64,000 bases of DNA from Clostridiales bacterium (GTDB taxonomy: Bacteria > Bacillota > Clostridia > Saccharofermentanales > Saccharofermentanaceae): assembly GCA_017451265.1 (NCBI GenBank), contig JAFSPU010000012.1, positions 348,445 through 412,444 of the forward strand, in the 5' to 3' direction. Position numbers and translations under genes: made by a program. Under the pieces are notes generated by a model. It saw only the letters and a list, made by a program, of their open reading frames with translations. It made no database searches and was not told where the DNA came from. Shown in pieces: positions 1 to 64,000 of the stretch; the stretch's first letter is position 1; every line of letters begins with the position of its first letter.

Positions 1-1
1 A

Positions 2-1540
2 AGGGCTCAGCAGATCATCTACATCGGCGGCAGCTTCCTGCAGCTGTTCGTACTGATGAGCATATTCAATCTTTGTAAGATAAATGTTCCAAGGTGGGTG
101 CGGACGGCTCTGTATGCCGTCTGTACCTTTTTATATGCGTCTGTTTTGACCATAGGCAGCAACGACTTTTTCTATTCGAATGTGTCCATGACTCTTAAGG
201 ACGGCCGTGTCGTCATAATCAGAGAGTACGGCTTCATGCATACTGTATTCTTCATCGTGGTAGCGGCATTCTTCCTGGTCGGTATCATAGCGCTGCTGTA
301 TTCATGGTTTAAGAAGAAAGATGTTCCGAGGCAGATCCTGCTTCTGCTTGTCATTCCCGATGTGATCTGTGTATTGGGGTATACACTCCTGAGAAATATC
401 TACGGGACGCAGATTGAATTCATGCCCGTCGGCTACTGCATGGCACAGGTCATGTATCTTCTCATCGCTTACAGAGTTAATCTCTATGATGTAGGAGACA
501 CGGTTATCGATTCTATGGTGCAGGAAGAGGAGATCGGTTATATCTCTTTTGACTTCAAGAACCGCTACCTGGGAAGCAATGCTGTGGCAAGAAAGATCGT
601 TCCTGAGCTAAATGATGTTGCTGTAGACGATCCGTTCGGCTATAAGCCGTCAGAAAGAAAGATAAGACACTTTTTAGAGGCCTTTAAGCAGGATCCGTCT
701 GATAACACCGGTATCCTGACTGTGCATGATGAGGATAATCACGATAACGACAGGTACTATGCGGTTAATGTTAATTATCTATATGACGGTATACGTAAAA
801 GAGGCTACATCATCACATTCAATGATGATACCGAGAACCGTAAGTACATCCAGCTTCTCGACAACTTCAATGAAGACTTAAGGCTTGAAGTGGAGAAGAA
901 GACTCAGCACATCGTTAGCATGCACGATAACCTGATCATGAGTCTTGCAATGATGGTTGAAAGCCGTGACAATTCCACGGGCGGTCACATCAAGAGAACG
1001 AGCGAAGGCGTGCGTATCCTTGTCGATGAGATTAACAAGGAAGGTAAGCTTGATCTCTCGCCCATGTTCTGTAAGAACGTGATCAAGGCCGCGCCTATGC
1101 ATGACTTAGGTAAGATCGCGGTCGATGATGCAGTATTAAGAAAGCCCGGCCGCTTCACCGATGCCGAATATGAGGAGATGAAGAAGCACTCTGCAGAGGG
1201 TGCCAGGGTAATACATGAGATCCTCCTTAATACCGATGACGAGCAGTTTAAGGTCATTGCGGAGAACGTGGCTCATTATCATCACGAGCGTTTCGACGGT
1301 TCCGGTTATCCCGATAAGCTTAAGGGTGAGCAGATCCCCCTGGAGGCCAGGATAATGGCGATCGCGGATGTTTATGATGCCCTCGTAAGCAAGCGCGTAT
1401 ATAAAGAGGCTTTTGACTTTGAAAAAGCAAATAATATAATTCTTGAAGGGATGGGTACTCAGTTCGATCCTCAGCTGAAGACGGCCTACGAGAACGCCCG
1501 CCCGAGACTTGAAAGGTATTACTCGGAAAAAGAAGAATGA
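2..1540 (+). CDS. HD-GYP domain c-di-GMP phosphodiesterase with membrane-embedded N-terminus (5' end cut by window)
   Basis: The reading frame is open from base 2, upstream of the first ATG at 56, and the residues before that ATG are hydrophobic. The gene therefore probably starts outside the window. The N-terminal 140 residues or so contain several membrane segments, resembling the 7TM sensor region of histidine-kinase-like proteins. A PAS-like stretch follows at about residues 145-275 (counted from 56), then an HD-GYP domain at about 300-480. The diagnostic motifs are visible: HDLGK, HHERFDGSGYP and the downstream MAIADVYDAL. The family hydrolyses c-di-GMP using a bi- or trinuclear metal centre; this protein probably couples a membrane or small-molecule signal to c-di-GMP breakdown. 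The stop overlaps the next ATG (ATGA), suggesting translational coupling with the metal transporter. The family is certain; the signal is unknown. Confidence 0.9.
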   Translation, partial: RAQQIIYIGGSFLQLFVLMSIFNLCKINVPRWVRTALYAVCTFLYASVLTIGSNDFFYSNVSMTLKDGRVVIIREYGFMHTVFFIVVAAFFLVGIIALLYSWFKKKDVPRQILLLLVIPDVICVLGYTLLRNIYGTQIEFMPVGYCMAQVMYLLIAYRVNLYDVGDTVIDSMVQEEEIGYISFDFKNRYLGSNAVARKIVPELNDVAVDDPFGYKPSERKIRHFLEAFKQDPSDNTGILTVHDEDNHDNDRYYAVNVNYLYDGIRKRGYIITFNDDTENRKYIQLLDNFNEDLRLEVEKKTQHIVSMHDNLIMSLAMMVESRDNSTGGHIKRTSEGVRILVDEINKEGKLDLSPMFCKNVIKAAPMHDLGKIAVDDAVLRKPGRFTDAEYEEMKKHSAEGARVIHEILLNTDDEQFKVIAENVAHYHHERFDGSGYPDKLKGEQIPLEARIMAIADVYDALVSKRVYKEAFDFEKANNIILEGMGTQFDPQLKTAYENARPRLERYYSEKEE

Positions 1541-2646
1541 ATCGTGAAAAGATAATTGTCAGGACCGGAATTATAGGAATCATCGCCAACGTTTTCCTGG
1601 CGGCATTTAAGGCAGTTGTAGGTCTGATGACTCACTCCATCGCGATCATACTCGATGCGGTAAACAACATCTCCGACGCCGGAAGCTCCCTTATAACCAT
1701 CATAGGAACCAAGCTTGCGGGCAAGGACCCCGACAAGAAGCATCCGTTCGGCTACGGCCGTATCGAATACTTGAGTGCCATGCTGATCTCCGGCATCGTG
1801 CTCTACGCAGGCGTCACTTCATTCATCGAGTCCGTTAAGAAGATAATCGAGCCCGAGCTCCCCGAGTACAGCCCGGTGGCGCTCATCATCGTGGCTGTTG
1901 CAGTTGTGGTTAAGATCGTACTCGGAAGGTACGTTAAGTCTGTCGGCGTTAAGACCAATTCCGACTCCCTCATCAACTCAGGCGAGGATGCCACACTCGA
2001 CTCCATCATCTCGGCTTCGACACTCGTGGCCGCCGGAATCTTTATGCTCTTCGGCGTCTCGCTTGAAGCGTGGCTCGGTGCACTCATCTCACTCGTTATC
2101 ATCAAGTCAGGTGTGGAGATGCTTAAGGAGACCGTCTCCCGCATCCTGGGCGAACCCAATGACCCGCAGTTTACACAGGACATCAAGGCCACCATCAAGG
2201 CTTTCCCCGAGGTGCATGGCGCGTACGATCTGATCCTTCACAATTACGGCCCCGATACATGGCAGGGCTCCGTTCATGTCGAGGTGCCTGACACCATGAC
2301 GGCGGACGAGCTCGATACTCTTACACGTAAGATACAAGCTGCAGTCTTCAGCGAGCACCGCGTTATGCTCACGGCTGTTAGCGTGTACTCCATTAACTCG
2401 CATGATGAAGAAGTGATGGCGATGAAGCAGAAGATCATCGACACGCTCTCGGGACGCGAGTATGTAAGGGGAGTGCACGGCTTCTACATAAACAAGTCCG
2501 AGAAGCAGATGCGCTTCGATGTGGTGGTAAGCTTCGATGCTCCTTCAAGGCGCACGGTATGTAATGAAGCTGTGGCAGCGGTGAAGGCAGTGTTCCCTGA
2601 GTATGACATAGAGTCGAACATGGATGCCGATTTCTCGGAGGTATGA
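1537..2646 (+). CDS. Cation diffusion facilitator (CDF) family metal transporter
   Basis: This 369-residue protein has the CDF architecture: about six membrane segments in the first 215 residues and a cytosolic regulatory domain afterwards. The first metal-site helix is recognisable (HSIAIILDAVNNISD), followed by the conserved HPFGYGRIEYL loop between TM2 and TM3. CDF proteins export Zn, Mn, Fe or Co by proton antiport. The C-terminal half is longer than in minimal CDFs and looks like two successive ferredoxin-like domains (about 210-285 and 295-365), as in some Clostridial members. The start overlaps the preceding stop by four bases. The metal specificity cannot be read from the sequence. 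Confidence 0.92.
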   Translation: MNREKIIVRTGIIGIIANVFLAAFKAVVGLMTHSIAIILDAVNNISDAGSSLITIIGTKLAGKDPDKKHPFGYGRIEYLSAMLISGIVLYAGVTSFIESVKKIIEPELPEYSPVALIIVAVAVVVKIVLGRYVKSVGVKTNSDSLINSGEDATLDSIISASTLVAAGIFMLFGVSLEAWLGALISLVIIKSGVEMLKETVSRILGEPNDPQFTQDIKATIKAFPEVHGAYDLILHNYGPDTWQGSVHVEVPDTMTADELDTLTRKIQAAVFSEHRVMLTAVSVYSINSHDEEVMAMKQKIIDTLSGREYVRGVHGFYINKSEKQMRFDVVVSFDAPSRRTVCNEAVAAVKAVFPEYDIESNMDADFSEV

Positions 2647-2647
2647 G

Positions 2648-3235
2648 ATGAGAGAGAAAGACCCGCTTGCATGGGAAGAAGTGAGCGTAGAGCATCTTAT
2701 TCAGAATGAATGGATAGACTTCAGGATAAGCAGATTCCGTTTCCCTGACGGTTCGGAGTTCGAACCTTATTACAGCTACTCACGCCGTGATTATATTGTC
2801 GTAGTTCCTTTTGATGAGGACGGAAACCTGATCTGCGTAAGGCAGTACAGGCACGGTATACGTGAAGTTACTACTGAGTTCCCCGCGGGAGGGATAGAGA
2901 GATCTGACGGCAAGGAGTACGGCGGCGACAAAGATCTTAATGCCGAGGATGCACTGGAGGCCGCCAGGCGCGAACTGCGCGAGGAGACGGGTTACGCTTC
3001 TGACGAGTGGACGCATCTTCTTACAGTCCCTTCCAATGCGACTATCTCTGATAATTACGCTTTCCTTTATATGGCAAAAAACTGCCGCAAGGTATCCGGA
3101 CAGGATCTTGATGACACCGAATTCGTCAATGCGGTAAAGCATACCCCGGATGAGATCGAGAAGATGATCAAGGACGGCGCTTTCCAGCAGTCCGTTCATG
3201 TGGCTGCGTGGCTTCTGGCTCTGCGCGAATTATAA
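2648..3235 (+). CDS. NUDIX hydrolase, ADP-ribose pyrophosphatase-like
   Basis: This is a 195-residue NUDIX protein. I chose the ATG at 2648, two bases past the CDF stop, because GGAGG at 2637-2641 is correctly spaced for it; an in-frame ATG at 2624 lies inside the CDF gene. The NUDIX box AARRELREETGY is intact. The preceding glycine motif (FPAGGIE) is separated from it by an insertion of about 20 residues rich in Asp, Gly and Lys. Relatives hydrolyse ADP-ribose or similar nucleoside diphosphate derivatives. The gene is probably cotranscribed with the two upstream genes. Confidence 0.9.
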   Translation: MREKDPLAWEEVSVEHLIQNEWIDFRISRFRFPDGSEFEPYYSYSRRDYIVVVPFDEDGNLICVRQYRHGIREVTTEFPAGGIERSDGKEYGGDKDLNAEDALEAARRELREETGYASDEWTHLLTVPSNATISDNYAFLYMAKNCRKVSGQDLDDTEFVNAVKHTPDEIEKMIKDGAFQQSVHVAAWLLALREL

Positions 3236-3324
3236 GAAAAGTATAAGTTGGTCCGCGCATGGCTCACGCGGCATTCCGTTTGTGATATATTGACTTTGGA
3301 ATAAATCATAAGGAGGGACAGATT

Positions 3325-4650
3325 ATGCCACACAGCGGCGGAGGCGGATCTCACGGAGGAGGATCCCATGGCGGATCTCACGGAGGCGGAAGCTCACACA
3401 GAACGTCACATACATATTTTCCCGGAGCAAGAAGATACAGACGTCATTATAATGACGGAAGACCGGATGAGTATTTCTACAGCAACGGCCGTCCTCAGAA
3501 GACGGGTCTTTCCGGCATTATCACATTCCTATTATTCGGAGTGTTCTTCGGCGGAATAATGACTTTCGCCATAAGGAGCGAAATGCCCAAGAAACTTGAC
3601 GAGGCATATCGCCGTCCTTCATCACGCGTTATCGATAACATCGATGTTTTAGGTAATGAAGATGATCTTGAGGATGCACTCGAAGACTTCAACGACATGA
3701 CGGGTATCTGCCCGGTTGTTTATACGATGTATACAGAGGACTACTACGGAAGCTACGCTGACCTCGAGACTTTTGCTTATCATTATTATGTAGATAACTG
3801 GTCTGATGAGCAGCACTACCTTGTAGTTTATGCCATCCCTGAAAACCAGGGCGATGCATTCAGATCCGGTGAGCTTAGAGTTCCTGATTTCGAGTTCGAG
3901 ATCATGATGGGCGATGAGACGGATGCCATTATCAATGAATCGATTGAGAATAGTGTAGTTGATACCATTTATGACAATCTCGAAGACGGCAAGTCTCCTG
4001 ACAGAGTATTCACGGGAGTGTTCAATTCGCTTACTGATATTGCTGAAGACAGACTTACTTCAAAGAGCTTTAATCCGAGACTTCTGATCCCTATCATAAT
4101 AGTGGTGCTGTTCTTCGGATTACCTCTTATCTTCATGATCAAGTCCTATATCAGAGACAAGCATTGTGATATCGATGAGGTGCCTTTAACCGAAACGGAT
4201 AATGCGTATGTCGGAAGATACGGCGGAACAACGGCTTCGACTTCATTCTCGAATTCGTCAGTCATGAACTCCGATTCTATGAAGATCATAAAGGTTCTTA
4301 TGCTCGTCTTCATGATCCCGTTCGTAGTAATCGGATTATCATTGATCATCAGCGGTGCCAGAGGCCTGATGAGCGGCGGAGATCCCACAAGGGGTTTCCA
4401 GCTTGTGTTCGGACTTATCTGGACATTTATCGTGGTTATAAGCATTACTTCGGTCTTTAAGGCTCTGGGCAAGGCGAAGAAGAAGATGGACGATGATCCC
4501 TTGACTGCGGAATACCCGAAGGCTGATATGCCTCATTCGGAATATCCGTACGCTGAGTACCCTCAACAGGAGTACAATTCAACTACTCATGATGACTGCA
4601 GATCAAGCCACGAAGAGGACGAAGACAGTATCCGTAAGGGTTATGAGTAA
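3325..4650 (+). CDS. Membrane protein with Gly/His/Ser-rich N-terminus and TPM-like extracytoplasmic domain
   Basis: The 441-residue protein begins with about 28 residues made almost entirely of Gly, Ser and His (repeated SHGGG/SHGG units), a likely flexible or metal-binding tail. A membrane segment follows at about 62-82, then a soluble domain at about 95-245 whose pattern (paired LEDALEDF, YADLETFAYHYY, hydrophobic YLVVYAIPEN) resembles TPM_phosphatase domains. Two or three more membrane segments lie at about 255-275, 325-348 and 358-382. The acidic, Tyr-rich tail contains repeated EYP units. AAGGAGGGA lies just before the ATG. The TPM assignment rests on pattern only and needs a profile search. 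No function is claimed. Confidence 0.75.
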   Translation: MPHSGGGGSHGGGSHGGSHGGGSSHRTSHTYFPGARRYRRHYNDGRPDEYFYSNGRPQKTGLSGIITFLLFGVFFGGIMTFAIRSEMPKKLDEAYRRPSSRVIDNIDVLGNEDDLEDALEDFNDMTGICPVVYTMYTEDYYGSYADLETFAYHYYVDNWSDEQHYLVVYAIPENQGDAFRSGELRVPDFEFEIMMGDETDAIINESIENSVVDTIYDNLEDGKSPDRVFTGVFNSLTDIAEDRLTSKSFNPRLLIPIIIVVLFFGLPLIFMIKSYIRDKHCDIDEVPLTETDNAYVGRYGGTTASTSFSNSSVMNSDSMKIIKVLMLVFMIPFVVIGLSLIISGARGLMSGGDPTRGFQLVFGLIWTFIVVISITSVFKALGKAKKKMDDDPLTAEYPKADMPHSEYPYAEYPQQEYNSTTHDDCRSSHEEDEDSIRKGYE

Positions 4651-4694
4651 TATATAGAAATAAATCTATATATTATAAAATCAATGTTTTACAA

Positions 4695-4734
4695 ACCGTT
4701 ACCTCGACATTATAATTGGGGTAACGGTGTTTTT
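4695..4734 (+). terminator. Terminator-like hairpin abutting the start codon of the Na/Pi cotransporter gene
   Basis: ACCGTTACC (4695-4703) and GGTAACGGT (4720-4728) form a perfect 9-bp stem with a 16-base loop, followed by GTTTTT directly before the ATG at 4735. No Shine-Dalgarno sequence lies between hairpin and ATG. A possible -10 (TATTAT/TATAAA, 4671-4679) would place the hairpin in a leader of about 50 bases. It may act as a transcription attenuator or block translation initiation; which one is inference. Confidence 0.6.
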
Positions 4735-6492
4735 ATGGATATTTTTTCTTTTATAACATTATTCGGCGGCCTGGCCTTTTTCCTTTACGGAATGCATCTG
4801 CTTTCCGAGTCTTTGAAGAAGACTGCAGGCGGTAAGCTCGAGAAGCTTCTTAAGAAAGCTACTGATAATCCTTATAAAGGACTTCTTATAGGTATTCTCA
4901 TAACGATCGCCATCCAGTCTTCTTCGGCAATGACCGTCATGCTGGTAGGTTTCGTTAACTCCGGTATCATGGAGTTGTCTTCCACGGTAAGCGTTATCTT
5001 CGGTTCTGATATCGGAACGACGCTCACTGCATGGATCCTTTCACTGTCCGGTATCAACAGCGAAGGTAATGTGATCCTTAAGCTGCTTGAGCCCAAGTGC
5101 TTCTCCCTCGTCGTTGCCCTCATCGGCGTCATCATGATCATGGGATCAAAGAAGCAAAGGCGCAAGGATATCGGCATGATGCTCGTGGGTTTCGGTATCC
5201 TCATGCAGGGAATGACCATGATGAGTTCCTCCATGGCTCCTCTTAAGGATTCGGAGTCATTCGTTAAGGTATTAACGGCATTCGAGAATCCTCTGTTGGG
5301 TGTTCTTGCAGGTGCGCTCGTAACGGGTGTCATTCAGAGCTCTGCAGCTTCCATCGGTATCCTGCAGTCCCTGTCTCTTACCGGAAGCATCACATACGGT
5401 ATGGCTATCCCGATCATCATGGGTGCCAACATCGGTACATGTGCGACTGCCGTTCTGTCTTCCATCGGTGTTAACAGAGACGCTAAGAGAGTTACTGCCA
5501 TACACGTAGCCGTTAAGCTTATCGGTACTGTGTTCTGGCTGATCGTATTCTATTCTCTGAATGCTTTCCTGGACTTCGCTTTCCTTGATAAGACTGCGGG
5601 CATCGTAGGCATCGCAGCATTCCACTCCATCTTTAATATCGGTAATACAATCCTGCTGTTCCCGTTCAGGAACCAGCTTGTTAAGCTCGCTCATATCGTA
5701 GTTAAGGAGTCTGACGAGGAGTCGGAGTTCAAGCTCGATGAACGTCTCATGACGACGCCTTCCATCGCCGTTGCAGAGTGCGGAAACTCCATGGCCAAGA
5801 TGGTGCGTAAGGCCCAGTACGGTCTGGACAGGGCAACAGATATGCTCCTTAACGGTTACAACGACGAGGACTATGAGTTTATCAAGAACAACGAGGAGAA
5901 GGTCGACCATTACGAGGACCTTATCGGTTCCTTCCTTATGAAGCTCACCACCACGCATCACCTTTCTGAGGCGGACAAGGGAAGATCCTCCAGGATGCTC
6001 CAGTCCGTCGGTGAATTCGAGCGTATTGCAGACCACGCTTCTTACATGGCTAATTCATCTGAGGAGATCATGCGTAAGAAGATCGAGTTCTCTGCGGATG
6101 CGAATGTGGAAGTCAGAAAGCTCATCATGGCAGTTAAGGAAGTTTACTCCATGACCATTGAGTGCTATCAGACTGAGAATGACGAGCTTTGCAAGAAGAT
6201 CGGACCTCTGCGTATCGTTATCAGTGAGATGTGTGATTCATTTAAGGCTAATCACGTAGAGAGACTTGCGAGCGGCGTATGTACTCCTAACCACGGCTTT
6301 GTTTTCAATGACATTCTCTACAGTTGCGGAAGGATCGCAGATCACAGCATGAATATCGCAGCCATCGTTTACCGATTTAAGACCAATCAGAGCGGTGACA
6401 CATATATGCATGACTTCAAGCAGCGTAAAGATCCTGAGAATGAGGCTCTTTACAGGGAGTATCTCGATAAGTATATGAATATGGAGGTCTGA
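4735..6492 (+). CDS. Na/Pi cotransporter family protein with C-terminal PhoU-like domain
   Basis: The protein has the PF02690 duplicated NaPi architecture. The first repeat includes GGLAFFLYGMHLLSESLK and the QSSSAMTVMLVGFVNSG motif; the second includes GVIQSSAASIGILQSL and MGANIGTC. After about residue 340 comes a helical PhoU-like domain. Members are thought to import phosphate with sodium. I prefer the ATG at 4735 (585 residues): a start at 4684 would add 17 residues encoded by the hairpin. The gene looks monocistronic; the next gene converges on it and its stop (TGA, 6490-6492) directly abuts the end of that gene. Confidence 0.9.
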   Translation: MDIFSFITLFGGLAFFLYGMHLLSESLKKTAGGKLEKLLKKATDNPYKGLLIGILITIAIQSSSAMTVMLVGFVNSGIMELSSTVSVIFGSDIGTTLTAWILSLSGINSEGNVILKLLEPKCFSLVVALIGVIMIMGSKKQRRKDIGMMLVGFGILMQGMTMMSSSMAPLKDSESFVKVLTAFENPLLGVLAGALVTGVIQSSAASIGILQSLSLTGSITYGMAIPIIMGANIGTCATAVLSSIGVNRDAKRVTAIHVAVKLIGTVFWLIVFYSLNAFLDFAFLDKTAGIVGIAAFHSIFNIGNTILLFPFRNQLVKLAHIVVKESDEESEFKLDERLMTTPSIAVAECGNSMAKMVRKAQYGLDRATDMLLNGYNDEDYEFIKNNEEKVDHYEDLIGSFLMKLTTTHHLSEADKGRSSRMLQSVGEFERIADHASYMANSSEEIMRKKIEFSADANVEVRKLIMAVKEVYSMTIECYQTENDELCKKIGPLRIVISEMCDSFKANHVERLASGVCTPNHGFVFNDILYSCGRIADHSMNIAAIVYRFKTNQSGDTYMHDFKQRKDPENEALYREYLDKYMNMEV

Positions 6493-8001
6493 TCAGTCTT
6501 TCTTAAAGATGATCACATTCCAGGAAGCGGCCTTAAGAGTCGCTTTTAATATGCCGTCTTTGTATTCGTAATCCGTTTTGCTTGCAGGCGCAATTCTTTC
6601 TTCGTCAGCACTGTTGGTTACGAGCATGTCGTCGCTTTCCAGTGCCTGCCATGAGTCAAAAATGAAGCCTTCGAAACCTTCAAGCTTTATCTCGGCTGCC
6701 GCGTCTTCGCCTGTGAGCCTGTTTACCGCAAATACAGTAAGCTGCTTTCCGTCCTTGCTTAAAACGGATACAGCTTCGACATCGGTGACGTCCTTGTGCT
6801 TTGCCGTGCTGTGCGTGTCCGTGGTGACATCGCAGGCTATCGCGCTGCCTCTGCCGTAAAGGGACGCGTGCATGAACGGGTAGAAGATGGTCTGCTTCCA
6901 GGCGCCGCCGTCCTTCTCGGTCATAATGGGCGCGATTACATTCACAAGCTGCGCAAGGCAAGCGATCTTAACCCTGTCTGAGTGCTTAATAAACTTGATA
7001 AGCGCGAGGCCGTTTACGATCGCGTCCTCGAAGGTGTAGTTGTCCTCAAGAAGGTGAGGGGCGATACCCCAGGGTTCCTTCTTCATGCGCTCGTCGTCCT
7101 GATCGAGCGTGTGGTACCAGCAGTTCCACTCGTCGAATGATATGTTGACTGTCTTGTCGGACTTCATCTGCGCCTTAACTTCATCGCAGATGGAGGTGAC
7201 CGTGTCTATGAATCTGTCGAGGTCGTCTGCCGAAGCAAAGAAGTCCTCCGTGTTTCCTGCCTTGTTCTCGAAGTACTGGTGGCAGGAGATGTAGTCGATA
7301 TAGTCGTAAGCCTGGGTGAGGACTTCTCTTTCCCATGTGCCGAAAGTCGGCATGTTGATGTGCGCGCTTCCGCAGGCCACACACTCGATGGTGTCGTCCA
7401 TCATCTTCATGGCCTTCGCGGTCTCGCGGGCGAGCCTGCCGTACTCGTAGGCTGTTTTCTGGCCTACCTGCCAGGGACCGTCCATCTCATTGCCCATGCA
7501 CCACAGCTTGATGCCGAAGGGCTCATCGCCATGCTGGCGCCGCAGTGAAGCGTAGTAGCTGTCGGTGTCGAGGTTGCAGTACTCGAGGAAGTTAAGCGCG
7601 TCGGAAGTGCCCCTTGTGCCGAGGTTGACTGCCATCATGACGGAGGTGCCGGCCTTCTTAGCCCACCTGGAGAACTCGCTTATGCCGACCTCGTTCGGCT
7701 CCGTTGTGCGCCAGGCAAGATCGAGCCTTGTGCGGCGGTGTTCCTCGGGGCCTACGCTGTCTTCCCAGAAGAAGTTGGAAACGTAGTTGCCGCCCGGGTA
7801 GCGGACAACAGGTACATTCAGTTCCTTAACGAGTTCGAGCACATCCTGACGGAAGCCGTCCTCGTCGGCGGAAGGGTGGCCGGGCTGATAGATGCCCTCA
7901 TATACGGCCCTTCCCAGGTGCTCTATAAACGACCCGTAGAGTCTGTCGTCGATATCTGAGATCTTATTGTCTTTGTTTATGACTATGCGGGTGTCTGACA
8001 T
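6493..8001 (-). CDS. abfA: Intracellular alpha-L-arabinofuranosidase, GH51
   Basis: This 502-residue protein has the usual length and motifs of intracellular GH51 arabinofuranosidases. It has no signal peptide. The opening YGSFIEHLGRAVYEGIY and RYPGGN motifs are typical. The acid/base Glu172 sits in MGNEMDG and the nucleophile Glu291 in SFDEWNCWY. The enzyme removes terminal alpha-L-arabinofuranosyl groups from imported arabinoxylan or arabinan oligosaccharides. The gene lies three bases behind the acetyltransferase on the same strand, so the two form an operon read from the 8.67-kb promoter. No sugar transporter is adjacent. Confidence 0.95.
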   Translation of the reverse strand: MSDTRIVINKDNKISDIDDRLYGSFIEHLGRAVYEGIYQPGHPSADEDGFRQDVLELVKELNVPVVRYPGGNYVSNFFWEDSVGPEEHRRTRLDLAWRTTEPNEVGISEFSRWAKKAGTSVMMAVNLGTRGTSDALNFLEYCNLDTDSYYASLRRQHGDEPFGIKLWCMGNEMDGPWQVGQKTAYEYGRLARETAKAMKMMDDTIECVACGSAHINMPTFGTWEREVLTQAYDYIDYISCHQYFENKAGNTEDFFASADDLDRFIDTVTSICDEVKAQMKSDKTVNISFDEWNCWYHTLDQDDERMKKEPWGIAPHLLEDNYTFEDAIVNGLALIKFIKHSDRVKIACLAQLVNVIAPIMTEKDGGAWKQTIFYPFMHASLYGRGSAIACDVTTDTHSTAKHKDVTDVEAVSVLSKDGKQLTVFAVNRLTGEDAAAEIKLEGFEGFIFDSWQALESDDMLVTNSADEERIAPASKTDYEYKDGILKATLKAASWNVIIFKKD

Positions 8002-8004
8002 AGA

Positions 8005-8631
8005 TCAGTCCTCGTTCTTTGCGTATTCTTCGTATTCCTTAAGTGCGTCTTCCCAGTACTTTTTATCTTCGTCGGTGATCTCGCGGATGACCTTGCAGGG
8101 ATTGCCTGCTGCGATGGTGCGTGCGGGGATGTCCTTGGTTACGACTGAGCCGGAGCCTATGATTACTTCATCGCCGATGGTAACGCCTTGGTTGATGGTG
8201 ACGTTGCCGCCGATCCATACGTCGTTGCCGATGGTGATGGGAAGGGCATACACGAGAGCTTCTCTTCTTATGACCGCGTCAGTCGGGTGTGATGCCGCAA
8301 GGATATTGCAGTTGGGACCGAGCATAACGTTGTCGCCGAATCTGACTTCGTTTTCATCGAGGATCGTGAGGCCCGCGTTGGCAAAGAAGTGCTTGCCGAA
8401 GAAGACTTTATCGCCGTGGTTGAAATAGACGGGCGCTATCAGAACGAGATCATCGGGCGCGCTGCCGAAGCATTTCTTAAGCTTCTCGAAAGCCGTGTTG
8501 TCATGCCAGAACTCGGAGTCGTTGAACTCCTTCTGAGCCTTATGCACATCATTCCAGGTGTCGTCCAGTATCTTGAAAGGACAGTAAAGCTTGCCCTCGA
8601 GAAGTCTTTTGCGTTCTGATTCGTAACTCAT
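8005..8631 (-). CDS. Sugar O-acetyltransferase (maltose/galactoside acetyltransferase-like, left-handed beta-helix)
   Basis: The 208-residue protein matches the LacA/Maa family: an N-terminal helical region (about 1-60) followed by hexapeptide repeats (about 75-185) such as IGNDVWIGGNVTINQGVTIGDEVIIGSGSVV. The likely catalytic His is in the AASHPTDA segment. It ends with the usual GNPCKVIREI. AGGAGG precedes the ATG. Relatives acetylate sugars with acetyl-CoA, often as a detoxification step. It is the first gene of the pair with abfA; its acceptor sugar is unknown. Confidence 0.92.
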   Translation of the reverse strand: MSYESERKRLLEGKLYCPFKILDDTWNDVHKAQKEFNDSEFWHDNTAFEKLKKCFGSAPDDLVLIAPVYFNHGDKVFFGKHFFANAGLTILDENEVRFGDNVMLGPNCNILAASHPTDAVIRREALVYALPITIGNDVWIGGNVTINQGVTIGDEVIIGSGSVVTKDIPARTIAAGNPCKVIREITDEDKKYWEDALKEYEEYAKNED

Positions 8632-8667
8632 TAATATTACCTCCTGATAAAGAAGTAAGCCCTACTA

Positions 8668-8696
8668 ATTATAGGAACATTCAAAATGGAAAACAA
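8668..8696 (-). promoter_or_regulatory. Promoter for the acetyltransferase-abfA operon
   Basis: Read on the minus strand, TTGTTT (8696-8691) and a perfect TATAAT (8673-8668) are separated by 17 bases. They lie about 40 bases upstream of the acetyltransferase ATG. Confidence 0.6.
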
Positions 8697-8720
8697 GAAA
8701 AGGCATCTTCGGTTTATCTG

Positions 8721-8748
8721 TTCAGAAAGCGTGCTGATGATATATAAT
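8721..8748 (+). promoter_or_regulatory. Promoter for the zinc-ribbon membrane protein gene pair
   Basis: TATAAT at 8743-8748 with a TTCAGA -35-like hexamer at 8721-8726 (16-base spacer), 40 bases before the ATG at 8789. It is divergent from the acetyltransferase promoter. Confidence 0.5.
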
Positions 8749-8788
8749 CAGCTTTGTAGATTATTAATCTAAAGGGATAGGGATTTAA

Positions 8789-10012
8789 ATGGCAACTTTA
8801 TGTAAGAACTGCGGAGGTTCGCTGGTCTTCAATCCGGGCAAGAATAAGATGTTCTGCAAGATGTGCGGAACTTATTTCGATGTCACGGATGTGGATATTA
8901 AGGACAGGGAACAGCTCCAGAAGAAAAAGGCGGTTTCCGCGCAGAAGGTATACGGCAGTGATGATCCTTCATTCATGGACTGCAACATCTATACCTGCAA
9001 TCACTGCGGTGGAGAGATCATCATCACCGACACAGAGGTATCGACATACTGTATCTACTGTGGTAATCCGGCGGTAGTATTCAGCAGGGTTGCAAAGCGC
9101 AAAAGACCGGAGTTCATACTTCCGTTCTCTGTTTCACGTGATGATGCCATCGACATTTTGCGCATGAGACTGAACAATGCTTTCTTCGTGCCTAAAAAGA
9201 TCAAGGAGTTTAATCCTGACTCGGTGAGGGGAATCTATATCCCGTACTGGATAGTTAATGCCTATCACCATAATGCGGCTTTCGTAACGGGACAGGTTAA
9301 GCGCGGAAAGCATACCTATACCGAGTATTTCGAGAGAGCGGGTACTGTAGAGTTCAAGAATCTTACTCTGGATGCTTCAAAGATGCTGAGCGACTTTTTA
9401 ACGGAGAAGCTTGAGCCGTTTGACCTTACGGCGCTGAAGCCTTTTGATGAGAACTATCTCGCGGGTTTCTATTCCGATATGAATGACTTGAGCGAGCAGG
9501 AGATAGCTAACTCTGCCAACAGACGCTGCGATGAGATGTTCAGGACCGAAGTGATAAGGGACATTCCTGCTTCAAGTGTGCGCGTGGTCGACAGTGCACC
9601 TTATACCGAGCTCAATGACGATAAGATCTACGTCATGCTGCCGGCGTGGTTTATAACGATAGACTACGAGGGTACTCCGCTGACAATACTTATCAACGGT
9701 GATACCGGCAAACTCGTCGGCACATTCCCATTCGACAAGAAGAAGTTCATCTCACTTACGGCGGCCCAGTCCGTTCTGCTTTCGGCGATATTTATCGCCA
9801 TCGCTTATGCGTTCATAAGAGCGTTGGTCTTTTCTGCTGTTTATATGAGGGGAGATGCCGCGGCTGACTTTTTAAGGATCGTATTCTATGCTGCTTTGCC
9901 GATCGGAGCCGTTCTTACGGGTGCGATCAACAGGATAAAGAAGTTCAGGTATAACCTGCATCTTACGACATCCAGACAGACATTAAGATACGTCAAAAGG
10001 AGGCAGGGATAA
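8789..10012 (+). CDS. Zinc-ribbon membrane protein of unknown function (407 aa)
   Basis: Two treble-clef or ribbon modules can be seen at the N-terminus: CKNCGG...CKMCG (about 5-27) and CNHCGG...CIYCG (about 70-91). A soluble alpha/beta region follows up to about residue 310. The C-terminus has two membrane segments (about 325-350 and 362-382) and a basic tail. Such proteins are often labelled TFIIB-type zinc-ribbon or, wrongly, primosomal protein. The second gene starts two bases after the stop, so the pair is an operon. Function unknown; zinc binding is inferred from the eight paired cysteines. Confidence 0.8.
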   Translation: MATLCKNCGGSLVFNPGKNKMFCKMCGTYFDVTDVDIKDREQLQKKKAVSAQKVYGSDDPSFMDCNIYTCNHCGGEIIITDTEVSTYCIYCGNPAVVFSRVAKRKRPEFILPFSVSRDDAIDILRMRLNNAFFVPKKIKEFNPDSVRGIYIPYWIVNAYHHNAAFVTGQVKRGKHTYTEYFERAGTVEFKNLTLDASKMLSDFLTEKLEPFDLTALKPFDENYLAGFYSDMNDLSEQEIANSANRRCDEMFRTEVIRDIPASSVRVVDSAPYTELNDDKIYVMLPAWFITIDYEGTPLTILINGDTGKLVGTFPFDKKKFISLTAAQSVLLSAIFIAIAYAFIRALVFSAVYMRGDAAADFLRIVFYAALPIGAVLTGAINRIKKFRYNLHLTTSRQTLRYVKRRQG

Positions 10013-10014
10013 TT

Positions 10015-10353
10015 ATGGCAAATATAATCGCTATTATTTTGTCCGTTCTTGTCGGCGGAGGCGTAGCTGTGATCCTGTCGCTCGGAACCTGGATGAAGCA
10101 GCTTGCCAAGTCAAATATTATGGGTGATACCGCAGGCGGATTCGATGAGTTCGCTGACAGGATCCATTTCTACTATACGAGAGATGATGTGGCTGTCGGT
10201 GATAAAGAACGCTTCATCAGATACTATGGAAGAGAGATCTTAAGAGAGAAGGGAATAGAAGCTCCGGATATGTCGTACATCGATGAGGAGTTCCCTGATG
10301 ATGAAGATATCCCCGAGGTAAACATTCCTCTGTTCAAACCGTTACAGGAATAA
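10015..10353 (+). CDS. Small single-pass membrane protein (112 aa), partner of the zinc-ribbon protein
   Basis: The protein has one N-terminal membrane segment (about residues 3-25) and an acidic cytosolic or extracytoplasmic remainder ending in the Asp/Glu-rich stretch FPDDEDIPEVNIPLF. AGGAGG at about 10000 precedes the ATG. I recognise no domain. Spacing of two bases and the shared terminator suggest it works with the preceding protein. Confidence 0.65.
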   Translation: MANIIAIILSVLVGGGVAVILSLGTWMKQLAKSNIMGDTAGGFDEFADRIHFYYTRDDVAVGDKERFIRYYGREILREKGIEAPDMSYIDEEFPDDEDIPEVNIPLFKPLQE

Positions 10354-10381
10354 AAAGGAGCCCCTTAGAGGGCTCCTTCGT
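10354..10381. terminator. Bidirectional intrinsic terminator
   Basis: GGAGCCC (10357-10363) pairs with GGGCTCC (10370-10376) around a six-base loop. An A-run lies on the left and TT on the right, so the minus-strand reading gives a hairpin plus TTTTTA. It ends the zinc-ribbon pair and also overlaps the last codons of the converging hydrolase gene (stop at 10365-10367). Confidence 0.85.
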
Positions 10382-12599
10382 TATATCCGAGATTATCAAT
10401 TATCAGTGCTCCGGCCTCAGTGCCGTCAGTGGTGACCGTCATTCCCGTGACTGCCGAGAAGTCGAAGTCACCGGCCTGCTCGAAAGCTTCAGGTGTGATC
10501 AGTACCCTTTGCATCTGGTGCTTGTATTCGTAGGAGCCGAAGAAGACATCGTCCTTCCAAAGCTGCACCGCGAGTGTGTGGTAGATGAATGTGGGGTCAT
10601 CGACGGTTACCGTGTTGCCGTTGATGTCCGTGAGTGTAACGGTGTAATGGAAGCCCTCCTCGATGTCCTCGACTTCCGTCTCGTTCATGTCCGCGAGTGC
10701 GAATGAAATGTAGCCGCTGCTGATGTCGACCGCGTCGAAGTTCATCGTGATCTCGGGTGCGGATTCCTCTTCCCACTCCACGGAGAGAACATAGTTCTCG
10801 CACTCGTCCAGGTATCCTCTGTCGTAGGATATGATCGTCCATGTGTCGGCGCCGCTTACCGTGACAGACTGATCGATACCTATGTCTACTGTATCATCGA
10901 ATGTGATCAGCTGCTCGAAGTTACTGTCCTCATAGTTTGTGATGTAGACCGTGTCGGGCAGATAGCTTCTGAATGCATCGATGTTGCTGAGGAGCTCCTC
11001 GTATGTATTGTCGATACCAAGCGTGGTATCAAGAAATACTCTGATATAAGAAGATGCGATGAACTGCTGGTCCTCGGGGTCGAGGAAGTTATGTGTGTTC
11101 AGGTAGCCTGCAGGTGCGCCGGGGGTGTCGTAGCGTCCCCACTGCGTGTTGAACTGGCCGTGGTTTGCGCCGAGGATGTAGACCTCGGACTTCATATAGA
11201 ACTCGTCTGTCTCTCCTGTGAACGTGATGTTGTTGTACTGCTTCTCACCCATCATGGAGCTGACGTCCTGGTCGTTGGAGCCGTGGATGAGAAGATAGTT
11301 AACATCGCTAATCTCGACGGAGTGGCTGACCGGTCTGTACTGGTCGACTACAGGTGCGATCGCGACGATGGATGTGATGTTGAAGTGGTAGTCGAAAGTG
11401 ACATTGCCGTCTTCGGGGTAGTAGTCTAGTTCGTTAAACAGGTAAGCAGTAGCCACCATCTCGCCTCCTCTGGAGTGACCGCCGATGGCGACCGTGTCCT
11501 CATCGATGAGACCTGCGATGGCGCTGCCCTCTGTGTCGTTAAGCTCGAAGATAACCTTCATGTTCTCGAGCAGCAGGATGGCTCTTAAGTCGTTGCCGAC
11601 GCCTGTGGCATTGATGATGTTCTCATCAACAGAGATAACGACATAGCCGTGGGACGCGAGCGACTGACCAAGGTAATCGTAGCCCAGATATGAAGGAACG
11701 TACGAATCATGGTTGCCGTGAACGATGAAGAATACGGGGCAGTTTGTCTGGCCCTGCGGATACCAGATCTGTCCCTTAACGGGAGTTGCTGTAAAGTCGT
11801 AGTCGTCGAAGATATCTGTGATCGCATCTAAGCCCTCTGCTTCAGTCTGATCAAAGATCGTAAAGTCGAGTGTGTCAGTGACTATGTCGTTGTCATCCTC
11901 GGGACCGTAGCTTAATTCGGCTACTGTGTAAGGCCCGTCCTGCATATAAGCGTCGAAGCCCTGAGCCTGAGCCGTCTGAATTTCAGGTGCGAAAGAAGTA
12001 TAGAACTCGACTCTGCTGTCGCCGAAGATGTCGTTATGGTATGTGTATGCATATCCGCCTATGACTGCGGCGCAGAGCGCGAGTGCAATGTAAGCGAATA
12101 CCTGCTTGAAGCGCTTTGTCTTAATGAAGCCCCAGATGATCCTTCCTGATACATCAACTGCAAGTGCGAGTGCGTAACTGAAGAGGAGTGCACCGGGGAC
12201 CGCTTCCAATTGATTCGCAGCTATGTTGGTGAATGCCACGAACGTGAAAGCGGCAATGAAATATCCCCTGCATCTTTTGCCGCCTGCGAACAGCAACTTA
12301 AGGATCAGAGTGCAAAGCTCCGTTATGATCGCGACAAATGCCATGCTGATGAAAAAGATCAGCACTGCGTTGTATTTGTTGTATGTATAAGAATCGATTA
12401 TCCACCAGCAAAACTGAGACGCGAGGAGGAGCTCTAATATCATTCCTCCCGCGCGGCCGCTCTTCATGAACTCGCGCGCAGGCTTGCTCTTGCGCTTTAT
12501 GAACCCGAACGGCTTCTTGATGCCGCTCCAGATCTTCTTAAAGATATTCTTCTTAACCTTCGTCGGCTGCTCGATATTAACCTGTTCGTTTTCGGACAT
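10365..12599 (-). CDS. Polytopic membrane protein with C-terminal alpha/beta-hydrolase domain (744 aa)
   Basis: After a basic cytosolic N-terminus, about five membrane segments lie between residues 50 and 190. The extracytoplasmic part carries an alpha/beta-hydrolase domain at about 215-545, with FFIVHGNHDSY (oxyanion region), the nucleophile elbow GGHSRGGEM, LLIHGSNDQDVSS (acid) and ANHGQFN (His). A beta-rich region of about 180 residues follows. The domain resembles platelet-activating-factor acetylhydrolase/cutinase-like hydrolases. It probably acts on an external ester substrate, but none can be named. The coding end overlaps its own terminator hairpin. Confidence 0.8.
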   Translation of the reverse strand: MSENEQVNIEQPTKVKKNIFKKIWSGIKKPFGFIKRKSKPAREFMKSGRAGGMILELLLASQFCWWIIDSYTYNKYNAVLIFFISMAFVAIITELCTLILKLLFAGGKRCRGYFIAAFTFVAFTNIAANQLEAVPGALLFSYALALAVDVSGRIIWGFIKTKRFKQVFAYIALALCAAVIGGYAYTYHNDIFGDSRVEFYTSFAPEIQTAQAQGFDAYMQDGPYTVAELSYGPEDDNDIVTDTLDFTIFDQTEAEGLDAITDIFDDYDFTATPVKGQIWYPQGQTNCPVFFIVHGNHDSYVPSYLGYDYLGQSLASHGYVVISVDENIINATGVGNDLRAILLLENMKVIFELNDTEGSAIAGLIDEDTVAIGGHSRGGEMVATAYLFNELDYYPEDGNVTFDYHFNITSIVAIAPVVDQYRPVSHSVEISDVNYLLIHGSNDQDVSSMMGEKQYNNITFTGETDEFYMKSEVYILGANHGQFNTQWGRYDTPGAPAGYLNTHNFLDPEDQQFIASSYIRVFLDTTLGIDNTYEELLSNIDAFRSYLPDTVYITNYEDSNFEQLITFDDTVDIGIDQSVTVSGADTWTIISYDRGYLDECENYVLSVEWEEESAPEITMNFDAVDISSGYISFALADMNETEVEDIEEGFHYTVTLTDINGNTVTVDDPTFIYHTLAVQLWKDDVFFGSYEYKHQMQRVLITPEAFEQAGDFDFSAVTGMTVTTDGTEAGALIIDNLGYNEGAL

Positions 12600-12717
12600 A
12601 ACATATACCCCCTTACGCGAGATACATCATAACACGAGGTATAAGATAAAACAAGTGCGGATAATGAGTCCGCACGTTAATGTATACTGTTACAAAAGAA
12701 AACAGAGGGAAGAGTTC

Positions 12718-13179
12718 ATGATCAGAATACTGTTCGTCTGCTGGGGCAATATCTGCCGCTCGCCCATGGCGGAGTTTATGTTTAAGGACGAGATCAGAAA
12801 GCGGGGAGTGGAGGACCGTTTCGAGGTGAAGTCGGCTGCCACATCTTCGGAGGAGATCTACAACGGCGTGGGTAACCCTGTGTACCCGCCTGCGAGGAAG
12901 ATCCTTGCCGAGCACGGCATAAGCTGTGAGGGCAAGCGCGCCGAGAAGCTTAAGAAGGAAGACTACGGCAGATACGACTACATCATCGGAATGGAGGAGC
13001 TTAACCGCTCTTACATGCTGCGCATCCTCGGAGGCGACCCTGAGGGCAAGGTGAGCCTTTTGATGGAGCACACGGAGCACCCGCGTGATGTGGCGGACCC
13101 CTGGTACACAGGTAACTTTCAGAAGACCTATGACGACATAAGCGAGGGCATCGAGGGGCTTTTGGAGGAGCTTCTCTGA
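12718..13179 (+). CDS. Low-molecular-weight protein-tyrosine phosphatase
   Basis: The 153-residue protein has the LMW-PTP signature near its N-terminus: FVCWGNICRSPMAE (CX5R loop with catalytic Cys8 and Arg14) and the general acid in VADPWY near the C-terminus. I start it at 12718, where GAGGGA lies 5-10 bases upstream; an open frame extends further upstream but overlaps the divergent gene. In bacteria such enzymes dephosphorylate tyrosine kinases of polysaccharide export or arginine-phosphorylated proteins. No cognate kinase is nearby. Confidence 0.93.
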   Translation: MIRILFVCWGNICRSPMAEFMFKDEIRKRGVEDRFEVKSAATSSEEIYNGVGNPVYPPARKILAEHGISCEGKRAEKLKKEDYGRYDYIIGMEELNRSYMLRILGGDPEGKVSLLMEHTEHPRDVADPWYTGNFQKTYDDISEGIEGLLEELL

Positions 13180-13241
13180 TTTGTAATTTCGGGCCTGATG
13201 CCTTAGACTTTATCTACAGTTAAAAGAAGGTAGGATTTTTC

Positions 13242-13844
13242 ATGGATATAGTATGTCTTGATATGGAAGGGGTACTCGTACCCGAGATCTGGATCGCATT
13301 TGCTGAGGCTTCCGGTATACCCGAGCTTCGCAGAACAACCAGAGATGAGCCCGATTACGATAAGCTCATGCGCTGGAGACTCGGCATCCTTAAGGAGCAC
13401 GGTCTGGGATTAAAGCAGATCCAGGATGTTATCAGGACGATCGATCCCCTTCCGGGTGCCAAGGAGTTCTTAGATGAACTTCGTAAGGAGACACAGGTAA
13501 TAATCATCAGCGATACATTCACACAGTTCGCGATGCCTCTCATGGAGAAGCTCGGTTACCCGTCTTTGTTCTGCAACTCCCTCGTAGTAGCAGATGACGG
13601 TGAGATCGTTGACTTCAAGATGCGTATCGAGAACTCCAAGCTGTCTACAGTAAAGGCGCTTCAGAGCATCGGCTTCGACACCATTGCGGCAGGCGACAGC
13701 TATAACGACCTCGCCATGATCAAGGCTTCCAGAGCAGGCTTCCTGTTCAGATCCACGGAGCAGATCAAGAAGGATAACCCCGACATTCCCGCTTTCGAAG
13801 AGTTTGACGACTTCCTCGCAGCTATCAAGGGAGCTCTTAAGTAA
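13242..13844 (+). CDS. thrH: Phosphoserine phosphatase / homoserine phosphotransferase ThrH
   Basis: The 200-residue protein is a HAD-superfamily enzyme with the ThrH N-terminus CLDMEGVLVPEIWIAFAE, in which Asp6 is the nucleophile and the usual DxD second Asp is Glu8, as in characterised ThrH. Motif II is the ISDT segment and the motif IV acidic pair is in AAGDSYNDL. ThrH dephosphorylates phosphoserine and can transfer phosphate to homoserine. No other threonine or serine genes flank it. It sits six bases before the iron-ADH-like gene, so the two are probably cotranscribed. Confidence 0.92.
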   Translation: MDIVCLDMEGVLVPEIWIAFAEASGIPELRRTTRDEPDYDKLMRWRLGILKEHGLGLKQIQDVIRTIDPLPGAKEFLDELRKETQVIIISDTFTQFAMPLMEKLGYPSLFCNSLVVADDGEIVDFKMRIENSKLSTVKALQSIGFDTIAAGDSYNDLAMIKASRAGFLFRSTEQIKKDNPDIPAFEEFDDFLAAIKGALK

Positions 13845-13850
13845 GATCTG

Positions 13851-15065
13851 ATGGCTTCGAAGGGGAATTACATTACCTACGCCCAAGGGCTTACTTACGA
13901 GCCCCAGAGCCTTTACCTTGAGCCCGGACAGGCGGGCAGGATCAGCGTTGAGCTTAAGACGCTCGGCACCAAGCGTATCCTCGTTATGTCGAAGGCGGCG
14001 TATCTTACCAACAGGAATGTAATGGACTTCACGGACAAGCTTGAGGAAGAGGGCTTCAGAGTTTTCACATATAACCTTAAGATGAATTATTCGAGCTCGC
14101 GCGACATCAAGGACGCAGCGGCCGAATACAGGAGCCTGAACTGTGACACCATCGTAGTCATAGGCGGCGGGGAAGAGATCTTCTGCGCCAAGATGGTTTC
14201 GGCGGTGGCCATCAACAACATGAAGGACCCCGTTGAGGCCGAAGGCTACGGCAAGATTAAGAAGGACATCTCCGTCCTTTGCTGCGTGGGCATGGACAAC
14301 TCCACTGCAATCTCATCTAACATCGCCGAGTTCCGTGACGAAAACACCGGCAGGTGGATTACGGTCATCTCGGATTACCTCGTGCCGCAGATCGCGGTAA
14401 TAGACACCAACATCGCCATGAGGACCGTCACGCAGGTTTCGCTCGCTTCAGCTTTCGACTCCCTCGCAATGGGCATGGAGTGCATCCTTTCGAATGCAGG
14501 TGACTTTAACCCGTCCTATATGGCGTGCGCTTATGATGCCATCAGCCTGGTGGCGGACAACCTTCTGGATATGAAGGCCAATCCCGATGACGGCTTCCTG
14601 CGCAAGAAGATCGCGGTAGCCGGTATCTACGCCGGCATGGCAGTAAGAACGATGGGCTTCGGTTACGCGCACCTGACCGCGCATTCTCTCAAGACTTTGT
14701 ACGGCCCGGACCACGGCAAGTATTACTGCCGCATACTCGGAAGGTTCCTAAGGGAGAGTTTTGAATATACCAAGCCTCGCCTGGCTATGATCTACGACAG
14801 CCTTGTTAAGAACGAGGTAAGGCCCGGAAGCGCCGTTATCAAGGATACTCCGGAACCGCTATATAATGTTGACGATTCCGCTAAAGCTTTACTGGATCTT
14901 ATGGATAATCTTTATCATGCAGCTATCCCCGAGGAGCTGCCGCTTCCTCAGATTCCTCCCAAGGAGCTGCGTACAGTATGCGACTCCATTAAGACCCAGG
15001 CGGCAGAATTCGGTCTGCTGCGCTTTGATGAGCCGCTGATAACGAGGACGCTCGAACGTCTATGA
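13851..15065 (+). CDS. Degenerate iron-containing alcohol dehydrogenase/DHQ-synthase-fold protein
   Basis: The 404-residue protein follows the type III (iron) alcohol dehydrogenase fold, recognisable from the GGGE nucleotide loop (105-108) and the HLTAHSL and YGPDHG motifs (274-289). Key positions are altered. The canonical GGGSxxDxAK reads GGGEEIFCAK, losing Ser and Asp. The metal motif DxxxH reads D203-SLA-M207, replacing a His ligand by Met. The other two ligand histidines (H278 and H288 region) remain. It may use another metal or cofactor, or not be a dehydrogenase at all. Its stop overlaps the cca start by four bases. Confidence 0.7.
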   Translation: MASKGNYITYAQGLTYEPQSLYLEPGQAGRISVELKTLGTKRILVMSKAAYLTNRNVMDFTDKLEEEGFRVFTYNLKMNYSSSRDIKDAAAEYRSLNCDTIVVIGGGEEIFCAKMVSAVAINNMKDPVEAEGYGKIKKDISVLCCVGMDNSTAISSNIAEFRDENTGRWITVISDYLVPQIAVIDTNIAMRTVTQVSLASAFDSLAMGMECILSNAGDFNPSYMACAYDAISLVADNLLDMKANPDDGFLRKKIAVAGIYAGMAVRTMGFGYAHLTAHSLKTLYGPDHGKYYCRILGRFLRESFEYTKPRLAMIYDSLVKNEVRPGSAVIKDTPEPLYNVDDSAKALLDLMDNLYHAAIPEELPLPQIPPKELRTVCDSIKTQAAEFGLLRFDEPLITRTLERL

Positions 15066-16426
15066 TCCCGGAATACATTAAGAAGACGTTGAAGGCACTC
15101 TCTGACGCGGGCTTCGAGAGCTTCGTTGTCGGAGGCGCTGTAAGAGATACCTTAAGAGGCGTGCCTGTTCACGATTATGATGTGACGACTTCGGCTCTTC
15201 CCGAGCTGTCCAAGGCCGCCATGGAGAAGGCGGGCTTTAAGACGATCATTGATTCTTCGGCAAGGTTCGGCACGGTCGTTTTCCTGGATCCGGAGAACAA
15301 TGAGAATAAGATAGAGATAACCACATTCAGAAGTGACTGCGATTATACCGATTTCCGCCATCCCGAAGACGTAATGTTTACTTCATCAATCGAGAAGGAC
15401 GCGGCGCGGCGTGACTTCACCGTCAACGCGCTTTACATGGACGCGGAAGGTAACATAAAGGATCCGAACGGAACCGGTGAGACCGACATTAAGGCGGGCA
15501 TCATACGCGCTGTAGGTGATCCTGTGACAAGGTTTCAGGAGGATGCTCTGCGCATCTTAAGAGCCGTGAGGTTCGAGGCGCAGACGGGCTTTGTGATCGA
15601 GGAGAATACAGCGCGTGCCATGAAGGAGACGGCGCACCTGCTTAAGAACATCTCCGCCGAGAGGATACAGTATGAGCTTACGGGTATAGTGACGGCTTAT
15701 AACGGCCCGCTCGCGGTAAGGCATAATCTCGAGGTGATCTCGCAGATCATACCGGAGCTTCTCATACAGGACGGCTTCGACCAAAGATCCCGTTACCATG
15801 ACAGGGACCTGCTCACGCATACGCTCGATGTTCTGGACGGTGTGCCGCTTAAGGAAGACGGTAAGAAGGATCGGGCCATCGCGATCGCGGCGCTGATACA
15901 TGATATCGGTAAGCCTGCAGTGTTCACGGTGGACGAGAACGGCGCGGGGCACATGAAGAAGCATTCCATCGCGGGTGTGAAGATAGCTGAGAGGATCGCC
16001 AAGGAGCTGAAGTTCTCCAATAAGCTTGCGCATGAAGTGACGGAGCTGGTGCTCTATCATGACAGCTTTCCTAAACCTGAACGCGGAGCCGTTAAGCAGT
16101 TTTCTGCCATGTTAGGATTCGATCTTTACGAGAAGTTATTCGTTCTCCAAAGAGCCGATATTGCCGCGCACTCGCCGTTAGGCCTTGCGAGGATGCAGCT
16201 TCTGGATCAGATTATGGAGGTCTACAGGCAGCTTAGGGAAGAGAATCCCTGCATGAGCATAAATGAACTGGCGGTCTCGGGTAATGACCTCATGGCCCTG
16301 GGGTACCCGGAAGGCCCTTTGATTGGCGATATCCTGAAGGACGTGCTCGAGAAGGTCATGCTGGAGATCATCCCTAACGATAAGGATGACATCCTCTGTT
16401 ATGTCAGAGGGGAATACTGGCTGTAA
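15062..16426 (+). CDS. cca: CCA tRNA nucleotidyltransferase with HD domain
   Basis: The 454-residue protein opens with the class II nucleotidyltransferase motif VGGAVRDTLRG and the catalytic HDYDVTT. The basic neck motif RFQEDALRILRAVRFEAQTGF follows. An HD domain (LIHDIGKP, about 275-285) is present, as in many Clostridial CCA enzymes. It adds or repairs the 3' CCA of tRNAs. The tRNA-Thr gene in this window already encodes CCA, so repair is a plausible role. ATGA overlap with the preceding gene indicates coupling. Confidence 0.95.
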   Translation: MIPEYIKKTLKALSDAGFESFVVGGAVRDTLRGVPVHDYDVTTSALPELSKAAMEKAGFKTIIDSSARFGTVVFLDPENNENKIEITTFRSDCDYTDFRHPEDVMFTSSIEKDAARRDFTVNALYMDAEGNIKDPNGTGETDIKAGIIRAVGDPVTRFQEDALRILRAVRFEAQTGFVIEENTARAMKETAHLLKNISAERIQYELTGIVTAYNGPLAVRHNLEVISQIIPELLIQDGFDQRSRYHDRDLLTHTLDVLDGVPLKEDGKKDRAIAIAALIHDIGKPAVFTVDENGAGHMKKHSIAGVKIAERIAKELKFSNKLAHEVTELVLYHDSFPKPERGAVKQFSAMLGFDLYEKLFVLQRADIAAHSPLGLARMQLLDQIMEVYRQLREENPCMSINELAVSGNDLMALGYPEGPLIGDILKDVLEKVMLEIIPNDKDDILCYVRGEYWL

Positions 16427-16535
16427 TTTTGGCAACAATATGAACTATTTGTGAATATTGGGGTATCTTTTTTTTTAGACCCGTTATATAATAACGATGT
16501 ATGGTTATAACCTTTTGCTTGGAGAGGCTGTTGTT

Positions 16536-16775
16536 ATGAAGAAAATCAGTAAGGTAAATAAGGGCGGTTTTACACTCATCGAGATCATGCTCGTTGTAGC
16601 TATTCTCGTTATTCTGGCAAGTTTGTCATACATTTCTGTTTCGGATTCTCTTAACCGTCACAGAAACACACAGGCAGCAGCAGAGTCCAAGTTCAGGACT
16701 CAGATATCAGCTGAATCCGATTATATAAGACACAGCATGCTCTCCCGCACACCCAGTTATGGCGCTTCTACTTGA
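16536..16775 (+). CDS. Orphan prepilin-type (type IV pilin-like) small protein
   Basis: The mature start is marked by the prepilin motif KGG|FTLIE (cleavage after Gly11, Glu at +5) and a hydrophobic helix to about residue 35. I choose ATG 16536 (79 residues) because GGAGAGG lies about 10 bases upstream. An ATG at 16497 would add 13 residues that do not fit a prepilin leader. A perfect TATAAT at 16487-16492 may be the -10. No prepilin peptidase, ATPase or platform gene is nearby, so it must use a system encoded elsewhere, or has another role. Confidence 0.8.
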   Translation: MKKISKVNKGGFTLIEIMLVVAILVILASLSYISVSDSLNRHRNTQAAAESKFRTQISAESDYIRHSMLSRTPSYGAST

Positions 16776-16808
16776 TTAACTGTTAGGTAAGACTTATTTT
16801 GAAACTAT

Positions 16809-16839
16809 AAGAACCGCGGTTTCATCCGCGGTTCTTTTT
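16809..16839 (+). terminator. Intrinsic terminator of the pseudopilin gene
   Basis: AAGAACCGCGG (16809-16819) and CCGCGGTTCTT (16826-16836) form an 11-bp stem with a six-base loop, followed by TTT. It lies between convergent genes. Confidence 0.88.
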
Positions 16840-18406
16840 ATGCTTCGTACATTCTGGCTTTGAGCAGGGCGGCGGTCGTATCTGACTTGGGATCGTTCAG
16901 GACTGTATCCGTATCGCCGGCTTCGACTATCTTTCCCTTATCCATAACTATTACCTTCGAGCACATCGCCTTAATAACGCGCAGGTTATGCGAAACGATC
17001 AGCATGGTAGTTCCGTTCTTGGTGTTGATGTCGGACAGCAGCTTGATGATGGATGCCTGCGAAGACGCGTCGAGCGCTGAGAACGGCTCATCGGCGATTA
17101 TTACCGAAGGCTCCTGCACCAGGCACATCGCAATGGCAGCCTTCTGTCTCTGACCTCCCGACATCTGGTGAGGGAAGCGTGTCAGGTGCTTGCCTGAAAG
17201 ACCGACGTCCTCGAGTATCTTCAGGAAGTAGTTCTTGCGTTCGTCCTCGCTCATCTTTCTTCCGGAGGCTTCAAGTGCTTCTGTCAGGTGCCAGCGGACG
17301 GTGTGTGCGGGATTAAGGCTTGATACCGGGTCCTGGAACACAGCCGCGATCTTTCCGCTTTTTGTGATGGTTCCGCTCTCAGGCTTGATGAGACCGAGTA
17401 TGGTCTTGACCAGGGTGGTCTTGCCGCATCCGGATGAGCCGATGAGACCCACGCTCTCGCCCTCTTTGACCTCAAGGCTGATGCCGGAGATCACGGGCGT
17501 GGTATGCGCCTTCTTAAAGAAAGTGTTCTTATAGCATGCCGAGATCCCCTCTGCGCTCAGCACGACGGGTGCGTCTTCTTGGGCTACGCCCCGGCTTATG
17601 CCGAGAGCCTTCGGGTCGAGCTTCGACTTAAGCAGAAGCTCCGCCGTGAACGCTGACTTGGGCTGGCCCATGATATCCCAGGAAGTGTCGGAGTCTATGA
17701 TGGCGCCTTCCTTCATAACCATGACGCGGTCGCAGAAATTGCGCACGGCATTGAGGTTATGTGAGATGAACAGGATCGATATACCCATCTCCTGGCACAT
17801 CTCGTGCAGAAGCTGCATTATCGACATCGATGTTACCGTGTCGAGGGAAGAAGTAGGTTCGTCCGCAATGAGGAGACTCGGGTTCATGAGAGCTGCACCT
17901 GCGATGAGCACGCGCTGCCTCTGGCCTCCGGAAAGGCGGTGCGGGTAGCGCTTGGCGATCTGCTCGGGGTTCTCGAAGCCTACGGTCTTGAGCATCCTAA
18001 GGATACGCTCGCGGCCCTCCTCTTTGTTCTTGCTTCTTAAGCTTATGATCTCGCTTAAGTTGGACTCCACTGTCTGAAGCGGGTCCAGTGCCGAGGACGG
18101 ATCCTGGAAGATGACGCCGATCTTCTCGCCCAGAAGCCTGCGTCTTTCACGCGGGCTCTTCTTCACGAGGTCCTCCCCCTCGAATATGATCTCGCCGGAA
18201 TCTGCCTGCGCAAAGTCGGACAGCAGTCCGGAGATGGCGAGCGCCGTCATGGTCTTGCCTGAGCCGGAGTCGCCGATGAGACCGAGGATCTCGCCTGACC
18301 TCACGCTGAAAGTAAGATCGTTCAGGATCCTTACGGGGGCGCCGTCTGCATTGCACAGGGACAGGCAAAGGTTTTTAACTTCGAGAATGTGTCCCTTGTA
18401 ACTCAT
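16838..18406 (-). CDS. Peptide-type ABC importer ATPase, two fused ABC domains (DppD-DppF fusion)
   Basis: The 522-residue protein contains two complete ABC domains. The first (about 5-255) has Walker A GDSGSGKT, signature LSGGQRQR and Walker B LLIADEP. The second (about 270-515) has GSSGCGKT, MSGGQRQK and VIIADEP. In most oligopeptide importers these are two proteins; a fused form occurs in GsiA/YejF-like systems. It energises the two permeases encoded immediately upstream, overlapping the DppC-like gene by four bases. The substrate (peptide, nickel or sugar) cannot be fixed. Confidence 0.93.
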   Translation of the reverse strand: MSYKGHILEVKNLCLSLCNADGAPVRILNDLTFSVRSGEILGLIGDSGSGKTMTALAISGLLSDFAQADSGEIIFEGEDLVKKSPRERRRLLGEKIGVIFQDPSSALDPLQTVESNLSEIISLRSKNKEEGRERILRMLKTVGFENPEQIAKRYPHRLSGGQRQRVLIAGAALMNPSLLIADEPTSSLDTVTSMSIMQLLHEMCQEMGISILFISHNLNAVRNFCDRVMVMKEGAIIDSDTSWDIMGQPKSAFTAELLLKSKLDPKALGISRGVAQEDAPVVLSAEGISACYKNTFFKKAHTTPVISGISLEVKEGESVGLIGSSGCGKTTLVKTILGLIKPESGTITKSGKIAAVFQDPVSSLNPAHTVRWHLTEALEASGRKMSEDERKNYFLKILEDVGLSGKHLTRFPHQMSGGQRQKAAIAMCLVQEPSVIIADEPFSALDASSQASIIKLLSDINTKNGTTMLIVSHNLRVIKAMCSKVIVMDKGKIVEAGDTDTVLNDPKSDTTAALLKARMYEA

Positions 18407-19221
18407 TTGCTGCCTCCCTTAACGGAAGTGCGCACCCACTCGGAGATGAAGTACAGCCCGAGGATGTAGCACACCCGCATGAGTGTCGGGAAGATTATGA
18501 GCCAAGGCGCGCTCACCATGTAGCTTTGTGCGTCGGAAAGCATCTTGCCGTAGGAGGCGGCAGGGGGCTGGACGCCGAGGCCTAAGTAGCTCATTCCGGA
18601 TTCGAATAATGTCATGTTGGCAAGGCCGATGATGACCGCAGGCAGCACCTGGGACATCAGGTTGGGGAGGATGTGTACGAACATGATCCTTAAAGGATGT
18701 ATCCCCATAAGCTTGGCCTGAAGTATGTAGTCTCTTCCCAGAAGCTCTATGGTGCTTGTCCTGTACACCCTCGCAAAGGTCGGTGCGAAAACGAGTCCCA
18801 GCGCCCAGATGACGTTAAAGAGCGAAGGCCCGAATACCGCGACTGCGACGAGTGCGAGCAGTATGCCCGGGAAGCACATGATGCCGTTGGAGAAGATCAT
18901 TATTATCTTGTCTATGATGCCGCCGTTGTAGCCTGCGATGAGGCCTGCGAGCGTGCCGATCACGAGCGCATACGCGACTCCCGTAAATGAAACGAGGAGC
19001 GTGTAGCGTGCGGCCACGAGGCACCTGGAGAAGACGTCTCTTCCGAGGTTGTCCGTGCCGAAGATGTGTTCTGCGCAGGGCGCGAGGAACTTGCTTGCGG
19101 CGTCGGTCTCATTGATGCCGTAAGGCGTCCAGAAAAGGCCCAGGATAAAGAAGGCCAGGACGATGGACAGGAGTATGCCTCCTGTGTAAAGGTATCTGCG
19201 GGAAGCGGTAGAAGATCTCAT
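18403..19221 (-). CDS. Peptide-type ABC importer permease, DppC-like
   Basis: The 272-residue protein has an N-terminal membrane segment, a loop with LAPCAEHIFGTDNLGRDVFSR typical of DppC/OppC, and about five further segments. The EAA-like coupling stretch includes GRDYILQAKLMGIHPLRIMF. It overlaps both neighbours by four bases, so the four genes of this importer are translationally linked. Confidence 0.93.
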   Translation of the reverse strand: MRSSTASRRYLYTGGILLSIVLAFFILGLFWTPYGINETDAASKFLAPCAEHIFGTDNLGRDVFSRCLVAARYTLLVSFTGVAYALVIGTLAGLIAGYNGGIIDKIIMIFSNGIMCFPGILLALVAVAVFGPSLFNVIWALGLVFAPTFARVYRTSTIELLGRDYILQAKLMGIHPLRIMFVHILPNLMSQVLPAVIIGLANMTLFESGMSYLGLGVQPPAASYGKMLSDAQSYMVSAPWLIIFPTLMRVCYILGLYFISEWVRTSVKGGSK

Positions 19222-20180
19222 GCTGCCCTCCCGTCGCGAATTCTTGGGTCGATCATGGCTGAGATGACGTCAGCGAGGAAGTACAGCAGTACCGTCATCA
19301 TGGCAAGGTAGAAGACTATGCCTGACAGAAGGGGGAAGTCTCTTCTTGAGATGGCGGACAGCAGAAGGCGTCCGAGACCGGGCAGGTTAAAGACCTGCTC
19401 CACGATGAGTGAGCCGCCCATGATATCAGAAAGTACAAGCGAGATTACCGTTACCGACGAAACTGCGGAGTTAGGTATGATGTGCTTCAACATGATGCGC
19501 AGGTCTGAAAGGCCGTGGCTCTTGGCTGTCCTTACGAAGTCGCCCTGAGAGAACTCGATCATGGAAGCTCTTAGGAACTTGAATGTCATCGCCACCTTGG
19601 GGAGCGCGATGCAAAGTGACGGCAGAAGCAGGCTTACAAGATAAGCCCCGAAGTTATCGGAGGGGGCAGTGTAGCGCCCTGCCGTGAAAATGTGAAGTAC
19701 CTTGGAAAAGAAAAGTATCAGCATCATCGACAGCGCGAAGGGCGGGATGGCGAACAGTATGTGTCCTGCCGTGGACAGCGATTTGTCTTTGATGCTTCCC
19801 GGATTTCTGCTGCATACGGCAGCCATCGGGAATGAGACGGCGACGACGAAAATCAGCGCGATAAGACTCATTCCGAGTGTGACGGGCAGCCTTGAAGCGA
19901 TGAGATCGCCTACGGGATTGCCGAATGATAATGAATTGCCGAAGTCGCCTCTGAAGGCATTGCCGAGCCAGTCGAAGTAGCGTTCCGCGAGGGGCTCATT
20001 CAGTCCGAGTTCTTCGCGCAGAGCCTCAACCTGCTCCTCTGAAGCTTCGGGTCCGAGCATTACTCTGGCGGTGTCTCCGGGGATTATCGCGAATGCCGCG
20101 AAAGTAAAAAATGACACAAGCAACGCGGTGAGCAGGAACTCACATAACTTGATGAGTGCCGTTCTTACCGCGCTGCCCAT
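19218..20180 (-). CDS. Peptide-type ABC importer permease, DppB-like
   Basis: The 320-residue protein shows the DppB pattern: a first membrane segment, an external loop with IPGDTARVMLGPEASEEQV and LGLNEPLAERYFDWL, then five more segments. The EAA motif includes RTAKSHGLSDLRIMLKHIIP. It forms the transmembrane channel with the DppC-like protein. It starts 12 bases after the stop of the binding-protein gene. Confidence 0.93.
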   Translation of the reverse strand: MGSAVRTALIKLCEFLLTALLVSFFTFAAFAIIPGDTARVMLGPEASEEQVEALREELGLNEPLAERYFDWLGNAFRGDFGNSLSFGNPVGDLIASRLPVTLGMSLIALIFVVAVSFPMAAVCSRNPGSIKDKSLSTAGHILFAIPPFALSMMLILFFSKVLHIFTAGRYTAPSDNFGAYLVSLLLPSLCIALPKVAMTFKFLRASMIEFSQGDFVRTAKSHGLSDLRIMLKHIIPNSAVSSVTVISLVLSDIMGGSLIVEQVFNLPGLGRLLLSAISRRDFPLLSGIVFYLAMMTVLLYFLADVISAMIDPRIRDGRAA

Positions 20181-20192
20181 GTCTTAAGGGCC

Positions 20193-21713
20193 TTAATTTG
20201 CAGAAGCCAGACGGACTGTGGACATATCCTGGATATACATAGGATAGATCGCATAGCCTGTCAGGCGGCGGTTAACAGCGCAGATGTTGGACGGATCCTG
20301 AACATATACGGACGCCGCATCTTCCGTCATATAACCTAGAAGCTCCCTGTACATGGAGATTCTCTCGTTCTCATCGATAGTGAGAGGGAGGTTCTCGATA
20401 ATCTCGTCAACTGCGGGATTGCTGTAGTTGATGAGGTTGCCGTCGTTGTCAGATGCATATCTGCTGATTACGTCATAAGGAGCGTAATCGCTTGTGAGGC
20501 AGATAACTGTTGCCTCGTAGTCTCTCTGTGTGTAAACACGGTCGAGCCATGTAGCCCAGTCGACCTGCTCGATGGAAGCGTTGACTCCGATAGCGGAAAG
20601 CTGGTCTGCGATAGCTACTGCAGTGTTAACGTGAACGAGGTAGTTGGAAGGAACGGTGATAGTCATGTCGAATCCGTCCTCGTAGCCTGCCTCGGCAAGA
20701 AGCTCGAGTGCTCTGTCGATATCCTGATCGTATGTTCCGTCGAGGCTTGTGTCGTATGCCTCACCCATAACAGGGCTCATGGCAGTTGTCAGGGGCTCGC
20801 TTGCGCCGTCCATTGTGAGTGCGATGACTTCGTTTCTGTCTACGGCATAGTTAAGAGCCTTTCTTACTCTTACGTCGTCGAAAGGAGCAACTGCGTTGTT
20901 AAGGAAGAGCGCCTGAACCATGTTGGAACCGAGGCTCAAGATGTCGAAAGTGTTGGTGTCGAGCTGCGCTGCTCTGTCTGTTGTGAGGTAAGGGAAGATG
21001 TCGATGGCTCCGCCCTGAAGCTCGAGCAGACCTGCATCCATGTCAGCACATACCTTGAAAGTAACCTTGTCGAGGTAGGGAAGCTCGGGGTTCCAGTAGT
21101 TCTCGTTTCTTGTGAGAACGATGCCGATACCAGGCTCATAGCTGTCGAAAACAAAAGGTCCCGTTCCGATTCTTGTGTCGCCGATGGTGTCGCCGGACCC
21201 CTCAGGGATGATGGCTGCGGTGAAGTTAGGGAGCATTTCGCTGTTGGGTGTGCTGAGAGTAACAGTAACTGTGTTGTCACCGTTGTCTGTGATGCTGTCG
21301 ATCGAAGATAGCTCGGGCAGAAGCTCGGAAGCTCTCTGAAGTGAATATACGACGTCGCCCGTGTCAAGCTCGGAGCCGTCGTGGAAAGTGACGCCTTCCC
21401 TGATGGTGAATGTGTACTCGGAAGCGTCGTCGGAGATAACCACGTCAGTAGCGAGACAGGGGTTAAGTGTGCCTGTGCTGTCGTACTTGAACAGACCTTC
21501 GTATACGTTAAAGATGATCTCCTTGTCACCGGCAGCAACTACCGTGTGGGGATCGAAGATCATAGGTTCCTGTGTGATGCCTACTACAGCCTCTCCGCCG
21601 TAGATGACGTCAGCGTCGGATGTGCCGCCATTCTGTGTACAAGCGGCTGCAGAAAATGCCAGTGCGAGTGTGAGTGCGCCCGTAAGAATCTTCTTTGTGT
21701 TTACTTTATGCAT
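20193..21713 (-). CDS. Extracellular solute-binding lipoprotein, family 5 (peptide/nickel type)
   Basis: The 506-residue protein begins with a lipoprotein signal ending in FSAAAC (Cys about 25). The SBP_bac_5 motifs follow: the TFTIREGVTFHDGSELDTGDVVYS segment, the FDSYEPGIGIVLTRNENYW region and VRKALNYAVDRNEVI. It would capture the substrate outside the membrane for the adjacent permeases. It is the first gene of the transport operon. Two palindromes surround its promoter, which suggests it is regulated. Confidence 0.93.
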   Translation of the reverse strand: MHKVNTKKILTGALTLALAFSAAACTQNGGTSDADVIYGGEAVVGITQEPMIFDPHTVVAAGDKEIIFNVYEGLFKYDSTGTLNPCLATDVVISDDASEYTFTIREGVTFHDGSELDTGDVVYSLQRASELLPELSSIDSITDNGDNTVTVTLSTPNSEMLPNFTAAIIPEGSGDTIGDTRIGTGPFVFDSYEPGIGIVLTRNENYWNPELPYLDKVTFKVCADMDAGLLELQGGAIDIFPYLTTDRAAQLDTNTFDILSLGSNMVQALFLNNAVAPFDDVRVRKALNYAVDRNEVIALTMDGASEPLTTAMSPVMGEAYDTSLDGTYDQDIDRALELLAEAGYEDGFDMTITVPSNYLVHVNTAVAIADQLSAIGVNASIEQVDWATWLDRVYTQRDYEATVICLTSDYAPYDVISRYASDNDGNLINYSNPAVDEIIENLPLTIDENERISMYRELLGYMTEDAASVYVQDPSNICAVNRRLTGYAIYPMYIQDMSTVRLASAN

Positions 21714-21733
21714 GTGCGTGCCCCTACTTTCAT

Positions 21734-21795
21734 ATATTTCTCTGAAATATTGAAGGTATCATAAAGCATTTCTTTGATTTTTTCGATAATCAAAG
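21734..21795 (-). promoter_or_regulatory. Promoter with two flanking palindromes for the peptide-type ABC importer
   Basis: On the minus strand, TCGAAA (21786-21781) and TATGAT (21763-21758) are separated by 17 bases. The palindrome CTTTGATT-N8-AATCAAAG (21772-21795) covers the -35 region. ATATTTC-TCT-GAAATAT (21734-21750) lies just past the -10. Either could be an operator. The second resembles a CodY box, but the centre is three bases instead of one. Confidence 0.5.
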
Positions 21796-21899
21796 TAATA
21801 AATGTACCAATTTAACAAATAAAATGATAAAGAAGTAAATATTTTATGCCATTTGGTGTATAATAATCTCACGTTTTACTGATAAGGAGCTATATATCA

Positions 21900-23615
21900 A
21901 TGAAGAAATGTCCTGTTTGCGGAGTCATGATGGGCGATAATGTAGCCCGCTGCTCCATGTGCAAGTACGATTTTCAGAAAGCGGCAGGCGGCGATAGCAG
22001 TGCTGTAATGGCCGAGGCTCAGAAGGTAATGGATAAGAGGGAAGAAGAGAACCTCGCCAGAACAGAAGCCAGAAGATCAGAAGAAGAAAAGAGACTCGCA
22101 GAGATCAGAGAAAAGATCAACAGAGAGATGGAAACTCTCACTGCCCGTTTCGAATCCGAGAAGTTAAGACTTGATGCCGAGTTCGCAGCCATGCAGAAGC
22201 AGGCTGAGGATGAGAAGGCTAAGCTCGAGAAGGAACTCGTTGCCGCAAGGGAAGAGGTTCAGGTCGAGCGTAATAAGATCGCTGAGGCCAGATCCCAGGG
22301 TGAGAAGGCTAAGGCCGCCAAGGAAGCTGAAGGCCAGGCTAAGTACGATGAACTCGTAGCCAAGGGCGAGCAGGAAAGACAGATGATGCTCGACCAGACT
22401 CAGAAGGAGATCAATGAGGCTGCAGCAAGGATCGATGCCGAGTATTCTGAGGCTCTTAAGAAGAGAGATCAGCTCGTAGCTGAAGCAGAAGAGGCTCAGG
22501 TATTCCTCGAGAATTCCGTCCAGATCAAGAAGGAGATGGAAGACGCAAGGGCTGAACAGGACAGAGTCATTGCAGATAAGAAGAAGGAGATCGAGACCAA
22601 GCAGGCTGAGATCGACCAGCTCCAGAAGGATTTCGAGGTAGAGAAGGCCAGACTTGAGAAGGAAGGCCGTGAGATCGCCGAGAGACAGGCCGGAGAAGCT
22701 CTTAAGGTTAAGGAGCAGGCTGAGGCAGACCTCGCACAGATCAATAAGCAGAAGGATGCTGTTATCGCAGAGGTTGAGCAGCAGCAGAAGGCTGCCAAGG
22801 AAGAGATCGACGGTATCAGAGATCAGGCTCAGAAGATCATCGCAGAGGCTGAAGAGGCTGCTGCCAAGCGTGATGAGTCCGTGAAGACACTGGAGGCTGC
22901 AGCTGCAGAGCTCGCTGCCGTTCAGAGCAAGAAGGATGCGCTTGACGCTGAGATCGCCAAGGAGAATGACGAGAGAGCCAAGGCTGTTGCCGAGCACGAG
23001 AAGATGATCGCTGACTTTGAGAATTCCGCCAAGGAGTGGAGCGCTCAGATCGAGGGCATCACAGAAGAGTACAACAAGGCTCAGGCTATCATCGCAGATT
23101 CCAAGAATATCGAAGTAGCTGCAAGGGCTGAGGCTGAGGAGATCGTTCTCGAGGCTGAGAAGAGAGCTGTATTCCTTAAGGACGCAGCACTCAAGGAGAG
23201 CGATAAGGGCCAGTACCTTAAGACCATCGAAGAGAAGGAGAAGAAGATAAAGGAAATGGAGAAGGAAAGAGACGACCTTAACGCTAAGATCAAAGACCTC
23301 GAATCATCCATCAAGAACCTTGAGAAGAAGGTTGCATCCGGCGAGTTAGGCGGCGGAGCAGCTTCAGGACCTAAGGAATACTGCATCGAGACTGTTAACC
23401 ATAACGATATCGGTGAAGTAAATGACGAGGGTATCGCTAAGGTTCTCGCAGAGAAGTCAAAGGACGGATGGAATCTGTTCTCCGTTATCAACGATGACGG
23501 CGGTAAGCTTCAGGGTGCACTTGGCGGAGAGGCTACAGCTTCCCTGTCCATGGGTTCCTTCACAAGTAAGGAAGACCGTGTCATCATGATCTTCGAGAGG
23601 CCCAAGAAGGCTTAA
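21900..23615 (+). CDS. Zinc-ribbon plus long coiled-coil protein with C-terminal DUF4177-like domain
   Basis: The 571-residue protein starts with a small zinc ribbon (CPVCGVMMG...CSMCKYDF, residues 4-24). About 420 residues of charged, Ala/Glu/Lys-rich sequence without prolines follow, almost certainly a long coiled coil (about 45-465). A compact C-terminal domain (about 485-571) with YCIETV, DGWNLFSVIND and RVIMIFERP resembles DUF4177-type domains. TATAAT at 21859-21864 and AAGGAG before the ATG fit an independent gene. It is soluble and probably a scaffold; no function can be named. Confidence 0.75.
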   Translation: MKKCPVCGVMMGDNVARCSMCKYDFQKAAGGDSSAVMAEAQKVMDKREEENLARTEARRSEEEKRLAEIREKINREMETLTARFESEKLRLDAEFAAMQKQAEDEKAKLEKELVAAREEVQVERNKIAEARSQGEKAKAAKEAEGQAKYDELVAKGEQERQMMLDQTQKEINEAAARIDAEYSEALKKRDQLVAEAEEAQVFLENSVQIKKEMEDARAEQDRVIADKKKEIETKQAEIDQLQKDFEVEKARLEKEGREIAERQAGEALKVKEQAEADLAQINKQKDAVIAEVEQQQKAAKEEIDGIRDQAQKIIAEAEEAAAKRDESVKTLEAAAAELAAVQSKKDALDAEIAKENDERAKAVAEHEKMIADFENSAKEWSAQIEGITEEYNKAQAIIADSKNIEVAARAEAEEIVLEAEKRAVFLKDAALKESDKGQYLKTIEEKEKKIKEMEKERDDLNAKIKDLESSIKNLEKKVASGELGGGAASGPKEYCIETVNHNDIGEVNDEGIAKVLAEKSKDGWNLFSVINDDGGKLQGALGGEATASLSMGSFTSKEDRVIMIFERPKKA

Positions 23616-23642
23616 TCCTACGGTTTATCAAAGAAATTTTAC

Positions 23643-23675
23643 AAGGACCGCGGCATGTGCTGCGGTCCTTTTTTA
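23643..23675 (+). terminator. Intrinsic terminator of the coiled-coil protein gene
   Basis: AAGGACCGCGGC and its complement GCTGCGGTCCTT form a long GC-rich hairpin, followed by TTTTTT. Confidence 0.92.
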
Positions 23676-23734
23676 TGTCCTGAAAACGACTTGTGACCTG
23701 CACAAAATTGTTGATAAATTATTCAAATTCTTTG

Positions 23735-23763
23735 TAGAAAACGCATATCAAACATATTATAAT
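23735..23763 (+). promoter_or_regulatory. Promoter for the EF-G-like gene
   Basis: TATAAT at 23758-23763 with TAGAAA 17 bases upstream (23735-23740). AAAGGAGG precedes the ATG at 23824. Confidence 0.5.
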
Positions 23764-23823
23764 TAAAAATGCTTGATTATATTTTCAAAGCACTATCAAT
23801 ATTCTCCAAAGGAGGCAGATCTT

Positions 23824-25896
23824 ATGGAAAAGTATTCCGCAGACAAGATACGTAATATCGCATTGCTCGGGCATCAGGGCTCCGGCAAGACATCTCTCGC
23901 AGAAGCAATGCTGTATTGCACGAAGGCCATTGACCGTTTAGGAAGGACTGCAGACGGCAATACAACGCTTGATTTCGAGCCGGAGGAGATAAAGAGAGGT
24001 TCTTCAATTTCAGCTGCCGTAGCAAGCTGCGAGTACAAGGGCAGTAAGATCAATATTATCGACACTCCCGGTGATTTTGACTTCCTGGGCGAGGAAATGT
24101 CCGGAATCAGGATCGCAGACAGCGGTATCGTAATGATCTCAGCTAAGGGCGGAACATCCGTAGGTTCACAGAAGGCGATCAGACTTCTTAACAGCAAGCA
24201 CGTTCCTTTCCTCTTCTTTGTAAACCGTATGGACGAGCCGAACGCAGACTTCGAGGCTGTAACACAGCGTATGATGGACCGTTACGGACCGAGTGTTATC
24301 CCGTTGTCACTGCCGATCCTCGAGAACGGACAGATGACCGGAATTGTCGATGTCATGAACCGTAAGGCATTCAAGCTAGATAAGTCAGGTAAGTCAGAGG
24401 AGATCCCTCTCCCTGAAGAATATAACGACCGTATCGATGATCTCCAGGATCAGGTCAACCAGGTTGTAGCCGAGGCTGACGACGCTCTCATGGAGAAGTA
24501 TTTCGCTGGTGAGAAGTTCACAGAGGACGAGTTCAGACACGGTGTTCATGCAGGCTTCCGTGAAGGTAAGCTGCATCCTATCTACTGCGGTTCCGCTTAT
24601 GCGAACTGGGGTGTCGACTTCCTACTGAACTGTATTGCGAAGGATACACCTCCGGCAGGAAAGAAGCCTACACTTATCGGCACACTGCCTGACGGCTCTG
24701 AGCAGGAAGTTGCTTGCAAGCTCGAGGATCCTCTCGCTGCATTCATCTTCAAGACTATCGCTGACCCGTTCGTAGGTAAGATCTCCATCTTCAAGGTAAA
24801 CGCAGGTTCCATCAAGGCTAACTCCACTGTTTACAATGCAACTCAGGAGAAGGACGAGAAGATCGGTAACCTGTTCTTCCTGCTCGGTAAGAAGCAGATC
24901 CCTGTTGATGAGGTTTGCGCTGGTGATATCGGTGCCACAGCTAAGCTTGCTATCTCACAGACAAACGATACTTTGTGCGACAAGGCCCGTATCCTTGAGA
25001 TGCCTAAGATCAAGTTCCCGTCTCCCTGTCTTTCCAAGGCCATCAGACCTGAGAAGAAGGGTGAGGAAGATAAAATCATGGGCGGCCTGCAGAAGCTCAT
25101 GGATGAGGACAGATGCTTTACTGTTGAGAACAACGCAGAGACAAAGCAGATGGTTATCTCCGGCTTGGGTGAAGTTCAGCTTAAGGTTCTGGTTACCAAG
25201 CTTAAGAATAAGTTTAAGGTAGACGCAGTTCTCGAGGACGCTAAGGTTCCTTACCGTGAGACTATCCGCAAGAAGGTTAAGGTTCAGGGTAAGCATAAGA
25301 AGCAGTCCGGCGGTCACGGTCAGTATGGTGACGTTTGGATCGAGTTTGAGCCTAACTACGATACAGAAGATCTCGTATTCGAGGAGAAGGTATTCGGCGG
25401 AGCTGTTCCGAAGAACTACTTCCCTGCGGTTGAGAAGGGACTCCAGGAGTCTATCGAGAAGGGTATTCTCGCTGGCTACCCTGTAGTTAACCTCAAGGCT
25501 ACACTCGTAGACGGTTCCTACCACGATGTAGACTCCAACGAGCAGTCATTCAAGATGGCAGCTCACCTCGCATTCAAGGCAGGTATGGAGCAGGCAGACG
25601 CCATCATCCTCGAGCCTATCTCTTCTGTAGAGATCCACGGACCTGAGGATAAGCAGGGTGATCTGCTCGGTGACCTCAATAAGAGAAGAGGCCGTGTAAT
25701 GGGTATCGGCGCTGACGAGCTCGGCTGCGTTATCAATGCAGAAGTTCCTACATCCGAGATGGGTGACTACGCCACAGACCTTAAGGCAATGACTCAGGGC
25801 CTCGGCTGGTTCGCCATGGAGCATGCAAGATATGAGCCCGCTCCGTCAGACGTATCAGCAAAGGTTATAGCTGACGCAAAGGCTAACGAAGCGTAA
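23824..25896 (+). CDS. Elongation factor G-like translational GTPase (EF-G paralogue)
   Basis: The protein has 690 residues and the full five-domain EF-G layout. I start it at 23824, eight bases after AAAGGAGG. The G motifs are G1 GHQGSGKT (16-23), G2 RGSSIS (58-63), G3 DTPGDFDF (80-87) and G4 NRMD. Canonical EF-G has DTPGHVDF, whose His positions the hydrolytic water; here it is Asp84 and the next residue is Phe. RGITI is also altered to RGSSI. This places it among EF-G2-like paralogues rather than the translocation EF-G of the str operon. Domain IV (KHKKQSGGHGQYGDVWIE) is intact, so ribosome binding is likely. GTP hydrolysis may be slow or different. Confidence 0.88.
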   Translation: MEKYSADKIRNIALLGHQGSGKTSLAEAMLYCTKAIDRLGRTADGNTTLDFEPEEIKRGSSISAAVASCEYKGSKINIIDTPGDFDFLGEEMSGIRIADSGIVMISAKGGTSVGSQKAIRLLNSKHVPFLFFVNRMDEPNADFEAVTQRMMDRYGPSVIPLSLPILENGQMTGIVDVMNRKAFKLDKSGKSEEIPLPEEYNDRIDDLQDQVNQVVAEADDALMEKYFAGEKFTEDEFRHGVHAGFREGKLHPIYCGSAYANWGVDFLLNCIAKDTPPAGKKPTLIGTLPDGSEQEVACKLEDPLAAFIFKTIADPFVGKISIFKVNAGSIKANSTVYNATQEKDEKIGNLFFLLGKKQIPVDEVCAGDIGATAKLAISQTNDTLCDKARILEMPKIKFPSPCLSKAIRPEKKGEEDKIMGGLQKLMDEDRCFTVENNAETKQMVISGLGEVQLKVLVTKLKNKFKVDAVLEDAKVPYRETIRKKVKVQGKHKKQSGGHGQYGDVWIEFEPNYDTEDLVFEEKVFGGAVPKNYFPAVEKGLQESIEKGILAGYPVVNLKATLVDGSYHDVDSNEQSFKMAAHLAFKAGMEQADAIILEPISSVEIHGPEDKQGDLLGDLNKRRGRVMGIGADELGCVINAEVPTSEMGDYATDLKAMTQGLGWFAMEHARYEPAPSDVSAKVIADAKANEA

Positions 25897-25933
25897 TTCC
25901 TCGCTACGTTAGTAAACATCATTGATATAAATT

Positions 25934-25961
25934 CCGTGCTCCTTCGGGGGCACGGTTTTTT
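25934..25961 (+). terminator. Intrinsic terminator with UUCG tetraloop after the EF-G-like gene
   Basis: CCGTGCTCC (25934-25942) and GGGGCACGG (25947-25955) pair over nine bases around the stable TTCG loop, followed by TTTTTT. Confidence 0.95.
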
Positions 25962-25965
25962 ATTG

Positions 25966-25994
25966 TTGACAAAGAGTATAGGCTGGAGTAACAT
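25966..25994 (+). promoter_or_regulatory. Promoter of the ArsR metal-efflux operon
   Basis: A consensus TTGACA (25966-25971), a 17-base spacer and TAACAT (25989-25994). The -10 touches the first operator palindrome. Confidence 0.85.
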
Positions 25995-26028
25995 ATGAGC
26001 AGATGAACATATGAACAACTAATCATAT
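25993..26028 (+). promoter_or_regulatory. Double ArsR/SmtB-type operator
   Basis: Two 20-bp imperfect palindromes share the central ATAT: ATATGAGCAGATGAACATAT (25993-26012) and ATATGAACAACTAATCATAT (26009-26028). They match the ATATGAACA-type half-sites known for SmtB/CzrA/CadC regulators. They overlap the -10 and the transcription start, so repressor binding would block transcription until metal is bound. Confidence 0.82.
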
Positions 26029-26041
26029 GAGGAGGAAACAG

Positions 26042-26371
26042 ATGGCACACGATCACAGCGAGCTTCTTAAGAAGATAAAGAAAGACATGCCTGCCGACGA
26101 ACAGCTTCAGGACTTAGGCGACCTGTTCAAGATCTTCGGTGACACCACCAGGATCAAGATCATGTATGCGCTTTATGAAGGCGAGATGTGCGTCTGCGCG
26201 ATCTCTGAGCTTTTATGCATGACACAGTCGGCGATCTCCCATCAGCTTAAGACTCTGAAGGATGCCAACCTGGTCAGCGCCAGAAGAGACGGCAAGGAGA
26301 TCTACTACAGCCTTTCCGATGAGCACGTTAAGTCGATCATCGCAGAAGGCTTCGAGCATATTACTGAATAA
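26042..26371 (+). CDS. ArsR/SmtB family metal-sensing repressor
   Basis: The protein has 109 residues from ATG 26042, which AGGAGG precedes by eight bases. The winged helix is clear: LFKIFGDTTRIKIMYAL, then GEMCVCAISELLCMTQSAISHQLKTLKDA (recognition helix about 60-75) and the wing RRDGKEIYYSL. The ELCVC-type motif is EMCVCAISELL, as in CadC/SmtB proteins; the terminal stretch DEHVKSIIAEGFEH supplies alpha-5 metal ligands (Asp, His, Glu, His). It should sense Zn, Cd or Pb and repress its own operon through the overlapping operators. Confidence 0.94.
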   Translation: MAHDHSELLKKIKKDMPADEQLQDLGDLFKIFGDTTRIKIMYALYEGEMCVCAISELLCMTQSAISHQLKTLKDANLVSARRDGKEIYYSLSDEHVKSIIAEGFEHITE

Positions 26372-26396
26372 TTAATAGGAAAGGAAAATAAACACT

Positions 26397-26615
26397 ATGA
26401 AAAAGACATTTGAACTGGAAGATCTGGATTGCGCTAACTGCGCAAGAAAGATGCAGGAAGCAGTAGAGAAGATCGAGGGAGTTAATTCCTGCTCTGTTAA
26501 CTTCATGACTCAGAAGATGATCCTCGATGCTGACGACGCCAAGTTCGACATGATCCTTAAGGAAGCTATCAAGGTAATGAAGAAGGTCGAACCCGACTGC
26601 ACAGTAGTTCTTTGA
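26397..26615 (+). CDS. Stand-alone heavy-metal-associated (HMA) domain protein
   Basis: The 72-residue protein is a single HMA domain with the metal-binding motif DCANC near residues 12-15 and a ferredoxin-like pattern. The ATPase encoded next lacks the usual N-terminal HMA domain, so this protein probably serves as its detached metal-binding domain or chaperone. It lies 15 bases before the ATPase gene. Confidence 0.92.
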   Translation: MKKTFELEDLDCANCARKMQEAVEKIEGVNSCSVNFMTQKMILDADDAKFDMILKEAIKVMKKVEPDCTVVL

Positions 26616-26630
26616 TAGGAGGTTATAAGT

Positions 26631-28517
26631 ATGAAGTTCAAGCTCACCCGTAAACAGAAGAAGATGTTATACCGTATCATCGCTGCAGGAATCCTCCTCG
26701 CGGCGGCCGCGGTCATAACACATTTCACTGAGTTGCCGTGGTGGGCAGACCTTCTCATCTTCGTCGTGCCTTACGTAGTATCCGGTTACGACGTGCTTAA
26801 GACCGCCGCGATCAACCTCCTTCACGGTCAGGTCTTTGATGAGAAGTTCCTTATGATGGTGGCAACTGTCGGAGCTTTCGGAGCAGGAGAGTATCCGGAA
26901 GCTTCGGCAGTCATGCTGTTCTATCAGGTAGGAGAGTTATTCCAGAGCATCGCTGTCGGAAGATCCAGGAAGTCCATCTCGAACCTCATGGACATCAGAC
27001 CTGACAGCGCAACTGTAATAAGGGATGGAGAAGAGATAACAGTCAGCCCCGATGAAGTTGAGGTCGGTGAGCTGATCGTGATCAGACCGGGAGAGAAGAT
27101 CCCTCTGGACGGCATAGTTGAAGACGGAACAAGTTCGATCAACACGGCGGCACTGACCGGTGAGTCTGCGCCTGTTGACGTGGCATATAGTGACAATGTA
27201 ATAAGCGGTACGGTAAACCTCACGGGTGTGCTCAAGGTCAAGACGACCAGCACTTTCGGTGAGAGCACGGTATCGAAGATCCTGGAGCTCGTGGAGAACT
27301 CCTCAGAAAAGAAGGCCAAGGTAGAAAACTTCATCACGAAGTTTGCGCGCTGGTACACGCCCTGCGTCGTTATCGCGGCTTTGCTTCTCGCAGTAATACC
27401 TCCCGTCATTCTCGGCATCGGCAGCTGGGACGTGTGGAAGACGTGGCTTGTAAGAGCATGCGTATTCCTCGTAGTATCCTGCCCCTGCGCTCTTGTGGTT
27501 TCGGTTCCGCTGTCTTTCTTCGGAGGCATCGGAGGCGCCGCAAAGGAAGGCATCCTCATCAAGGGCGCCAACTACATGGAGACGCTCGCAGCCATCGACA
27601 CGGTGGTTTTCGACAAGACGGGCACGCTTACCAAGGGCATCTTTGCCGTGGATGACATTCACCCGCAGCAGATCGAAAGTGCGGAGCTGCTCGACATTGC
27701 GGCGGCTTGCGAGAGCTTCTCGAGTCACCCTGTGGCGCAGTCCATTGTGAGGGCGCACGCGGACCACATCGACAGCACACGCATAGGCGAGGTGCAGGAG
27801 ATCGCGGGCAAGGGCGTGGAGGCCGTCATCGACGGCGCGAAGTACTTCTGCGGTAACGGACAGCTCATGGAGCTGTGCGGCGCGGACTACCATGACTGTC
27901 ACCTGACGGGCACCATCATCCACCTTGCAAAGCAGACGGGCGAGGGCACTGCCGAGTACCTGGGCCACATCGTAATCAACGACGAGATCAAAGAGGACTC
28001 CGCAGCAGCCGTGGAGCGCCTGAAGATGATAGGCATCAAGCGCATCGTGATGCTCACGGGCGACAAGGAAAAGGTCGCAAAGAGCGTGGCGGAGAAGCTG
28101 GGCCTTACCGAGTACCATGCAGAGCTTCTGCCTGCGGATAAAGTCGATCAGGTGGAGAAGCTTCTTGCCAAGGGAGGCAAGCTCGCCTTCACGGGCGACG
28201 GCATTAATGATGCGCCTGTGCTTATGAGGGCAGACCTCGGCATCGCCATGGGTGCCATGGGTTCTGATGCTGCCATAGAGTCGGCTGATGTAGTACTGAT
28301 GGATGATAAGCCGACAGGAATCGCCAAGGCAGTCCTGATCGCCAGAAAGACGATGCGCATAGTTAAGGAGAATGTCTTCTTCGCGCTCTTCGTTAAAGCG
28401 GTCATCCTGGTACTCGGTGCAGTCGGAATTGCCAACATGTGGCTGGCGGTTTTCGGTGATGTAGGAGTGCTGATACTGGCGATCCTGAATGCCGTGAGGG
28501 CAATGAGAGTAAAATAA
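26631..28517 (+). CDS. Heavy-metal P1B-type ATPase, Zn/Cd/Pb class
   Basis: The 628-residue protein has the P-type ATPase signatures: TGESAPV (actuator), the membrane metal motif SCPCALV, phosphorylation site DKTGTLTKG, SSHPVAQS (HP motif) and GDGINDAP. The last membrane segment has FGDVGVLI, with the Asp characteristic of ZntA/CadA-type (P1B-2) pumps. It begins directly with membrane segments and has no fused HMA domain, which the preceding gene provides separately. Regulation is by the ArsR protein. It would export Zn, Cd or Pb. Confidence 0.95.
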   Translation: MKFKLTRKQKKMLYRIIAAGILLAAAAVITHFTELPWWADLLIFVVPYVVSGYDVLKTAAINLLHGQVFDEKFLMMVATVGAFGAGEYPEASAVMLFYQVGELFQSIAVGRSRKSISNLMDIRPDSATVIRDGEEITVSPDEVEVGELIVIRPGEKIPLDGIVEDGTSSINTAALTGESAPVDVAYSDNVISGTVNLTGVLKVKTTSTFGESTVSKILELVENSSEKKAKVENFITKFARWYTPCVVIAALLLAVIPPVILGIGSWDVWKTWLVRACVFLVVSCPCALVVSVPLSFFGGIGGAAKEGILIKGANYMETLAAIDTVVFDKTGTLTKGIFAVDDIHPQQIESAELLDIAAACESFSSHPVAQSIVRAHADHIDSTRIGEVQEIAGKGVEAVIDGAKYFCGNGQLMELCGADYHDCHLTGTIIHLAKQTGEGTAEYLGHIVINDEIKEDSAAAVERLKMIGIKRIVMLTGDKEKVAKSVAEKLGLTEYHAELLPADKVDQVEKLLAKGGKLAFTGDGINDAPVLMRADLGIAMGAMGSDAAIESADVVLMDDKPTGIAKAVLIARKTMRIVKENVFFALFVKAVILVLGAVGIANMWLAVFGDVGVLILAILNAVRAMRVK

Positions 28518-28574
28518 CTACCTGAAAATGAAAAAACGACTACCTGAGGTAGTCGTTTTAGGTAGTTATTTTTT
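28511..28574. terminator. Nested double inverted repeat terminator between convergent genes
   Basis: The inner stem AAAACGACTACC/GGTAGTCGTTTT (28533-28544 and 28548-28559) has a three-base loop. An outer stem AAAATAACTACCT/AGGTAGTTATTTT (28511-28523 and 28560-28572) begins at the ATPase stop codon. T-runs exist on both strands, so it can terminate both the ATPase operon and the convergent gene. Confidence 0.85.
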
Positions 28575-28585
28575 CCGGAAAACAA

Positions 28586-30781
28586 TCAGTTGATCCTGTA
28601 GATCGTCGTTGCTTCCTCGGGGAAGTAAGCGACCGGCGTCAGATACTCAGCGAAGAACTCCTTGTTATAAAGTGCTCCTGAAGGATAATCGTATCCGAAG
28701 AACTCCGGATCATCAATCAGGTAATTGATGCCTCTGGAAGCGCAGTAGCTTCTGAATGCGTCGATATCGTTATTGCAGCCGGAGATGAGCCAGTAGTAGA
28801 CCTGCTCGCGGGTGTAAGTGTCATGGCCTGCAGACCATGCGTAGTAAGGCCAGCCGTAGTAGGCAGGGCGTCCTGCAAGGAAGAATCTGTTCATGGCCCA
28901 CTGAGGTGTCAGGAAGACATCATTGGGGTCGGTATTCTCTATGATCCACTCTGTAAGATCGGACTCGGTGTTGACCTCAATGTAATTCTTGTTGAGGTTG
29001 TAGTAAGTGCACCACTCGGATACGCCGGTAGCCGTAAGCGGAACGATCAATGCTGCAGCCAGAACGATGAGTCCTGCGCGCACTGCGATGTAGCCCGCCT
29101 TGGGAAGCTTCTCCTTGATCTTGGTGGGAGGTGCCATCATCTCGGCAATGCCGGAAGCGACGAAAACGTCGATCAGGATAAGCGAGAACTGAATGAACTT
29201 GTGGTTGGCGAGCATCTCCAGGGAAACGCGGAAGTTAAACGCGAATATCATAGGCGCGAGGAACGCCAGGAACATAAGCTCGCGGTAAACGGGCTTCTTG
29301 CCCAGGATGTTTCTTACCAGGATGTAGATCACATAGATGCCTGCCACGATCAGTGTAAGACCCGTGACGATAAGCAGGTAATTCGAGATGCCCGTGGGAG
29401 TCTTGTTCTCACAGATGAAGCCGGTCTGGTGCTTGAAGCTTACGACATTAGAAGCGCTGCCGGCAAAGATCTTAGTCTGAATAAAAGCTGACAGGACTGC
29501 TACTGCTGCGACTGCAGCATAGAGGACACGTGTCTCCGAGAAGACCGCCATGATGAGCAGTACGAGCAGCACGCCGATGAGCGCAGAGCCGTGGAAGAAC
29601 GGCAGTGTGGCGGCGATGATGCATGCCAGGATGGAGATGCCCCAGGGGTTAAGCGGGTCGGGGTTTCTGAAGATCCATGCCTCACGGGAGGCGATGAAAG
29701 TCTTGAACCACTTGGCTTCTGCGGGTGTGCCTGCTGCCTCGCTAGTCTTGATGAGGCTTACGCACATGCGTCTTACGAAAGGCGTCATGAGGATGATCAG
29801 GATCAGCATGGCCCCCACGCCGAGCATGAGGTGGCGCTGGTTGGGATATACGTTGATGGCCCAGATTCCCCAGCTGTCGTAAGGTGTCTTCTCGTACCAG
29901 GTGGTGCCCTGCGCAATGGACTGCAGAGCAGCCTTAAGCGGGATGCCGTTCTGCATCAGCTCCTTGATGTGGTAGAACACGTTAAGTGAGCTTCTGAACA
30001 GCACGAAAAGCGGTGCCAGTGCGAAAGCGGGCTTCTTACGTGAAAGAAGAACCGCGAGAACACCGAGCAGCTCAAGTGCGCACACCATTGTGATGATGCT
30101 CGGCACATTTAAAGCGAGATCGATGGAGAAGCCCAGGTACTCGAGCATGCCTGCCAGGAAGTAGAAGAAGAAATGGTACTGGATACCGTCTCCCGAGAAG
30201 TGCATGTACTGGGTAGGGAAGTTGAAGCCCTCAGCGAAGGATGAGACCATCGCAGTGTGAGGCGAAAGATCCGAGAAAGTGGAGTAGCCTGCGCGGAGGA
30301 TGCCGTCAGACAGGTCGTAAGTGTAAAGCATGAGGAAAGTGGCGATGCCCGTGAGAATCACGGTTACGATGCCGTAGTAGAACACATTGCCCATGGAGTG
30401 GACGTAAGTGGGGATCTTGCTGTCCTCTGTCTCGGCGCTTGTGAGCTTAGCCTTGTGGAGTCTCTTTACATAAGCGGAGAAGTTCACGCTGGTAAGGATG
30501 ATAAACACTGCGAAGGTCAGGAGCACTCCCGCGCGGCGGGCCATGTCGGTGCCGTCGACGACGAGGTTAAGAAGGTAGATGGCGTAGTAGTTAAACATGG
30601 TCACGCACAGCAGACCTGTGATGATTCCCGCGGGGGCGATGAACAGCACAGGCGGCAGCTTGTTTACGACGTTCTTCGAAGGAGAGCAGGCCGTGAAGAA
30701 TCTGCCTGTGTCAGGGATGCACATGTTGATAAAAGATATTCCGAATACCGCACAAACGGCTATGTACAAAATTGCGAGCAT
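28586..30781 (-). CDS. Large polytopic membrane protein, GT-C-like (731 aa)
   Basis: The protein has around 13 to 15 hydrophobic segments and ends in a soluble region of about 130 residues. The early external loop contains GILRAGYSTFSDLSPHTAMVSSF, with an Asp-Leu-Ser-Pro-His pattern like the acidic loop of GT-C glycosyltransferases. A later NAFRS/NPHD-like stretch WIIENTDPNDVFLTPQWAM is typical of that type of membrane protein. Such proteins use polyprenyl-phosphate sugars for cell-surface glycans, but no substrate can be named. It is monocistronic between a convergent terminator and a divergent gene. Confidence 0.7.
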   Translation of the reverse strand: MLAILYIAVCAVFGISFINMCIPDTGRFFTACSPSKNVVNKLPPVLFIAPAGIITGLLCVTMFNYYAIYLLNLVVDGTDMARRAGVLLTFAVFIILTSVNFSAYVKRLHKAKLTSAETEDSKIPTYVHSMGNVFYYGIVTVILTGIATFLMLYTYDLSDGILRAGYSTFSDLSPHTAMVSSFAEGFNFPTQYMHFSGDGIQYHFFFYFLAGMLEYLGFSIDLALNVPSIITMVCALELLGVLAVLLSRKKPAFALAPLFVLFRSSLNVFYHIKELMQNGIPLKAALQSIAQGTTWYEKTPYDSWGIWAINVYPNQRHLMLGVGAMLILIILMTPFVRRMCVSLIKTSEAAGTPAEAKWFKTFIASREAWIFRNPDPLNPWGISILACIIAATLPFFHGSALIGVLLVLLIMAVFSETRVLYAAVAAVAVLSAFIQTKIFAGSASNVVSFKHQTGFICENKTPTGISNYLLIVTGLTLIVAGIYVIYILVRNILGKKPVYRELMFLAFLAPMIFAFNFRVSLEMLANHKFIQFSLILIDVFVASGIAEMMAPPTKIKEKLPKAGYIAVRAGLIVLAAALIVPLTATGVSEWCTYYNLNKNYIEVNTESDLTEWIIENTDPNDVFLTPQWAMNRFFLAGRPAYYGWPYYAWSAGHDTYTREQVYYWLISGCNNDIDAFRSYCASRGINYLIDDPEFFGYDYPSGALYNKEFFAEYLTPVAYFPEEATTIYRIN

Positions 30782-30946
30782 AGTACCTCGATATTATTAA
30801 AAATATACTTAAATTCTAACAAACAAGACTATGGTCATTTTTACATGCACGTTACTTTTGCACCGGTAACACAAATGTAACGCATATGCACATTTGAGAG
30901 TAAAACAGCATTGCTAAACTAGAACTACTCCAAGGAGGATCATGCC

Positions 30947-31987
30947 ATGAAGATCGTAGTTTTGGGCGGCGGTTTAAGCCCCGAGAGAGATGTTTCCAAG
31001 AAGTCCGCGAGCCTTATCGCGAATGCACTTTTAAGCAAGGGACACGAGGTTGCCCTTGTGGATCTCTATGACGGCATCGAGAATGATGATCCTGTCGCAA
31101 GTCTGTTCCGCACGGGAACGGACGAGCTGTTCTCATATGACATCCCCGAGGAGGAGCCGGACCTGGATAAGGTCATCGCCGATCACGGCGGCAGAAAAGA
31201 GTGGCTCGGTCCCCGCGTGATCGAGATCTGCAAGACTGCAGACTGCGTTTTCCTTGGCCTTCACGGTGCCAACGGCGAGAACGGAAAGACACAGGCCGTG
31301 CTTGAGGCTTACGACATAAGATACACGGGATGCGGCTACACAGGCTGCGTTCTGGCCATGGATAAGGGCCTTTCCAAGGCTCTCGTGGCAGGCGAAGGCT
31401 ACAAGACATCCAAGTGGTTCACCATAAGAGACGAAGACATCACTTACGAAGAGGTTGTCGACAGACTGGGACTTCCTTTCGTAGTTAAGCCTATCGGCTG
31501 CGGAAGCTCCTGCGGCGTCTCCATCGTACACTCCAAGGACGAGTTCGACAGCGCCATGAACTACGCTGAAAAATACGAAAGACACCTCATCATAGAGCAG
31601 TACATCAAGGGCCGTGAGATTACTGTCAGCATCCTTGACGGCAAGGCTCTTCCCATCACTGAGATCATCCCTCACGAGGGTTTCTACGACTATAAGAATA
31701 AGTATCAGGCGGGACTTACCACACACGTCTGTCCTGCAAAATTCACCGAAGAGGAGACGGCAAGGGCAAAAAGAATAGCCGAGGAAGAGTTCCACATCCT
31801 CCGCATGACCGCATACGGCAGAATCGACATGATCTACGACGGCACGGACTTCTGGTTTATCGAGGCCAACAATCTCCCCGGCATGACAAACACTTCACTT
31901 CTTCCTGAGGCAGCGGCACAGACAGGCATCACTTACGAGGACCTGTGTGAGAGGATCGCCATCGCTGCGGGCAGGAGACACGCTTGA
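30947..31987 (+). CDS. ddl: D-alanine--D-alanine ligase family protein
   Basis: The 346-residue ATP-grasp protein carries the Ddl motifs: FLGLHGANGENGKTQ (N-terminal substrate loop), VVKPIGCGSSCGVS (ATP grasp), the YDYKNKYQAG loop and the C-terminal metal/substrate stretch EANNLPGMTNTSLLPEAA. It makes the D-Ala-D-Ala dipeptide for peptidoglycan. The central DY(x)nKY motif favours D-Ala over D-Lac. AAGGAGG precedes the ATG. It overlaps the following gene by four bases. A second canonical Ddl could exist elsewhere in the genome. Confidence 0.9.
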   Translation: MKIVVLGGGLSPERDVSKKSASLIANALLSKGHEVALVDLYDGIENDDPVASLFRTGTDELFSYDIPEEEPDLDKVIADHGGRKEWLGPRVIEICKTADCVFLGLHGANGENGKTQAVLEAYDIRYTGCGYTGCVLAMDKGLSKALVAGEGYKTSKWFTIRDEDITYEEVVDRLGLPFVVKPIGCGSSCGVSIVHSKDEFDSAMNYAEKYERHLIIEQYIKGREITVSILDGKALPITEIIPHEGFYDYKNKYQAGLTTHVCPAKFTEEETARAKRIAEEEFHILRMTAYGRIDMIYDGTDFWFIEANNLPGMTNTSLLPEAAAQTGITYEDLCERIAIAAGRRHA

Positions 31988-33228
31988 TAAGAACAGGCAT
32001 TATCGGAGGCGGTGCAGCGGGGCTTTTTGCTGCGTGTTTCCTTAAAAAGGAAGGCGCGTCTTTTACCCTGCTCGAGAAGGGGCCGGAGTGCGGCAGAAAG
32101 CTTCTGTTGACGGGTCACGGCAGGTGTAACCTCACCAACAGAAAGCCCGTTACAGAGCTCATGCAGGGTTACCATGAAGCATCGAAATTCATGAAGCCTG
32201 CGCTGTCTTCGTTTACTCCCGAGGACGTAATGGCCTTTGTGCAGGGTGAGCTCGGAGTATCCCTCAAGGAAGAGGAGAACAACAGGATCTTCCCCGTGTC
32301 GGACAAGGCTTCCGACATAAGGGACGCGCTCGTAGATTATGCTGGCGCGGAGAATATCAGGACCGGCTTCGAGGTCACGGACATCGAGTGCTCGGAAGGC
32401 TCCTGCGAGGGCAGGTTTACCGTCATCGGAAAGGACGGCACACGCTTAAGATTCGACGTTCTTATCATGGCGACGGGCGGCAAGACTTTCCCGCAGACGG
32501 GCTCTGACGGCAAGAGCTTTATCATCCTCGGAAACTCGCTCGGACATAAGGTGACACCCCTTTATCCTGCGCTCACGGGAATCCCGGTGGCAGGCGAGGA
32601 CAAGGAGTTTACTTCGTCTTTAAGCGGCGTCTCGGTCTATGCGGGCGCGGGTCTCTACCTCGACAACAGGAAGCACCAGAAGACCGAGGGCAACGTCCTC
32701 TTCACGCACGACGGCCTTTCAGGCCCCGCCATCACTGAGCTTGCCAGGGACATTCCCGAGGACGTCAGCGAGCATGACGGCTGGATCGAGCTGGACTTCA
32801 CCCCCGGCAGGGACGACACCGAAGTGGATAAGGAGCTCCTCGAGCAGATGAGGGTAAGGCCCGACACGAGGCTCGTAACCATAGGTGCTGATTATGTGCC
32901 CCACTCCGTTTCCAATGCGCTTGGAAAGAGAGCCGGCGTCACCGACATCACGGCAGCCAACATCACGCGCGAGCAGCGCAAGGAGTATATCAGGAACTTA
33001 AAGCACCTTCACCTTACGATCGACCGTCAGCCGAAGTTTGAGACGGCTTACGTAACCCGCGGAGGCGTGGCCCTGGACGAGATCAACAGGAAGACCTGTG
33101 AGTCCAAACTGCTTCCCGGCCTTTACATCATCGGCGAGGCTCTTGATGTCGACGGTATAAGCGGAGGTTATAATCTCCAGGCCGCCGCAAGTGAAGCTTA
33201 TATCGCAGTCCGCGGCATTATGTGTTAA
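31984..33228 (+). CDS. HI0933/YhiN-type FAD-binding oxidoreductase
   Basis: The 414-residue flavoprotein starts with a Rossmann motif GIIGGGAAGLFAA and continues with KLLLTGHGRCNLTN, a hallmark of the HI0933 (aminoacetone oxidase) family. LYIIGEALDVDGISGGYNLQAA near the end is also diagnostic. I use the TTG at 31984, since it coincides with the ddl stop (TTGA) and gives a full N-terminus; no in-frame ATG is near. The physiological substrate of the family is uncertain. Confidence 0.9.
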   Translation: MIRTGIIGGGAAGLFAACFLKKEGASFTLLEKGPECGRKLLLTGHGRCNLTNRKPVTELMQGYHEASKFMKPALSSFTPEDVMAFVQGELGVSLKEEENNRIFPVSDKASDIRDALVDYAGAENIRTGFEVTDIECSEGSCEGRFTVIGKDGTRLRFDVLIMATGGKTFPQTGSDGKSFIILGNSLGHKVTPLYPALTGIPVAGEDKEFTSSLSGVSVYAGAGLYLDNRKHQKTEGNVLFTHDGLSGPAITELARDIPEDVSEHDGWIELDFTPGRDDTEVDKELLEQMRVRPDTRLVTIGADYVPHSVSNALGKRAGVTDITAANITREQRKEYIRNLKHLHLTIDRQPKFETAYVTRGGVALDEINRKTCESKLLPGLYIIGEALDVDGISGGYNLQAAASEAYIAVRGIMC

Positions 33229-33263
33229 AATCTTCGAAGATTTTAAATAAGGGGGAAACCCTC

Positions 33264-33749
33264 ATGTCTGAGAAAAGGACTGATTACATCAGCTGGGACG
33301 AGTATTTTATGGGCGTCGCCAAGCTGGCTGCACAGAGAAGCAAGGACCCCAGTACCCAGGTTGGAGCATGTATAGTCAATTCCGATAACATGATTGTCTC
33401 CGTCGGTTATAACGGACTTCCTGCAGGGTGCTCAGATGACGATTTCCCCTGGGCAAGAGAAGGCGAGGTATTCGATACCAAGTACGCTTATGTGTGTCAC
33501 GCCGAGCTCAATGCCATCCTTAATTCCGGTACAGGCGATCTTCGCGGAACGAGAGTCTATGTCACGCTTTTCCCCTGCGAAGGATGTACGAAGGCACTTA
33601 TCCAGAAGGGTGTTAAGGAAGTAATCTACGCTGACGACAAGTATCACGATATGCCCGGCACGATGGCTGCCAGAAGGATGCTTGATGCAGCAGGTGTTAA
33701 ATATACGAAGTATGAACCGTCCGGCCGCAAGATCGAGCTGGATGTCTGA
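33264..33749 (+). CDS. Deoxycytidylate (dCMP) deaminase
   Basis: The 161-residue protein is a zinc-dependent deaminase: CHAELNAILN (His and catalytic Glu) and FPCEGCTK (two Cys ligands). The N-terminus with SKDPSTQVGACIV matches the dCMP deaminase branch rather than cytidine or tRNA deaminases. It converts dCMP to dUMP for thymidylate synthesis. I use ATG 33264 with AAGGGGG upstream. An in-frame GTG at 33222 overlaps the preceding stop and a 22-bp palindrome (33225-33246) and is unlikely to be used. Confidence 0.93.
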   Translation: MSEKRTDYISWDEYFMGVAKLAAQRSKDPSTQVGACIVNSDNMIVSVGYNGLPAGCSDDDFPWAREGEVFDTKYAYVCHAELNAILNSGTGDLRGTRVYVTLFPCEGCTKALIQKGVKEVIYADDKYHDMPGTMAARRMLDAAGVKYTKYEPSGRKIELDV

Positions 33750-33782
33750 TCATAAAGAAAGCAGGAGTGTGGAGAGTAAGTT

Positions 33783-35105
33783 ATGAGTGAGTTAAAGTCA
33801 TTTATCTGGGACGAGAAGAATGAGTGTATGGAGGAGGCCGAGCGCCGCGAGCTGGTAGGCAAGCGCCTCGTATCCGCAGTAAGAAGGACATACGATAACG
33901 TTCCTTATTACAGAAAGAAGTTGGAGCTTGAGGGTATCAGCCCTGACGATATCAAGGGCATGGATGATATCGAGAAGCTTCCTTTCTGCGACAAGCTCGA
34001 CTTCAGAGATAACTATCCTTTCGGAACGCTGGCTGTTCCCATGGATCAGCTCGTAAGATTCCACGCTTCATCCGGTACCACGGGTAAGATGAAGGTCGTA
34101 GGCTATACAGCAAACGACGTTGACCTTTGGTCGGATGCTCTTTGCCGCTGCTTCGCCATGTCCGGTATGCAGAAGGGTGACCTCGTACACATCGCTTACG
34201 GCTACGGACTCTTCACGGGAGGCCTCGGCCCCCACTACGCATGTCAGAAGTTCGGTTCTGTAGCGATCCCGGTTTCCGGCGGTAACACAGCCCGTCAGAT
34301 CCAGATCCTCACTGAGTGGCAGCCTCAGGTTATCATGTGCACACCTACATACATGCTGCACATCATCGACGTAATCGAGAAGAACGGTATTGATAAGTCT
34401 CTTCTTAAGCTCCGTTCCGGTATCTTCGGCGCAGAGGCGTGGACACATGAGATGAAGGATCAGATCGAGTCCAGGATCGGACTTAAGGCATTCGATATCT
34501 ACGGACTTACGGAGATCGTAGGACCCGGCGTAGGCTGTTCCTGCCCTTACTGCAACGATCAGATCCACATCAACTCCGACCTGTTCTGGCCTGAGATCGT
34601 AGATCCCGAGACAGGTAAGGTTCTGCCTGAGGGGGAGATGGGTGAGCTCGTATTCTCATCGCTTCTCAAGGAAGGCGTTCCGATGATCCGCTATAACACG
34701 CACGACCTCACACGTATCCACTACGGCAAGTGCCAGTGCGGAAGAACAACCCCGAGGATCGACAAGATCACAGGCCGCGCAGACGACATGCTCATCATCA
34801 GAGGCGTTAACGTATTCCCGACTCAGATCGAGGCTGCGGTAATGAAGTTCAAGGAAGTTCTCCCTCACTACATGATCTATGTAGACCGCGTAAATAACCT
34901 CGATGTTATCTCAGTTAAGATCGAGCTGAATCCTGACCTCATGTCAGATACGATGTCCGGTCTCGAGAAGCTCACCAAGGCCATCGAGGGCGAGATCTCT
35001 AACATCACGGGCATCCACGCCAAGGTTCTCCTCGTAGAGCCCAGATCCCTGCCGAGATCGGAAGGTAAGATGGTAAGAGTTATCGATTCAAGATTTAAGA
35101 AGTAA
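33783..35105 (+). CDS. paaK: Phenylacetate--CoA ligase family (PaaK-like AMP-binding enzyme)
   Basis: The 440-residue protein has the ANL adenylating fold: the P-loop [16 protein letters not shown], an acyl pocket region with [17 protein letters not shown], and the C-terminal [14 protein letters not shown]. Length and motifs match PaaK. In anaerobic Clostridia these enzymes activate phenylacetate, indoleacetate or similar aryl acids. No further aromatic pathway gene is nearby, so the acid substrate is unproven. Only four bases separate it from the GH5 gene. Confidence 0.9.
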
Positions 35106-35109
35106 TCTC

Positions 35110-37053
35110 ATGAACAGGATCACAAGAAAAACAGTATCAGCAATTCTCGCCGCGGGCCTCGTGCTCGCGGTGTTCTCGTTCGGCTTAAGCGGGATCGTTC
35201 TCGCAGACGCATCCGCCACGGTGGAATCCACCAACCCCTGGGGTGACGGCGGTCAGATTGTTCTGAATCTGTCCGGCTGCTCCGGCTACGGTGAGATCGA
35301 AGTCGTAGTAGAGTTCTCGGGCACGGTCTCATCCGCATCAGGCTGGGGCTTTGATTCCTATACGATCTCAGGCAGCCAGGTCACGGCTGTGGTTTCAGCT
35401 GCAGGCTCCAATGCATGGGCCTTTGACGGCAATGTCGGAATCCAGGTAACGGGCTCTAACATCACTTCGGCAACCCTCGTGTCCGTCACGGGATCGGGCA
35501 CGGCTTCTACAGCTACCGCTCCTTCCCAGACCAACGGCGGTGACGAAGGTCAGCCTTCGCAGGGAGGAACCCCCGTCGATTACAGCAGCATCGAGTTCGT
35601 CCAGGGCGATGACTGGCTCACGACTGACGGCAACCGCATCGTGGACCAGAACGGCACCGAGGTGTGGCTCACTGGCTGCAACTGGTTCGGCTACAACACG
35701 GGCAGCAATATCTTCGACGGCGTGTGGTCCTGCAACATGCGCGAGGCACTCGAGTCCATCGCGGACCACGGCTTCAACCTGCTTCGTATCCCGATGTCGG
35801 CGGAGCTTCTGCTGCAGTGGAGTAACGGCGAGTACCCCGAGGCGAATTACAATCACGCTTATAACCCCGAGCTCGAGTCCATGAACTCGCTCGAGATCTT
35901 TGACTACGCTCTTACTATCTGTGCTGCCAACGGCATCAAGGTCATGATCGACATCCACTCGCTCCCGACGGATGCGATGGGTCACAACCTGCCCCTGTGG
36001 TACACGGATACCATGACGGTAGACGACTTCTACGCGGCACTCGACTGGCTGTCCGCGCGCTATGCGAATAACGACACCATCATCGCTTACGACCTTAAGA
36101 ATGAGCCTCACGGCAAGCCTTCGGAGCCTGATCACGCGATCTGGAATGACTCCGAGGACGCGAATAACTGGAGATATGTAGCGCAGACTGCGGGCAACAT
36201 CATCCTCGACAACAACCCGCATGCACTTATCATGATCGAAGGCATCGAAATCTATCCTATCGATCCTTCTGCAAACAACTTTACTTCGACAAACAGTGAA
36301 GACTACTACTTCTCATGGTGGGGCGGCAACCTGCGCGGTGTCGCGGACTATCCCATCGACTTCGGCTCACCCGAGCGAAATGCTCAGATCGTGTACTCTC
36401 CTCACGACTACGGTCCTGCGGTCTATGAGCAGCCCTGGTTCGAGGGTGGATTCACATACGAGTCTCTATATGAAGATTACTGGCATGAGGCCTGGCTCTA
36501 CATCGATGAGGAGGAGATCGCTCCGCTTCTTATCGGCGAGTGGGGCGGCTTCATGAGCGGCGACAATCTGACATGGATGACTTACATGCGCCAGCTGATC
36601 GCGGAGTACCGCCTGAACCACACCTTCTGGTGCTTCAATGCCAACTCCGGTGACACCGGCGGACTAGTGCTCGACGACTTTGTAACCTGGGATGAGGATA
36701 AGTATGAGTTTGTCCGTGAAGTCCTCTGGCAGGATGCGGACGGCAACTTCATCGGCCTTGACCACGTCATTGCGCTCGGCGACAACGGCATCTGCTTAAG
36801 CGACCTCTCCGGCCTTGAGGCTGTGCCCGTGCTGAATGATACTGCTGCAGGTTCTTCGGAAGCGGTGGCTGCTTCCGGCGAGACTGTTGTTGCCGATGCT
36901 TCTGTACCTGCTGCTTCTCCTGAGGCCGGAACCGAGTCAGGTTTAGCCAAGGGCGTAAAGGTGTTCTTCTGCGTCTTGGGCGGCGTGCTTGTGGTGCTTG
37001 GCGGAGTACTCGCTTATGTGCTCGGAAAGAAGAGCGTAAAGAAGGAAAATTAA
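35110..37053 (+). CDS. Membrane-anchored GH5 cellulase-type glycoside hydrolase with N-terminal beta-sandwich module
   Basis: The 647-residue protein has a signal peptide (about 1-32), a beta-rich module (about 33-130) resembling cellulose-binding domains, a Ser/Thr/Gly linker (131-160) and a GH5 catalytic domain (about 165-560). The acid/base is Glu332 in YDLKNEPHG and the nucleophile is Glu477 in IGEWGG. A Pro/Ala/Ser-rich stretch leads to a C-terminal membrane segment (about 615-640) and a KKSVKKEN tail. It is therefore held at the cell surface by a single helix rather than a dockerin or sortase signal. The N-terminal module is related to that of the next gene. It should cleave beta-1,4-glucans, though GH5 also covers mannanases. 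Confidence 0.88.
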
Positions 37054-37095
37054 TTATTTAGATACATATTAAGTCTAAATATCAAACTGAATTAA

Positions 37096-37124
37096 TTGAA
37101 TTGGCCATTTATGGCCCTTATAAT
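37096..37124 (+). promoter_or_regulatory. Promoter with a palindrome in its spacer
   Basis: TTGAAT (37096-37101) and TATAAT (37119-37124) are 17 bases apart. The perfect palindrome GGCCATTTATGGCC (37103-37116) fills the spacer, as expected for an operator that blocks or remodels the promoter. It drives the gene starting at 37182. Confidence 0.8.
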
Positions 37125-37181
37125 TTAAGAGATAGGACATTTGTTTTATTTTTCAGATCAATGTGTTAGGGGGGCTTACGC

Positions 37182-38573
37182 GTGACATCTGGATTTGTAT
37201 CAAGAGTACGTACATTATTTACTTTGGTTGTGGTGTGCGCAGTCTGTTTCCTTTATTCGGGAACAGTACTTGCTAATGCAAGCGTAACCAATACTGGTTC
37301 GCAGACATGGCCTAACGGCGGTCAGGCATGGGTCAACATGAGCGGCGTAACCGGCGGTGAGACACTCACTTTCGTAATACGTTATAACGGTGACCTCGAC
37401 TGGTACGGCGGCAGCCCTTCTGTTAGCGGAAACACCCTTACATACACAGTTACATTAAATGCATATGATTCTTATTACGGAGTAAGCCTTTACGGTAATT
37501 TCGATTCGATCACGGTAGTGAGCGCGTCTATCAGCGGAGGCTCAACACCTTCACCTTCACCTTCGCCCTCACCTTCACCTTCTCCGTCACCTTCACCTTC
37601 GCCTGCCCCCGCAGCACCTACGTCTGCGCCTGCGCCTGTGAATCCTGATCCGGTTAATCCTGATCCCGGTCCCGGAGGCGGAGGAGATGTACCTGCACCG
37701 GCACCTGATCCCGGTCCCGGCGGTGAGGTAGCTCCCGTAGTTAATCCTGATCCCGTTGAGCCTGCAGCGACCGAAGCTACAACAGCAGCTCCTGCACCTG
37801 CAGCTACAACAGCGGCAGCAGCTGCCGGCACCACTCCCGCACATCCTTCCCAGGACGATGACGATGATGCCCTGATTGGTGACGGCGAGGTTCAAAGACA
37901 GGATGGTGAGGAGACTACAGTCCCGATCGTTATCATGGATGCCAATGGTAATCTCATTACCGTAACTCCTACACCTACACCGTTCCCGCTTATGTCGGGC
38001 AACACCATCAGATTTAATGACGATGTGGCTTTCCCCTGGAAGCCTGTACTGATCGGTCTTATTGTCATCGCCGTTCTCGGAACAAGATATGCAATGCTTA
38101 AGGCCAGAGGCCTGCGCGGCGGTAACCTCGCTTTGGAGTTCGTTCCCGGTGTATCTGACATCGTGGATAAGGTTCAGAGAAGAGGCACCAAGATCGAGCA
38201 GAAGACTGAAACAGATAAGCACGATTATTCCAATTCGACAGCCGCACGTGCTGCCGAGGCTGCAAGAGAAGCACAGCAGGCAAGAGCTGAGTTTGCCAAG
38301 GCTCAGCAGGAGCGCATGATGGCAGCTTCCTCCACGCAGATCCAGGGCACAAGGGCTCCGGTCAAGAGACCTCCTTCAGCTAATTCTGCAAGGACTCCTT
38401 CCAGACCCGGTACGACCAGGACTTCTTCAAGCTCTGCGCCTCAGGGCATCAAGACTCAGGAAGGCTTCAAGTTCGTAGCTCCTGTTGCAAATCAGTTTGC
38501 CAAGGATGAGGCCGCTGAAGCAGCACCTTCACCGTTCAAGAAGATCGACGATCAGAACGGAGATAATAAGTAA
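37182..38573 (+). CDS. Surface protein with cellulose-binding-like module, PS/PNPDP linker, one membrane helix and cytosolic tail
   Basis: The 463-residue protein starts at GTG after AGGGGGG. It has a signal peptide (about 1-30) and a beta-sandwich module (about 31-125) that shares the W..GGQ..VN.SG pattern with the GH5 N-terminal module. A low-complexity linker of (PS)n repeats (about 126-145) and Pro/Asp/Ala-rich sequence (to about 230) follows, then a membrane helix at about 288-310. The remaining 150 residues are cytosolic and largely disordered, with an Ala/Glu/Gln helix (about 350-385), an APVKRPPSANS motif and a PSPFKKID end. There is no catalytic domain. It could hold or sense polysaccharide outside while interacting with cytosolic partners. 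Confidence 0.75.
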   Translation: MTSGFVSRVRTLFTLVVVCAVCFLYSGTVLANASVTNTGSQTWPNGGQAWVNMSGVTGGETLTFVIRYNGDLDWYGGSPSVSGNTLTYTVTLNAYDSYYGVSLYGNFDSITVVSASISGGSTPSPSPSPSPSPSPSPSPSPAPAAPTSAPAPVNPDPVNPDPGPGGGGDVPAPAPDPGPGGEVAPVVNPDPVEPAATEATTAAPAPAATTAAAAAGTTPAHPSQDDDDDALIGDGEVQRQDGEETTVPIVIMDANGNLITVTPTPTPFPLMSGNTIRFNDDVAFPWKPVLIGLIVIAVLGTRYAMLKARGLRGGNLALEFVPGVSDIVDKVQRRGTKIEQKTETDKHDYSNSTAARAAEAAREAQQARAEFAKAQQERMMAASSTQIQGTRAPVKRPPSANSARTPSRPGTTRTSSSSAPQGIKTQEGFKFVAPVANQFAKDEAAEAAPSPFKKIDDQNGDNK

Positions 38574-38782
38574 TGAGCGTTAAAGACTTATTGGCAAAGC
38601 TTACGGGTAAGACACCCGTAAGGAAGGCCGATGAGGCCGATAAACCGAAGGTCGTAAACGGCTATCTTCAGACATCTAATACAAGAGTAATAAGACCTGT
38701 CTATTCGAATACGAGGGCGGGTCGCATTGCGCAGGAAAAGAAAGCAAAAGAATTGTCTTCTGATGATGACGGGCAGTCTTAA
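38573..38782 (+). CDS. Small basic cytosolic protein of unknown function (69 aa)
   Basis: The start overlaps the preceding stop by one base (TAATG). The protein is rich in Lys, Arg and Ser/Thr, without membrane segments, with a predicted helix at the start (VKDLLAKLTGK) and an acidic DDDGQ end. I recognise no family. Its position between two proteins that share sequence motifs suggests it belongs to the same functional unit. Confidence 0.6.
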   Translation: MSVKDLLAKLTGKTPVRKADEADKPKVVNGYLQTSNTRVIRPVYSNTRAGRIAQEKKAKELSSDDDGQS

Positions 38783-38795
38783 AATGCGTTATAAT
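38766..38795 (+). promoter_or_regulatory. Possible internal promoter before the disordered SPF-motif protein
   Basis: ATGACG (38766-38771), an 18-base spacer and a perfect TATAAT (38790-38795) lie upstream of AGGAGGGG and the ATG at 38827. Confidence 0.45.
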
Positions 38796-38826
38796 TAATT
38801 GATAACATTTTGCAGGAGGGGTAGCT

Positions 38827-39774
38827 ATGTCATCGAACGAATCCACCGAAAGAAGATCGCCTTTTTCGAGGTCTCCTTTCAATAAAGGGCCTGCAGGTGA
38901 ATCACCGGCTCCCGCACGTTCCGTAACCCCCTCTGCTCCGCCGCCGTCAAGGCCCTCAGGAGGAAGACCTCCGAGCCCGCCGCGAGCATCCAAGGCAGCA
39001 GAAGCTTCCACAATGAACCGTCCTGACTCCACGAGCCTTAACGCTAATGCCAATGCTACGGTAGCAGCGCAGGCTTATGAGAAGAGCATGAAGGCAAGTA
39101 ACTATAACCCTGCCATTGCGAACGGTTTTATTCCTCCCGTACTTGAGAAGAAGGAAGACATTAAGACTGAGTCCCCCTTTAAGGCAGCTCCCAAGGAGCC
39201 CATCAAGCGCCCGAAGGGTGTTACTAATGCGGCGTTAAAAGAAGAGGCTGAGGAAGAGGCCCCTAAGAGCGAACCCGGTAACACCGGCCCCCGCATTGCG
39301 CAGTTTATCCCGATACCGGTAGTAGAGGCACCTAAGTCTCCTTTCGCACCCGTAGATAAGACTAAGACGGAGAACGGCCTTAAGGCTCCCATCAAGCGTC
39401 CGTCTTCAGCTTCCGTAAACCACGCTGAAGCTAAGAGACAGGAACAGGAGCTTAACAGGATCAGAGATGAGCTCGAGGCCATGGGCGGCGTTACTGCAAA
39501 GCCCAAGGAGGAAGAGCCTGTTGAAGAGCCCATAAAGCCCGCATCAGACAGGCCTTGGGATAAGACCTTCGTTCCGCTTGCTCCCGTGCCTTTCTTTGCA
39601 GAGGATCCTAACGAGAACAAGAGTCCCTTTGCGGCTCCCGTGCAGAAGACGGAAGAGCAGATAAAGAGGGAAGAGGCGGCAGCTCAGCGCGCTCTCGAGG
39701 AGAGCAGAACTGTAGGCCAGAAGAAGTCCAAGCTGGACAGGCTCATGGAAGAGCTTAACAAGCCCATTTTCTGA
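38827..39774 (+). CDS. Largely disordered cytosolic protein with repeated SPF and P[IV]KRP motifs (315 aa)
   Basis: The protein has no signal peptide or membrane segment. Residues 1-70 are Ser/Pro/Arg-rich. SPF occurs five times (starting at residues 11 and 16, and as ESPFKAAP, KSPFAPVD and KSPFAAPV). The motif PIKRP occurs twice (EPIKRPKG and APIKRPSSAS). The cytosolic tail of the 37182 protein has APVKRPPSANS and PSPFKKID, so both share short linear motifs. Two helical stretches (about 200-220 and 275-315) are charged. I infer binding to a common partner; no known family is recognised. Confidence 0.7.
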   Translation: MSSNESTERRSPFSRSPFNKGPAGESPAPARSVTPSAPPPSRPSGGRPPSPPRASKAAEASTMNRPDSTSLNANANATVAAQAYEKSMKASNYNPAIANGFIPPVLEKKEDIKTESPFKAAPKEPIKRPKGVTNAALKEEAEEEAPKSEPGNTGPRIAQFIPIPVVEAPKSPFAPVDKTKTENGLKAPIKRPSSASVNHAEAKRQEQELNRIRDELEAMGGVTAKPKEEEPVEEPIKPASDRPWDKTFVPLAPVPFFAEDPNENKSPFAAPVQKTEEQIKREEAAAQRALEESRTVGQKKSKLDRLMEELNKPIF

Positions 39775-39776
39775 TA

Positions 39777-40541
39777 ATGGCAACAACAGCGATAATTACA
39801 GGCGCATCGTCAGGCATAGGCAAGGCCTATGTAGATGCGCTTTTAAAATCCCCTGACTGTCCCGAGAAAGTCTGGGTAGTGGCACGCCGTATCGACAGGC
39901 TCGAGGCACTGGCAGCAGGCTCGGAAAAGATAGTCCCCGTTCAGGCTGACCTGCTTTCTGATGAAGGCATCAAGGTGATCAAGGATAAGCTTTCAGAAGG
40001 CGGCGCGGATGTGACGCTGCTTATTAACTGCGCAGGTATGGGTAAGAAGGGAAACATCGCAGACCGCACGGCGTCCGATATCCGCGATACCGTTACACTT
40101 AACTGCACTGCGCTGTCCGTGCTGACGCGTGAGGTGATCCCTTACATGAACAGGGGCGCGCGCATCATTAATGTAGGTTCCTCGGCAGCGTACCTGCCCC
40201 AGCCAGGTTTCACGGTATATGCGGCATCCAAGTCTTACGTGGTGTCTTTCTCGAGGGCACTTGCGATCGAGCTTAAAAAGCTCGGCATTACCGTTACTGT
40301 AGTCTGCCCGGGCCCGGTCGAGACTGAGTTTAATAAGCTTGCCACTGACGGCAAATCCGATAAGTTCACGGGCTTTCGTAAGTTCGTGGCTGCTGACGCC
40401 GACAAGCTCGCGGCTTCCTCTCTTAAGGCAGCACGACGCGGCAGAAGGATGTATGTTTACGGGCCGCCTAACAAGGCACTGCATGTCGGTGCGAAGTTTA
40501 TCCCCGTAGGCTTGTTCCTGGAATTATTCTACAGAGGCTGA
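39777..40541 (+). CDS. Short-chain dehydrogenase/reductase (SDR)
   Basis: The 254-residue protein has the classical SDR features: nucleotide-binding ITGASSGIG near the N-terminus, INCAGMG, the catalytic Ser in NVGSSAAY and YAASK (Tyr and Lys about 145-160). The last 30 residues are hydrophobic. Its substrate is unknown. It starts two bases after the stop of the disordered protein, so it is translationally close to the surface-protein cluster. Confidence 0.92.
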   Translation: MATTAIITGASSGIGKAYVDALLKSPDCPEKVWVVARRIDRLEALAAGSEKIVPVQADLLSDEGIKVIKDKLSEGGADVTLLINCAGMGKKGNIADRTASDIRDTVTLNCTALSVLTREVIPYMNRGARIINVGSSAAYLPQPGFTVYAASKSYVVSFSRALAIELKKLGITVTVVCPGPVETEFNKLATDGKSDKFTGFRKFVAADADKLAASSLKAARRGRRMYVYGPPNKALHVGAKFIPVGLFLELFYRG

Positions 40542-40542
40542 T

Positions 40543-41802
40543 ATGAGACTTAACGGCATTTTCAAAGATAACATTGTGTTCCAAAGAGATGAGCAGATAC
40601 GTGTTTTCGGCGTTGCCGACAACAATGCAGTATCTGTCCTGGCGCGTATTTTGGATGGCGATGAGATCCTCAGTGAAGGCATTGCGGACGGGGATAATTT
40701 AAAAGAAGACGGATCATTTGTCATTGAATTGGACGCTCTTCCGGCGGGAGGCCCTTATACACTTTGGGTAGATTCGCAGGTCGATGAGATCACGATCCAT
40801 AATGTCTATATCGGTGAGGTTTGGCTTGCAGGCGGACAGAGCAACATGGAGTATCCCCTGGGAAGGTCCGCGGATGCTGCTACTGTAGTTCCGTCTTGCC
40901 CGAAGACGCGCATCCATTTTTATAACGTACCCGTGTTCGATAAGGTCGATGAGGAGCTGCTCGCGGCAGAGGATGAGACACACTGGGATGTGATCGATTC
41001 ATCTACCTGCTACGGCATGACCGGCGTCGGTTACTACTTTATGCTTGAGGTCCAGAGGTTCCTGGAGGAGCACGCCGATGGCTGTGAGGATCTTCATTTC
41101 GGCGTGATAGGCTGTTACCTCGGAGGCACGTCAATCTCCTGCTGGCAGTCGGTTGATGCGTTGAAGAAGACCCCCGAGGGTCAGCGTTACCTTGATATCT
41201 TTAAGGCTGAGTGCGACAAGTGGAACTCCAAGGAGGAGTACCTCGCAGCCGAGGCCGCGTACCTTGATGAGGGCGAGGAATTCGGAAATAAAGTCAATGC
41301 GGTTTTGCGTAAGGATCCTTATATAACATACTTTGATGTGGAGAAGATAACAGGTCCCGGGGCATGGCCGCCTCCTGTGGGCCCGCTGTCCGTAAGGCGT
41401 CCGGGCGCGCTGTTTGAAGCCATGGTCATGAGGATCGTGCCGTTTGCTATGCGAGGAGTAATCTTCTATCAGGGTGAAGAGGACACCATTGCACACAGTA
41501 CAGAATATGCTGCGGTGTTTGAGTCTTTGATCGGGGAGTGGCGTGAGCTGTTCCGTAATGAGAACATGCCGTTCCTGTTCTGTAAGCTGCCGCCTTTCCC
41601 GCCCGCGGGAGATCCCGGGGAGATCACATGGGCTGCTCTGCGCGTGCAGCAGCAGATTGTCGCTGACACGGTGCCTGATACGTATATGGCGGATATCATG
41701 GACTGCGGTGAGATAGGTAATGTTCACCCGTCTGATAAGAAGACCCCGGGCCTAAGGCTCGCAGCGCTTGCGATCAAGCACGTTTACGGCTTGGATTATT
41801 GA
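40543..41802 (+). CDS. GQSNM-type carbohydrate O-acetylesterase (sialate O-acetylesterase-like)
   Basis: The 419-residue protein carries the SGNH/SASA hallmark AGGQSNMEYPL with the nucleophilic Ser, and a late GNVHPSDK motif providing the His. Proteins of this type remove acetyl groups from xylan side chains, sialic acids or related sugars. There is no signal peptide, so it should act on imported sugars. It follows the SDR gene by one base and fits the polysaccharide theme of the cluster. Confidence 0.85.
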   Translation: MRLNGIFKDNIVFQRDEQIRVFGVADNNAVSVLARILDGDEILSEGIADGDNLKEDGSFVIELDALPAGGPYTLWVDSQVDEITIHNVYIGEVWLAGGQSNMEYPLGRSADAATVVPSCPKTRIHFYNVPVFDKVDEELLAAEDETHWDVIDSSTCYGMTGVGYYFMLEVQRFLEEHADGCEDLHFGVIGCYLGGTSISCWQSVDALKKTPEGQRYLDIFKAECDKWNSKEEYLAAEAAYLDEGEEFGNKVNAVLRKDPYITYFDVEKITGPGAWPPPVGPLSVRRPGALFEAMVMRIVPFAMRGVIFYQGEEDTIAHSTEYAAVFESLIGEWRELFRNENMPFLFCKLPPFPPAGDPGEITWAALRVQQQIVADTVPDTYMADIMDCGEIGNVHPSDKKTPGLRLAALAIKHVYGLDY

Positions 41803-41828
41803 TAATCCGATAGTCTTTGTGATATACT
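41799..41828 (+). promoter_or_regulatory. Promoter of tRNA-Thr
   Basis: TTGATA (41799-41804), overlapping the esterase stop codon, an 18-base spacer and TATACT (41823-41828). The tRNA begins 20 bases later. Confidence 0.7.
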
Positions 41829-41847
41829 TCTAAAGCTTTTTGAGCAC

Positions 41848-41923
41848 GCCTCTATAGCTCAGTAGGTAGAGCGCATCCATGGTAAGGATGAGGTCGCCGG
41901 TTCGATCCCGGCTGGAGGCTCCA
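41848..41923 (+). tRNA. tRNA-Thr (anticodon GGT)
   Basis: A complete cloverleaf of 76 bases. The acceptor stem GCCTCTA pairs with TGGAGGC, and the 3' CCA is encoded. The anticodon stem CATCC/GGATG encloses the loop ATGGTAA, giving anticodon GGT (41881-41883). The D-loop has TAGCTCAGTAGGTAGAGC and the T-loop GGTTCGATCCC. Confidence 0.97.
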
Positions 41924-41930
41924 AATGTTC

Positions 41931-42084
41931 AACACCCCCTACGCTCTTGGCGTCGAACAGGTCCTCGGCACGAGGTGCCTGCGGAACTAGCAGAGCATAG
42001 GGGGTGTTTCACTTGCCTCAATTGTCTAATCAGAGAGGTGGCGTTTGTTATACCCTGCGGGGGAGCATAGGGGGTGTTTCACTT
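41931..42084 (+). repeat. Direct and inverted copies of an AGCATAGGGGGTGTTTCACT element after tRNA-Thr
   Basis: AACACCCCCTACGCTC (41931-41946) is the reverse complement, with one mismatch, of GAGCATAGGGGGTGTT. The latter occurs twice, within 22-bp direct repeats at 41993-42014 and 42063-42084, 70 bp apart. The first pair forms a long hairpin with an inner CCTCG-GCA-CGAGG stem. No open reading frame of note lies here. It could be a tRNA-associated terminator or structured transcript. Confidence 0.75.
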
Positions 42085-42110
42085 CCTCAGTTTTACAGAG
42101 CTCACCCTAA

Positions 42111-42257
42111 AGGCGAACATAAACTTTACGGCAAAACTTTATGTTTCGTTTAATGTTTTGGGCAAAACATAAACTAAAACATTAATTTTTCAGCAAGATT
42201 AAGTGTTTGATTAAGTGTTTGGGGTAAAACACTAAACAAAACACTTAGTTTACGCCT
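42111..42257. repeat. 147-bp AT-rich nested palindromic element
   Basis: The ends AGGCG...TAAACT (42111-42125) and AGTTTACGCCT (42247-42257) are inverted. Inside lie AACATAAA/TTTATGTT, TTAATGTTTT/AAAACATTAA (42150-42159 and 42176-42185), and a tandem 12-mer GATTAAGTGTTT (42197-42208 and 42209-42220) with inverted copies AAAACACTA and AAAACACTTA 12 bp apart (42226, 42238). It has no gene. With the preceding repeats, it fills the 375-bp gap between the tRNA and the GGDEF gene. Confidence 0.8.
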
Positions 42258-42298
42258 GAGCGGCGCAGCAAACGGGGGATAGGACAGTAGGGAAGTCG

Positions 42299-43462
42299 TC
42301 AGCGCAGCTTCGCTTTCTCGGCGTAGAGGTGCTCGTCGGCGAGTTCGATCAGGTCCTTAAGGGACATGTCGGGAGCTGCCTTTTCGTAGCCGATGCTGAC
42401 GGTGAGGTCGTAAGGGGAGTTGGCTTCCTTGTTCAGGCGGCGCAGGGTGCGATCGATGCGGGCCTTAAGATTTTCGATGGCGACTTCGCTCTCTCCCCAG
42501 ATGAGGACGACGAACTCGTCGCCGCCGTAGCGGGCGATGTTGAATCTTCTGTTGTGGCCTCTAAGTGCGAGTCTCATCGCTTCGGCGATACGGACGAGTG
42601 CTTTGTCACCCTCGAGGTGGCCATAAGTATCATTAATACTCTTGAACTTATTCGCATCGACCATGAGAAGATACAGCGACGCATTCTCTTCCTTGTTATC
42701 CTGCCACTGCTCGTAGTAGTAATCGATCGTCTTGCGGTTGCTTAAGTGCGTGAGAGGATCGACGGAGATCATCTCATCCGTCCAGTCGATATAGATGATC
42801 AATGTGGAGATTGACAGTGCCGCGCATGCCACCGGAAGTTCCGGAATAAAAAACTGTATTACACCTGCTATCGCGGGTAAGACAGGGAACAGCGCAAGCT
42901 TGATGAGCATCCTTCTTTGCGCATAATACTGCTTCTTGAAAAGACGTACGAAAGCTCTGATGCATGTGAAGAATACATACGGATATGAGATCAGGTACAG
43001 TACGATGAACAGCGGTCCGCGTCCGTAGACTCCGTCTTCATCCACATGGAAGCAGATGCCTGTGAACAGGTTGATTATCAGAATAAGAGCCATCACACAG
43101 ACGAGTGCGGACGATATCCTCACGCGCGTACGGTTCTTAACGAACGGGGAGTCCTGCATGAGTTCGAAGTAAACGAACCAATAGAAGCACAGCAGGGAAG
43201 TCGACATGAAGTAGGCTTCCTTGAACAGAAACATCAGCAGTGGAATCTTTGGAAATACATCATAAAACATCATGGCGAAGAGCGTATCTGATGTGAAGAA
43301 CACCAGCTGCGCATCTATCGCCATGGCAAAGTTTCTTTGGGATACCATCTTGGTCAGACCGCTCGTCTTGTAGTGTATGAGCGCTACCAAAGCTATGGAG
43401 ATTAGATTGATCTCCAGATACATCAAAGCCTTGGTGAGTGTCGGATCAAGATATGTATACAT
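42299..43462 (-). CDS. Membrane diguanylate cyclase (GGDEF domain)
   Basis: The 387-residue protein has six or more membrane segments in its first 220 residues and a C-terminal GGDEF domain (about 225-385). The active-site motif is RYGGDEFVVL, and the upstream DPLTHLSNRKTID and MVDANKFKSINDTYGH match the family. It makes c-di-GMP from two GTP. I see no RxxD inhibitory site in the usual place. No Shine-Dalgarno sequence precedes the ATG; it follows the Yip1-like gene by 12 bases, so it is probably cotranscribed and coupled. Confidence 0.93.
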   Translation of the reverse strand: MYTYLDPTLTKALMYLEINLISIALVALIHYKTSGLTKMVSQRNFAMAIDAQLVFFTSDTLFAMMFYDVFPKIPLLMFLFKEAYFMSTSLLCFYWFVYFELMQDSPFVKNRTRVRISSALVCVMALILIINLFTGICFHVDEDGVYGRGPLFIVLYLISYPYVFFTCIRAFVRLFKKQYYAQRRMLIKLALFPVLPAIAGVIQFFIPELPVACAALSISTLIIYIDWTDEMISVDPLTHLSNRKTIDYYYEQWQDNKEENASLYLLMVDANKFKSINDTYGHLEGDKALVRIAEAMRLALRGHNRRFNIARYGGDEFVVLIWGESEVAIENLKARIDRTLRRLNKEANSPYDLTVSIGYEKAAPDMSLKDLIELADEHLYAEKAKLR

Positions 43463-43474
43463 GTAAATTTAAGA

Positions 43475-44053
43475 TCAGAATGTTGCGGATACAGCCATTC
43501 CTACTACAGTGATCAGAGCAGCTGTGAGGAACTGCTTCTTGCCGCTTAAGTTATCGTCCTTAACGTGCTCGTAAACGAGGATTGCGATGTAAGCTCTTCC
43601 TGCCATTGTGAAGAAAGAACCCAACTCACCGATGAGCATGCCGCCGTAGTAACCCCAGAGGATTCTTACGAGAGCACCGGGGATAACAGCCATTGTAACT
43701 GCAGCGAGGACCTCAGCGAAGTTTCTCTTGGAGTTCTGAACAACAGCTACGAGCAGTGCGAGACCTGCGATACCGAATGTGAGTGCTGCGTAAGTGAGCA
43801 GGCTGGACCATGCGATCCTCATGAAATATGGGAACTCCAGGCTGGCGTATCTTGTGTAGCTGATTACTCTGGTGATGACCTCGAGGATGTAAAGCACCAG
43901 AGCTCCTGCGCCTGCGAAGAGACAGGCTGTGCCCATGGACATCTTCTGGCTTAAGTTCTTGATACCGAGGATCGGATCATAGAAACCGAGGAAATAGCCC
44001 TTCAGGCACTCTGTGAATGAAACGCTTGATGTGTTGTTGGTTGATTCAGACAT
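43475..44053 (-). CDS. Yip1-like membrane protein
   Basis: The 192-residue protein has a soluble N-terminal 35 residues and about five membrane segments afterwards. The pattern AVTMAVIPGALVRILWGYYGGM and the general layout fit the Yip1/DUF1282-type family. Function unknown. It lies 21 bases past the amino-acid ABC ATPase stop and just before the GGDEF gene on the same strand. Confidence 0.7.
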   Translation of the reverse strand: MSESTNNTSSVSFTECLKGYFLGFYDPILGIKNLSQKMSMGTACLFAGAGALVLYILEVITRVISYTRYASLEFPYFMRIAWSSLLTYAALTFGIAGLALLVAVVQNSKRNFAEVLAAVTMAVIPGALVRILWGYYGGMLIGELGSFFTMAGRAYIAILVYEHVKDDNLSGKKQFLTAALITVVGMAVSATF

Positions 44054-44074
44054 GTTTCTACCTCTTTTCTTTTA

Positions 44075-44818
44075 TCATAAAACCTTCGCCAGGAAGGATT
44101 TAAGTCTGTCGTTACCGGTCTGATTGAAAATCTCGTCCGGCGTGCCCTGCACAATGATCCTGCCCTCATCCATGAAGATGATGCGGTCGCCTACCTCGCG
44201 CGCAAAGCCCATCTCGTGTGTAACTACGACCATGGTCATGCCTTCCTTGGCAAGGTCCTTCATTACATCGAGAACCTCGCCTACCATCTCGGGGTCGAGG
44301 GCTGACGTGGGCTCGTCGAAAAGCAGTACGTCCGGCTTCATTGCGAGAGCTCTTACGATGGCGATTCTCTGCTTCTGTCCGCCGGAAAGCTGTGACGGGT
44401 ATGCGTGTGCGCGGTCCATAAGTGCTACCTTATCGAGAAGCTCGAGGGCTTCCTTTTCCGTGTCCTCACGTGACATGCCCAGAAGCTTACGGGGCGCAAG
44501 TGTCATGTTGTCGATGATGGACAGGTGAGGGAAGAGGTTGAAGTGCTGGAACACCATTCCCATCTTCTGGCGGAACTTGTTGATATCATTGCCCTTGGAG
44601 GTGATGTCCGTGCCCTCAAACATGATGGTGCCGGACGTGGGTATCTCGAGCAGGTTAAGGGAACGCAGAAGTGTCGACTTACCGGAACCCGAGGGGCCGA
44701 TGATAACGACTACCTCACCCTTGTCGATGTCGAGGCTTACGCCGTTCAGGGCCTTGATGGCACCGCCGTTGTAGTGCTTGTTCAGTTTCGTTACGGAAAT
44801 GAGATGATCAGCGCTCAC
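44075..44818 (-). CDS. Polar amino-acid ABC importer ATPase (GlnQ-like)
   Basis: The 247-residue protein has Walker [12 protein letters not shown]-loop [11 protein letters not shown], signature LSGGQKQR and Walker [13 protein letters not shown]. The HFNLFPH motif is typical of glutamine/histidine/cystine importers. It overlaps the permease gene by 11 bases. Confidence 0.96.
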
Positions 44819-45560
44819 TGTTACGCAGCCTCCTTTCCAGAATCGTTACGAGACGGGAGAAGAACATAACGATCACAAGATAGATGAGTGCGACAGCCAG
44901 CAGCGGCATGAACGCGGTGTATGTTCTGGATCTGATGATCTCGCCTCCCTTGGTAAGATCGTGAAGTCCGATGTAGCAGCTTACGGATGTCTCCTTGATA
45001 AGAACGATGAACTCGTTTGCAAGTGCGGGGAGTACATTCTTAAAAGCCTGAGGAATGATTATGTAGATAAGTGTCTGTGCGTAGTTAAAGCCCAGGGATC
45101 TTCCGGCCTCGAACTGGCCGTTGTCGATGCTCATGATGCCTGAGCGGATGATCTCGGCAACGTATGCGCCTGAGTTGATACCGAATGCGATGATGGCGAT
45201 TATCGTCTTATGCTGTGCCAAAGATACGAAGATAACGAAGTAGGCGATCATCAGCTGAACGAGTACAGGGGTGCCTCGAATGACCGTGAGATAAAGGGAA
45301 GAGACCTTGTTAAGGAAAGACAGGATGAATTTACCGAATCCCGGATGCATGCCTGCGGCGGTCTTGTCATATGTCGAACGGACCAGAGCCACGATAACAC
45401 CCAGCAGGATACCGAGCAATGTGGCACCGAGAGTGACCAGGAAGGTATTTCCGAGTCCCTTGACCAGCAGCATATAGCGGTCGTCAGCTATGAAATTCAG
45501 GACGAAGGTGTCTTTAAGATCCTGCCACCAGTCCCGGATCGAAAGTTGATAAAGATACAT
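44808..45560 (-). CDS. Polar amino-acid ABC importer permease
   Basis: The 250-residue HisM/GlnP-type permease has about five membrane segments, [13 protein letters not shown] and the coupling motif [22 protein letters not shown]. It should form a homodimeric channel. It starts 123 bases after the binding-protein gene, with a hairpin between them that could lower its expression relative to the binding protein. Confidence 0.95.
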
Positions 45561-45611
45561 TTCACTACTCCGATATTTATAATAAGCAACTTCTTTATTT
45601 TAAATGCGAAA

Positions 45612-45641
45612 GCGGCGGAAATAAAGTGCTATTTCCGCCGC
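45612..45641 (-). terminator. Intercistronic hairpin, probably a leaky terminator or processing site
   Basis: GCGGCGGAAATA (45612-45623) and TATTTCCGCCGC (45630-45641) form a perfect 12-bp stem with a six-base loop. On the minus strand it is followed by a weak T-run only (TTTCGCATTTAAAA), so partial read-through is likely. The arrangement fits higher expression of the binding protein. Confidence 0.75.
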
Positions 45642-45683
45642 CTTGTAAACTGTTAATGCCTTCAGGCTGATCTTAAATTAAGA

Positions 45684-46478
45684 TTAAGCCTCTTCAGAAG
45701 GAATGTATGTCTCGATGATGGCATCGATTGTGCCGTCAGCCTGAAGCTCAGCGATAGCCTCGTTGATAGCATCGAGCAGAGCCTCGTTGTTCTTGTTAAC
45801 GCACATAGCGTAGTCCTCAACTGTGTAAGGAGTCTCGAGGATTGTAAGACCCTCGTTAGCTGCTACGAAAGCCTGAGCAGGCTGGTTGTCGATAACAACT
45901 GCGCCTACAACGCCGTTGAGAAGTGCGAGAACTGCATCGTTACCCTTGTTGTAACGGTCCATTCTGTCCTCACCAACCTCATCAGTCATGTAGAGGTCAC
46001 CTGTTGTACCTGTCTGAACGCCTACCATGCAGCCGCTCTCGATGAGTGCGTCGAGGTCTGTGATGTCAGAACCCTCAACAACGATGATGGACTGAATACC
46101 TGTAGCGTAAGGAGTTGTGAAGTTAACAGACTGCATTCTCTCTTCTGTAACTGTCATGCCTGCGCATCCGATGTCATACATGCCGGACTGAACACCTGTG
46201 ATGATGGAATCGAACTCTACGTCCTGGATCTCGAGCTCGAGTCCGAGCTTGTCAGCAACAGCCTGAGCGATCTCAGCGTCGATACCGACGATCTCTTCAC
46301 CCTCGTAGTACTCGTAAGGCGGGAAGAATGCATTTGTTGCCATTGTGAGCTTGCCGGGTGTAACTGTTGTGAAACCGCCCTCAGCAGCCTGCTCGGGAGC
46401 CTCAGAACAACCTGCCATGATGAATCCCAAGCTTGCGATAAGAGCAAGGGACACTGTCTTGATAATGTTCTTGTTCAT
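45684..46478 (-). CDS. Amino-acid-binding lipoprotein of ABC importer
   Basis: The 264-residue SBP_bac_3 protein begins with a lipoprotein signal ending in IMAGC (Cys24). The family pattern includes PGKLTMATNAFFPPYEYY, GIDAEIAQAVADKLG and GCAGMTVTEERMQSVNFTTPY. It captures polar amino acids for the downstream permease and ATPase. It has a strong AGGAGGG site and a promoter-operator upstream. Confidence 0.95.
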   Translation of the reverse strand: MNKNIIKTVSLALIASLGFIMAGCSEAPEQAAEGGFTTVTPGKLTMATNAFFPPYEYYEGEEIVGIDAEIAQAVADKLGLELEIQDVEFDSIITGVQSGMYDIGCAGMTVTEERMQSVNFTTPYATGIQSIIVVEGSDITDLDALIESGCMVGVQTGTTGDLYMTDEVGEDRMDRYNKGNDAVLALLNGVVGAVVIDNQPAQAFVAANEGLTILETPYTVEDYAMCVNKNNEALLDAINEAIAELQADGTIDAIIETYIPSEEA

Positions 46479-46493
46479 GATAATACCCTCCTG

Positions 46494-46540
46494 TCTTAAT
46501 AGACATTAAGATTATAGGACCTGCGGGAGGGTCAGACCAA
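46494..46540 (-). promoter_or_regulatory. Promoter with palindrome at the start site for the amino-acid ABC operon
   Basis: On the minus strand, TTGGTC (46540-46535), an 18-base spacer and TATAAT (46516-46511). The palindrome TCTTAAT-AGAC-ATTAAGA (46494-46511) adjoins the -10 and covers the expected start, so it may be an operator. Confidence 0.55.
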
Positions 46541-46565
46541 TTCGGTATTTATATAAAAATAAGGG

Positions 46566-47117
46566 TTATTCGCCGTCTGAATTGAGCAGATTAGCAAGGA
46601 AGGCGTCAGCATAAGCCGCGCTGTTATTGCGCCAGGCAGTGAGGATCTTCTCGGCATTCTCCGAAGTGGTTTTGAACGTGCAGTTAAAATCCAGGCTGTT
46701 CTCTGTGGACGACAGCGTGACCTTGCACATGCCGTCGTTGTCCTCAGAGGGTGCGCTGAAAGCCTTTACGGAGTTCATTCTGCGGACCTGCAAGGTGAGC
46801 TCGGAGGCGGCCTTCTTAAGGTAACCCAAGGTCTGAAGATTGAGCGTGGATTCGATGTCCTCGAGGATAGCCTCACCGCCGCGGGTGATCCTGATAGTCT
46901 CATTGGTTCCGACTACTTCGCCCGTACCGGTGTCACCGACTTCCTTGTTCAGGAGGTTGCCCGCAATGAGCTCGGTGTAGCACTTGTTGAATGTGAAGAA
47001 ATCCAGATACAAAGACTCCAGGCACTTGTCCATCAGCATCTGATAGCTGACGCCCGGTGCGTGCTTTACAAGATATAGTATATGGATCTTGCCGTCTGAG
47101 ATCTCTGAATTGCTCAT
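46566..47117 (-). CDS. DUF4364 family winged-helix-like protein
   Basis: The 183-residue protein matches DUF4364 (common in Clostridia): an N-terminal winged-helix-like region (ILYLVKHAPGVSYQMLMD...LLNKEV) followed by ITRGGEAILEDI and an alpha/beta remainder. It is probably a DNA-binding regulator. A TGTTATAAT extended -10 lies on the minus strand at 47151-47159. Targets are unknown; it is divergent from the Fe-S gene pair. Confidence 0.85.
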   Translation of the reverse strand: MSNSEISDGKIHILYLVKHAPGVSYQMLMDKCLESLYLDFFTFNKCYTELIAGNLLNKEVGDTGTGEVVGTNETIRITRGGEAILEDIESTLNLQTLGYLKKAASELTLQVRRMNSVKAFSAPSEDNDGMCKVTLSSTENSLDFNCTFKTTSENAEKILTAWRNNSAAYADAFLANLLNSDGE

Positions 47118-47150
47118 CTGCTTCCTCCTTCGTGAATCCTGTCAAAAAAC

Positions 47151-47159
47151 ATTATAACA
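47151..47159 (-). promoter_or_regulatory. Extended -10 promoter element for the DUF4364 gene
   Basis: On the minus strand the sequence reads TG-T-TATAAT, a full extended -10, about 34 bases before the ATG. No clear -35 is seen, which extended -10 promoters do not require. Confidence 0.55.
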
Positions 47160-47238
47160 TTTTCATCAGATAACGCTGTTATATTTTGAAAAACCGATGT
47201 ATAATAGCTGCGGCATATGAATACAAGGAGGCTTTAAC

Positions 47239-47988
47239 ATGCTTCAGATAAGAGGTTTGACTTATGAAGTCGAGGAAGCCGGGGAGACCAAGAGGATCCT
47301 CGATGAACTCGATCTGGATATACAGGACGGCAAGTTTACCGTAATCACAGGCCCTAACGGCGGCGGTAAATCCACACTCGCCAAGCTGATTGCGGGAATA
47401 ATCAAGCCCACATCAGGCTCCATCATCCTTGACGGCGAGGACATCACTGAGATGAATATCACGGACCGCGCCAGAAGAGGAGTCTCGTTTGCTTTCCAGC
47501 AGCCCGTTAAGTTCAAGGGTCTTGAGGTCTTCGACCTGCTCAAGATCGCTGCGGGCAAGGAAACCAAGCTTAAGATCGACGATGCCTGCAAGTACCTGTC
47601 CGAGGTAGGCCTTTGCGCCAAGGATTACATCAACCGCGAGGTAAACGGTTCACTTTCGGGCGGCGAGCTCAAGCGTATCGAGATCGCCACGGTGCTTGCC
47701 AGGGGCACGAAGCTCTCCGTTTTCGACGAGCCTGAGGCGGGCATCGACCTGTGGTCCTTCCAGAACCTCACACGCATCTTCGAGAACATGAGAAAAAACA
47801 TCAAGGACAGTTCCATCATCATCATCTCGCACCAGGAGCGCATCCTTAAGATCGCGGACGAGATCGTGGTAATCGCGAACGGCAAGATAAAGCAGCAGGG
47901 CACGGGCACAGACGTGCTTCCGGCGCTTACGGGTACTGCAGACGCGGTGCTCCCCTGCAATAAGTTCACGGAGGTGGAAAATGGTTGA
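47239..47988 (+). CDS. smsC: SufC-like ATPase of a minimal two-gene Fe-S cluster assembly system (SmsC)
   Basis: The 249-residue ABC ATPase has Walker A GPNGGGKST, Q-loop FAFQQPVKF, signature LSGGELKRIEIA and Walker B SVFDEPEAGIDLWSF, which together distinguish SufC/SmsC from transporter ATPases. It has no membrane partner; the next gene encodes the SufB/SufD-like scaffold subunit. A perfect TATAAT (47200-47205) and AAGGAGG precede the ATG. It should drive conformational change of the scaffold. The absence of sufS, sufU and a second SufB/D gene marks it as the two-gene form. Confidence 0.9.
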   Translation: MLQIRGLTYEVEEAGETKRILDELDLDIQDGKFTVITGPNGGGKSTLAKLIAGIIKPTSGSIILDGEDITEMNITDRARRGVSFAFQQPVKFKGLEVFDLLKIAAGKETKLKIDDACKYLSEVGLCAKDYINREVNGSLSGGELKRIEIATVLARGTKLSVFDEPEAGIDLWSFQNLTRIFENMRKNIKDSSIIIISHQERILKIADEIVVIANGKIKQQGTGTDVLPALTGTADAVLPCNKFTEVENG

Positions 47989-48907
47989 GTTAGATCCTAT
48001 CCAGAAAAGACTTATAGAGGAGATCGCCGACCTGCATGAGGTACCCGCAGGTGCCTACAACTTCCGCGCCAACAGCAAGCTTGCAGGCCGCAATACCACT
48101 GCAAATATCGACATCACTTCCAAGGAAGACGGCTCGGGCATCGACATCAGGATCAAGCCCGGCACCAAGAAGGAGAGCGTCCACATCCCGGTAGTCATCT
48201 CGGCTTCAGGCATCAAGGAGACGGTCTACAACGACTTCTATATCGGCGAGGACAGCGACGTCGTTATCGTCGCGGGCTGCGGCATCGACAACTGCGGTAA
48301 GCAGGACTCCCAGCACGATGGCGTGCACCGCTTCTTCGTGGGCAAAAACGCACGCGTTAAGTACGTTGAAAAGCATTACGGCAGCGGCTCCGGCGAGGGC
48401 AAGAGGCTTCTTAACCCCCAGACCGAGGTCTACATGGAAGAGGGTTCCGCAATGGAGATGGAGATGGTCCAGATCAAGGGCGTAGACTCCACTATCCGTA
48501 AGACCACGGCCAAGCTTGCTGCCAACGCCAAGCTCCTTGTGCAGGAGAGGCTCATGACTCACGGGGACCAGAAGGCCTACAGTATCTACAGTGCAGAGCT
48601 TAACGGCGACGGCGCTGCTGCTGACGTAGTCTCCCGTGCAGTTGCCAAGGACAACTCCTACCAGAAGTTCGATGCGTGCGTAATCGGAAACTATGCCTGC
48701 CACGGCCACACCGAGTGCGATGCCATCATCATGGGCAATGGTAAGGTGCTTGCAGTGCCTGCGCTTGAGGCTAATAACGTTGATGCCGAGCTGTTCCATG
48801 AGGCCGCCATCGGTAAGATCGCAGGAGAGCAGCTTGATAAGCTCATGACCTTAGGGCTCACGGCTGAAGAGGCCGAGGAACAGATAATTAACGGATTCCT
48901 CAAATAA
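47981..48907 (+). CDS. smsB: SufB/SufD-like scaffold subunit of the minimal Fe-S assembly system (SmsB)
   Basis: The 308-residue protein is shorter than SufB (about 480) and consists mainly of the right-handed beta-helix core plus the C-terminal helical domain that binds SufC. Conserved features include ACHGHTECDAIIMG (Cys and acidic residues) and the ALEANNVDAELFHEAAIGKI region with the conserved His-Glu. It should form a dimer on which clusters are built, with SmsC. The start overlaps the smsC stop by eight bases and GGAGG lies upstream. Confidence 0.9.
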   Translation: MVELDPIQKRLIEEIADLHEVPAGAYNFRANSKLAGRNTTANIDITSKEDGSGIDIRIKPGTKKESVHIPVVISASGIKETVYNDFYIGEDSDVVIVAGCGIDNCGKQDSQHDGVHRFFVGKNARVKYVEKHYGSGSGEGKRLLNPQTEVYMEEGSAMEMEMVQIKGVDSTIRKTTAKLAANAKLLVQERLMTHGDQKAYSIYSAELNGDGAAADVVSRAVAKDNSYQKFDACVIGNYACHGHTECDAIIMGNGKVLAVPALEANNVDAELFHEAAIGKIAGEQLDKLMTLGLTAEEAEEQIINGFLK

Positions 48908-48999
48908 TCAAGTAAAAATGCGCAAAAAAGTGCTTTTATTAGACACTTTTAGGGTGTTATACTCTATATCGTTTAAAAATGCTCGAAGGAGAAAGAATA

Positions 49000-50343
49000 A
49001 TGGTAACTCTTGATTATTCAAACGTATTGCCTTTTATCGGCGGTCAGGAAGCAGTAGACAGAATGGAGCCCCAGATCAAGGTCGCTCATGACATGCTTCA
49101 TAAGAAGAACGGTCCCGGAAACGACTTCCTCGGATGGCTCGACCTTCCCACAAACTATGACAAGGAAGAGTTCTCCAGAATTAAGAAGGCTGCTACCAAG
49201 ATCAGAAGAGATTCCGATGTTCTCATCGTAATCGGTATCGGCGGTTCCTACCTCGGTGCACGTGCTGTTATAGAGATGCTCGGTCACTCTTTTGCTAACA
49301 CAGCTTCCAAGAAGGTAAGAAAGAGCCCCATCATCCTGTTCTGCGGTAATTCCATCTCTGCTACATATCTTGCAGACATGATGGACATCATCGAGGGCAA
49401 GAACATCTCTTTGAATATCATCTCCAAGTCCGGTACAACAACTGAGCCTGCTATCGCTTTCAGAATTCTCCGCGCTTACATGGAGAACAAGTACGGTAAG
49501 GAAGAGGCTAAGAACCGTATCTACGCTACAACAGATAAGGCTCGCGGAGCTTTGAAGGGCCTCGCTGACGAGGAAGGTTACGAGACATTCGTAGTACCTG
49601 ATGATGTAGGTGGAAGATTCTCCGTTCTCACAGCTGTAGGACTTCTTCCTATCGCTGTTGCAGGCATCGACATCAAGGAGCTCATGAAGGGTGCTAAGGA
49701 TGCATCCAAGGAATACAAGAAGATGCCCCTCGCGCAGAACCCTTGCTATCAGTACGCTGCAGTTAGAAACTGCCTGCTCAGATCCGGTTACTCCACAGAG
49801 GTTATGGTTAACTACGAGCCTTCTTTCCACTACATGACAGAGTGGTGGAAGCAGCTCTACGGTGAGTCTGAGGGTAAGGACCTCCGCGGTATCTTCCCCG
49901 CAGGTGTTGATAACACAACAGATCTGCACTCCATGGGTCAGTTCATCCAGAACGGCGCAAGAATCATGTTCGAGACAGTTGTTAATATCGACCAGGCAAG
50001 AAGATCCTTCGAGATCCCGAATGATCCTGCAAACCTCGACGGTCTTAACTTCCTCTCCGGTATGGACATGAACGAAGTTAATAAGAAGGCTATGCAGGGA
50101 ACAGTTCTCGCTCACGTTGACGGCGGCGTTCCTAACATGGCAGTTCATATGCCTTCTGCTACAGCTTATGACCTTGGAAACCTCATCTACTTCTTCGAGA
50201 AGGCTTGCGGTATCTCCGGTTATCTCCTCGCTGTAAATCCTTTCAACCAGCCCGGTGTTGAGGCTTACAAGAAGAACATGTTCGCTCTTCTCGGCAAGCC
50301 CGGCTACGAGGATCAGAAGGCAGCTCTCGAGGCTCGTCTGTAA
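49000..50343 (+). CDS. pgi: Glucose-6-phosphate isomerase
   Basis: The 447-residue protein carries the PGI motifs: [26 protein letters not shown] (phosphate and active-site region), the [17 protein letters not shown] signature and the C-terminal [12 protein letters not shown] containing the catalytic Lys. It interconverts glucose 6-phosphate and fructose 6-phosphate in glycolysis. I use ATG 49000 with AAGGAG upstream; an ATG at 48979 is less well placed. TATACT at 48958-48963 may be its -10. Confidence 0.97.
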
Positions 50344-50427
50344 GCCTGCTCTTGGCCGCGAACAGTGCGCTCGTCGCTGACGCTCCTTTGCAACTTGCGC
50401 AGCTGGCGTCACAAACTCGCATTTACA

Positions 50428-50456
50428 GGGGACTGTGAAATCACAGTCCCCTTTAT
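50428..50456 (+). terminator. Intrinsic terminator of pgi
   Basis: GGGGACTGTG and CACAGTCCCC form an 10-bp stem (50428-50437 and 50442-50451) with a short GAAAT-type loop, followed by TTTATT. Its descending arm also holds the promoter of the next gene. Confidence 0.85.
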
Positions 50457-50464
50457 TGTATAAT
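50435..50464 (+). promoter_or_regulatory. Promoter giving a leaderless transcript for the radical-SAM gene
   Basis: GTGAAA (50435-50440), an 18-base spacer and a perfect TATAAT (50459-50464). The expected start lies at about 50471, which is the ATG itself. The -35 is inside the pgi terminator hairpin. Confidence 0.6.
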
Positions 50465-50470
50465 CCTTAC

Positions 50471-52318
50471 ATGCATGAAGAAGTTAAGGTTCCGCATAGT
50501 GTGCTGATGTCCGTGGAAAGCCCCGGACGCTATGTCGGCGGAGAGAAGAATCAGATAATCAAGCCGATAGTTCCCGGGATGGTAAGGACAGTATTCTGCT
50601 TTCCCGATATCTATGAGATCGGCATGAGCAACCTTGCGCTGCAGATCCTTTATAAAGTGCTTAACGGACCCGAGTGGAGTGCGTGTGAGCGCGCGTTCTC
50701 GCCCTGGCCCGATATGGATAAGAAGATGCGCGAGCATGACATCCCGCTGTATTCGCTGGAGACCCGCTCGCCTCTTAATGAGTTCGATGTGGCCGCATTC
50801 TCTTTAGGCTATGAGATGTGTTATACCAATGTGCTTCAGATGCTCGACTTGGGTCGCATCCCGCTGCTTTCCCGTGACAGGTCCGAGAATGATCCGCTTG
50901 TAGTGGCGGGAGGCCCTGTATGCTGCAACATCGAGCCGATGGCCGACTTCTTCGACGCTGTTTTTATCGGCGAGGGCGAGGAAGTGGATCTGGAGTTCAC
51001 GGCAGTTATTAAGAAGTATAAGGACGAAGGTAAGAAGGACCGCAAGGCTCTTCTTAAGGAACTCGCGCAGATCGAGGGCGTCTATGTGCCTTCTCTTTAC
51101 ACGCCTAAGTATGAGAACGGCAGATTCGCAGGCTTCGACATCGAAGACGGCGTGCCTGCGACCGTTAAGAAGAGGATCATCATGGACCTCGACAAGGTCG
51201 ATTATCCGGTCCGCCCCGTCGTTCCGAATAATAATGTAGTTCATGACAGAGCTTACCTTGAGCTTTTCAGAGGATGCATCCGCGGGTGCAGATTCTGCCA
51301 GGCGGGCTACCTTTACAGACCCGTGAGGGAGAAGTCCGCGCAGACCTTGTGCGAGCAGGGCATGCAGATAATGAAGAATACGGGTTACGACGACCTGGGA
51401 CTGCTGTCGCTTTCGACCAGCGACTACTCCGGGCTTCACGAGCTTACCGATAATCTTCTCGAGGACTTCGGTCCCAAGCACGAGAGCCTCTCACTGCCGT
51501 CACTTCGTATCGATAACTTTGCGCTGGAGCTGATGGAGAAGGCATCGCAGACGAGAAAGTCGGGGCTTACATTCGCGCCCGAGGCCGGCACGCAGAGGTT
51601 AAGAGACGTAATAAACAAAGGCATCAACGAAGAGGATATAATGACGTCGCTGAAGCTCGCCTTTGAGGGCGGTTGGAGCACGGTAAAGCTTTACTTCATG
51701 CTGGGGCTTCCCACGGAGACCATGGAGGACGTCGAGGGCATCGCGGACCTCGCGCTTAAGATAGAGAAGCTTTACTTCGACACCATGCGTGAGATCGGCG
51801 CCAAGCCCAGAAAGCCTGAGATCACGGTGTCCACGTCTATGTTTATCCCCAAGCCTTTCACGCCCTTCCAGTGGGAGCCGCAGAACACCAAGGAGCAGTT
51901 CCTCGAGAAGCAGTCGCACCTTAGAAATCTTCTTAAGAAGCACAGAAATATACGTTATATCTGGCACGATGTGGAGACTTCGTGCTGGGAAGGAATATAC
52001 GCGCGCGGTGACAGACGCCTTTGCGAGGTCATCCTTGAAGGCTACAAGGCCGGCAGCATCTTCGACGCGTGGGACCAGTTCTTCGACTACGAGAAGTGGA
52101 ACGGCATCTTAAATTCGCACGGACTTAAGTGGGAGGACTACACTCAGGGCTGGAACACGGAAGACGCGCTGCCGTGGGACCCGATAGACGTCGGCGTGAC
52201 GAAAGCTTTCCTTAAGCGCGAGCGCGAGAAGGCTTACGCAGAGACCGTAACTTTGAACTGCCGCGCCAAGTGTGCAGGCTGCGGTGCCGCATGTTATAAG
52301 GCAGGTATTTGCCCATGA
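50471..52318 (+). CDS. B12-binding-type radical SAM protein, TIGR03960 family
   Basis: The protein has 615 residues from ATG 50471. The typical N-terminus VESPGRYVGGE and a cobalamin-binding-like region (about 30-190) precede the radical SAM core with cluster motif CIRGCRFCQAGY, three cysteines binding the [4Fe-4S] cluster. LSTSDYSG and PSLRIDNF follow, and the C-terminus has a Cys-rich end CRAKCAGCGAACYKAGIC. No Shine-Dalgarno sequence precedes the ATG; the -10 lies only seven bases upstream. The next gene encodes TIGR03936, its usual partner. The substrate is unknown. Confidence 0.93.
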   Translation: MHEEVKVPHSVLMSVESPGRYVGGEKNQIIKPIVPGMVRTVFCFPDIYEIGMSNLALQILYKVLNGPEWSACERAFSPWPDMDKKMREHDIPLYSLETRSPLNEFDVAAFSLGYEMCYTNVLQMLDLGRIPLLSRDRSENDPLVVAGGPVCCNIEPMADFFDAVFIGEGEEVDLEFTAVIKKYKDEGKKDRKALLKELAQIEGVYVPSLYTPKYENGRFAGFDIEDGVPATVKKRIIMDLDKVDYPVRPVVPNNNVVHDRAYLELFRGCIRGCRFCQAGYLYRPVREKSAQTLCEQGMQIMKNTGYDDLGLLSLSTSDYSGLHELTDNLLEDFGPKHESLSLPSLRIDNFALELMEKASQTRKSGLTFAPEAGTQRLRDVINKGINEEDIMTSLKLAFEGGWSTVKLYFMLGLPTETMEDVEGIADLALKIEKLYFDTMREIGAKPRKPEITVSTSMFIPKPFTPFQWEPQNTKEQFLEKQSHLRNLLKKHRNIRYIWHDVETSCWEGIYARGDRRLCEVILEGYKAGSIFDAWDQFFDYEKWNGILNSHGLKWEDYTQGWNTEDALPWDPIDVGVTKAFLKREREKAYAETVTLNCRAKCAGCGAACYKAGICP

Positions 52319-53037
52319 ATGCAGAAGAACAGTTAAAGGAGATGACCCGTAAGCAGCACCAGCACGAGTATGTGTGCAGGGGGCTTTTCGAGCGCAAGGG
52401 TGCACTGTCCTACATAGGCCACCTGGACCTGAAGGCTGTCTTTGAGAGGGCACTTAGGAGAGCAGAGTTGCCGCTGCTTTACACGCAGGGCTTTAACCCG
52501 AGGCCGATGCTTGAGTTTGCGCTGCCTTTGGGCGTGGGAATCGACACCGAGGGGGACTGGGTCGACGTGGTCATGGAAGTGCCGATGGATCCGGAGGAGT
52601 ACGTAAGGCGCATTAACGAGGAGCTTCCCGAGGGAGTGCATGTTATCCGCGCGGTGTCTTTGGATGAGCCCAAGAAGAGCCTCATGAGCGTAGTTACATG
52701 TGCTGAGTACCGCATTGAGGCGCCGGGCATAACGGACGCGATTTTAAATGTTTTTGCGCAGGAGCATGTGGAGACGACCAAGAAGAGCAAGGGTAAGGAA
52801 GTGAAGACCGATATCAGGCCGCTTCTTGTAAAGCCACTTACGTCGTCGACCCCGGATGCCGCGGAATATATGTGTTTTGCGGGTTCACAGCAGAACTTAA
52901 GACCTGATGTTCTTCTCAAGGCAGTCTGCGAGTGCACGGGCTACGACAGCGCAAAGGCCGCTGAGGCGCGGGTTACGAGGCTTGCCCTGTACGGCGGCAC
53001 ATACCCTGATCTGACCTCGATTGAAGGTTTGACCTGA
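52315..53037 (+). CDS. TIGR03936 family radical-SAM-associated protein (DUF2344)
   Basis: The protein has 240 residues from ATG 52315, which overlaps the preceding stop (ATGA). The family motifs GALSYIGHLDLKAVFERALRRAELPLLYTQGFNPRP and LEFALPLGVG are intact, and LYGGTYPDL lies near the end. The family is almost always found with TIGR03960. A TTG nine bases further back is in frame but unlikely. Its -35-containing end provides the promoter of the next operon. Confidence 0.93.
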   Translation: MNAEEQLKEMTRKQHQHEYVCRGLFERKGALSYIGHLDLKAVFERALRRAELPLLYTQGFNPRPMLEFALPLGVGIDTEGDWVDVVMEVPMDPEEYVRRINEELPEGVHVIRAVSLDEPKKSLMSVVTCAEYRIEAPGITDAILNVFAQEHVETTKKSKGKEVKTDIRPLLVKPLTSSTPDAAEYMCFAGSQQNLRPDVLLKAVCECTGYDSAKAAEARVTRLALYGGTYPDLTSIEGLT

Positions 53038-53066
53038 TTAGTGTATTATCCTTAACTGTATTAAGG
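53021..53066 (+). promoter_or_regulatory. Promoter and operator of the MarR-ACP-lipid kinase unit
   Basis: TTGAAG (53021-53026), a 17-base spacer and TATTAT (53044-53049). The palindrome CCTTAA-CTGTA-TTAAGG (53050-53066) starts at the end of the -10 and covers the transcription start, the usual place for an autoregulatory MarR operator. Confidence 0.75.
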
Positions 53067-53084
53067 AACAGGAGCTGCGGCTTA

Positions 53085-53606
53085 ATGAATGATCGTGAAC
53101 AGAAAATGGCAGACAGCCTCGTAAGCATATTCGAGAAGGTGCTCGTGGCTGAAGAGAAGTCTTTGCAGAAGGACTACTTTAAGAATCTGTCGCTTGCAGA
53201 GATGCATACACTGGATGCGATCGGTCCGTACGAATCCCGTACCATGACGGAGACCGCTCAGATACTTGATATCACGGTAGGTACGCTTACGGTGGCAGTC
53301 GACAGACTCGTTAAGAAGGGTTATGTCGAAAGATGCCGTGATGAGAAGGACCGCCGCGTGGTAAGGATCTCTCTTACCAGGGAAGGCAAGCTCGCTGCAA
53401 GAATGCACGGCAAGTTCCATAAGGTTCTCGCCAAGCACATTCTCGAGCCTTACGATGAGCAGGAGCAGGACATGCTGCTGGGTCTCGTGACAGATGTAGA
53501 GGATTACCTGAATACTCAGGTAGCAAGATATGATAACAACAGTGATACAAAGCAGACCGCCAAGAACGTGGCGGCAGACGTAAGAAGGAGAAAGAAAAAT
53601 GACTGA
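53085..53606 (+). CDS. MarR family transcriptional regulator
   Basis: The 173-residue protein has the MarR winged helix: LSLAEMHTLDAI, MTETAQILDITVGTLTVAVDRLVKKGYVER (recognition helix about 65-80) and the wing DEKDRRVVRISLTREG. The Asp-Arg-Arg-Val pattern is typical. It probably represses its own unit through the palindrome at 53050-53066. The neighbouring ACP gene makes a FabT-like lipid regulator attractive, though the operator differs from the known FabT box. Confidence 0.93.
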   Translation: MNDREQKMADSLVSIFEKVLVAEEKSLQKDYFKNLSLAEMHTLDAIGPYESRTMTETAQILDITVGTLTVAVDRLVKKGYVERCRDEKDRRVVRISLTREGKLAARMHGKFHKVLAKHILEPYDEQEQDMLLGLVTDVEDYLNTQVARYDNNSDTKQTAKNVAADVRRRKKND

Positions 53607-53880
53607 CAACGATGTCCCCCGAGAACGTATGGAAGATAAGAAGGATCAGGTTTACGAAGACCTTCTCAATATACTCACCGAGGAACTCGGAGTATCACCG
53701 ACAGATGTGAATCCCACATTAGATATCAGAGACGATCTGCAGTTCGATTCACTACAGCTTTACTCATTCATTATCACAGTAGAGGAAGCATACGATATAA
53801 GGATCAGCGATGAACAGATAGATAAGGTTCATACGATGAATGACCTTGTTGACATGGTATGCGAAATAATTAATCAGTAA
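53599..53880 (+). CDS. Acyl carrier protein
   Basis: The 93-residue acidic protein has the ACP pattern and the phosphopantetheine site FDSLQL (Ser about 51). It lies downstream of the MarR gene with an eight-base overlap and upstream of a lipid kinase. It is outside a fatty-acid synthesis cluster, so it may serve a special acyl chain or a lipid-modifying step. Confidence 0.92.
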   Translation: MTDNDVPRERMEDKKDQVYEDLLNILTEELGVSPTDVNPTLDIRDDLQFDSLQLYSFIITVEEAYDIRISDEQIDKVHTMNDLVDMVCEIINQ

Positions 53881-53886
53881 TCACAG

Positions 53887-54864
53887 ATGAGATACATCCT
53901 GGTAATAAACAGCAGGAATAATGAGGCTAACAACAAGAAGCTCGAAGACGCCATCGTAAGGGTCGCAAGTGAAGACCCGGATCTTCGCAGCCGTCTTGAA
54001 TTCCGCTATACGGAATATCCGGGACATGCAGCCGATGTGGCGCTTGAGGCGGACGAGAAGTTTAAGGGCTCGGTCGCTGTGGTGTCATGCGGCGGCGACG
54101 GAACTATCCACGAGATCGCGAATGCGCTCGCCTACAGAAAGACGCCTCTCATCCCGCTGCCGTTCGGCACAGGAAATGATTTCATCAGGACTGTTCACCC
54201 TTCATGGAGTAACTGGAAGATAGACGATTACCTTCTTTCACTTGATAAGGTAGCTTACAGGCCTATAGACCTGATCAAGCTCGACAGCTTCGACATCATG
54301 GGAAACTTCATTCCGGGCTGGTCGGCCTACTTCGATAACGTTGCTTCCATCGGCCTCGACACCAAGGTGCAGTCCGACGCCAAGGCCATGGTGGCTTCGC
54401 ACGACACTTTATTCATGCGCAAGACCGCTTACGCGAGGGCGGCATTTAGTAACCTCTTCGGAAAGAGGGCACACAAGTTCACTTACAAGCTCGAGCTCGA
54501 GGATGGCACCACAGTCACCGGCGAGAGCGACACATACACTCTCATAAGCATCTGTAACGGCAGGTGCTACGGCGGAGGCTTTACTCCCGCTCCTAATGCG
54601 CAGGTTGATAACGGCATCGCAAATGTCTGCGTAGTCGATGACGTCAACACGCTAAGGGCGATCTCACTTATTCTTAAGTACAAGAACGGCAAGCATGAGG
54701 GCAAGGAAGGCATCCACACCTACAGGGCAACGAGCGGCATCATCACTTCACACGAGGCTTCGATGCAGCTGTTCGGAAACTACGACGGCGAGGATTTCTT
54801 CGGACACCGAGTAAGATTCGAGGTCTGCCCCGGCTCACTTAATCTGGGGTTTTTCGAGAACTGA
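53887..54864 (+). CDS. Diacylglycerol kinase family lipid kinase (DagK/YegS type)
   Basis: The 325-residue protein shows the lipid-kinase motifs: VVSCGGDGTIHEIANAL (ATP loop and catalytic region) and PLPFGTGNDF. GGGFTPAPNAQVDNG is also conserved. The family phosphorylates diacylglycerol or related lipids. It lies six bases after the ACP stop and is probably in the same transcript. Confidence 0.93.
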   Translation: MRYILVINSRNNEANNKKLEDAIVRVASEDPDLRSRLEFRYTEYPGHAADVALEADEKFKGSVAVVSCGGDGTIHEIANALAYRKTPLIPLPFGTGNDFIRTVHPSWSNWKIDDYLLSLDKVAYRPIDLIKLDSFDIMGNFIPGWSAYFDNVASIGLDTKVQSDAKAMVASHDTLFMRKTAYARAAFSNLFGKRAHKFTYKLELEDGTTVTGESDTYTLISICNGRCYGGGFTPAPNAQVDNGIANVCVVDDVNTLRAISLILKYKNGKHEGKEGIHTYRATSGIITSHEASMQLFGNYDGEDFFGHRVRFEVCPGSLNLGFFEN

Positions 54865-54871
54865 AATCAGA

Positions 54872-55885
54872 TCACTTGCGCGATCTTATCATCTTCGGAA
54901 CGAGCTTCAAATTACGGTAACGTCCCTTAAGGAAACAATAAAGACCCGGTACGCGTCCTGCTGTACTGAAGAAGCGGCGGCGTGCAGAGCTGTTCTCTTT
55001 GATGGAGCGCAGCTTGTTAAGATCGTACTTGCCTTGAGGATAAAGCTTCTCACATAATTCAAACCATGCATCAGCATCTTCATCCATGTAGTACACGCCC
55101 TCTTCGCGCCAGGGTTGATAAGGTGCGCCTCCTGCAAAATGAATAACGCAGGGCTTGCGGTTAGCTTCGGCAAACTCTTGCTCTGTGTAGTAATTGGATG
55201 CGTTCTTAGAAGAGACGCTGTAGATTGCAGAAGGTTTAAAGAATCTGCATGTGAACATCATGTTGGCGGATACAGGTAAAGTGGTGATCTGATTAAAGAA
55301 TGCCACGTTCATTATCTCCTGATCGGCGCCTAAGAATGTGTTCGAAAGATCGATGGTCTTAACTGCTTCAAGAAACTTTTCCGGTACATTTTGCTCGCGG
55401 CACATGCGTGCATCGAAGAGTAGTACACCGGAATTAAAATACTTATCTTTCTTCGTGTGTCCGATGAGAACATTAACGGAAGATGTTGACTGATCGATTA
55501 CTGCACCGAGAGGATTTCCTTTAAGATCGAAACTTATCACAGAAGACATATCATCTTTAACGAGTGTATCGCAGTCAAGATAAAGAACTCTTCCTTCTTC
55601 GATGTAATCAGAAATGAAGAATCTTGCGTAAGGAGAATAACCTCCGCGGTAGGGAGGAATACCTGCTTCTACAAGTCTTCCGGATATATCTTCAATCGGA
55701 ATAAAATCTATCTCACATCCGAACTGATCAGCGATCCTCTTCAGATCATCTTTACGCTCTTCGAGTGATGACTCGATTATATGTATAACTGCTTTGCCGT
55801 TAAGGTGTGAAAGAAGTGAATATAAACTTACGGCGCATAGCTCGCAGTAGTTTTTATCAGTCGCGTAAAGTATGTGATCAGCCAT
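54872..55885 (-). CDS. Family 8 glycosyltransferase
   Basis: The 337-residue protein has the GT8 motifs: N-terminal ILYATDKNYCE, the DxD motif in LYLDCDTLVKDD (metal and UDP-sugar binding), the acceptor region FNSGVLLFD and DQEIMNVAFFNQI, with HFAGG near the end. It transfers a sugar from a UDP donor, often for lipopolysaccharide-like or capsule glycans. TATAAA lies just upstream on the minus strand. The gene is alone and convergent with the lipid kinase. Confidence 0.92.
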   Translation of the reverse strand: MADHILYATDKNYCELCAVSLYSLLSHLNGKAVIHIIESSLEERKDDLKRIADQFGCEIDFIPIEDISGRLVEAGIPPYRGGYSPYARFFISDYIEEGRVLYLDCDTLVKDDMSSVISFDLKGNPLGAVIDQSTSSVNVLIGHTKKDKYFNSGVLLFDARMCREQNVPEKFLEAVKTIDLSNTFLGADQEIMNVAFFNQITTLPVSANMMFTCRFFKPSAIYSVSSKNASNYYTEQEFAEANRKPCVIHFAGGAPYQPWREEGVYYMDEDADAWFELCEKLYPQGKYDLNKLRSIKENSSARRRFFSTAGRVPGLYCFLKGRYRNLKLVPKMIRSRK

Positions 55886-55917
55886 ATATTTTTTATACCA
55901 TATAATCTTTGTTTTTC

Positions 55918-55951
55918 ACAAAAAAAAGACTGCTTCGAATGAAGCAGTCTT
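55918..55951 (-). terminator. Intrinsic terminator of the AAKKP-repeat protein gene
   Basis: On the minus strand, AAGACTGCTTC and GAAGCAGTCTT (arms at 55926-55936 and 55941-55951) form an 11-bp stem with a four-base loop, followed by a long T-run. Confidence 0.93.
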
Positions 55952-55974
55952 AATGTATTAATCGTGATGATTAA

Positions 55975-56364
55975 TTAGAAAAGATCTACAGCCTTTCCTT
56001 CTGCGTCGAAGATCTTCTTCTCGGAAGCTACTACATAAACGTCACCGCCGAGCTTAGCAGCCTTCTTCTCGATGTCCTTGTAAGCGATCTGCTGACCGTC
56101 GAACTCGAAGATAATCTTGCCGAGCTTCTTAGCAGCCTTCTTAGCAGCAGGCTTCTTAGCAGCGGGCTTCTTAGCAGCGGGCTTCTTAGCAGCAGGCTTC
56201 TTAGCAGCGGGCTTCTTAGCAGCAGGCTTCTTAGCAGCGGGCTTCTTAGCAGCAGGCTTCTTAGCAGCGGGCTTCTTAGCAGCAGGTGCAGCCTTTACTT
56301 CAGGCTTAGCAGCAGGTGCAGCTACGGGAGCCTTAACTTCTACTTTCTTCTCATCTGTAACCAT
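55975..56364 (-). CDS. Lys/Ala/Pro-repeat protein with C-terminal DUF6465 domain
   Basis: I start it at 56364, where GGAGG lies about 12 bases upstream; an upstream in-frame start is possible but unlikely. The 129-residue protein begins with an acidic/Ala/Pro stretch, followed by nine AAKKP-type units encoded by 15-bp repeats. The last 50 residues (LGKIIFEFDGQQIAYKDIEKKA to AVDLF) match the small DUF6465 domain of Bacillota. The Lys/Ala/Pro tail resembles histone H1-like tails, so it may bind DNA or RNA. Neither activity is proven. Confidence 0.85.
   Translation of the reverse strand: MVTDEKKVEVKAPVAAPAAKPEVKAAPAAKKPAAKKPAAKKPAAKKPAAKKPAAKKPAAKKPAAKKPAAKKPAAKKAAKKLGKIIFEFDGQQIAYKDIEKKAAKLGGDVYVVASEKKIFDAEGKAVDLF
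56144..56278 (-). repeat. 15-bp tandem repeat array coding AAKKP units
   Basis: Nine copies of a 15-bp unit, plus-strand GCAGC[A/G]GGCTTCTTA, run without a break. The variable base mostly alternates A/G, giving a 30-bp higher-order period. Repeat number is likely to vary between strains. Confidence 0.9.
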
Positions 56365-56526
56365 AACTAAATTATCCTCCAAACAGATTGATAGGTTTAA
56401 TTTATATTTTTTAATCATTAATGTCAATTCTCTTTAACTATTTTTTTCTCTAAAAATGAATACACGCATGTATTTTCTTTCGAACGAATTGACCAAACAA
56501 CGTAACACGCGGAAGTGTTCGTATGC

Positions 56527-56555
56527 TTGAACTTAATCACTAAAAGAAATATAAT
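56527..56555 (+). promoter_or_regulatory. Promoter of the hexapeptide acetyltransferase gene
   Basis: TTGAAC (56527-56532), a 17-base spacer and a perfect TATAAT (56550-56555), 23 bases before the ATG with GGGAGGG between. It probably also serves the three genes that follow. Confidence 0.85.
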
Positions 56556-56578
56556 TTTAAATAGTTCGGGAGGGTCTG

Positions 56579-57271
56579 ATGAACGACAAATTAAAGGACA
56601 TAGTATACAGTGATCTGTTCAGGTACACCGGTAATGCAAGGCGTACCAAGCACATTTATACTACCTACCTTCAGGAGCTCATGTGTACTCCCGAGTTCCA
56701 TTATATTTCGTTGATGAGAAGAACGAAGTACTACTACGATGAGATCACTAACAAAGAGGGTTTCCTCAAGTTTCTGTGCAAAGTAAGATACGACTTTTTC
56801 AACTGGAGACTCACACGTCAGTCTCACAAGTATCACATTCAGATCCCTTACGACACTAAGATTGGAAAAGGATTTTATCTTGCACACTTCGGAAGAGTTA
56901 TCATTCATCCGAAGGCAGAGATCGGTTATAACTGCAACGTTTCCACAGGCGTTGTAATCGGTACTCAGTTCAGAGGAAAGCGTAAAGGCGCACCGCATAT
57001 CGGTAACTTCGTATGGGTTGGTGCCAATGCTGTTATCGTAGGTAATATCACCATCGGCAATAACGTTCTTATCGCTCCCGGTGCATATGTTAATTTCGAT
57101 GTTCCGGACGGATCGATCGTAATCGGTAATCCCGGACTCATCAGAAGAGCACCCGGTGCTACGCTGAGTTACATCAATAACACGATCCAGTTTGATGAGT
57201 ATAACGTCATGTCGGATACGACTTCTGTCAACACTGCTTCTTATCCTACGAGACAGAGCAGGTTAAGATGA
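56579..57271 (+). CDS. Serine O-acetyltransferase-like hexapeptide acetyltransferase
   Basis: The 230-residue protein has an N-terminal helical region (about 1-90) and a left-handed beta-helix (about 95-195), with GKGFYLAHFGRVIIHPKAEIG and IGNFVWVGANAVIVGNITIGNNVLIAPGAYV. The FGRVIIHPKAEIG segment supplies a His typical of CysE-like acyltransferases. It ends with GNPG. The N-terminal part differs from CysE, so the acceptor may be a sugar in surface glycan synthesis. The stop overlaps the next start by four bases. Confidence 0.85.
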   Translation: MNDKLKDIVYSDLFRYTGNARRTKHIYTTYLQELMCTPEFHYISLMRRTKYYYDEITNKEGFLKFLCKVRYDFFNWRLTRQSHKYHIQIPYDTKIGKGFYLAHFGRVIIHPKAEIGYNCNVSTGVVIGTQFRGKRKGAPHIGNFVWVGANAVIVGNITIGNNVLIAPGAYVNFDVPDGSIVIGNPGLIRRAPGATLSYINNTIQFDEYNVMSDTTSVNTASYPTRQSRLR

Positions 57272-58506
57272 TCTTCAGTTCCGAAGTCTACAAGTTAAGA
57301 AGAAAACAATTGATAAACCGCATCCCGGAAGGATCAGCGGTTTTTCTTTTCGCGGGGAAGGGAAGAGCTATGAGTCAGGACACGGATTACCGTTTCCTTC
57401 CTGACAGAAATTTCTTCTACATGACGGGCCTTTCTTACGAGGAGGGCAAGCTCATTCTCGTGAAGGAAAATAGCGGTGAAGTGAAGACGCTTCTGTTTGC
57501 GTTAAAGCCTGATGACCTTGTGGAAAGATGGCACGGAAAGAGGATGTCTTTCGAGTGCGTTGCGGACATTTCCGGCATGGCGTGCGAAGACATTTTTGAT
57601 GTGCACGAGTTTGATGAGCAGGCGTATAAGTTCCTGTCAGGATACAAGCTTCTTGCTGACGGCACGAGCATTGCACAGGAAGCGCGCAAGTTTATCGCAG
57701 ACCATGATTCTGTCGATGACTTCGGCCCCGTGCTTACCTCTATGCGCATGGTGAAAAGTAAAGAGGAAGCGGAAGCGATCTCGGAAGCCGCGGTTATAAC
57801 GGAAGAGTCTCTTGAGCAGATCAAGCCCCTCGTGCGTGAAGGCGTGAGCGAGCTTGAGATCTACACGCGTCTCGAGTACGAGATGGCAAAGCGCGGCTCA
57901 CTGATACCTGCCTTTGCCACCATCGTGTCCATAGGCACGAACTCGTTCTATCTTCACCACAGCGAGCCCGAGGATGAAAGCGGCGTTACCGCAAAGAAGG
58001 GCGACATAATTCAGATCGATGTGGGCGCGCGCTGCAACGGCTATTGCGCTGACATCTCACGTGTGTATTTTGTAGGTGAGTGCGAGGATGAAACTGCTGC
58101 AGTAAGAAGGCAGAAGCTGCTTGACCTTATCCGCACTTTGCGCAAGGAAGCGTTCGCTTTCATAAGACCCGGCGAGAACTTTACTTCTCTTAACGCGAGG
58201 ATGCGTAAGATCACGGGTGATACGCTCGTTAAGTGGGGACTTCTTCAGGAAGGCTACACTGACGAAGATGTTAAGAATTACTACTGGCATAACACAGGCC
58301 ATCACTTAGGACTCGACGTCCACGATATCTGTGAGCGTGAGAAGTCCTGGGAAGAGGGAAACTGTCTTGCCATCGAGCCCGGCGTTTACATTAAGGAGTG
58401 GGGCATCGGGTTCAGGATAGAAGATGATGTTTATGTGACGCGTGACGGATGCCGTCTGCTGTCTTCAGGTATCGATTCTGATGAGTCGATATTTATGAGA
58501 GGTTGA
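57268..58506 (+). CDS. Aminopeptidase P family metallopeptidase (Xaa-Pro peptidase)
   Basis: The 412-residue protein has an N-terminal creatinase-like domain (about 1-155) and the pita-bread catalytic domain. The metal ligands are visible: IQIDVGARCNGYCADISR (two Asp), NTGHHLGLDVHD (His), AIEPGVY (Glu) and GFRIEDDV (Glu). It releases N-terminal residues ahead of proline. The start overlaps the preceding stop by four bases. Confidence 0.95.
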   Translation: MIFSSEVYKLRRKQLINRIPEGSAVFLFAGKGRAMSQDTDYRFLPDRNFFYMTGLSYEEGKLILVKENSGEVKTLLFALKPDDLVERWHGKRMSFECVADISGMACEDIFDVHEFDEQAYKFLSGYKLLADGTSIAQEARKFIADHDSVDDFGPVLTSMRMVKSKEEAEAISEAAVITEESLEQIKPLVREGVSELEIYTRLEYEMAKRGSLIPAFATIVSIGTNSFYLHHSEPEDESGVTAKKGDIIQIDVGARCNGYCADISRVYFVGECEDETAAVRRQKLLDLIRTLRKEAFAFIRPGENFTSLNARMRKITGDTLVKWGLLQEGYTDEDVKNYYWHNTGHHLGLDVHDICEREKSWEEGNCLAIEPGVYIKEWGIGFRIEDDVYVTRDGCRLLSSGIDSDESIFMRG

Positions 58507-58510
58507 TATC

Positions 58511-59500
58511 ATGCAGGTAACCATGATCATTCTGTTAAGCCTGCTCGCAGTTCTTGTTGTACTGCTTGTGTTCTTCCTGTACATGTCCGCCATGACCAGA
58601 CTTTTCCGCGAGATCTTCGGAAGGAAGGCGCCTGTGCCCAGAGTCGACAGGTCTCCCGTTAAGATCGATCAGAAGACGGTCTTCGGCAGGGGCAAGAACT
58701 GGTTTTATACCACCAGGGGCGAGTACCTGAATGTAAGGATAGATTCCTTTGACGGCACCAAGCTCTCGGGTTATTTCCGCCCGTCCGCTGACCGCTCCAC
58801 GAGGTTTGCGGTGATACTGCTTCACGCTTATGACGAGCACCCCACCGAAACTGCGGCTTATGCGCGCCTTATGATGCGCCAGCTCGAGTGTCATGTGCTC
58901 ATTGCGCATGAGCGCGCACATCAGATGAGCGGCGGTAAGTACTGCACTTACGGCATTTACGAGAGTGTAGATCTCGATAAGTGGATCGGCTTCATCAAGC
59001 GCCAGGTGGGTGAAGACGCGCGCATATTCGTTGTCGGCAGAGGCATCGGTGCCACAGCCGCGCTTCTTGCTGCCCAGCAGGCTGATTTCCCGGGTGAAGT
59101 CGCAGGCATAATCGCGGACAGTCCGCTGGTGGATCTTAATGATTATGTTCTGGCACGTGTTCAGAATAAGTGGGGAATGAATCTTCCCATGGTCGCGAAC
59201 TCTCTTGATAAGAGATTCACGGATAAGATGAATACCGGTTTCGACTCCTGTAACGTCATCCGTAATGCCGCTCGCATACGTGTTCCGGTGCTTTTGTTCT
59301 CGGGCGCAGACGACGATGTAACGCCGCCTGACGGCATCCGCGCACTTTACGATGACCTGCGCTGCCCGAAGAGGATGCTTACGGTGGACCGCGCGTCCCA
59401 CCTCATGGCTTACGACCGCGCTCCCGCGTCTATCGAGCGTGAAGTCCGCGCCTTCGTGGAGCGCTGCGTAGTGCGTCTTGTAAGCATCGGGAAAATGTAG
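58511..59500 (+). CDS. Membrane-anchored alpha/beta-hydrolase-like protein lacking the serine nucleophile
   Basis: The 329-residue protein has an N-terminal membrane helix (about 4-26) followed by an alpha/beta-hydrolase domain. The nucleophile elbow, normally GxSxG, reads VGRGIG (176-180), with Gly178 in place of Ser. Acid and base positions remain (FSGADDDVTPPDG and DRASHLMAYD). The preceding loop LLHAYDEHP and the AHERAHQMS region are intact. It may be a pseudoenzyme, or another residue may act. It lies four bases after the peptidase gene. Confidence 0.8.
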   Translation: MQVTMIILLSLLAVLVVLLVFFLYMSAMTRLFREIFGRKAPVPRVDRSPVKIDQKTVFGRGKNWFYTTRGEYLNVRIDSFDGTKLSGYFRPSADRSTRFAVILLHAYDEHPTETAAYARLMMRQLECHVLIAHERAHQMSGGKYCTYGIYESVDLDKWIGFIKRQVGEDARIFVVGRGIGATAALLAAQQADFPGEVAGIIADSPLVDLNDYVLARVQNKWGMNLPMVANSLDKRFTDKMNTGFDSCNVIRNAARIRVPVLLFSGADDDVTPPDGIRALYDDLRCPKRMLTVDRASHLMAYDRAPASIEREVRAFVERCVVRLVSIGKM

Positions 59501-59506
59501 TATATT
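59478..59506 (+). promoter_or_regulatory. Promoter for the TPP riboswitch and thiT
   Basis: TTGTAA (59478-59483), a 17-base spacer and TATATT (59501-59506). It overlaps the end of the hydrolase-like gene. The start would be near 59513, ahead of the riboswitch. Confidence 0.75.
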
Positions 59507-59536
59507 GTCCCGCGGAAACTCAAAGAGTTTCTCTCG

Positions 59537-59631
59537 TAATCACGGGGTGCTGGTAAGCCCGGCTGAGAGTGGACGCAGACGTCCTGACCCGATGAACCTG
59601 TACGGATAATGCCGGCGAAGGGAGTTGATTA
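59537..59631 (+). promoter_or_regulatory. TPP riboswitch (THI element)
   Basis: The conserved core ACGGGGTGCT, GGCTGAGAGTGG, GACCCGATGAACCTG and GGATAATGCCGGCGAAGGGA occur in order and spacing. TAATCA (59537-59542) and TGATTA (59626-59631) close P1. The Shine-Dalgarno sequence AAGGGAG lies in the 3' conserved segment, so thiamine pyrophosphate should hide it and stop translation of thiT. AACTC upstream (59517-59521) could pair with GAGTT (59622-59626) in the alternative fold. Confidence 0.96.
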
Positions 59632-59634
59632 TTT

Positions 59635-60246
59635 ATGACCGGAAATTCCAAATCTACCACTATGTCCTCCAACCGTGAGATGATTCTTACTATCGTCACG
59701 GGCGGAATCGCACTCGCGTTAGCATTCGTGCTGTCGCAGATCAAGCTTTTCGAGCTGCCTAACGGCGGAACTGTTACGCCCGCAAGCATACTGCCCATCG
59801 TAATCTTTGCGGTGGCTTTCGGTCCCGGCTGGGGCTTCGCAGTTGCAGTTATATTCAGCCTGCTCCAGCTTATCGGAGGCTGGCTCGTAACACCTTTCCA
59901 GGTGCTGCTTGACTACACTTTGGGCTACTCGGCTTACGGCCTCATCGGTTTTGCCGCGCTGCCTAAGGCAAAGAGGATCATCTACAGCAACCCGCTGAAG
60001 CGTTTTGTTAACGGCGGCATCACCAGAGCCATCATCTTCACTGTGATCGCTTACATTGTGCGCTGGTTCTGCTCTGTACTGTCCGGAGTCATCTTCTATG
60101 CCGAGTATGCAGGTGATATGAACCCCTGGATCTACTCCATGATCTATAACGGAAGCTTCCTGTCTCTGGACCTCGTTTTCCTGCTTATAGTCATGATCAT
60201 CCTGTATATCGTTCTGTCCAAGGCTTATAAGAAGCCTATCAAATGA
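59635..60246 (+). CDS. thiT: Energy-coupled thiamine transporter ThiT
   Basis: The 203-residue protein has about six membrane segments and the ThiT pattern: LALAFVLSQIKLFELPNGGTVTPASILPI, the FGPGWGF motif and VTPFQVLLDYTLGYSAYGL. VIAYIVRWFCSVLSGVIFYAEYA supplies the thiamine-site Trp. It is the substrate-binding S component of an ECF importer whose energising module is encoded elsewhere. The riboswitch directly upstream confirms the thiamine role. Confidence 0.95.
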   Translation: MTGNSKSTTMSSNREMILTIVTGGIALALAFVLSQIKLFELPNGGTVTPASILPIVIFAVAFGPGWGFAVAVIFSLLQLIGGWLVTPFQVLLDYTLGYSAYGLIGFAALPKAKRIIYSNPLKRFVNGGITRAIIFTVIAYIVRWFCSVLSGVIFYAEYAGDMNPWIYSMIYNGSFLSLDLVFLLIVMIILYIVLSKAYKKPIK

Positions 60247-60268
60247 TTTTGACCGCATCAGACCTTTT

Positions 60269-60296
60269 TTGACGCCTTATTTTATGTTAATATAAG
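60269..60296 (+). promoter_or_regulatory. Promoter of guaB
   Basis: TTGACG (60269-60274), a 16-base spacer and TATAAG (60291-60296), 24 bases before the ATG with GGGGG between. Confidence 0.65.
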
Positions 60297-60320
60297 CGGA
60301 AAAATTAACGGGGGTAAATT

Positions 60321-61829
60321 ATGGCCACGATATTTGAGCAGGAATCAAGAACTTTCAGCGAATACTTGCTTGTGCCTAACCTTACTACGGAGAAGAATAC
60401 TCCGGATCAGGTTGATCTTTCAGCACCTGTCTGCAAGTACAGAAAGGGACAGGAAGAGTCGAAACTCAAGATCAATATCCCTGTCGTATCTGCAGTAATG
60501 CAGGCCGTTTCCGATGACGGAATGGCAATCGCACTCGCAAGATGCGGCGGTATGTCCTTTATCTTCCAGTCACAGTCCATCGAGTCTCAGTGCGAGATGA
60601 TAAGGAAGGTTAAGAAGTATAAGGCGGGTATCGTAGCTTCAGATTCCAACGTATCCCCCGATGCCACACTCGAAGATATTCTGAGACTTCGTGAGGAGAA
60701 GGGCCACGGCACAGCAGCTGTTACTGAAGACGGCACAGCTGAGGGCAAGCTCTTAGGTCTCGTTACTACAAGAGATTACCGTGTAAGCCGTATGTCTCCT
60801 GACACCAAGGTTAAGGAGTTCATGACACCTATCGAGAAGCTCGTTACAGCACCTGAGGGCACCACTCTCAAGGAAGCTAACGACATCATCTGGGACAACA
60901 AGGTAAATCAGCTTCCTATCGTAAACAAGGAAGGCAGACTTGTAGGTCTCGTTTTCCGTAAGGACTACGAATTCCATAAGGCTAACCCCTATGAGCTCCT
61001 CGACAAGGACAAGAAGCTCATCGTAGGTGCCGGTATCAACACCAGAGACTACCAGGAGCGTGTTCCCGCTTTGATCGAGGCCGGTGCAGACGCTCTTTGC
61101 CTTGACTCTTCCGACGGTTTCTCCGTATGGCAGCAGAAGGCACTCGAGTGGATCAAGGGCAATTACCCTGACGTTATCGTAGGTGCAGGAAACGTTGTAG
61201 ACGCTGAGGGCTTCAAGTTCCTCGCAGACTGCGGCGCTGACTTCATCAAGATCGGTATCGGCGGCGGTTCCATCTGTATCACACGTGAGCAGAAGGGTAT
61301 CGGCTGCGGCCAGGCTTCCGCTGTACTCGCAGTATCCGAGGCACGTGATAAGTACTTCAAGGAGACAGGCATTTACATCCCTCTGTGCTCCGACGGCGGT
61401 ATCGTTCACGACTACCACATGGCTCTCGCTCTCGCAATGGGCGCTGACTTCATGATGCTCGGCCGTTATTTCGCAAGATTCGACGAGTCCCCCACGAGAA
61501 AGCTTCTCGTAGGCGGTTCCTATGTTAAGGAGTACTGGGGCGAAGGTTCCAACCGTGCACGTAACTGGCAGCGCTATGACGACGGCGGCAAGGGCGGCAA
61601 GATGGCTTTCGAGGAGGGCGTAGACTCTTACGTACCTTATGCAGGTAAGCTCAAGGACAACCTCGACACATCCCTCGCCAAGGTTAAGGCCACCATGTGC
61701 TCATGCGGTTCTTCCTCCATCGAGGAGTTCCAGAACAAGGCAAGACTCGTAGTAGTATCGTCCACATCCATCATTGAGGGCGGCGCACACGACGTAATCC
61801 AGAAGGAAAACGACAGAACTGCCAGATAA
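60321..61829 (+). CDS. guaB: IMP dehydrogenase, Tritrichomonas-like type
   Basis: The 502-residue protein has the IMPDH barrel with an inserted pair of CBS domains (about 95-220). The catalytic-Cys loop is [20 protein letters not shown], and the flap region has [14 protein letters not shown] with [12 protein letters not shown] after it. These match the protozoan Tritrichomonas foetus enzyme type more closely than the usual bacterial GPGSICTTR loop. It oxidises IMP to XMP, the committed step to GMP. It follows thiT by 75 bases and has its own promoter. Confidence 0.94.
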
Positions 61830-61869
61830 AGGTAATTAATTAAAGGAATATAGAAAGGGTTTAAAGACA

Positions 61870-62349
61870 ATGGCTGAAGAGAAGAATAACGTATTTACCA
61901 GCGAAGGTTTTCAGAGACTGCAGGACGAGCTTTCCGAGAGAAAGACTACTGTAACTGCTGAGATCACTGCAAGACTTGCTGAGGCAAGAGCACAGGGTGA
62001 CCTCTCAGAGAACTCTGAGTACGATGACGCCAAAGAAGCACAGGCTAAGAACGAAGCACGTATCAAGGAGATCGAGGCTTTGCTCAAGGACGCTATCGTT
62101 CTTTCCGATGACGACATCTCCAAGACAAACGTTTCGCTCGGTTCCACAGTTACACTTCGCGATGAGGAGACAAAGGAAGAAGTTGAGTACAGCATCGTAA
62201 ATGCTACTGAGGAGGACATCTTCGAGAACCGTCTTTCCGTTGACTCTCCTGTAGGTAAGGCCATCGTCGGTAAGAAGAAGGGCCAGACAGTTACAGTTAC
62301 AACACCCGCAGGCGCATTCAAGTACAAGATTGTTAAGATCGGTAAGTAA
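61870..62349 (+). CDS. greA: Transcription elongation factor GreA
   Basis: The 159-residue protein has the GreA layout: an N-terminal coiled-coil hairpin with FQRLQDEL, and the tip region ARAQGDLSENSEYDDAKEAQ bearing the acidic residues that act in the RNA polymerase secondary channel. The C-terminal FKBP-like domain ends with SPVGKAIVGKKKGQTV. It rescues backtracked polymerase by stimulating transcript cleavage. It precedes lysS, a common arrangement. Confidence 0.97.
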   Translation: MAEEKNNVFTSEGFQRLQDELSERKTTVTAEITARLAEARAQGDLSENSEYDDAKEAQAKNEARIKEIEALLKDAIVLSDDDISKTNVSLGSTVTLRDEETKEEVEYSIVNATEEDIFENRLSVDSPVGKAIVGKKKGQTVTVTTPAGAFKYKIVKIGK

Positions 62350-62377
62350 TTTATTTACCGGTCGTAAACTTACAATT

Positions 62378-62406
62378 TGGCGCGAGAATTGAGTCGCGCC
62401 ATTTTT
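62378..62406 (+). terminator. Intrinsic terminator between greA and lysS
   Basis: TGGCGCGA (62378-62385) and TCGCGCCA (62394-62401) form an 8-bp stem with an eight-base loop, followed by TTTTT. Confidence 0.92.
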
Positions 62407-62450
62407 AGCGTTAAGAACAAGAATAAGACAGAACAGACGGGAGACCAGTT

Positions 62451-64000
62451 ATGGCAAGTGAGATCGAAGTAAGAGTGGAGAAGTTTAATAATCTCAAGGA
62501 AGCGGGCAAGAACCCTTTTGAGATCACTAAGTTTGACCAGACACACCATACAGATGAAGCGAAGGCTTTATACGAAGAGCTTGAGGCGCAGCTTCTCGGC
62601 GACAGACCCGAGGTCGATGTTGAAGGCCTCGAGGAGCAGGAAGCAAGAGCTAAGAAGAAGGCTGATTATGAAGAGCGCAGAGCCATCATGGATGCTAAGC
62701 CTATCAACGTATCTGTTGCAGGACGAATGATGTTCAAGCGTGTCATGGGCAAGGCTTCCTTCATGTCTTTAAGAGATCTTAAGGGCAACATCCAGGTCTA
62801 TGTAGCACGTGATGCGATCGGCGAGGAGCCGTATGCAGACTTTAAGAAGTCTGACGTGGGAGATATCTACGGTGTCGAAGGATATCTGTTCAGAACAATG
62901 ACGGGTGAGATATCCGTTCATGCAAATAAGATCACATTGCTGTCAAAGAGCCTTCAGCCGCTTCCCGAGAAGTTCCACGGCCTTACTGATACAGAGATCA
63001 GATACCGTCAAAGATATACAGACCTTATCTGCAATCCCGAGGTCAAGGACACATTCGTAAAGCGTTCACAGATCATCAAGGAGATTCGTAACTTCCTGGA
63101 TTCGAGAAACTTCATGGAAGTAGAGACACCTATGCTCGTAAGCAATGCGGGAGGTGCTGCTGCAAGGCCTTTCGAGACACATTACAATGCGCTCGATGAG
63201 GATGTTAAGCTTCGTATCTCACTGGAGCTTTATCTTAAGAGACTTATCGTCGGCGGACTCGAGAGAGTTTACGAGATCGGCCGTGTGTTCCGTAACGAGG
63301 GTGTTGATACACGTCATAACCCTGAGTTCACACTGATGGAGCTTTATCAGGCATATACGGACTACGAGGGCATGATGGAGCTCACGGAGTCCATGTTCAG
63401 ATATCTCGCGCAGAAGGTTCTCGGCACGACTAAGTTCAAGTACGGCGATATCGAGCTCGACTTCGGCAAGCCGTTCGAGAGAATGACAATGAACGATGCC
63501 ATCAAGAAGTATGCAGGCATCGACTTCGATACAGTTAAGAGTGACGAAGAGGCCAAGGCACTTGCCAAGGAGCATCACATCGAGTTCGAGGACAGACATA
63601 CGAAGGGCGACATCGTTAATCTCTTCTTCGAAGAGTTCTGCGAGAAGAACCTGATACAGCCTACATTTATCATGGATCACCCCCTCGCGATCTCACCTCT
63701 TACCAAGAGGAAGCCGGACGATCCGGAGAAGGTCGAGAGATTCGAGCTGTTCATCAATACGTGGGAGATGTGTAATGCTTACTCCGAGCTTAACGATCCT
63801 ATCGATCAGCGCGAGAGATTCGCAGCTCAGGATGCCGCATTCGAAGCGGGCGACGAAGAGGCAAATCACACAGATGAGGACTTCCTCAACGCACTTGAGA
63901 TCGGTATGCCTCCTACGGGCGGTATCGGCTACGGTATCGACCGTCTCGTAATGCTGCTGACGGACAGTGCAAGCATTAGGGATGTTCTGTTATTCCCGAC
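62451..64000 (+). CDS. lysS: Lysyl-tRNA synthetase, class II (3' end outside the window)
   Basis: The frame runs from ATG 62451 (GGGAG upstream) to the window edge, about 516 residues, including almost all of the usual length. The N-terminal OB-fold anticodon domain (about 55-175) contains VAGRMMFKRVMGKASFMSLRD. Class II motif 2 (GRVFRNEGVDTRHNPEFTLMELYQAY) and motif 3 (GGIGYGIDRLVMLLT) are present. It charges tRNA-Lys. The window ends just after motif 3. Confidence 0.97.
   Translation, partial: MASEIEVRVEKFNNLKEAGKNPFEITKFDQTHHTDEAKALYEELEAQLLGDRPEVDVEGLEEQEARAKKKADYEERRAIMDAKPINVSVAGRMMFKRVMGKASFMSLRDLKGNIQVYVARDAIGEEPYADFKKSDVGDIYGVEGYLFRTMTGEISVHANKITLLSKSLQPLPEKFHGLTDTEIRYRQRYTDLICNPEVKDTFVKRSQIIKEIRNFLDSRNFMEVETPMLVSNAGGAAARPFETHYNALDEDVKLRISLELYLKRLIVGGLERVYEIGRVFRNEGVDTRHNPEFTLMELYQAYTDYEGMMELTESMFRYLAQKVLGTTKFKYGDIELDFGKPFERMTMNDAIKKYAGIDFDTVKSDEEAKALAKEHHIEFEDRHTKGDIVNLFFEEFCEKNLIQPTFIMDHPLAISPLTKRKPDDPEKVERFELFINTWEMCNAYSELNDPIDQRERFAAQDAAFEAGDEEANHTDEDFLNALEIGMPPTGGIGYGIDRLVMLLTDSASIRDVLLFP

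Follow-up and report, generated by a model that had tools for sequence, protein, structure and literature searches.

Conserved cytosolic motif boxes at a membrane-anchored GH5 endocellulase locus of a Clostridiales bacterium, and a possible intracellular scaffold

The locus

The window analysed here is a stretch of 64,000 nucleotides from a Clostridiales bacterium whose assembled genome comprises 1.96 Mb and is 70% complete. The named relatives are two metagenome bins, "uncultured Clostridia bacterium" and "Clostridiales bacterium isolate RGIG8863", the latter from water deer omasum. An earlier note on this DNA had described three consecutive genes, for a single-pass surface protein, a 69-residue protein and a disordered cytosolic protein, and these open reading frames were borne out in position, length and motif content (Table 1). 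The surface gene and the 69-aa gene overlap in the string TAATG, which contains the stop of the first and the start of the second, and the end of the 315-aa gene is separated by a 2-base gap from a gene for a short-chain dehydrogenase (SDR). In relatives the recurrent gene order is Ddl, flavoprotein, deaminase, AMP-binding enzyme, GH5, surface protein, disordered protein and SDR, where the names AMP-binding, GH5 and SDR come from Pfam and Ddl, flavoprotein and deaminase were assigned by eye. The SDR gene was considered as a partner and rejected, as in two genomes (G044 and G045) it stays with GH5 while the surface gene is on another contig. A cellulase gene upstream of the three genes had been absent from the earlier note.

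Table 1. Features of the locus, in positions of the window
Feature	Position	Strand	Basis
Endocellulase (GH5) with membrane anchor: signal peptide and N-terminal binding-like domain, then GH5 and a C-terminal TM followed by a short tail; probably a client or partner	35110..37053	+	Pfam, PDB, hydropathy
Surface protein with signal peptide and binding-like domain, then a P/T-rich linker, a TM and a motif tail in the cytosol	37182..38573	+	ORF (GTG start, 463 aa), hydropathy, homologs
Extracellular domain like the GH5 N-terminal domain (34% identity), at best weakly CBM2-like	37272..37544	+	Sequence and profile comparison
Transmembrane segment, residues 282-300	38025..38081	+	Hydropathy peak
KRP box core PVKRP in cytosolic tail	38358..38372	+	Translation
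SPF motif in cytosolic tail	38529..38537	+	Translation
69-aa cytosolic protein with NGYL box	38573..38782	+	ORF; NGYL pattern in relatives
NGYL box NGYLQTSNTRVIRPVYSN	38657..38710	+	DNA pattern, translation
315-aa cytosolic protein, array of motif modules	38827..39774	+	Disordered by composition; ORF, alignment
Module 1: SPF and PIKRP	39172..39213	+	Translation
Module 2: IAQFIPIPV, SPF, full KRP box GLKAPIKRPSSASVNHA	39295..39426	+	Translation, box comparison
Conserved FVPLAPVPF and last SPF	39568..39630	+	Alignment
C-terminal segment KKSKLDRLMEELNKPIF, partly conserved	39721..39771	+	Alignment

The surface protein has two hydrophobic stretches, whose 19-residue peaks fall at residues 12 and 282; its C-terminal tail of about 162 residues carries APVKRPPSANS and PSPFKKID. 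The 315-aa protein has five SPF and two PIKRP motifs and no hydrophobic stretch, all of this in agreement with the earlier description; the 69-aa protein likewise has no hydrophobic stretch, and neither SPF nor KRP. The tails are placed inside the cell because the surface protein has a signal peptide and one transmembrane segment, and because pieces of the tail also occur as soluble proteins that have no hydrophobic segment. From their composition, the 315-aa protein and the tails are probably disordered. Pfam gave no match above cut-off to any of the three proteins, as expected from the earlier statement that no enzyme domain or known scaffold family was visible, and the tails scanned against NCBIfam were also without a match above cut-off. 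A single NCBIfam match far under cut-off, to the surface protein, was taken for chance. Pfam gave no cohesin or dockerin match in eight window proteins or in eight proteins of relatives, and no sigma factor among the eight window proteins.

Judged from the window alone, the sharing of motifs between the surface tail and the 315-aa protein is only suggestive. When the tail was shuffled, one SPF arose in 3.25% of cases and one P[IV]KRP in 0.02%, and none of 20,000 shuffles of the 315-aa protein had five SPF or two P[IV]KRP. The best six-residue match between tail and 315-aa protein, 5/6, was equalled in 26 of 60 shuffles, and their local alignment score in 147 of 1000. The motif sharing becomes convincing because the motifs are conserved in relatives, the match within the window being weak.

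Motif modules in relatives

At E<=0.001 the 315-aa protein found matches in 20 of 115 family genomes, its own included, all of genus g1, and the neighbourhoods of the remaining 19 were fetched for reading. Two loci (L041 and L042) were rejected as homologs of the 315-aa protein, since they encode a different, coiled-coil protein. In eight aligned disordered proteins the window residue is kept in 6.50 of 8 rows at motif columns and in 3.25 elsewhere, the motif columns having been chosen by the author after viewing a three-sequence alignment. The conserved modules are the KRP box (GLKAPIKRPxSASVNHA), the NGYL box (consensus NGYLQxSNTxxIRPVYSN), SPF units and FNxAxAMKE. Where the coiled-coil and 69-aa proteins start and where fused tails end, hydrophobic moments were not above those of shuffles (fractions of 0.08 to 0.87), so that no amphipathic membrane helix was indicated there; the end of the disordered protein had a shuffle fraction of 0.024, in one of eight tests.

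As DNA patterns, KRPxSASVN was found in 44 and FNxAxAMKE in 37 of 113 family genomes (83 of g1 and 30 others), all of them g1, while NGYL was found in 67 of the 83 g1 genomes and in none of the 30 others. At the level of the order, NGYL matched 69 of 188 genomes, that is 69 of 85 in g1 and 0 of 103 elsewhere. Patterns read backward on the 113 genomes gave one match for KRPxSASVN and none for NGYL or FNxAxAMKE. In the matched box strings residues are kept and codons vary. One NGYL match (G051:C6) was set aside as chance, for it lies opposite other genes and reads NGYLKICNT; that genome has a separate true one.

The arrangement of the modules differs among relatives. In five loci (L031, L032, L037, L039 and L040) a single protein of 755-1026 aa holds the outside part, the transmembrane segment, the NGYL box and the KRP and SPF units, the start of the L032 protein being cut off by the contig end. 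With one polypeptide in these five relatives, the three genes of the window look like one tail cut into parts. In four others (L033-L036) the surface protein includes the NGYL box, with the disordered protein encoded on its own, and in L031 four near-identical KRP boxes stand in a row. Single-TM module carriers that have no outside domain directly follow GH5 in nine loci (L105, L106, L108, L110, L114, L115, L117, L119 and L121), and surface proteins carrying modules reach 1,509 aa among those read. Modules are thus carried by surface proteins, single-TM proteins, GH5 enzymes, free disordered or small NGYL proteins, and a soluble coiled-coil protein. Because they are split, fused and relocated between membrane and soluble proteins, it would seem to be the modules, not particular chains, that are kept.

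The shared cytosolic motifs proposed earlier for the surface tail and the disordered protein are therefore conserved in relatives, with the exception of L038, where SPF is kept and the KRP and NGYL boxes are degenerate. The joint occurrence of the three genes holds insofar as the pieces are found together or fused, and fails for the 69-aa gene, which is present at the locus in L024, L025, L026, L028 and L030 and absent in L027 and L029. In the genome of L027 (G059) a 56-aa NGYL protein is encoded on another contig (C40), where its gene ends 1 base before a gene for an OmpR-type response regulator, which is followed by a histidine kinase.

The GH5 endocellulase and the outside domain

The upstream enzyme matches PF00150 (Cellulase) over profile positions 1-272 of 272 (E 2e-47), and its nearest PDB structure is endocellulase E1, matched over the catalytic domain (E 8.4e-55). 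Its translation contains, by eye, the strings NEP and GEW, presumably the sites of the two catalytic Glu, and its hydrophobic peaks are at residues 12 and 620. A GH5 match at E<=1e-60 is present in 96 of 113 family genomes. Among the 74 g1 genomes with GH5, NGYL occurs in 63, and the two lie within 9 kb on one contig in 57. The last fraction is a fairer measure than the 29 of 30 GH5 loci that have a motif protein, a count biased by the picking of loci through motif or gene matches. The link to the enzyme is not strict, because three genomes (G035, G041 and G056) keep an NGYL membrane protein and have no GH5 match at E<=1e-60.

In some relatives the enzyme itself carries the modules. An NGYL box stands at the cytosolic end of GH5 in G010, G028, G057, G062 and G078 (6 of the 72 rows listed, G057 twice), and a variant, NGYRQ, on the GH5 of a sixth genome, G011 (L263). 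In the sister genus g5 both loci read (L185 and L186) have a long cytosolic GH5 tail; that of L185 has the KRP boxes KAPIKRPNMRPAA and NPFAPARKGPIKRPNLRPAA, and that of L186 has no KRP box. The DNA pattern PIKRPN.RP was found in 13 of 113 genomes, all g5, and in 11 of these it lies less than 1 kb beyond the GH5 match, the other two genomes having no GH5 match at cut-off. One GH5 was read for each of three other genera, g2, g3 and g4 (L187, L188 and L189), and these have a CBM2 or CBM2-like domain outside and a short tail.

The earlier designation as a possible polysaccharide-sensing or -binding surface system is partly supported: as to a surface system, the surface gene follows that of a membrane-anchored GH5, and the outside domain of the surface protein is similar to the domain at the N-terminus of the enzyme. 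A CBM-like nature of this domain is at best weakly indicated by its sequence. A profile of 29 such domains, compared by hhalign with five domains at the equivalent place in GH5 proteins of other genera, gave a probability of 39.7; two of those five GH5 proteins were scanned against Pfam, and both match CBM_2. The window's domain has no Pfam match at E<=1, and CBM_2 is absent among the Pfam families matched by the 29 outside domains scanned. A PDB search gave an immunoglobulin chain at the top (E 0.011), with the xylanase D chain 1e5b, which we take to be a CBM2-type chain, at E 0.045 and ranked below other chains too. Since the CBM2-type profile and PDB matches are weak, cellulose is a putative ligand by virtue of the position of the domain and its partner enzyme.

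An unlinked coiled-coil protein

The KRP box is also present in a soluble coiled-coil protein encoded away from the locus, which lay outside the view of the earlier note, made from the window. At E<=1e-25 an alignment of this protein (A1) matches 97 of 113 genomes, namely 74 of 83 in g1, 23 of 23 in g5 and 0 of 7 in g2-g4. A broader alignment (A6), at E<=1e-5, matches two of the 16 A1-negative genomes (G012, E 3.4e-9; G078, E 8.1e-6), and because both matches are positioned in surface proteins, the near-complete genomes G012, G048 and G051 are without a free copy. The copy in the window's genome, of 424 aa, is on another contig. Its KRP box, VGLKAPIRRPPSASINHA, is identical to that of the disordered protein, NGLKAPIKRPSSASVNHA, at 14 of 18 residues, the best of 60 shuffles reaching 10. 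Of the 18 rows of A6, 14 have the KRP box, the exceptions being L248 and the three g5 rows; L245, another g5 copy, is also without it.

A KRP-box model of 24 residues, built from 15 coiled-coil rows, matched 54 of 848 ORFs at E<=1, these ORFs being drawn from loci selected for motif or GH5 matches; the reversed ORFs gave one match, at E 0.45. At E<=1e-4 there were 42 matches, to nine coiled coils (some in the model) and 33 tail-type proteins. An N-terminal coiled-coil model gave 43 matches, as against two in the reversed set. These short models were preferred because the full coiled-coil model also matches seven reversed coiled-coil proteins. In L204, L115 and L117 the similarity extends over a preceding helix-like stretch, ARERAxAAxxQxxxR. 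For the window's own genome, the score of surface tail against coiled coil was equalled in 465 of 1000 shuffles at full length and in 15 of 1000 for the first 150 residues; in these comparisons of sequence, clear matches between surface tail and coiled coil come from relatives only. The coiled-coil protein has no PDB match at E<=0.001 and no Pfam family above cut-off.

Proposed organisation and alternatives

We tentatively propose a membrane-anchored system for cellulose attachment and degradation that is organised from within the cell, where a scaffold of motifs would cluster the cellulase with the binding proteins; this reading seems to us quite possible, though short of probable. The simplest mechanism would be a place in the cytosol at which these proteins are brought together. 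Outside, the GH5 endocellulase would stand with at least one protein that carries a binding domain on a P/T-rich stalk. On the inner side, repeated KRP boxes, NGYL boxes and SPF units would be displayed by disordered tails, either part of the surface proteins or separate, and these motifs would most likely bind a common cytosolic reader, or one another. By bridging many copies, the coiled-coil protein may then cluster the cellulase and binding proteins under the membrane. It is the best candidate for the bridge. Since it has a KRP box like the clients, however, it could instead be one more client of some unseen reader; the analysis found no folded protein that reads the motifs. The co-occurrence of these elements by genus represents few evolutionary events.

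The earlier note had inferred an unseen cytosolic partner that recognises both the surface protein and the disordered protein and links outside binding to a cell process. Read as sensing, binding outside would change how far the tail motifs are exposed, and a reader in the cytosol would relay this to a cell process. The single-pass layout, with a binding-like domain outside and a motif tail inside, would suit a receptor, and in the window a GGDEF protein is encoded some 2.5 kb downstream, with relatives of it in the fetched neighbourhoods of six loci (L025, L026, L030, L038, L039 and L040), that of L039 having also a sugar-binding-protein-like part. The NGYL, response regulator and kinase arrangement of G059 fits signalling better, and with these GGDEF neighbours it led us to weigh sensing up, and the scaffold down, slightly. 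However, the two-component link comes from a single genome, and there from a metagenome contig; Pfam and NCBIfam detected no signalling domain in any of the three proteins. A conformational change has no obvious route through a disordered tail that follows one transmembrane segment, and tail copies that exist free in the cytosol suit a scaffold better than a receptor. We consider sensing unlikely, without dismissing it. A role in biogenesis, where the motifs of surface and soluble clients alike are recognised by one common factor, be it a chaperone or a factor for export, membrane insertion or turnover, would account for motifs on membrane proteins with differing outside domains, on single-TM proteins that have no binding domain and on GH5. 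A sorting tag would scarcely need as many copies per chain as the four KRP boxes of L031, though, and separate soluble proteins made up of motifs would be unexpected, so that this explanation is held to be decidedly improbable.

It might also be that the motifs have no common reader, and that low-complexity repeat modules spread among loci by recombination and persist with no shared function. Their Ala/Pro/Lys-rich composition and the degenerate boxes of L038 are compatible with this, and fusion, splitting and relocation make shuffling plausible. Yet the residues of the boxes are constant while their codons differ, conservation comes in islands, 14 of the 18 aligned coiled-coil proteins retain the KRP box, and the short models match next to nothing in the reversed sets; of the explanations weighed here we give this one very little credence. 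Were the intracellular scaffold to hold, a group of gut-associated bacteria would organise a cellulose-degrading surface through an intracellular motif code. The boxes are defined peptides of about 18 residues each that can serve as baits, and with the coiled-coil protein, present in most g1 genomes, as the first candidate partner, the linkage between tails and soluble proteins is directly testable.

Comparison with known systems

The polysaccharide-sensing anti-sigma factors of the RsgI type in cellulolytic clostridia are single-pass, N-inside proteins with a carbohydrate-binding part outside. The surface protein shares with them the single membrane pass and, putatively, the carbohydrate-binding part outside, but it has the opposite topology, with an N-terminal hydrophobic signal and a C-terminal tail, and Pfam found no anti-sigma domain in it. 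We know of no cytosolic tails with motif boxes in the architecture of endocellulase E1, unlike some relatives of the window's GH5, which have such tails. In the open-licence literature, no relevant paper was found on cellulose binding with cytoplasmic tails, none on membrane-anchored cellulases with cytoplasmic domains and none on linear motifs with cellulosomes. What is new would be the combination, together with families that have no library match above cut-off, and this novelty depends on the function proposed here.

The attachment organelle of Mycoplasma pneumoniae is described as an array of the P1 adhesin with an internal core; coiled coils and a proline-rich region of acidic character are features of HMW1 (PMC4959525). 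The likeness lies in the linking of adhesins at the surface to a core in the cytosol that includes coiled-coil proteins. The organelle belongs to a gliding pathogen that binds sialylated oligosaccharides (PMC4959525), whereas the present locus has a cellulase and linear-motif tails. No relation to Mycoplasma-type homologs was seen through Pfam for the surface, disordered and coiled-coil proteins, or through PDB for the coiled coil.

The cellulosome is an extracellular assembly built on cohesin-dockerin contacts and a scaffoldin. Like the system envisaged here, it gathers cellulases and binding modules at the cell surface, but there the assembly is extracellular, whereas any assembly here would be intracellular. 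More speculatively, and with some doubt on our part, the locus might be seen as a bacterial counterpart of the focal adhesion, in which tails, free motif proteins and a dedicated coiled coil gather cellulases and binders in patches, a "cellulosome built from the inside". If true, this would be a mode of surface-enzyme assembly unlike that of the cellulosome.

Variation in the GH5 and motif-bearing proteins

Pfam assigns the N-terminal domain of the GH5 endocellulase to CBM2 in two other genera (the sister genus, L185, and the genus of the GH5 locus L189); the corresponding domain in the window's genus is an unrecognised one, so that the domain at this one site differs between genera. Two loci (L199 and L200, of genomes G035 and G041) retain the membrane protein carrying the conserved cytosolic NGYL motif but have no GH5 match, and SLH-like repeat proteins, recognised by eye, lie close to it. 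In L112, consecutive surface proteins differ in outside domain and all bear an NGYL-type tail. A very long charged Ala/Glu region, coiled-coil-like and located in the cytosolic tail, is a feature of some surface proteins (L105, L108), which also contain extra boxes (SAFFxR, GIVRPSAI and APAMGxxxEGxRPxIMD) of apparent conservation, as judged by eye.

Features and their coordinates
Feature	Locus	Coordinates	Remark
GH5 N-terminal domain	window	35203-35508
GGDEF protein	window	42299-43462	opposite strand, ~2.5 kb downstream
Three surface proteins	L112	7289-11761
Surface protein, Ala/Glu tail	L105	10338-14399
Surface protein, Ala/Glu tail	L108	9544-13017
Peptide, radical SAM protein	L105	14437-15897
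Peptide, radical SAM protein	L108
Peptide, radical SAM protein	L259
Peptide, radical SAM protein	L187	10519-11871
NGYL protein, response regulator, kinase	L258 (G059)	7090-9254	NGYL protein ends 1 base before regulator

Neighbouring genes

Relatives of the GGDEF protein occur in the neighbourhoods of L025, L026, L030, L038, L039 and L040, and the relative in L039 has a sugar-binding-protein-like part. The free 56-residue NGYL protein of G059, followed by an OmpR-type response regulator and a histidine kinase, is the sole case of a motif piece adjoining a two-component system among the places seen.

Beside the surface/tail genes in L105, L108 and L259, and beside GH5 in L187, a radical SAM protein comes directly after a small peptide of secreted type that contains VYGPP motifs; genes similar in size and order are found in L106, L110, L119 and L121. 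The radical SAM protein resembles TIGR04133 (in L105, E 1.1e-79, under the family cut-off), and the two constitute a RiPP-like pair.
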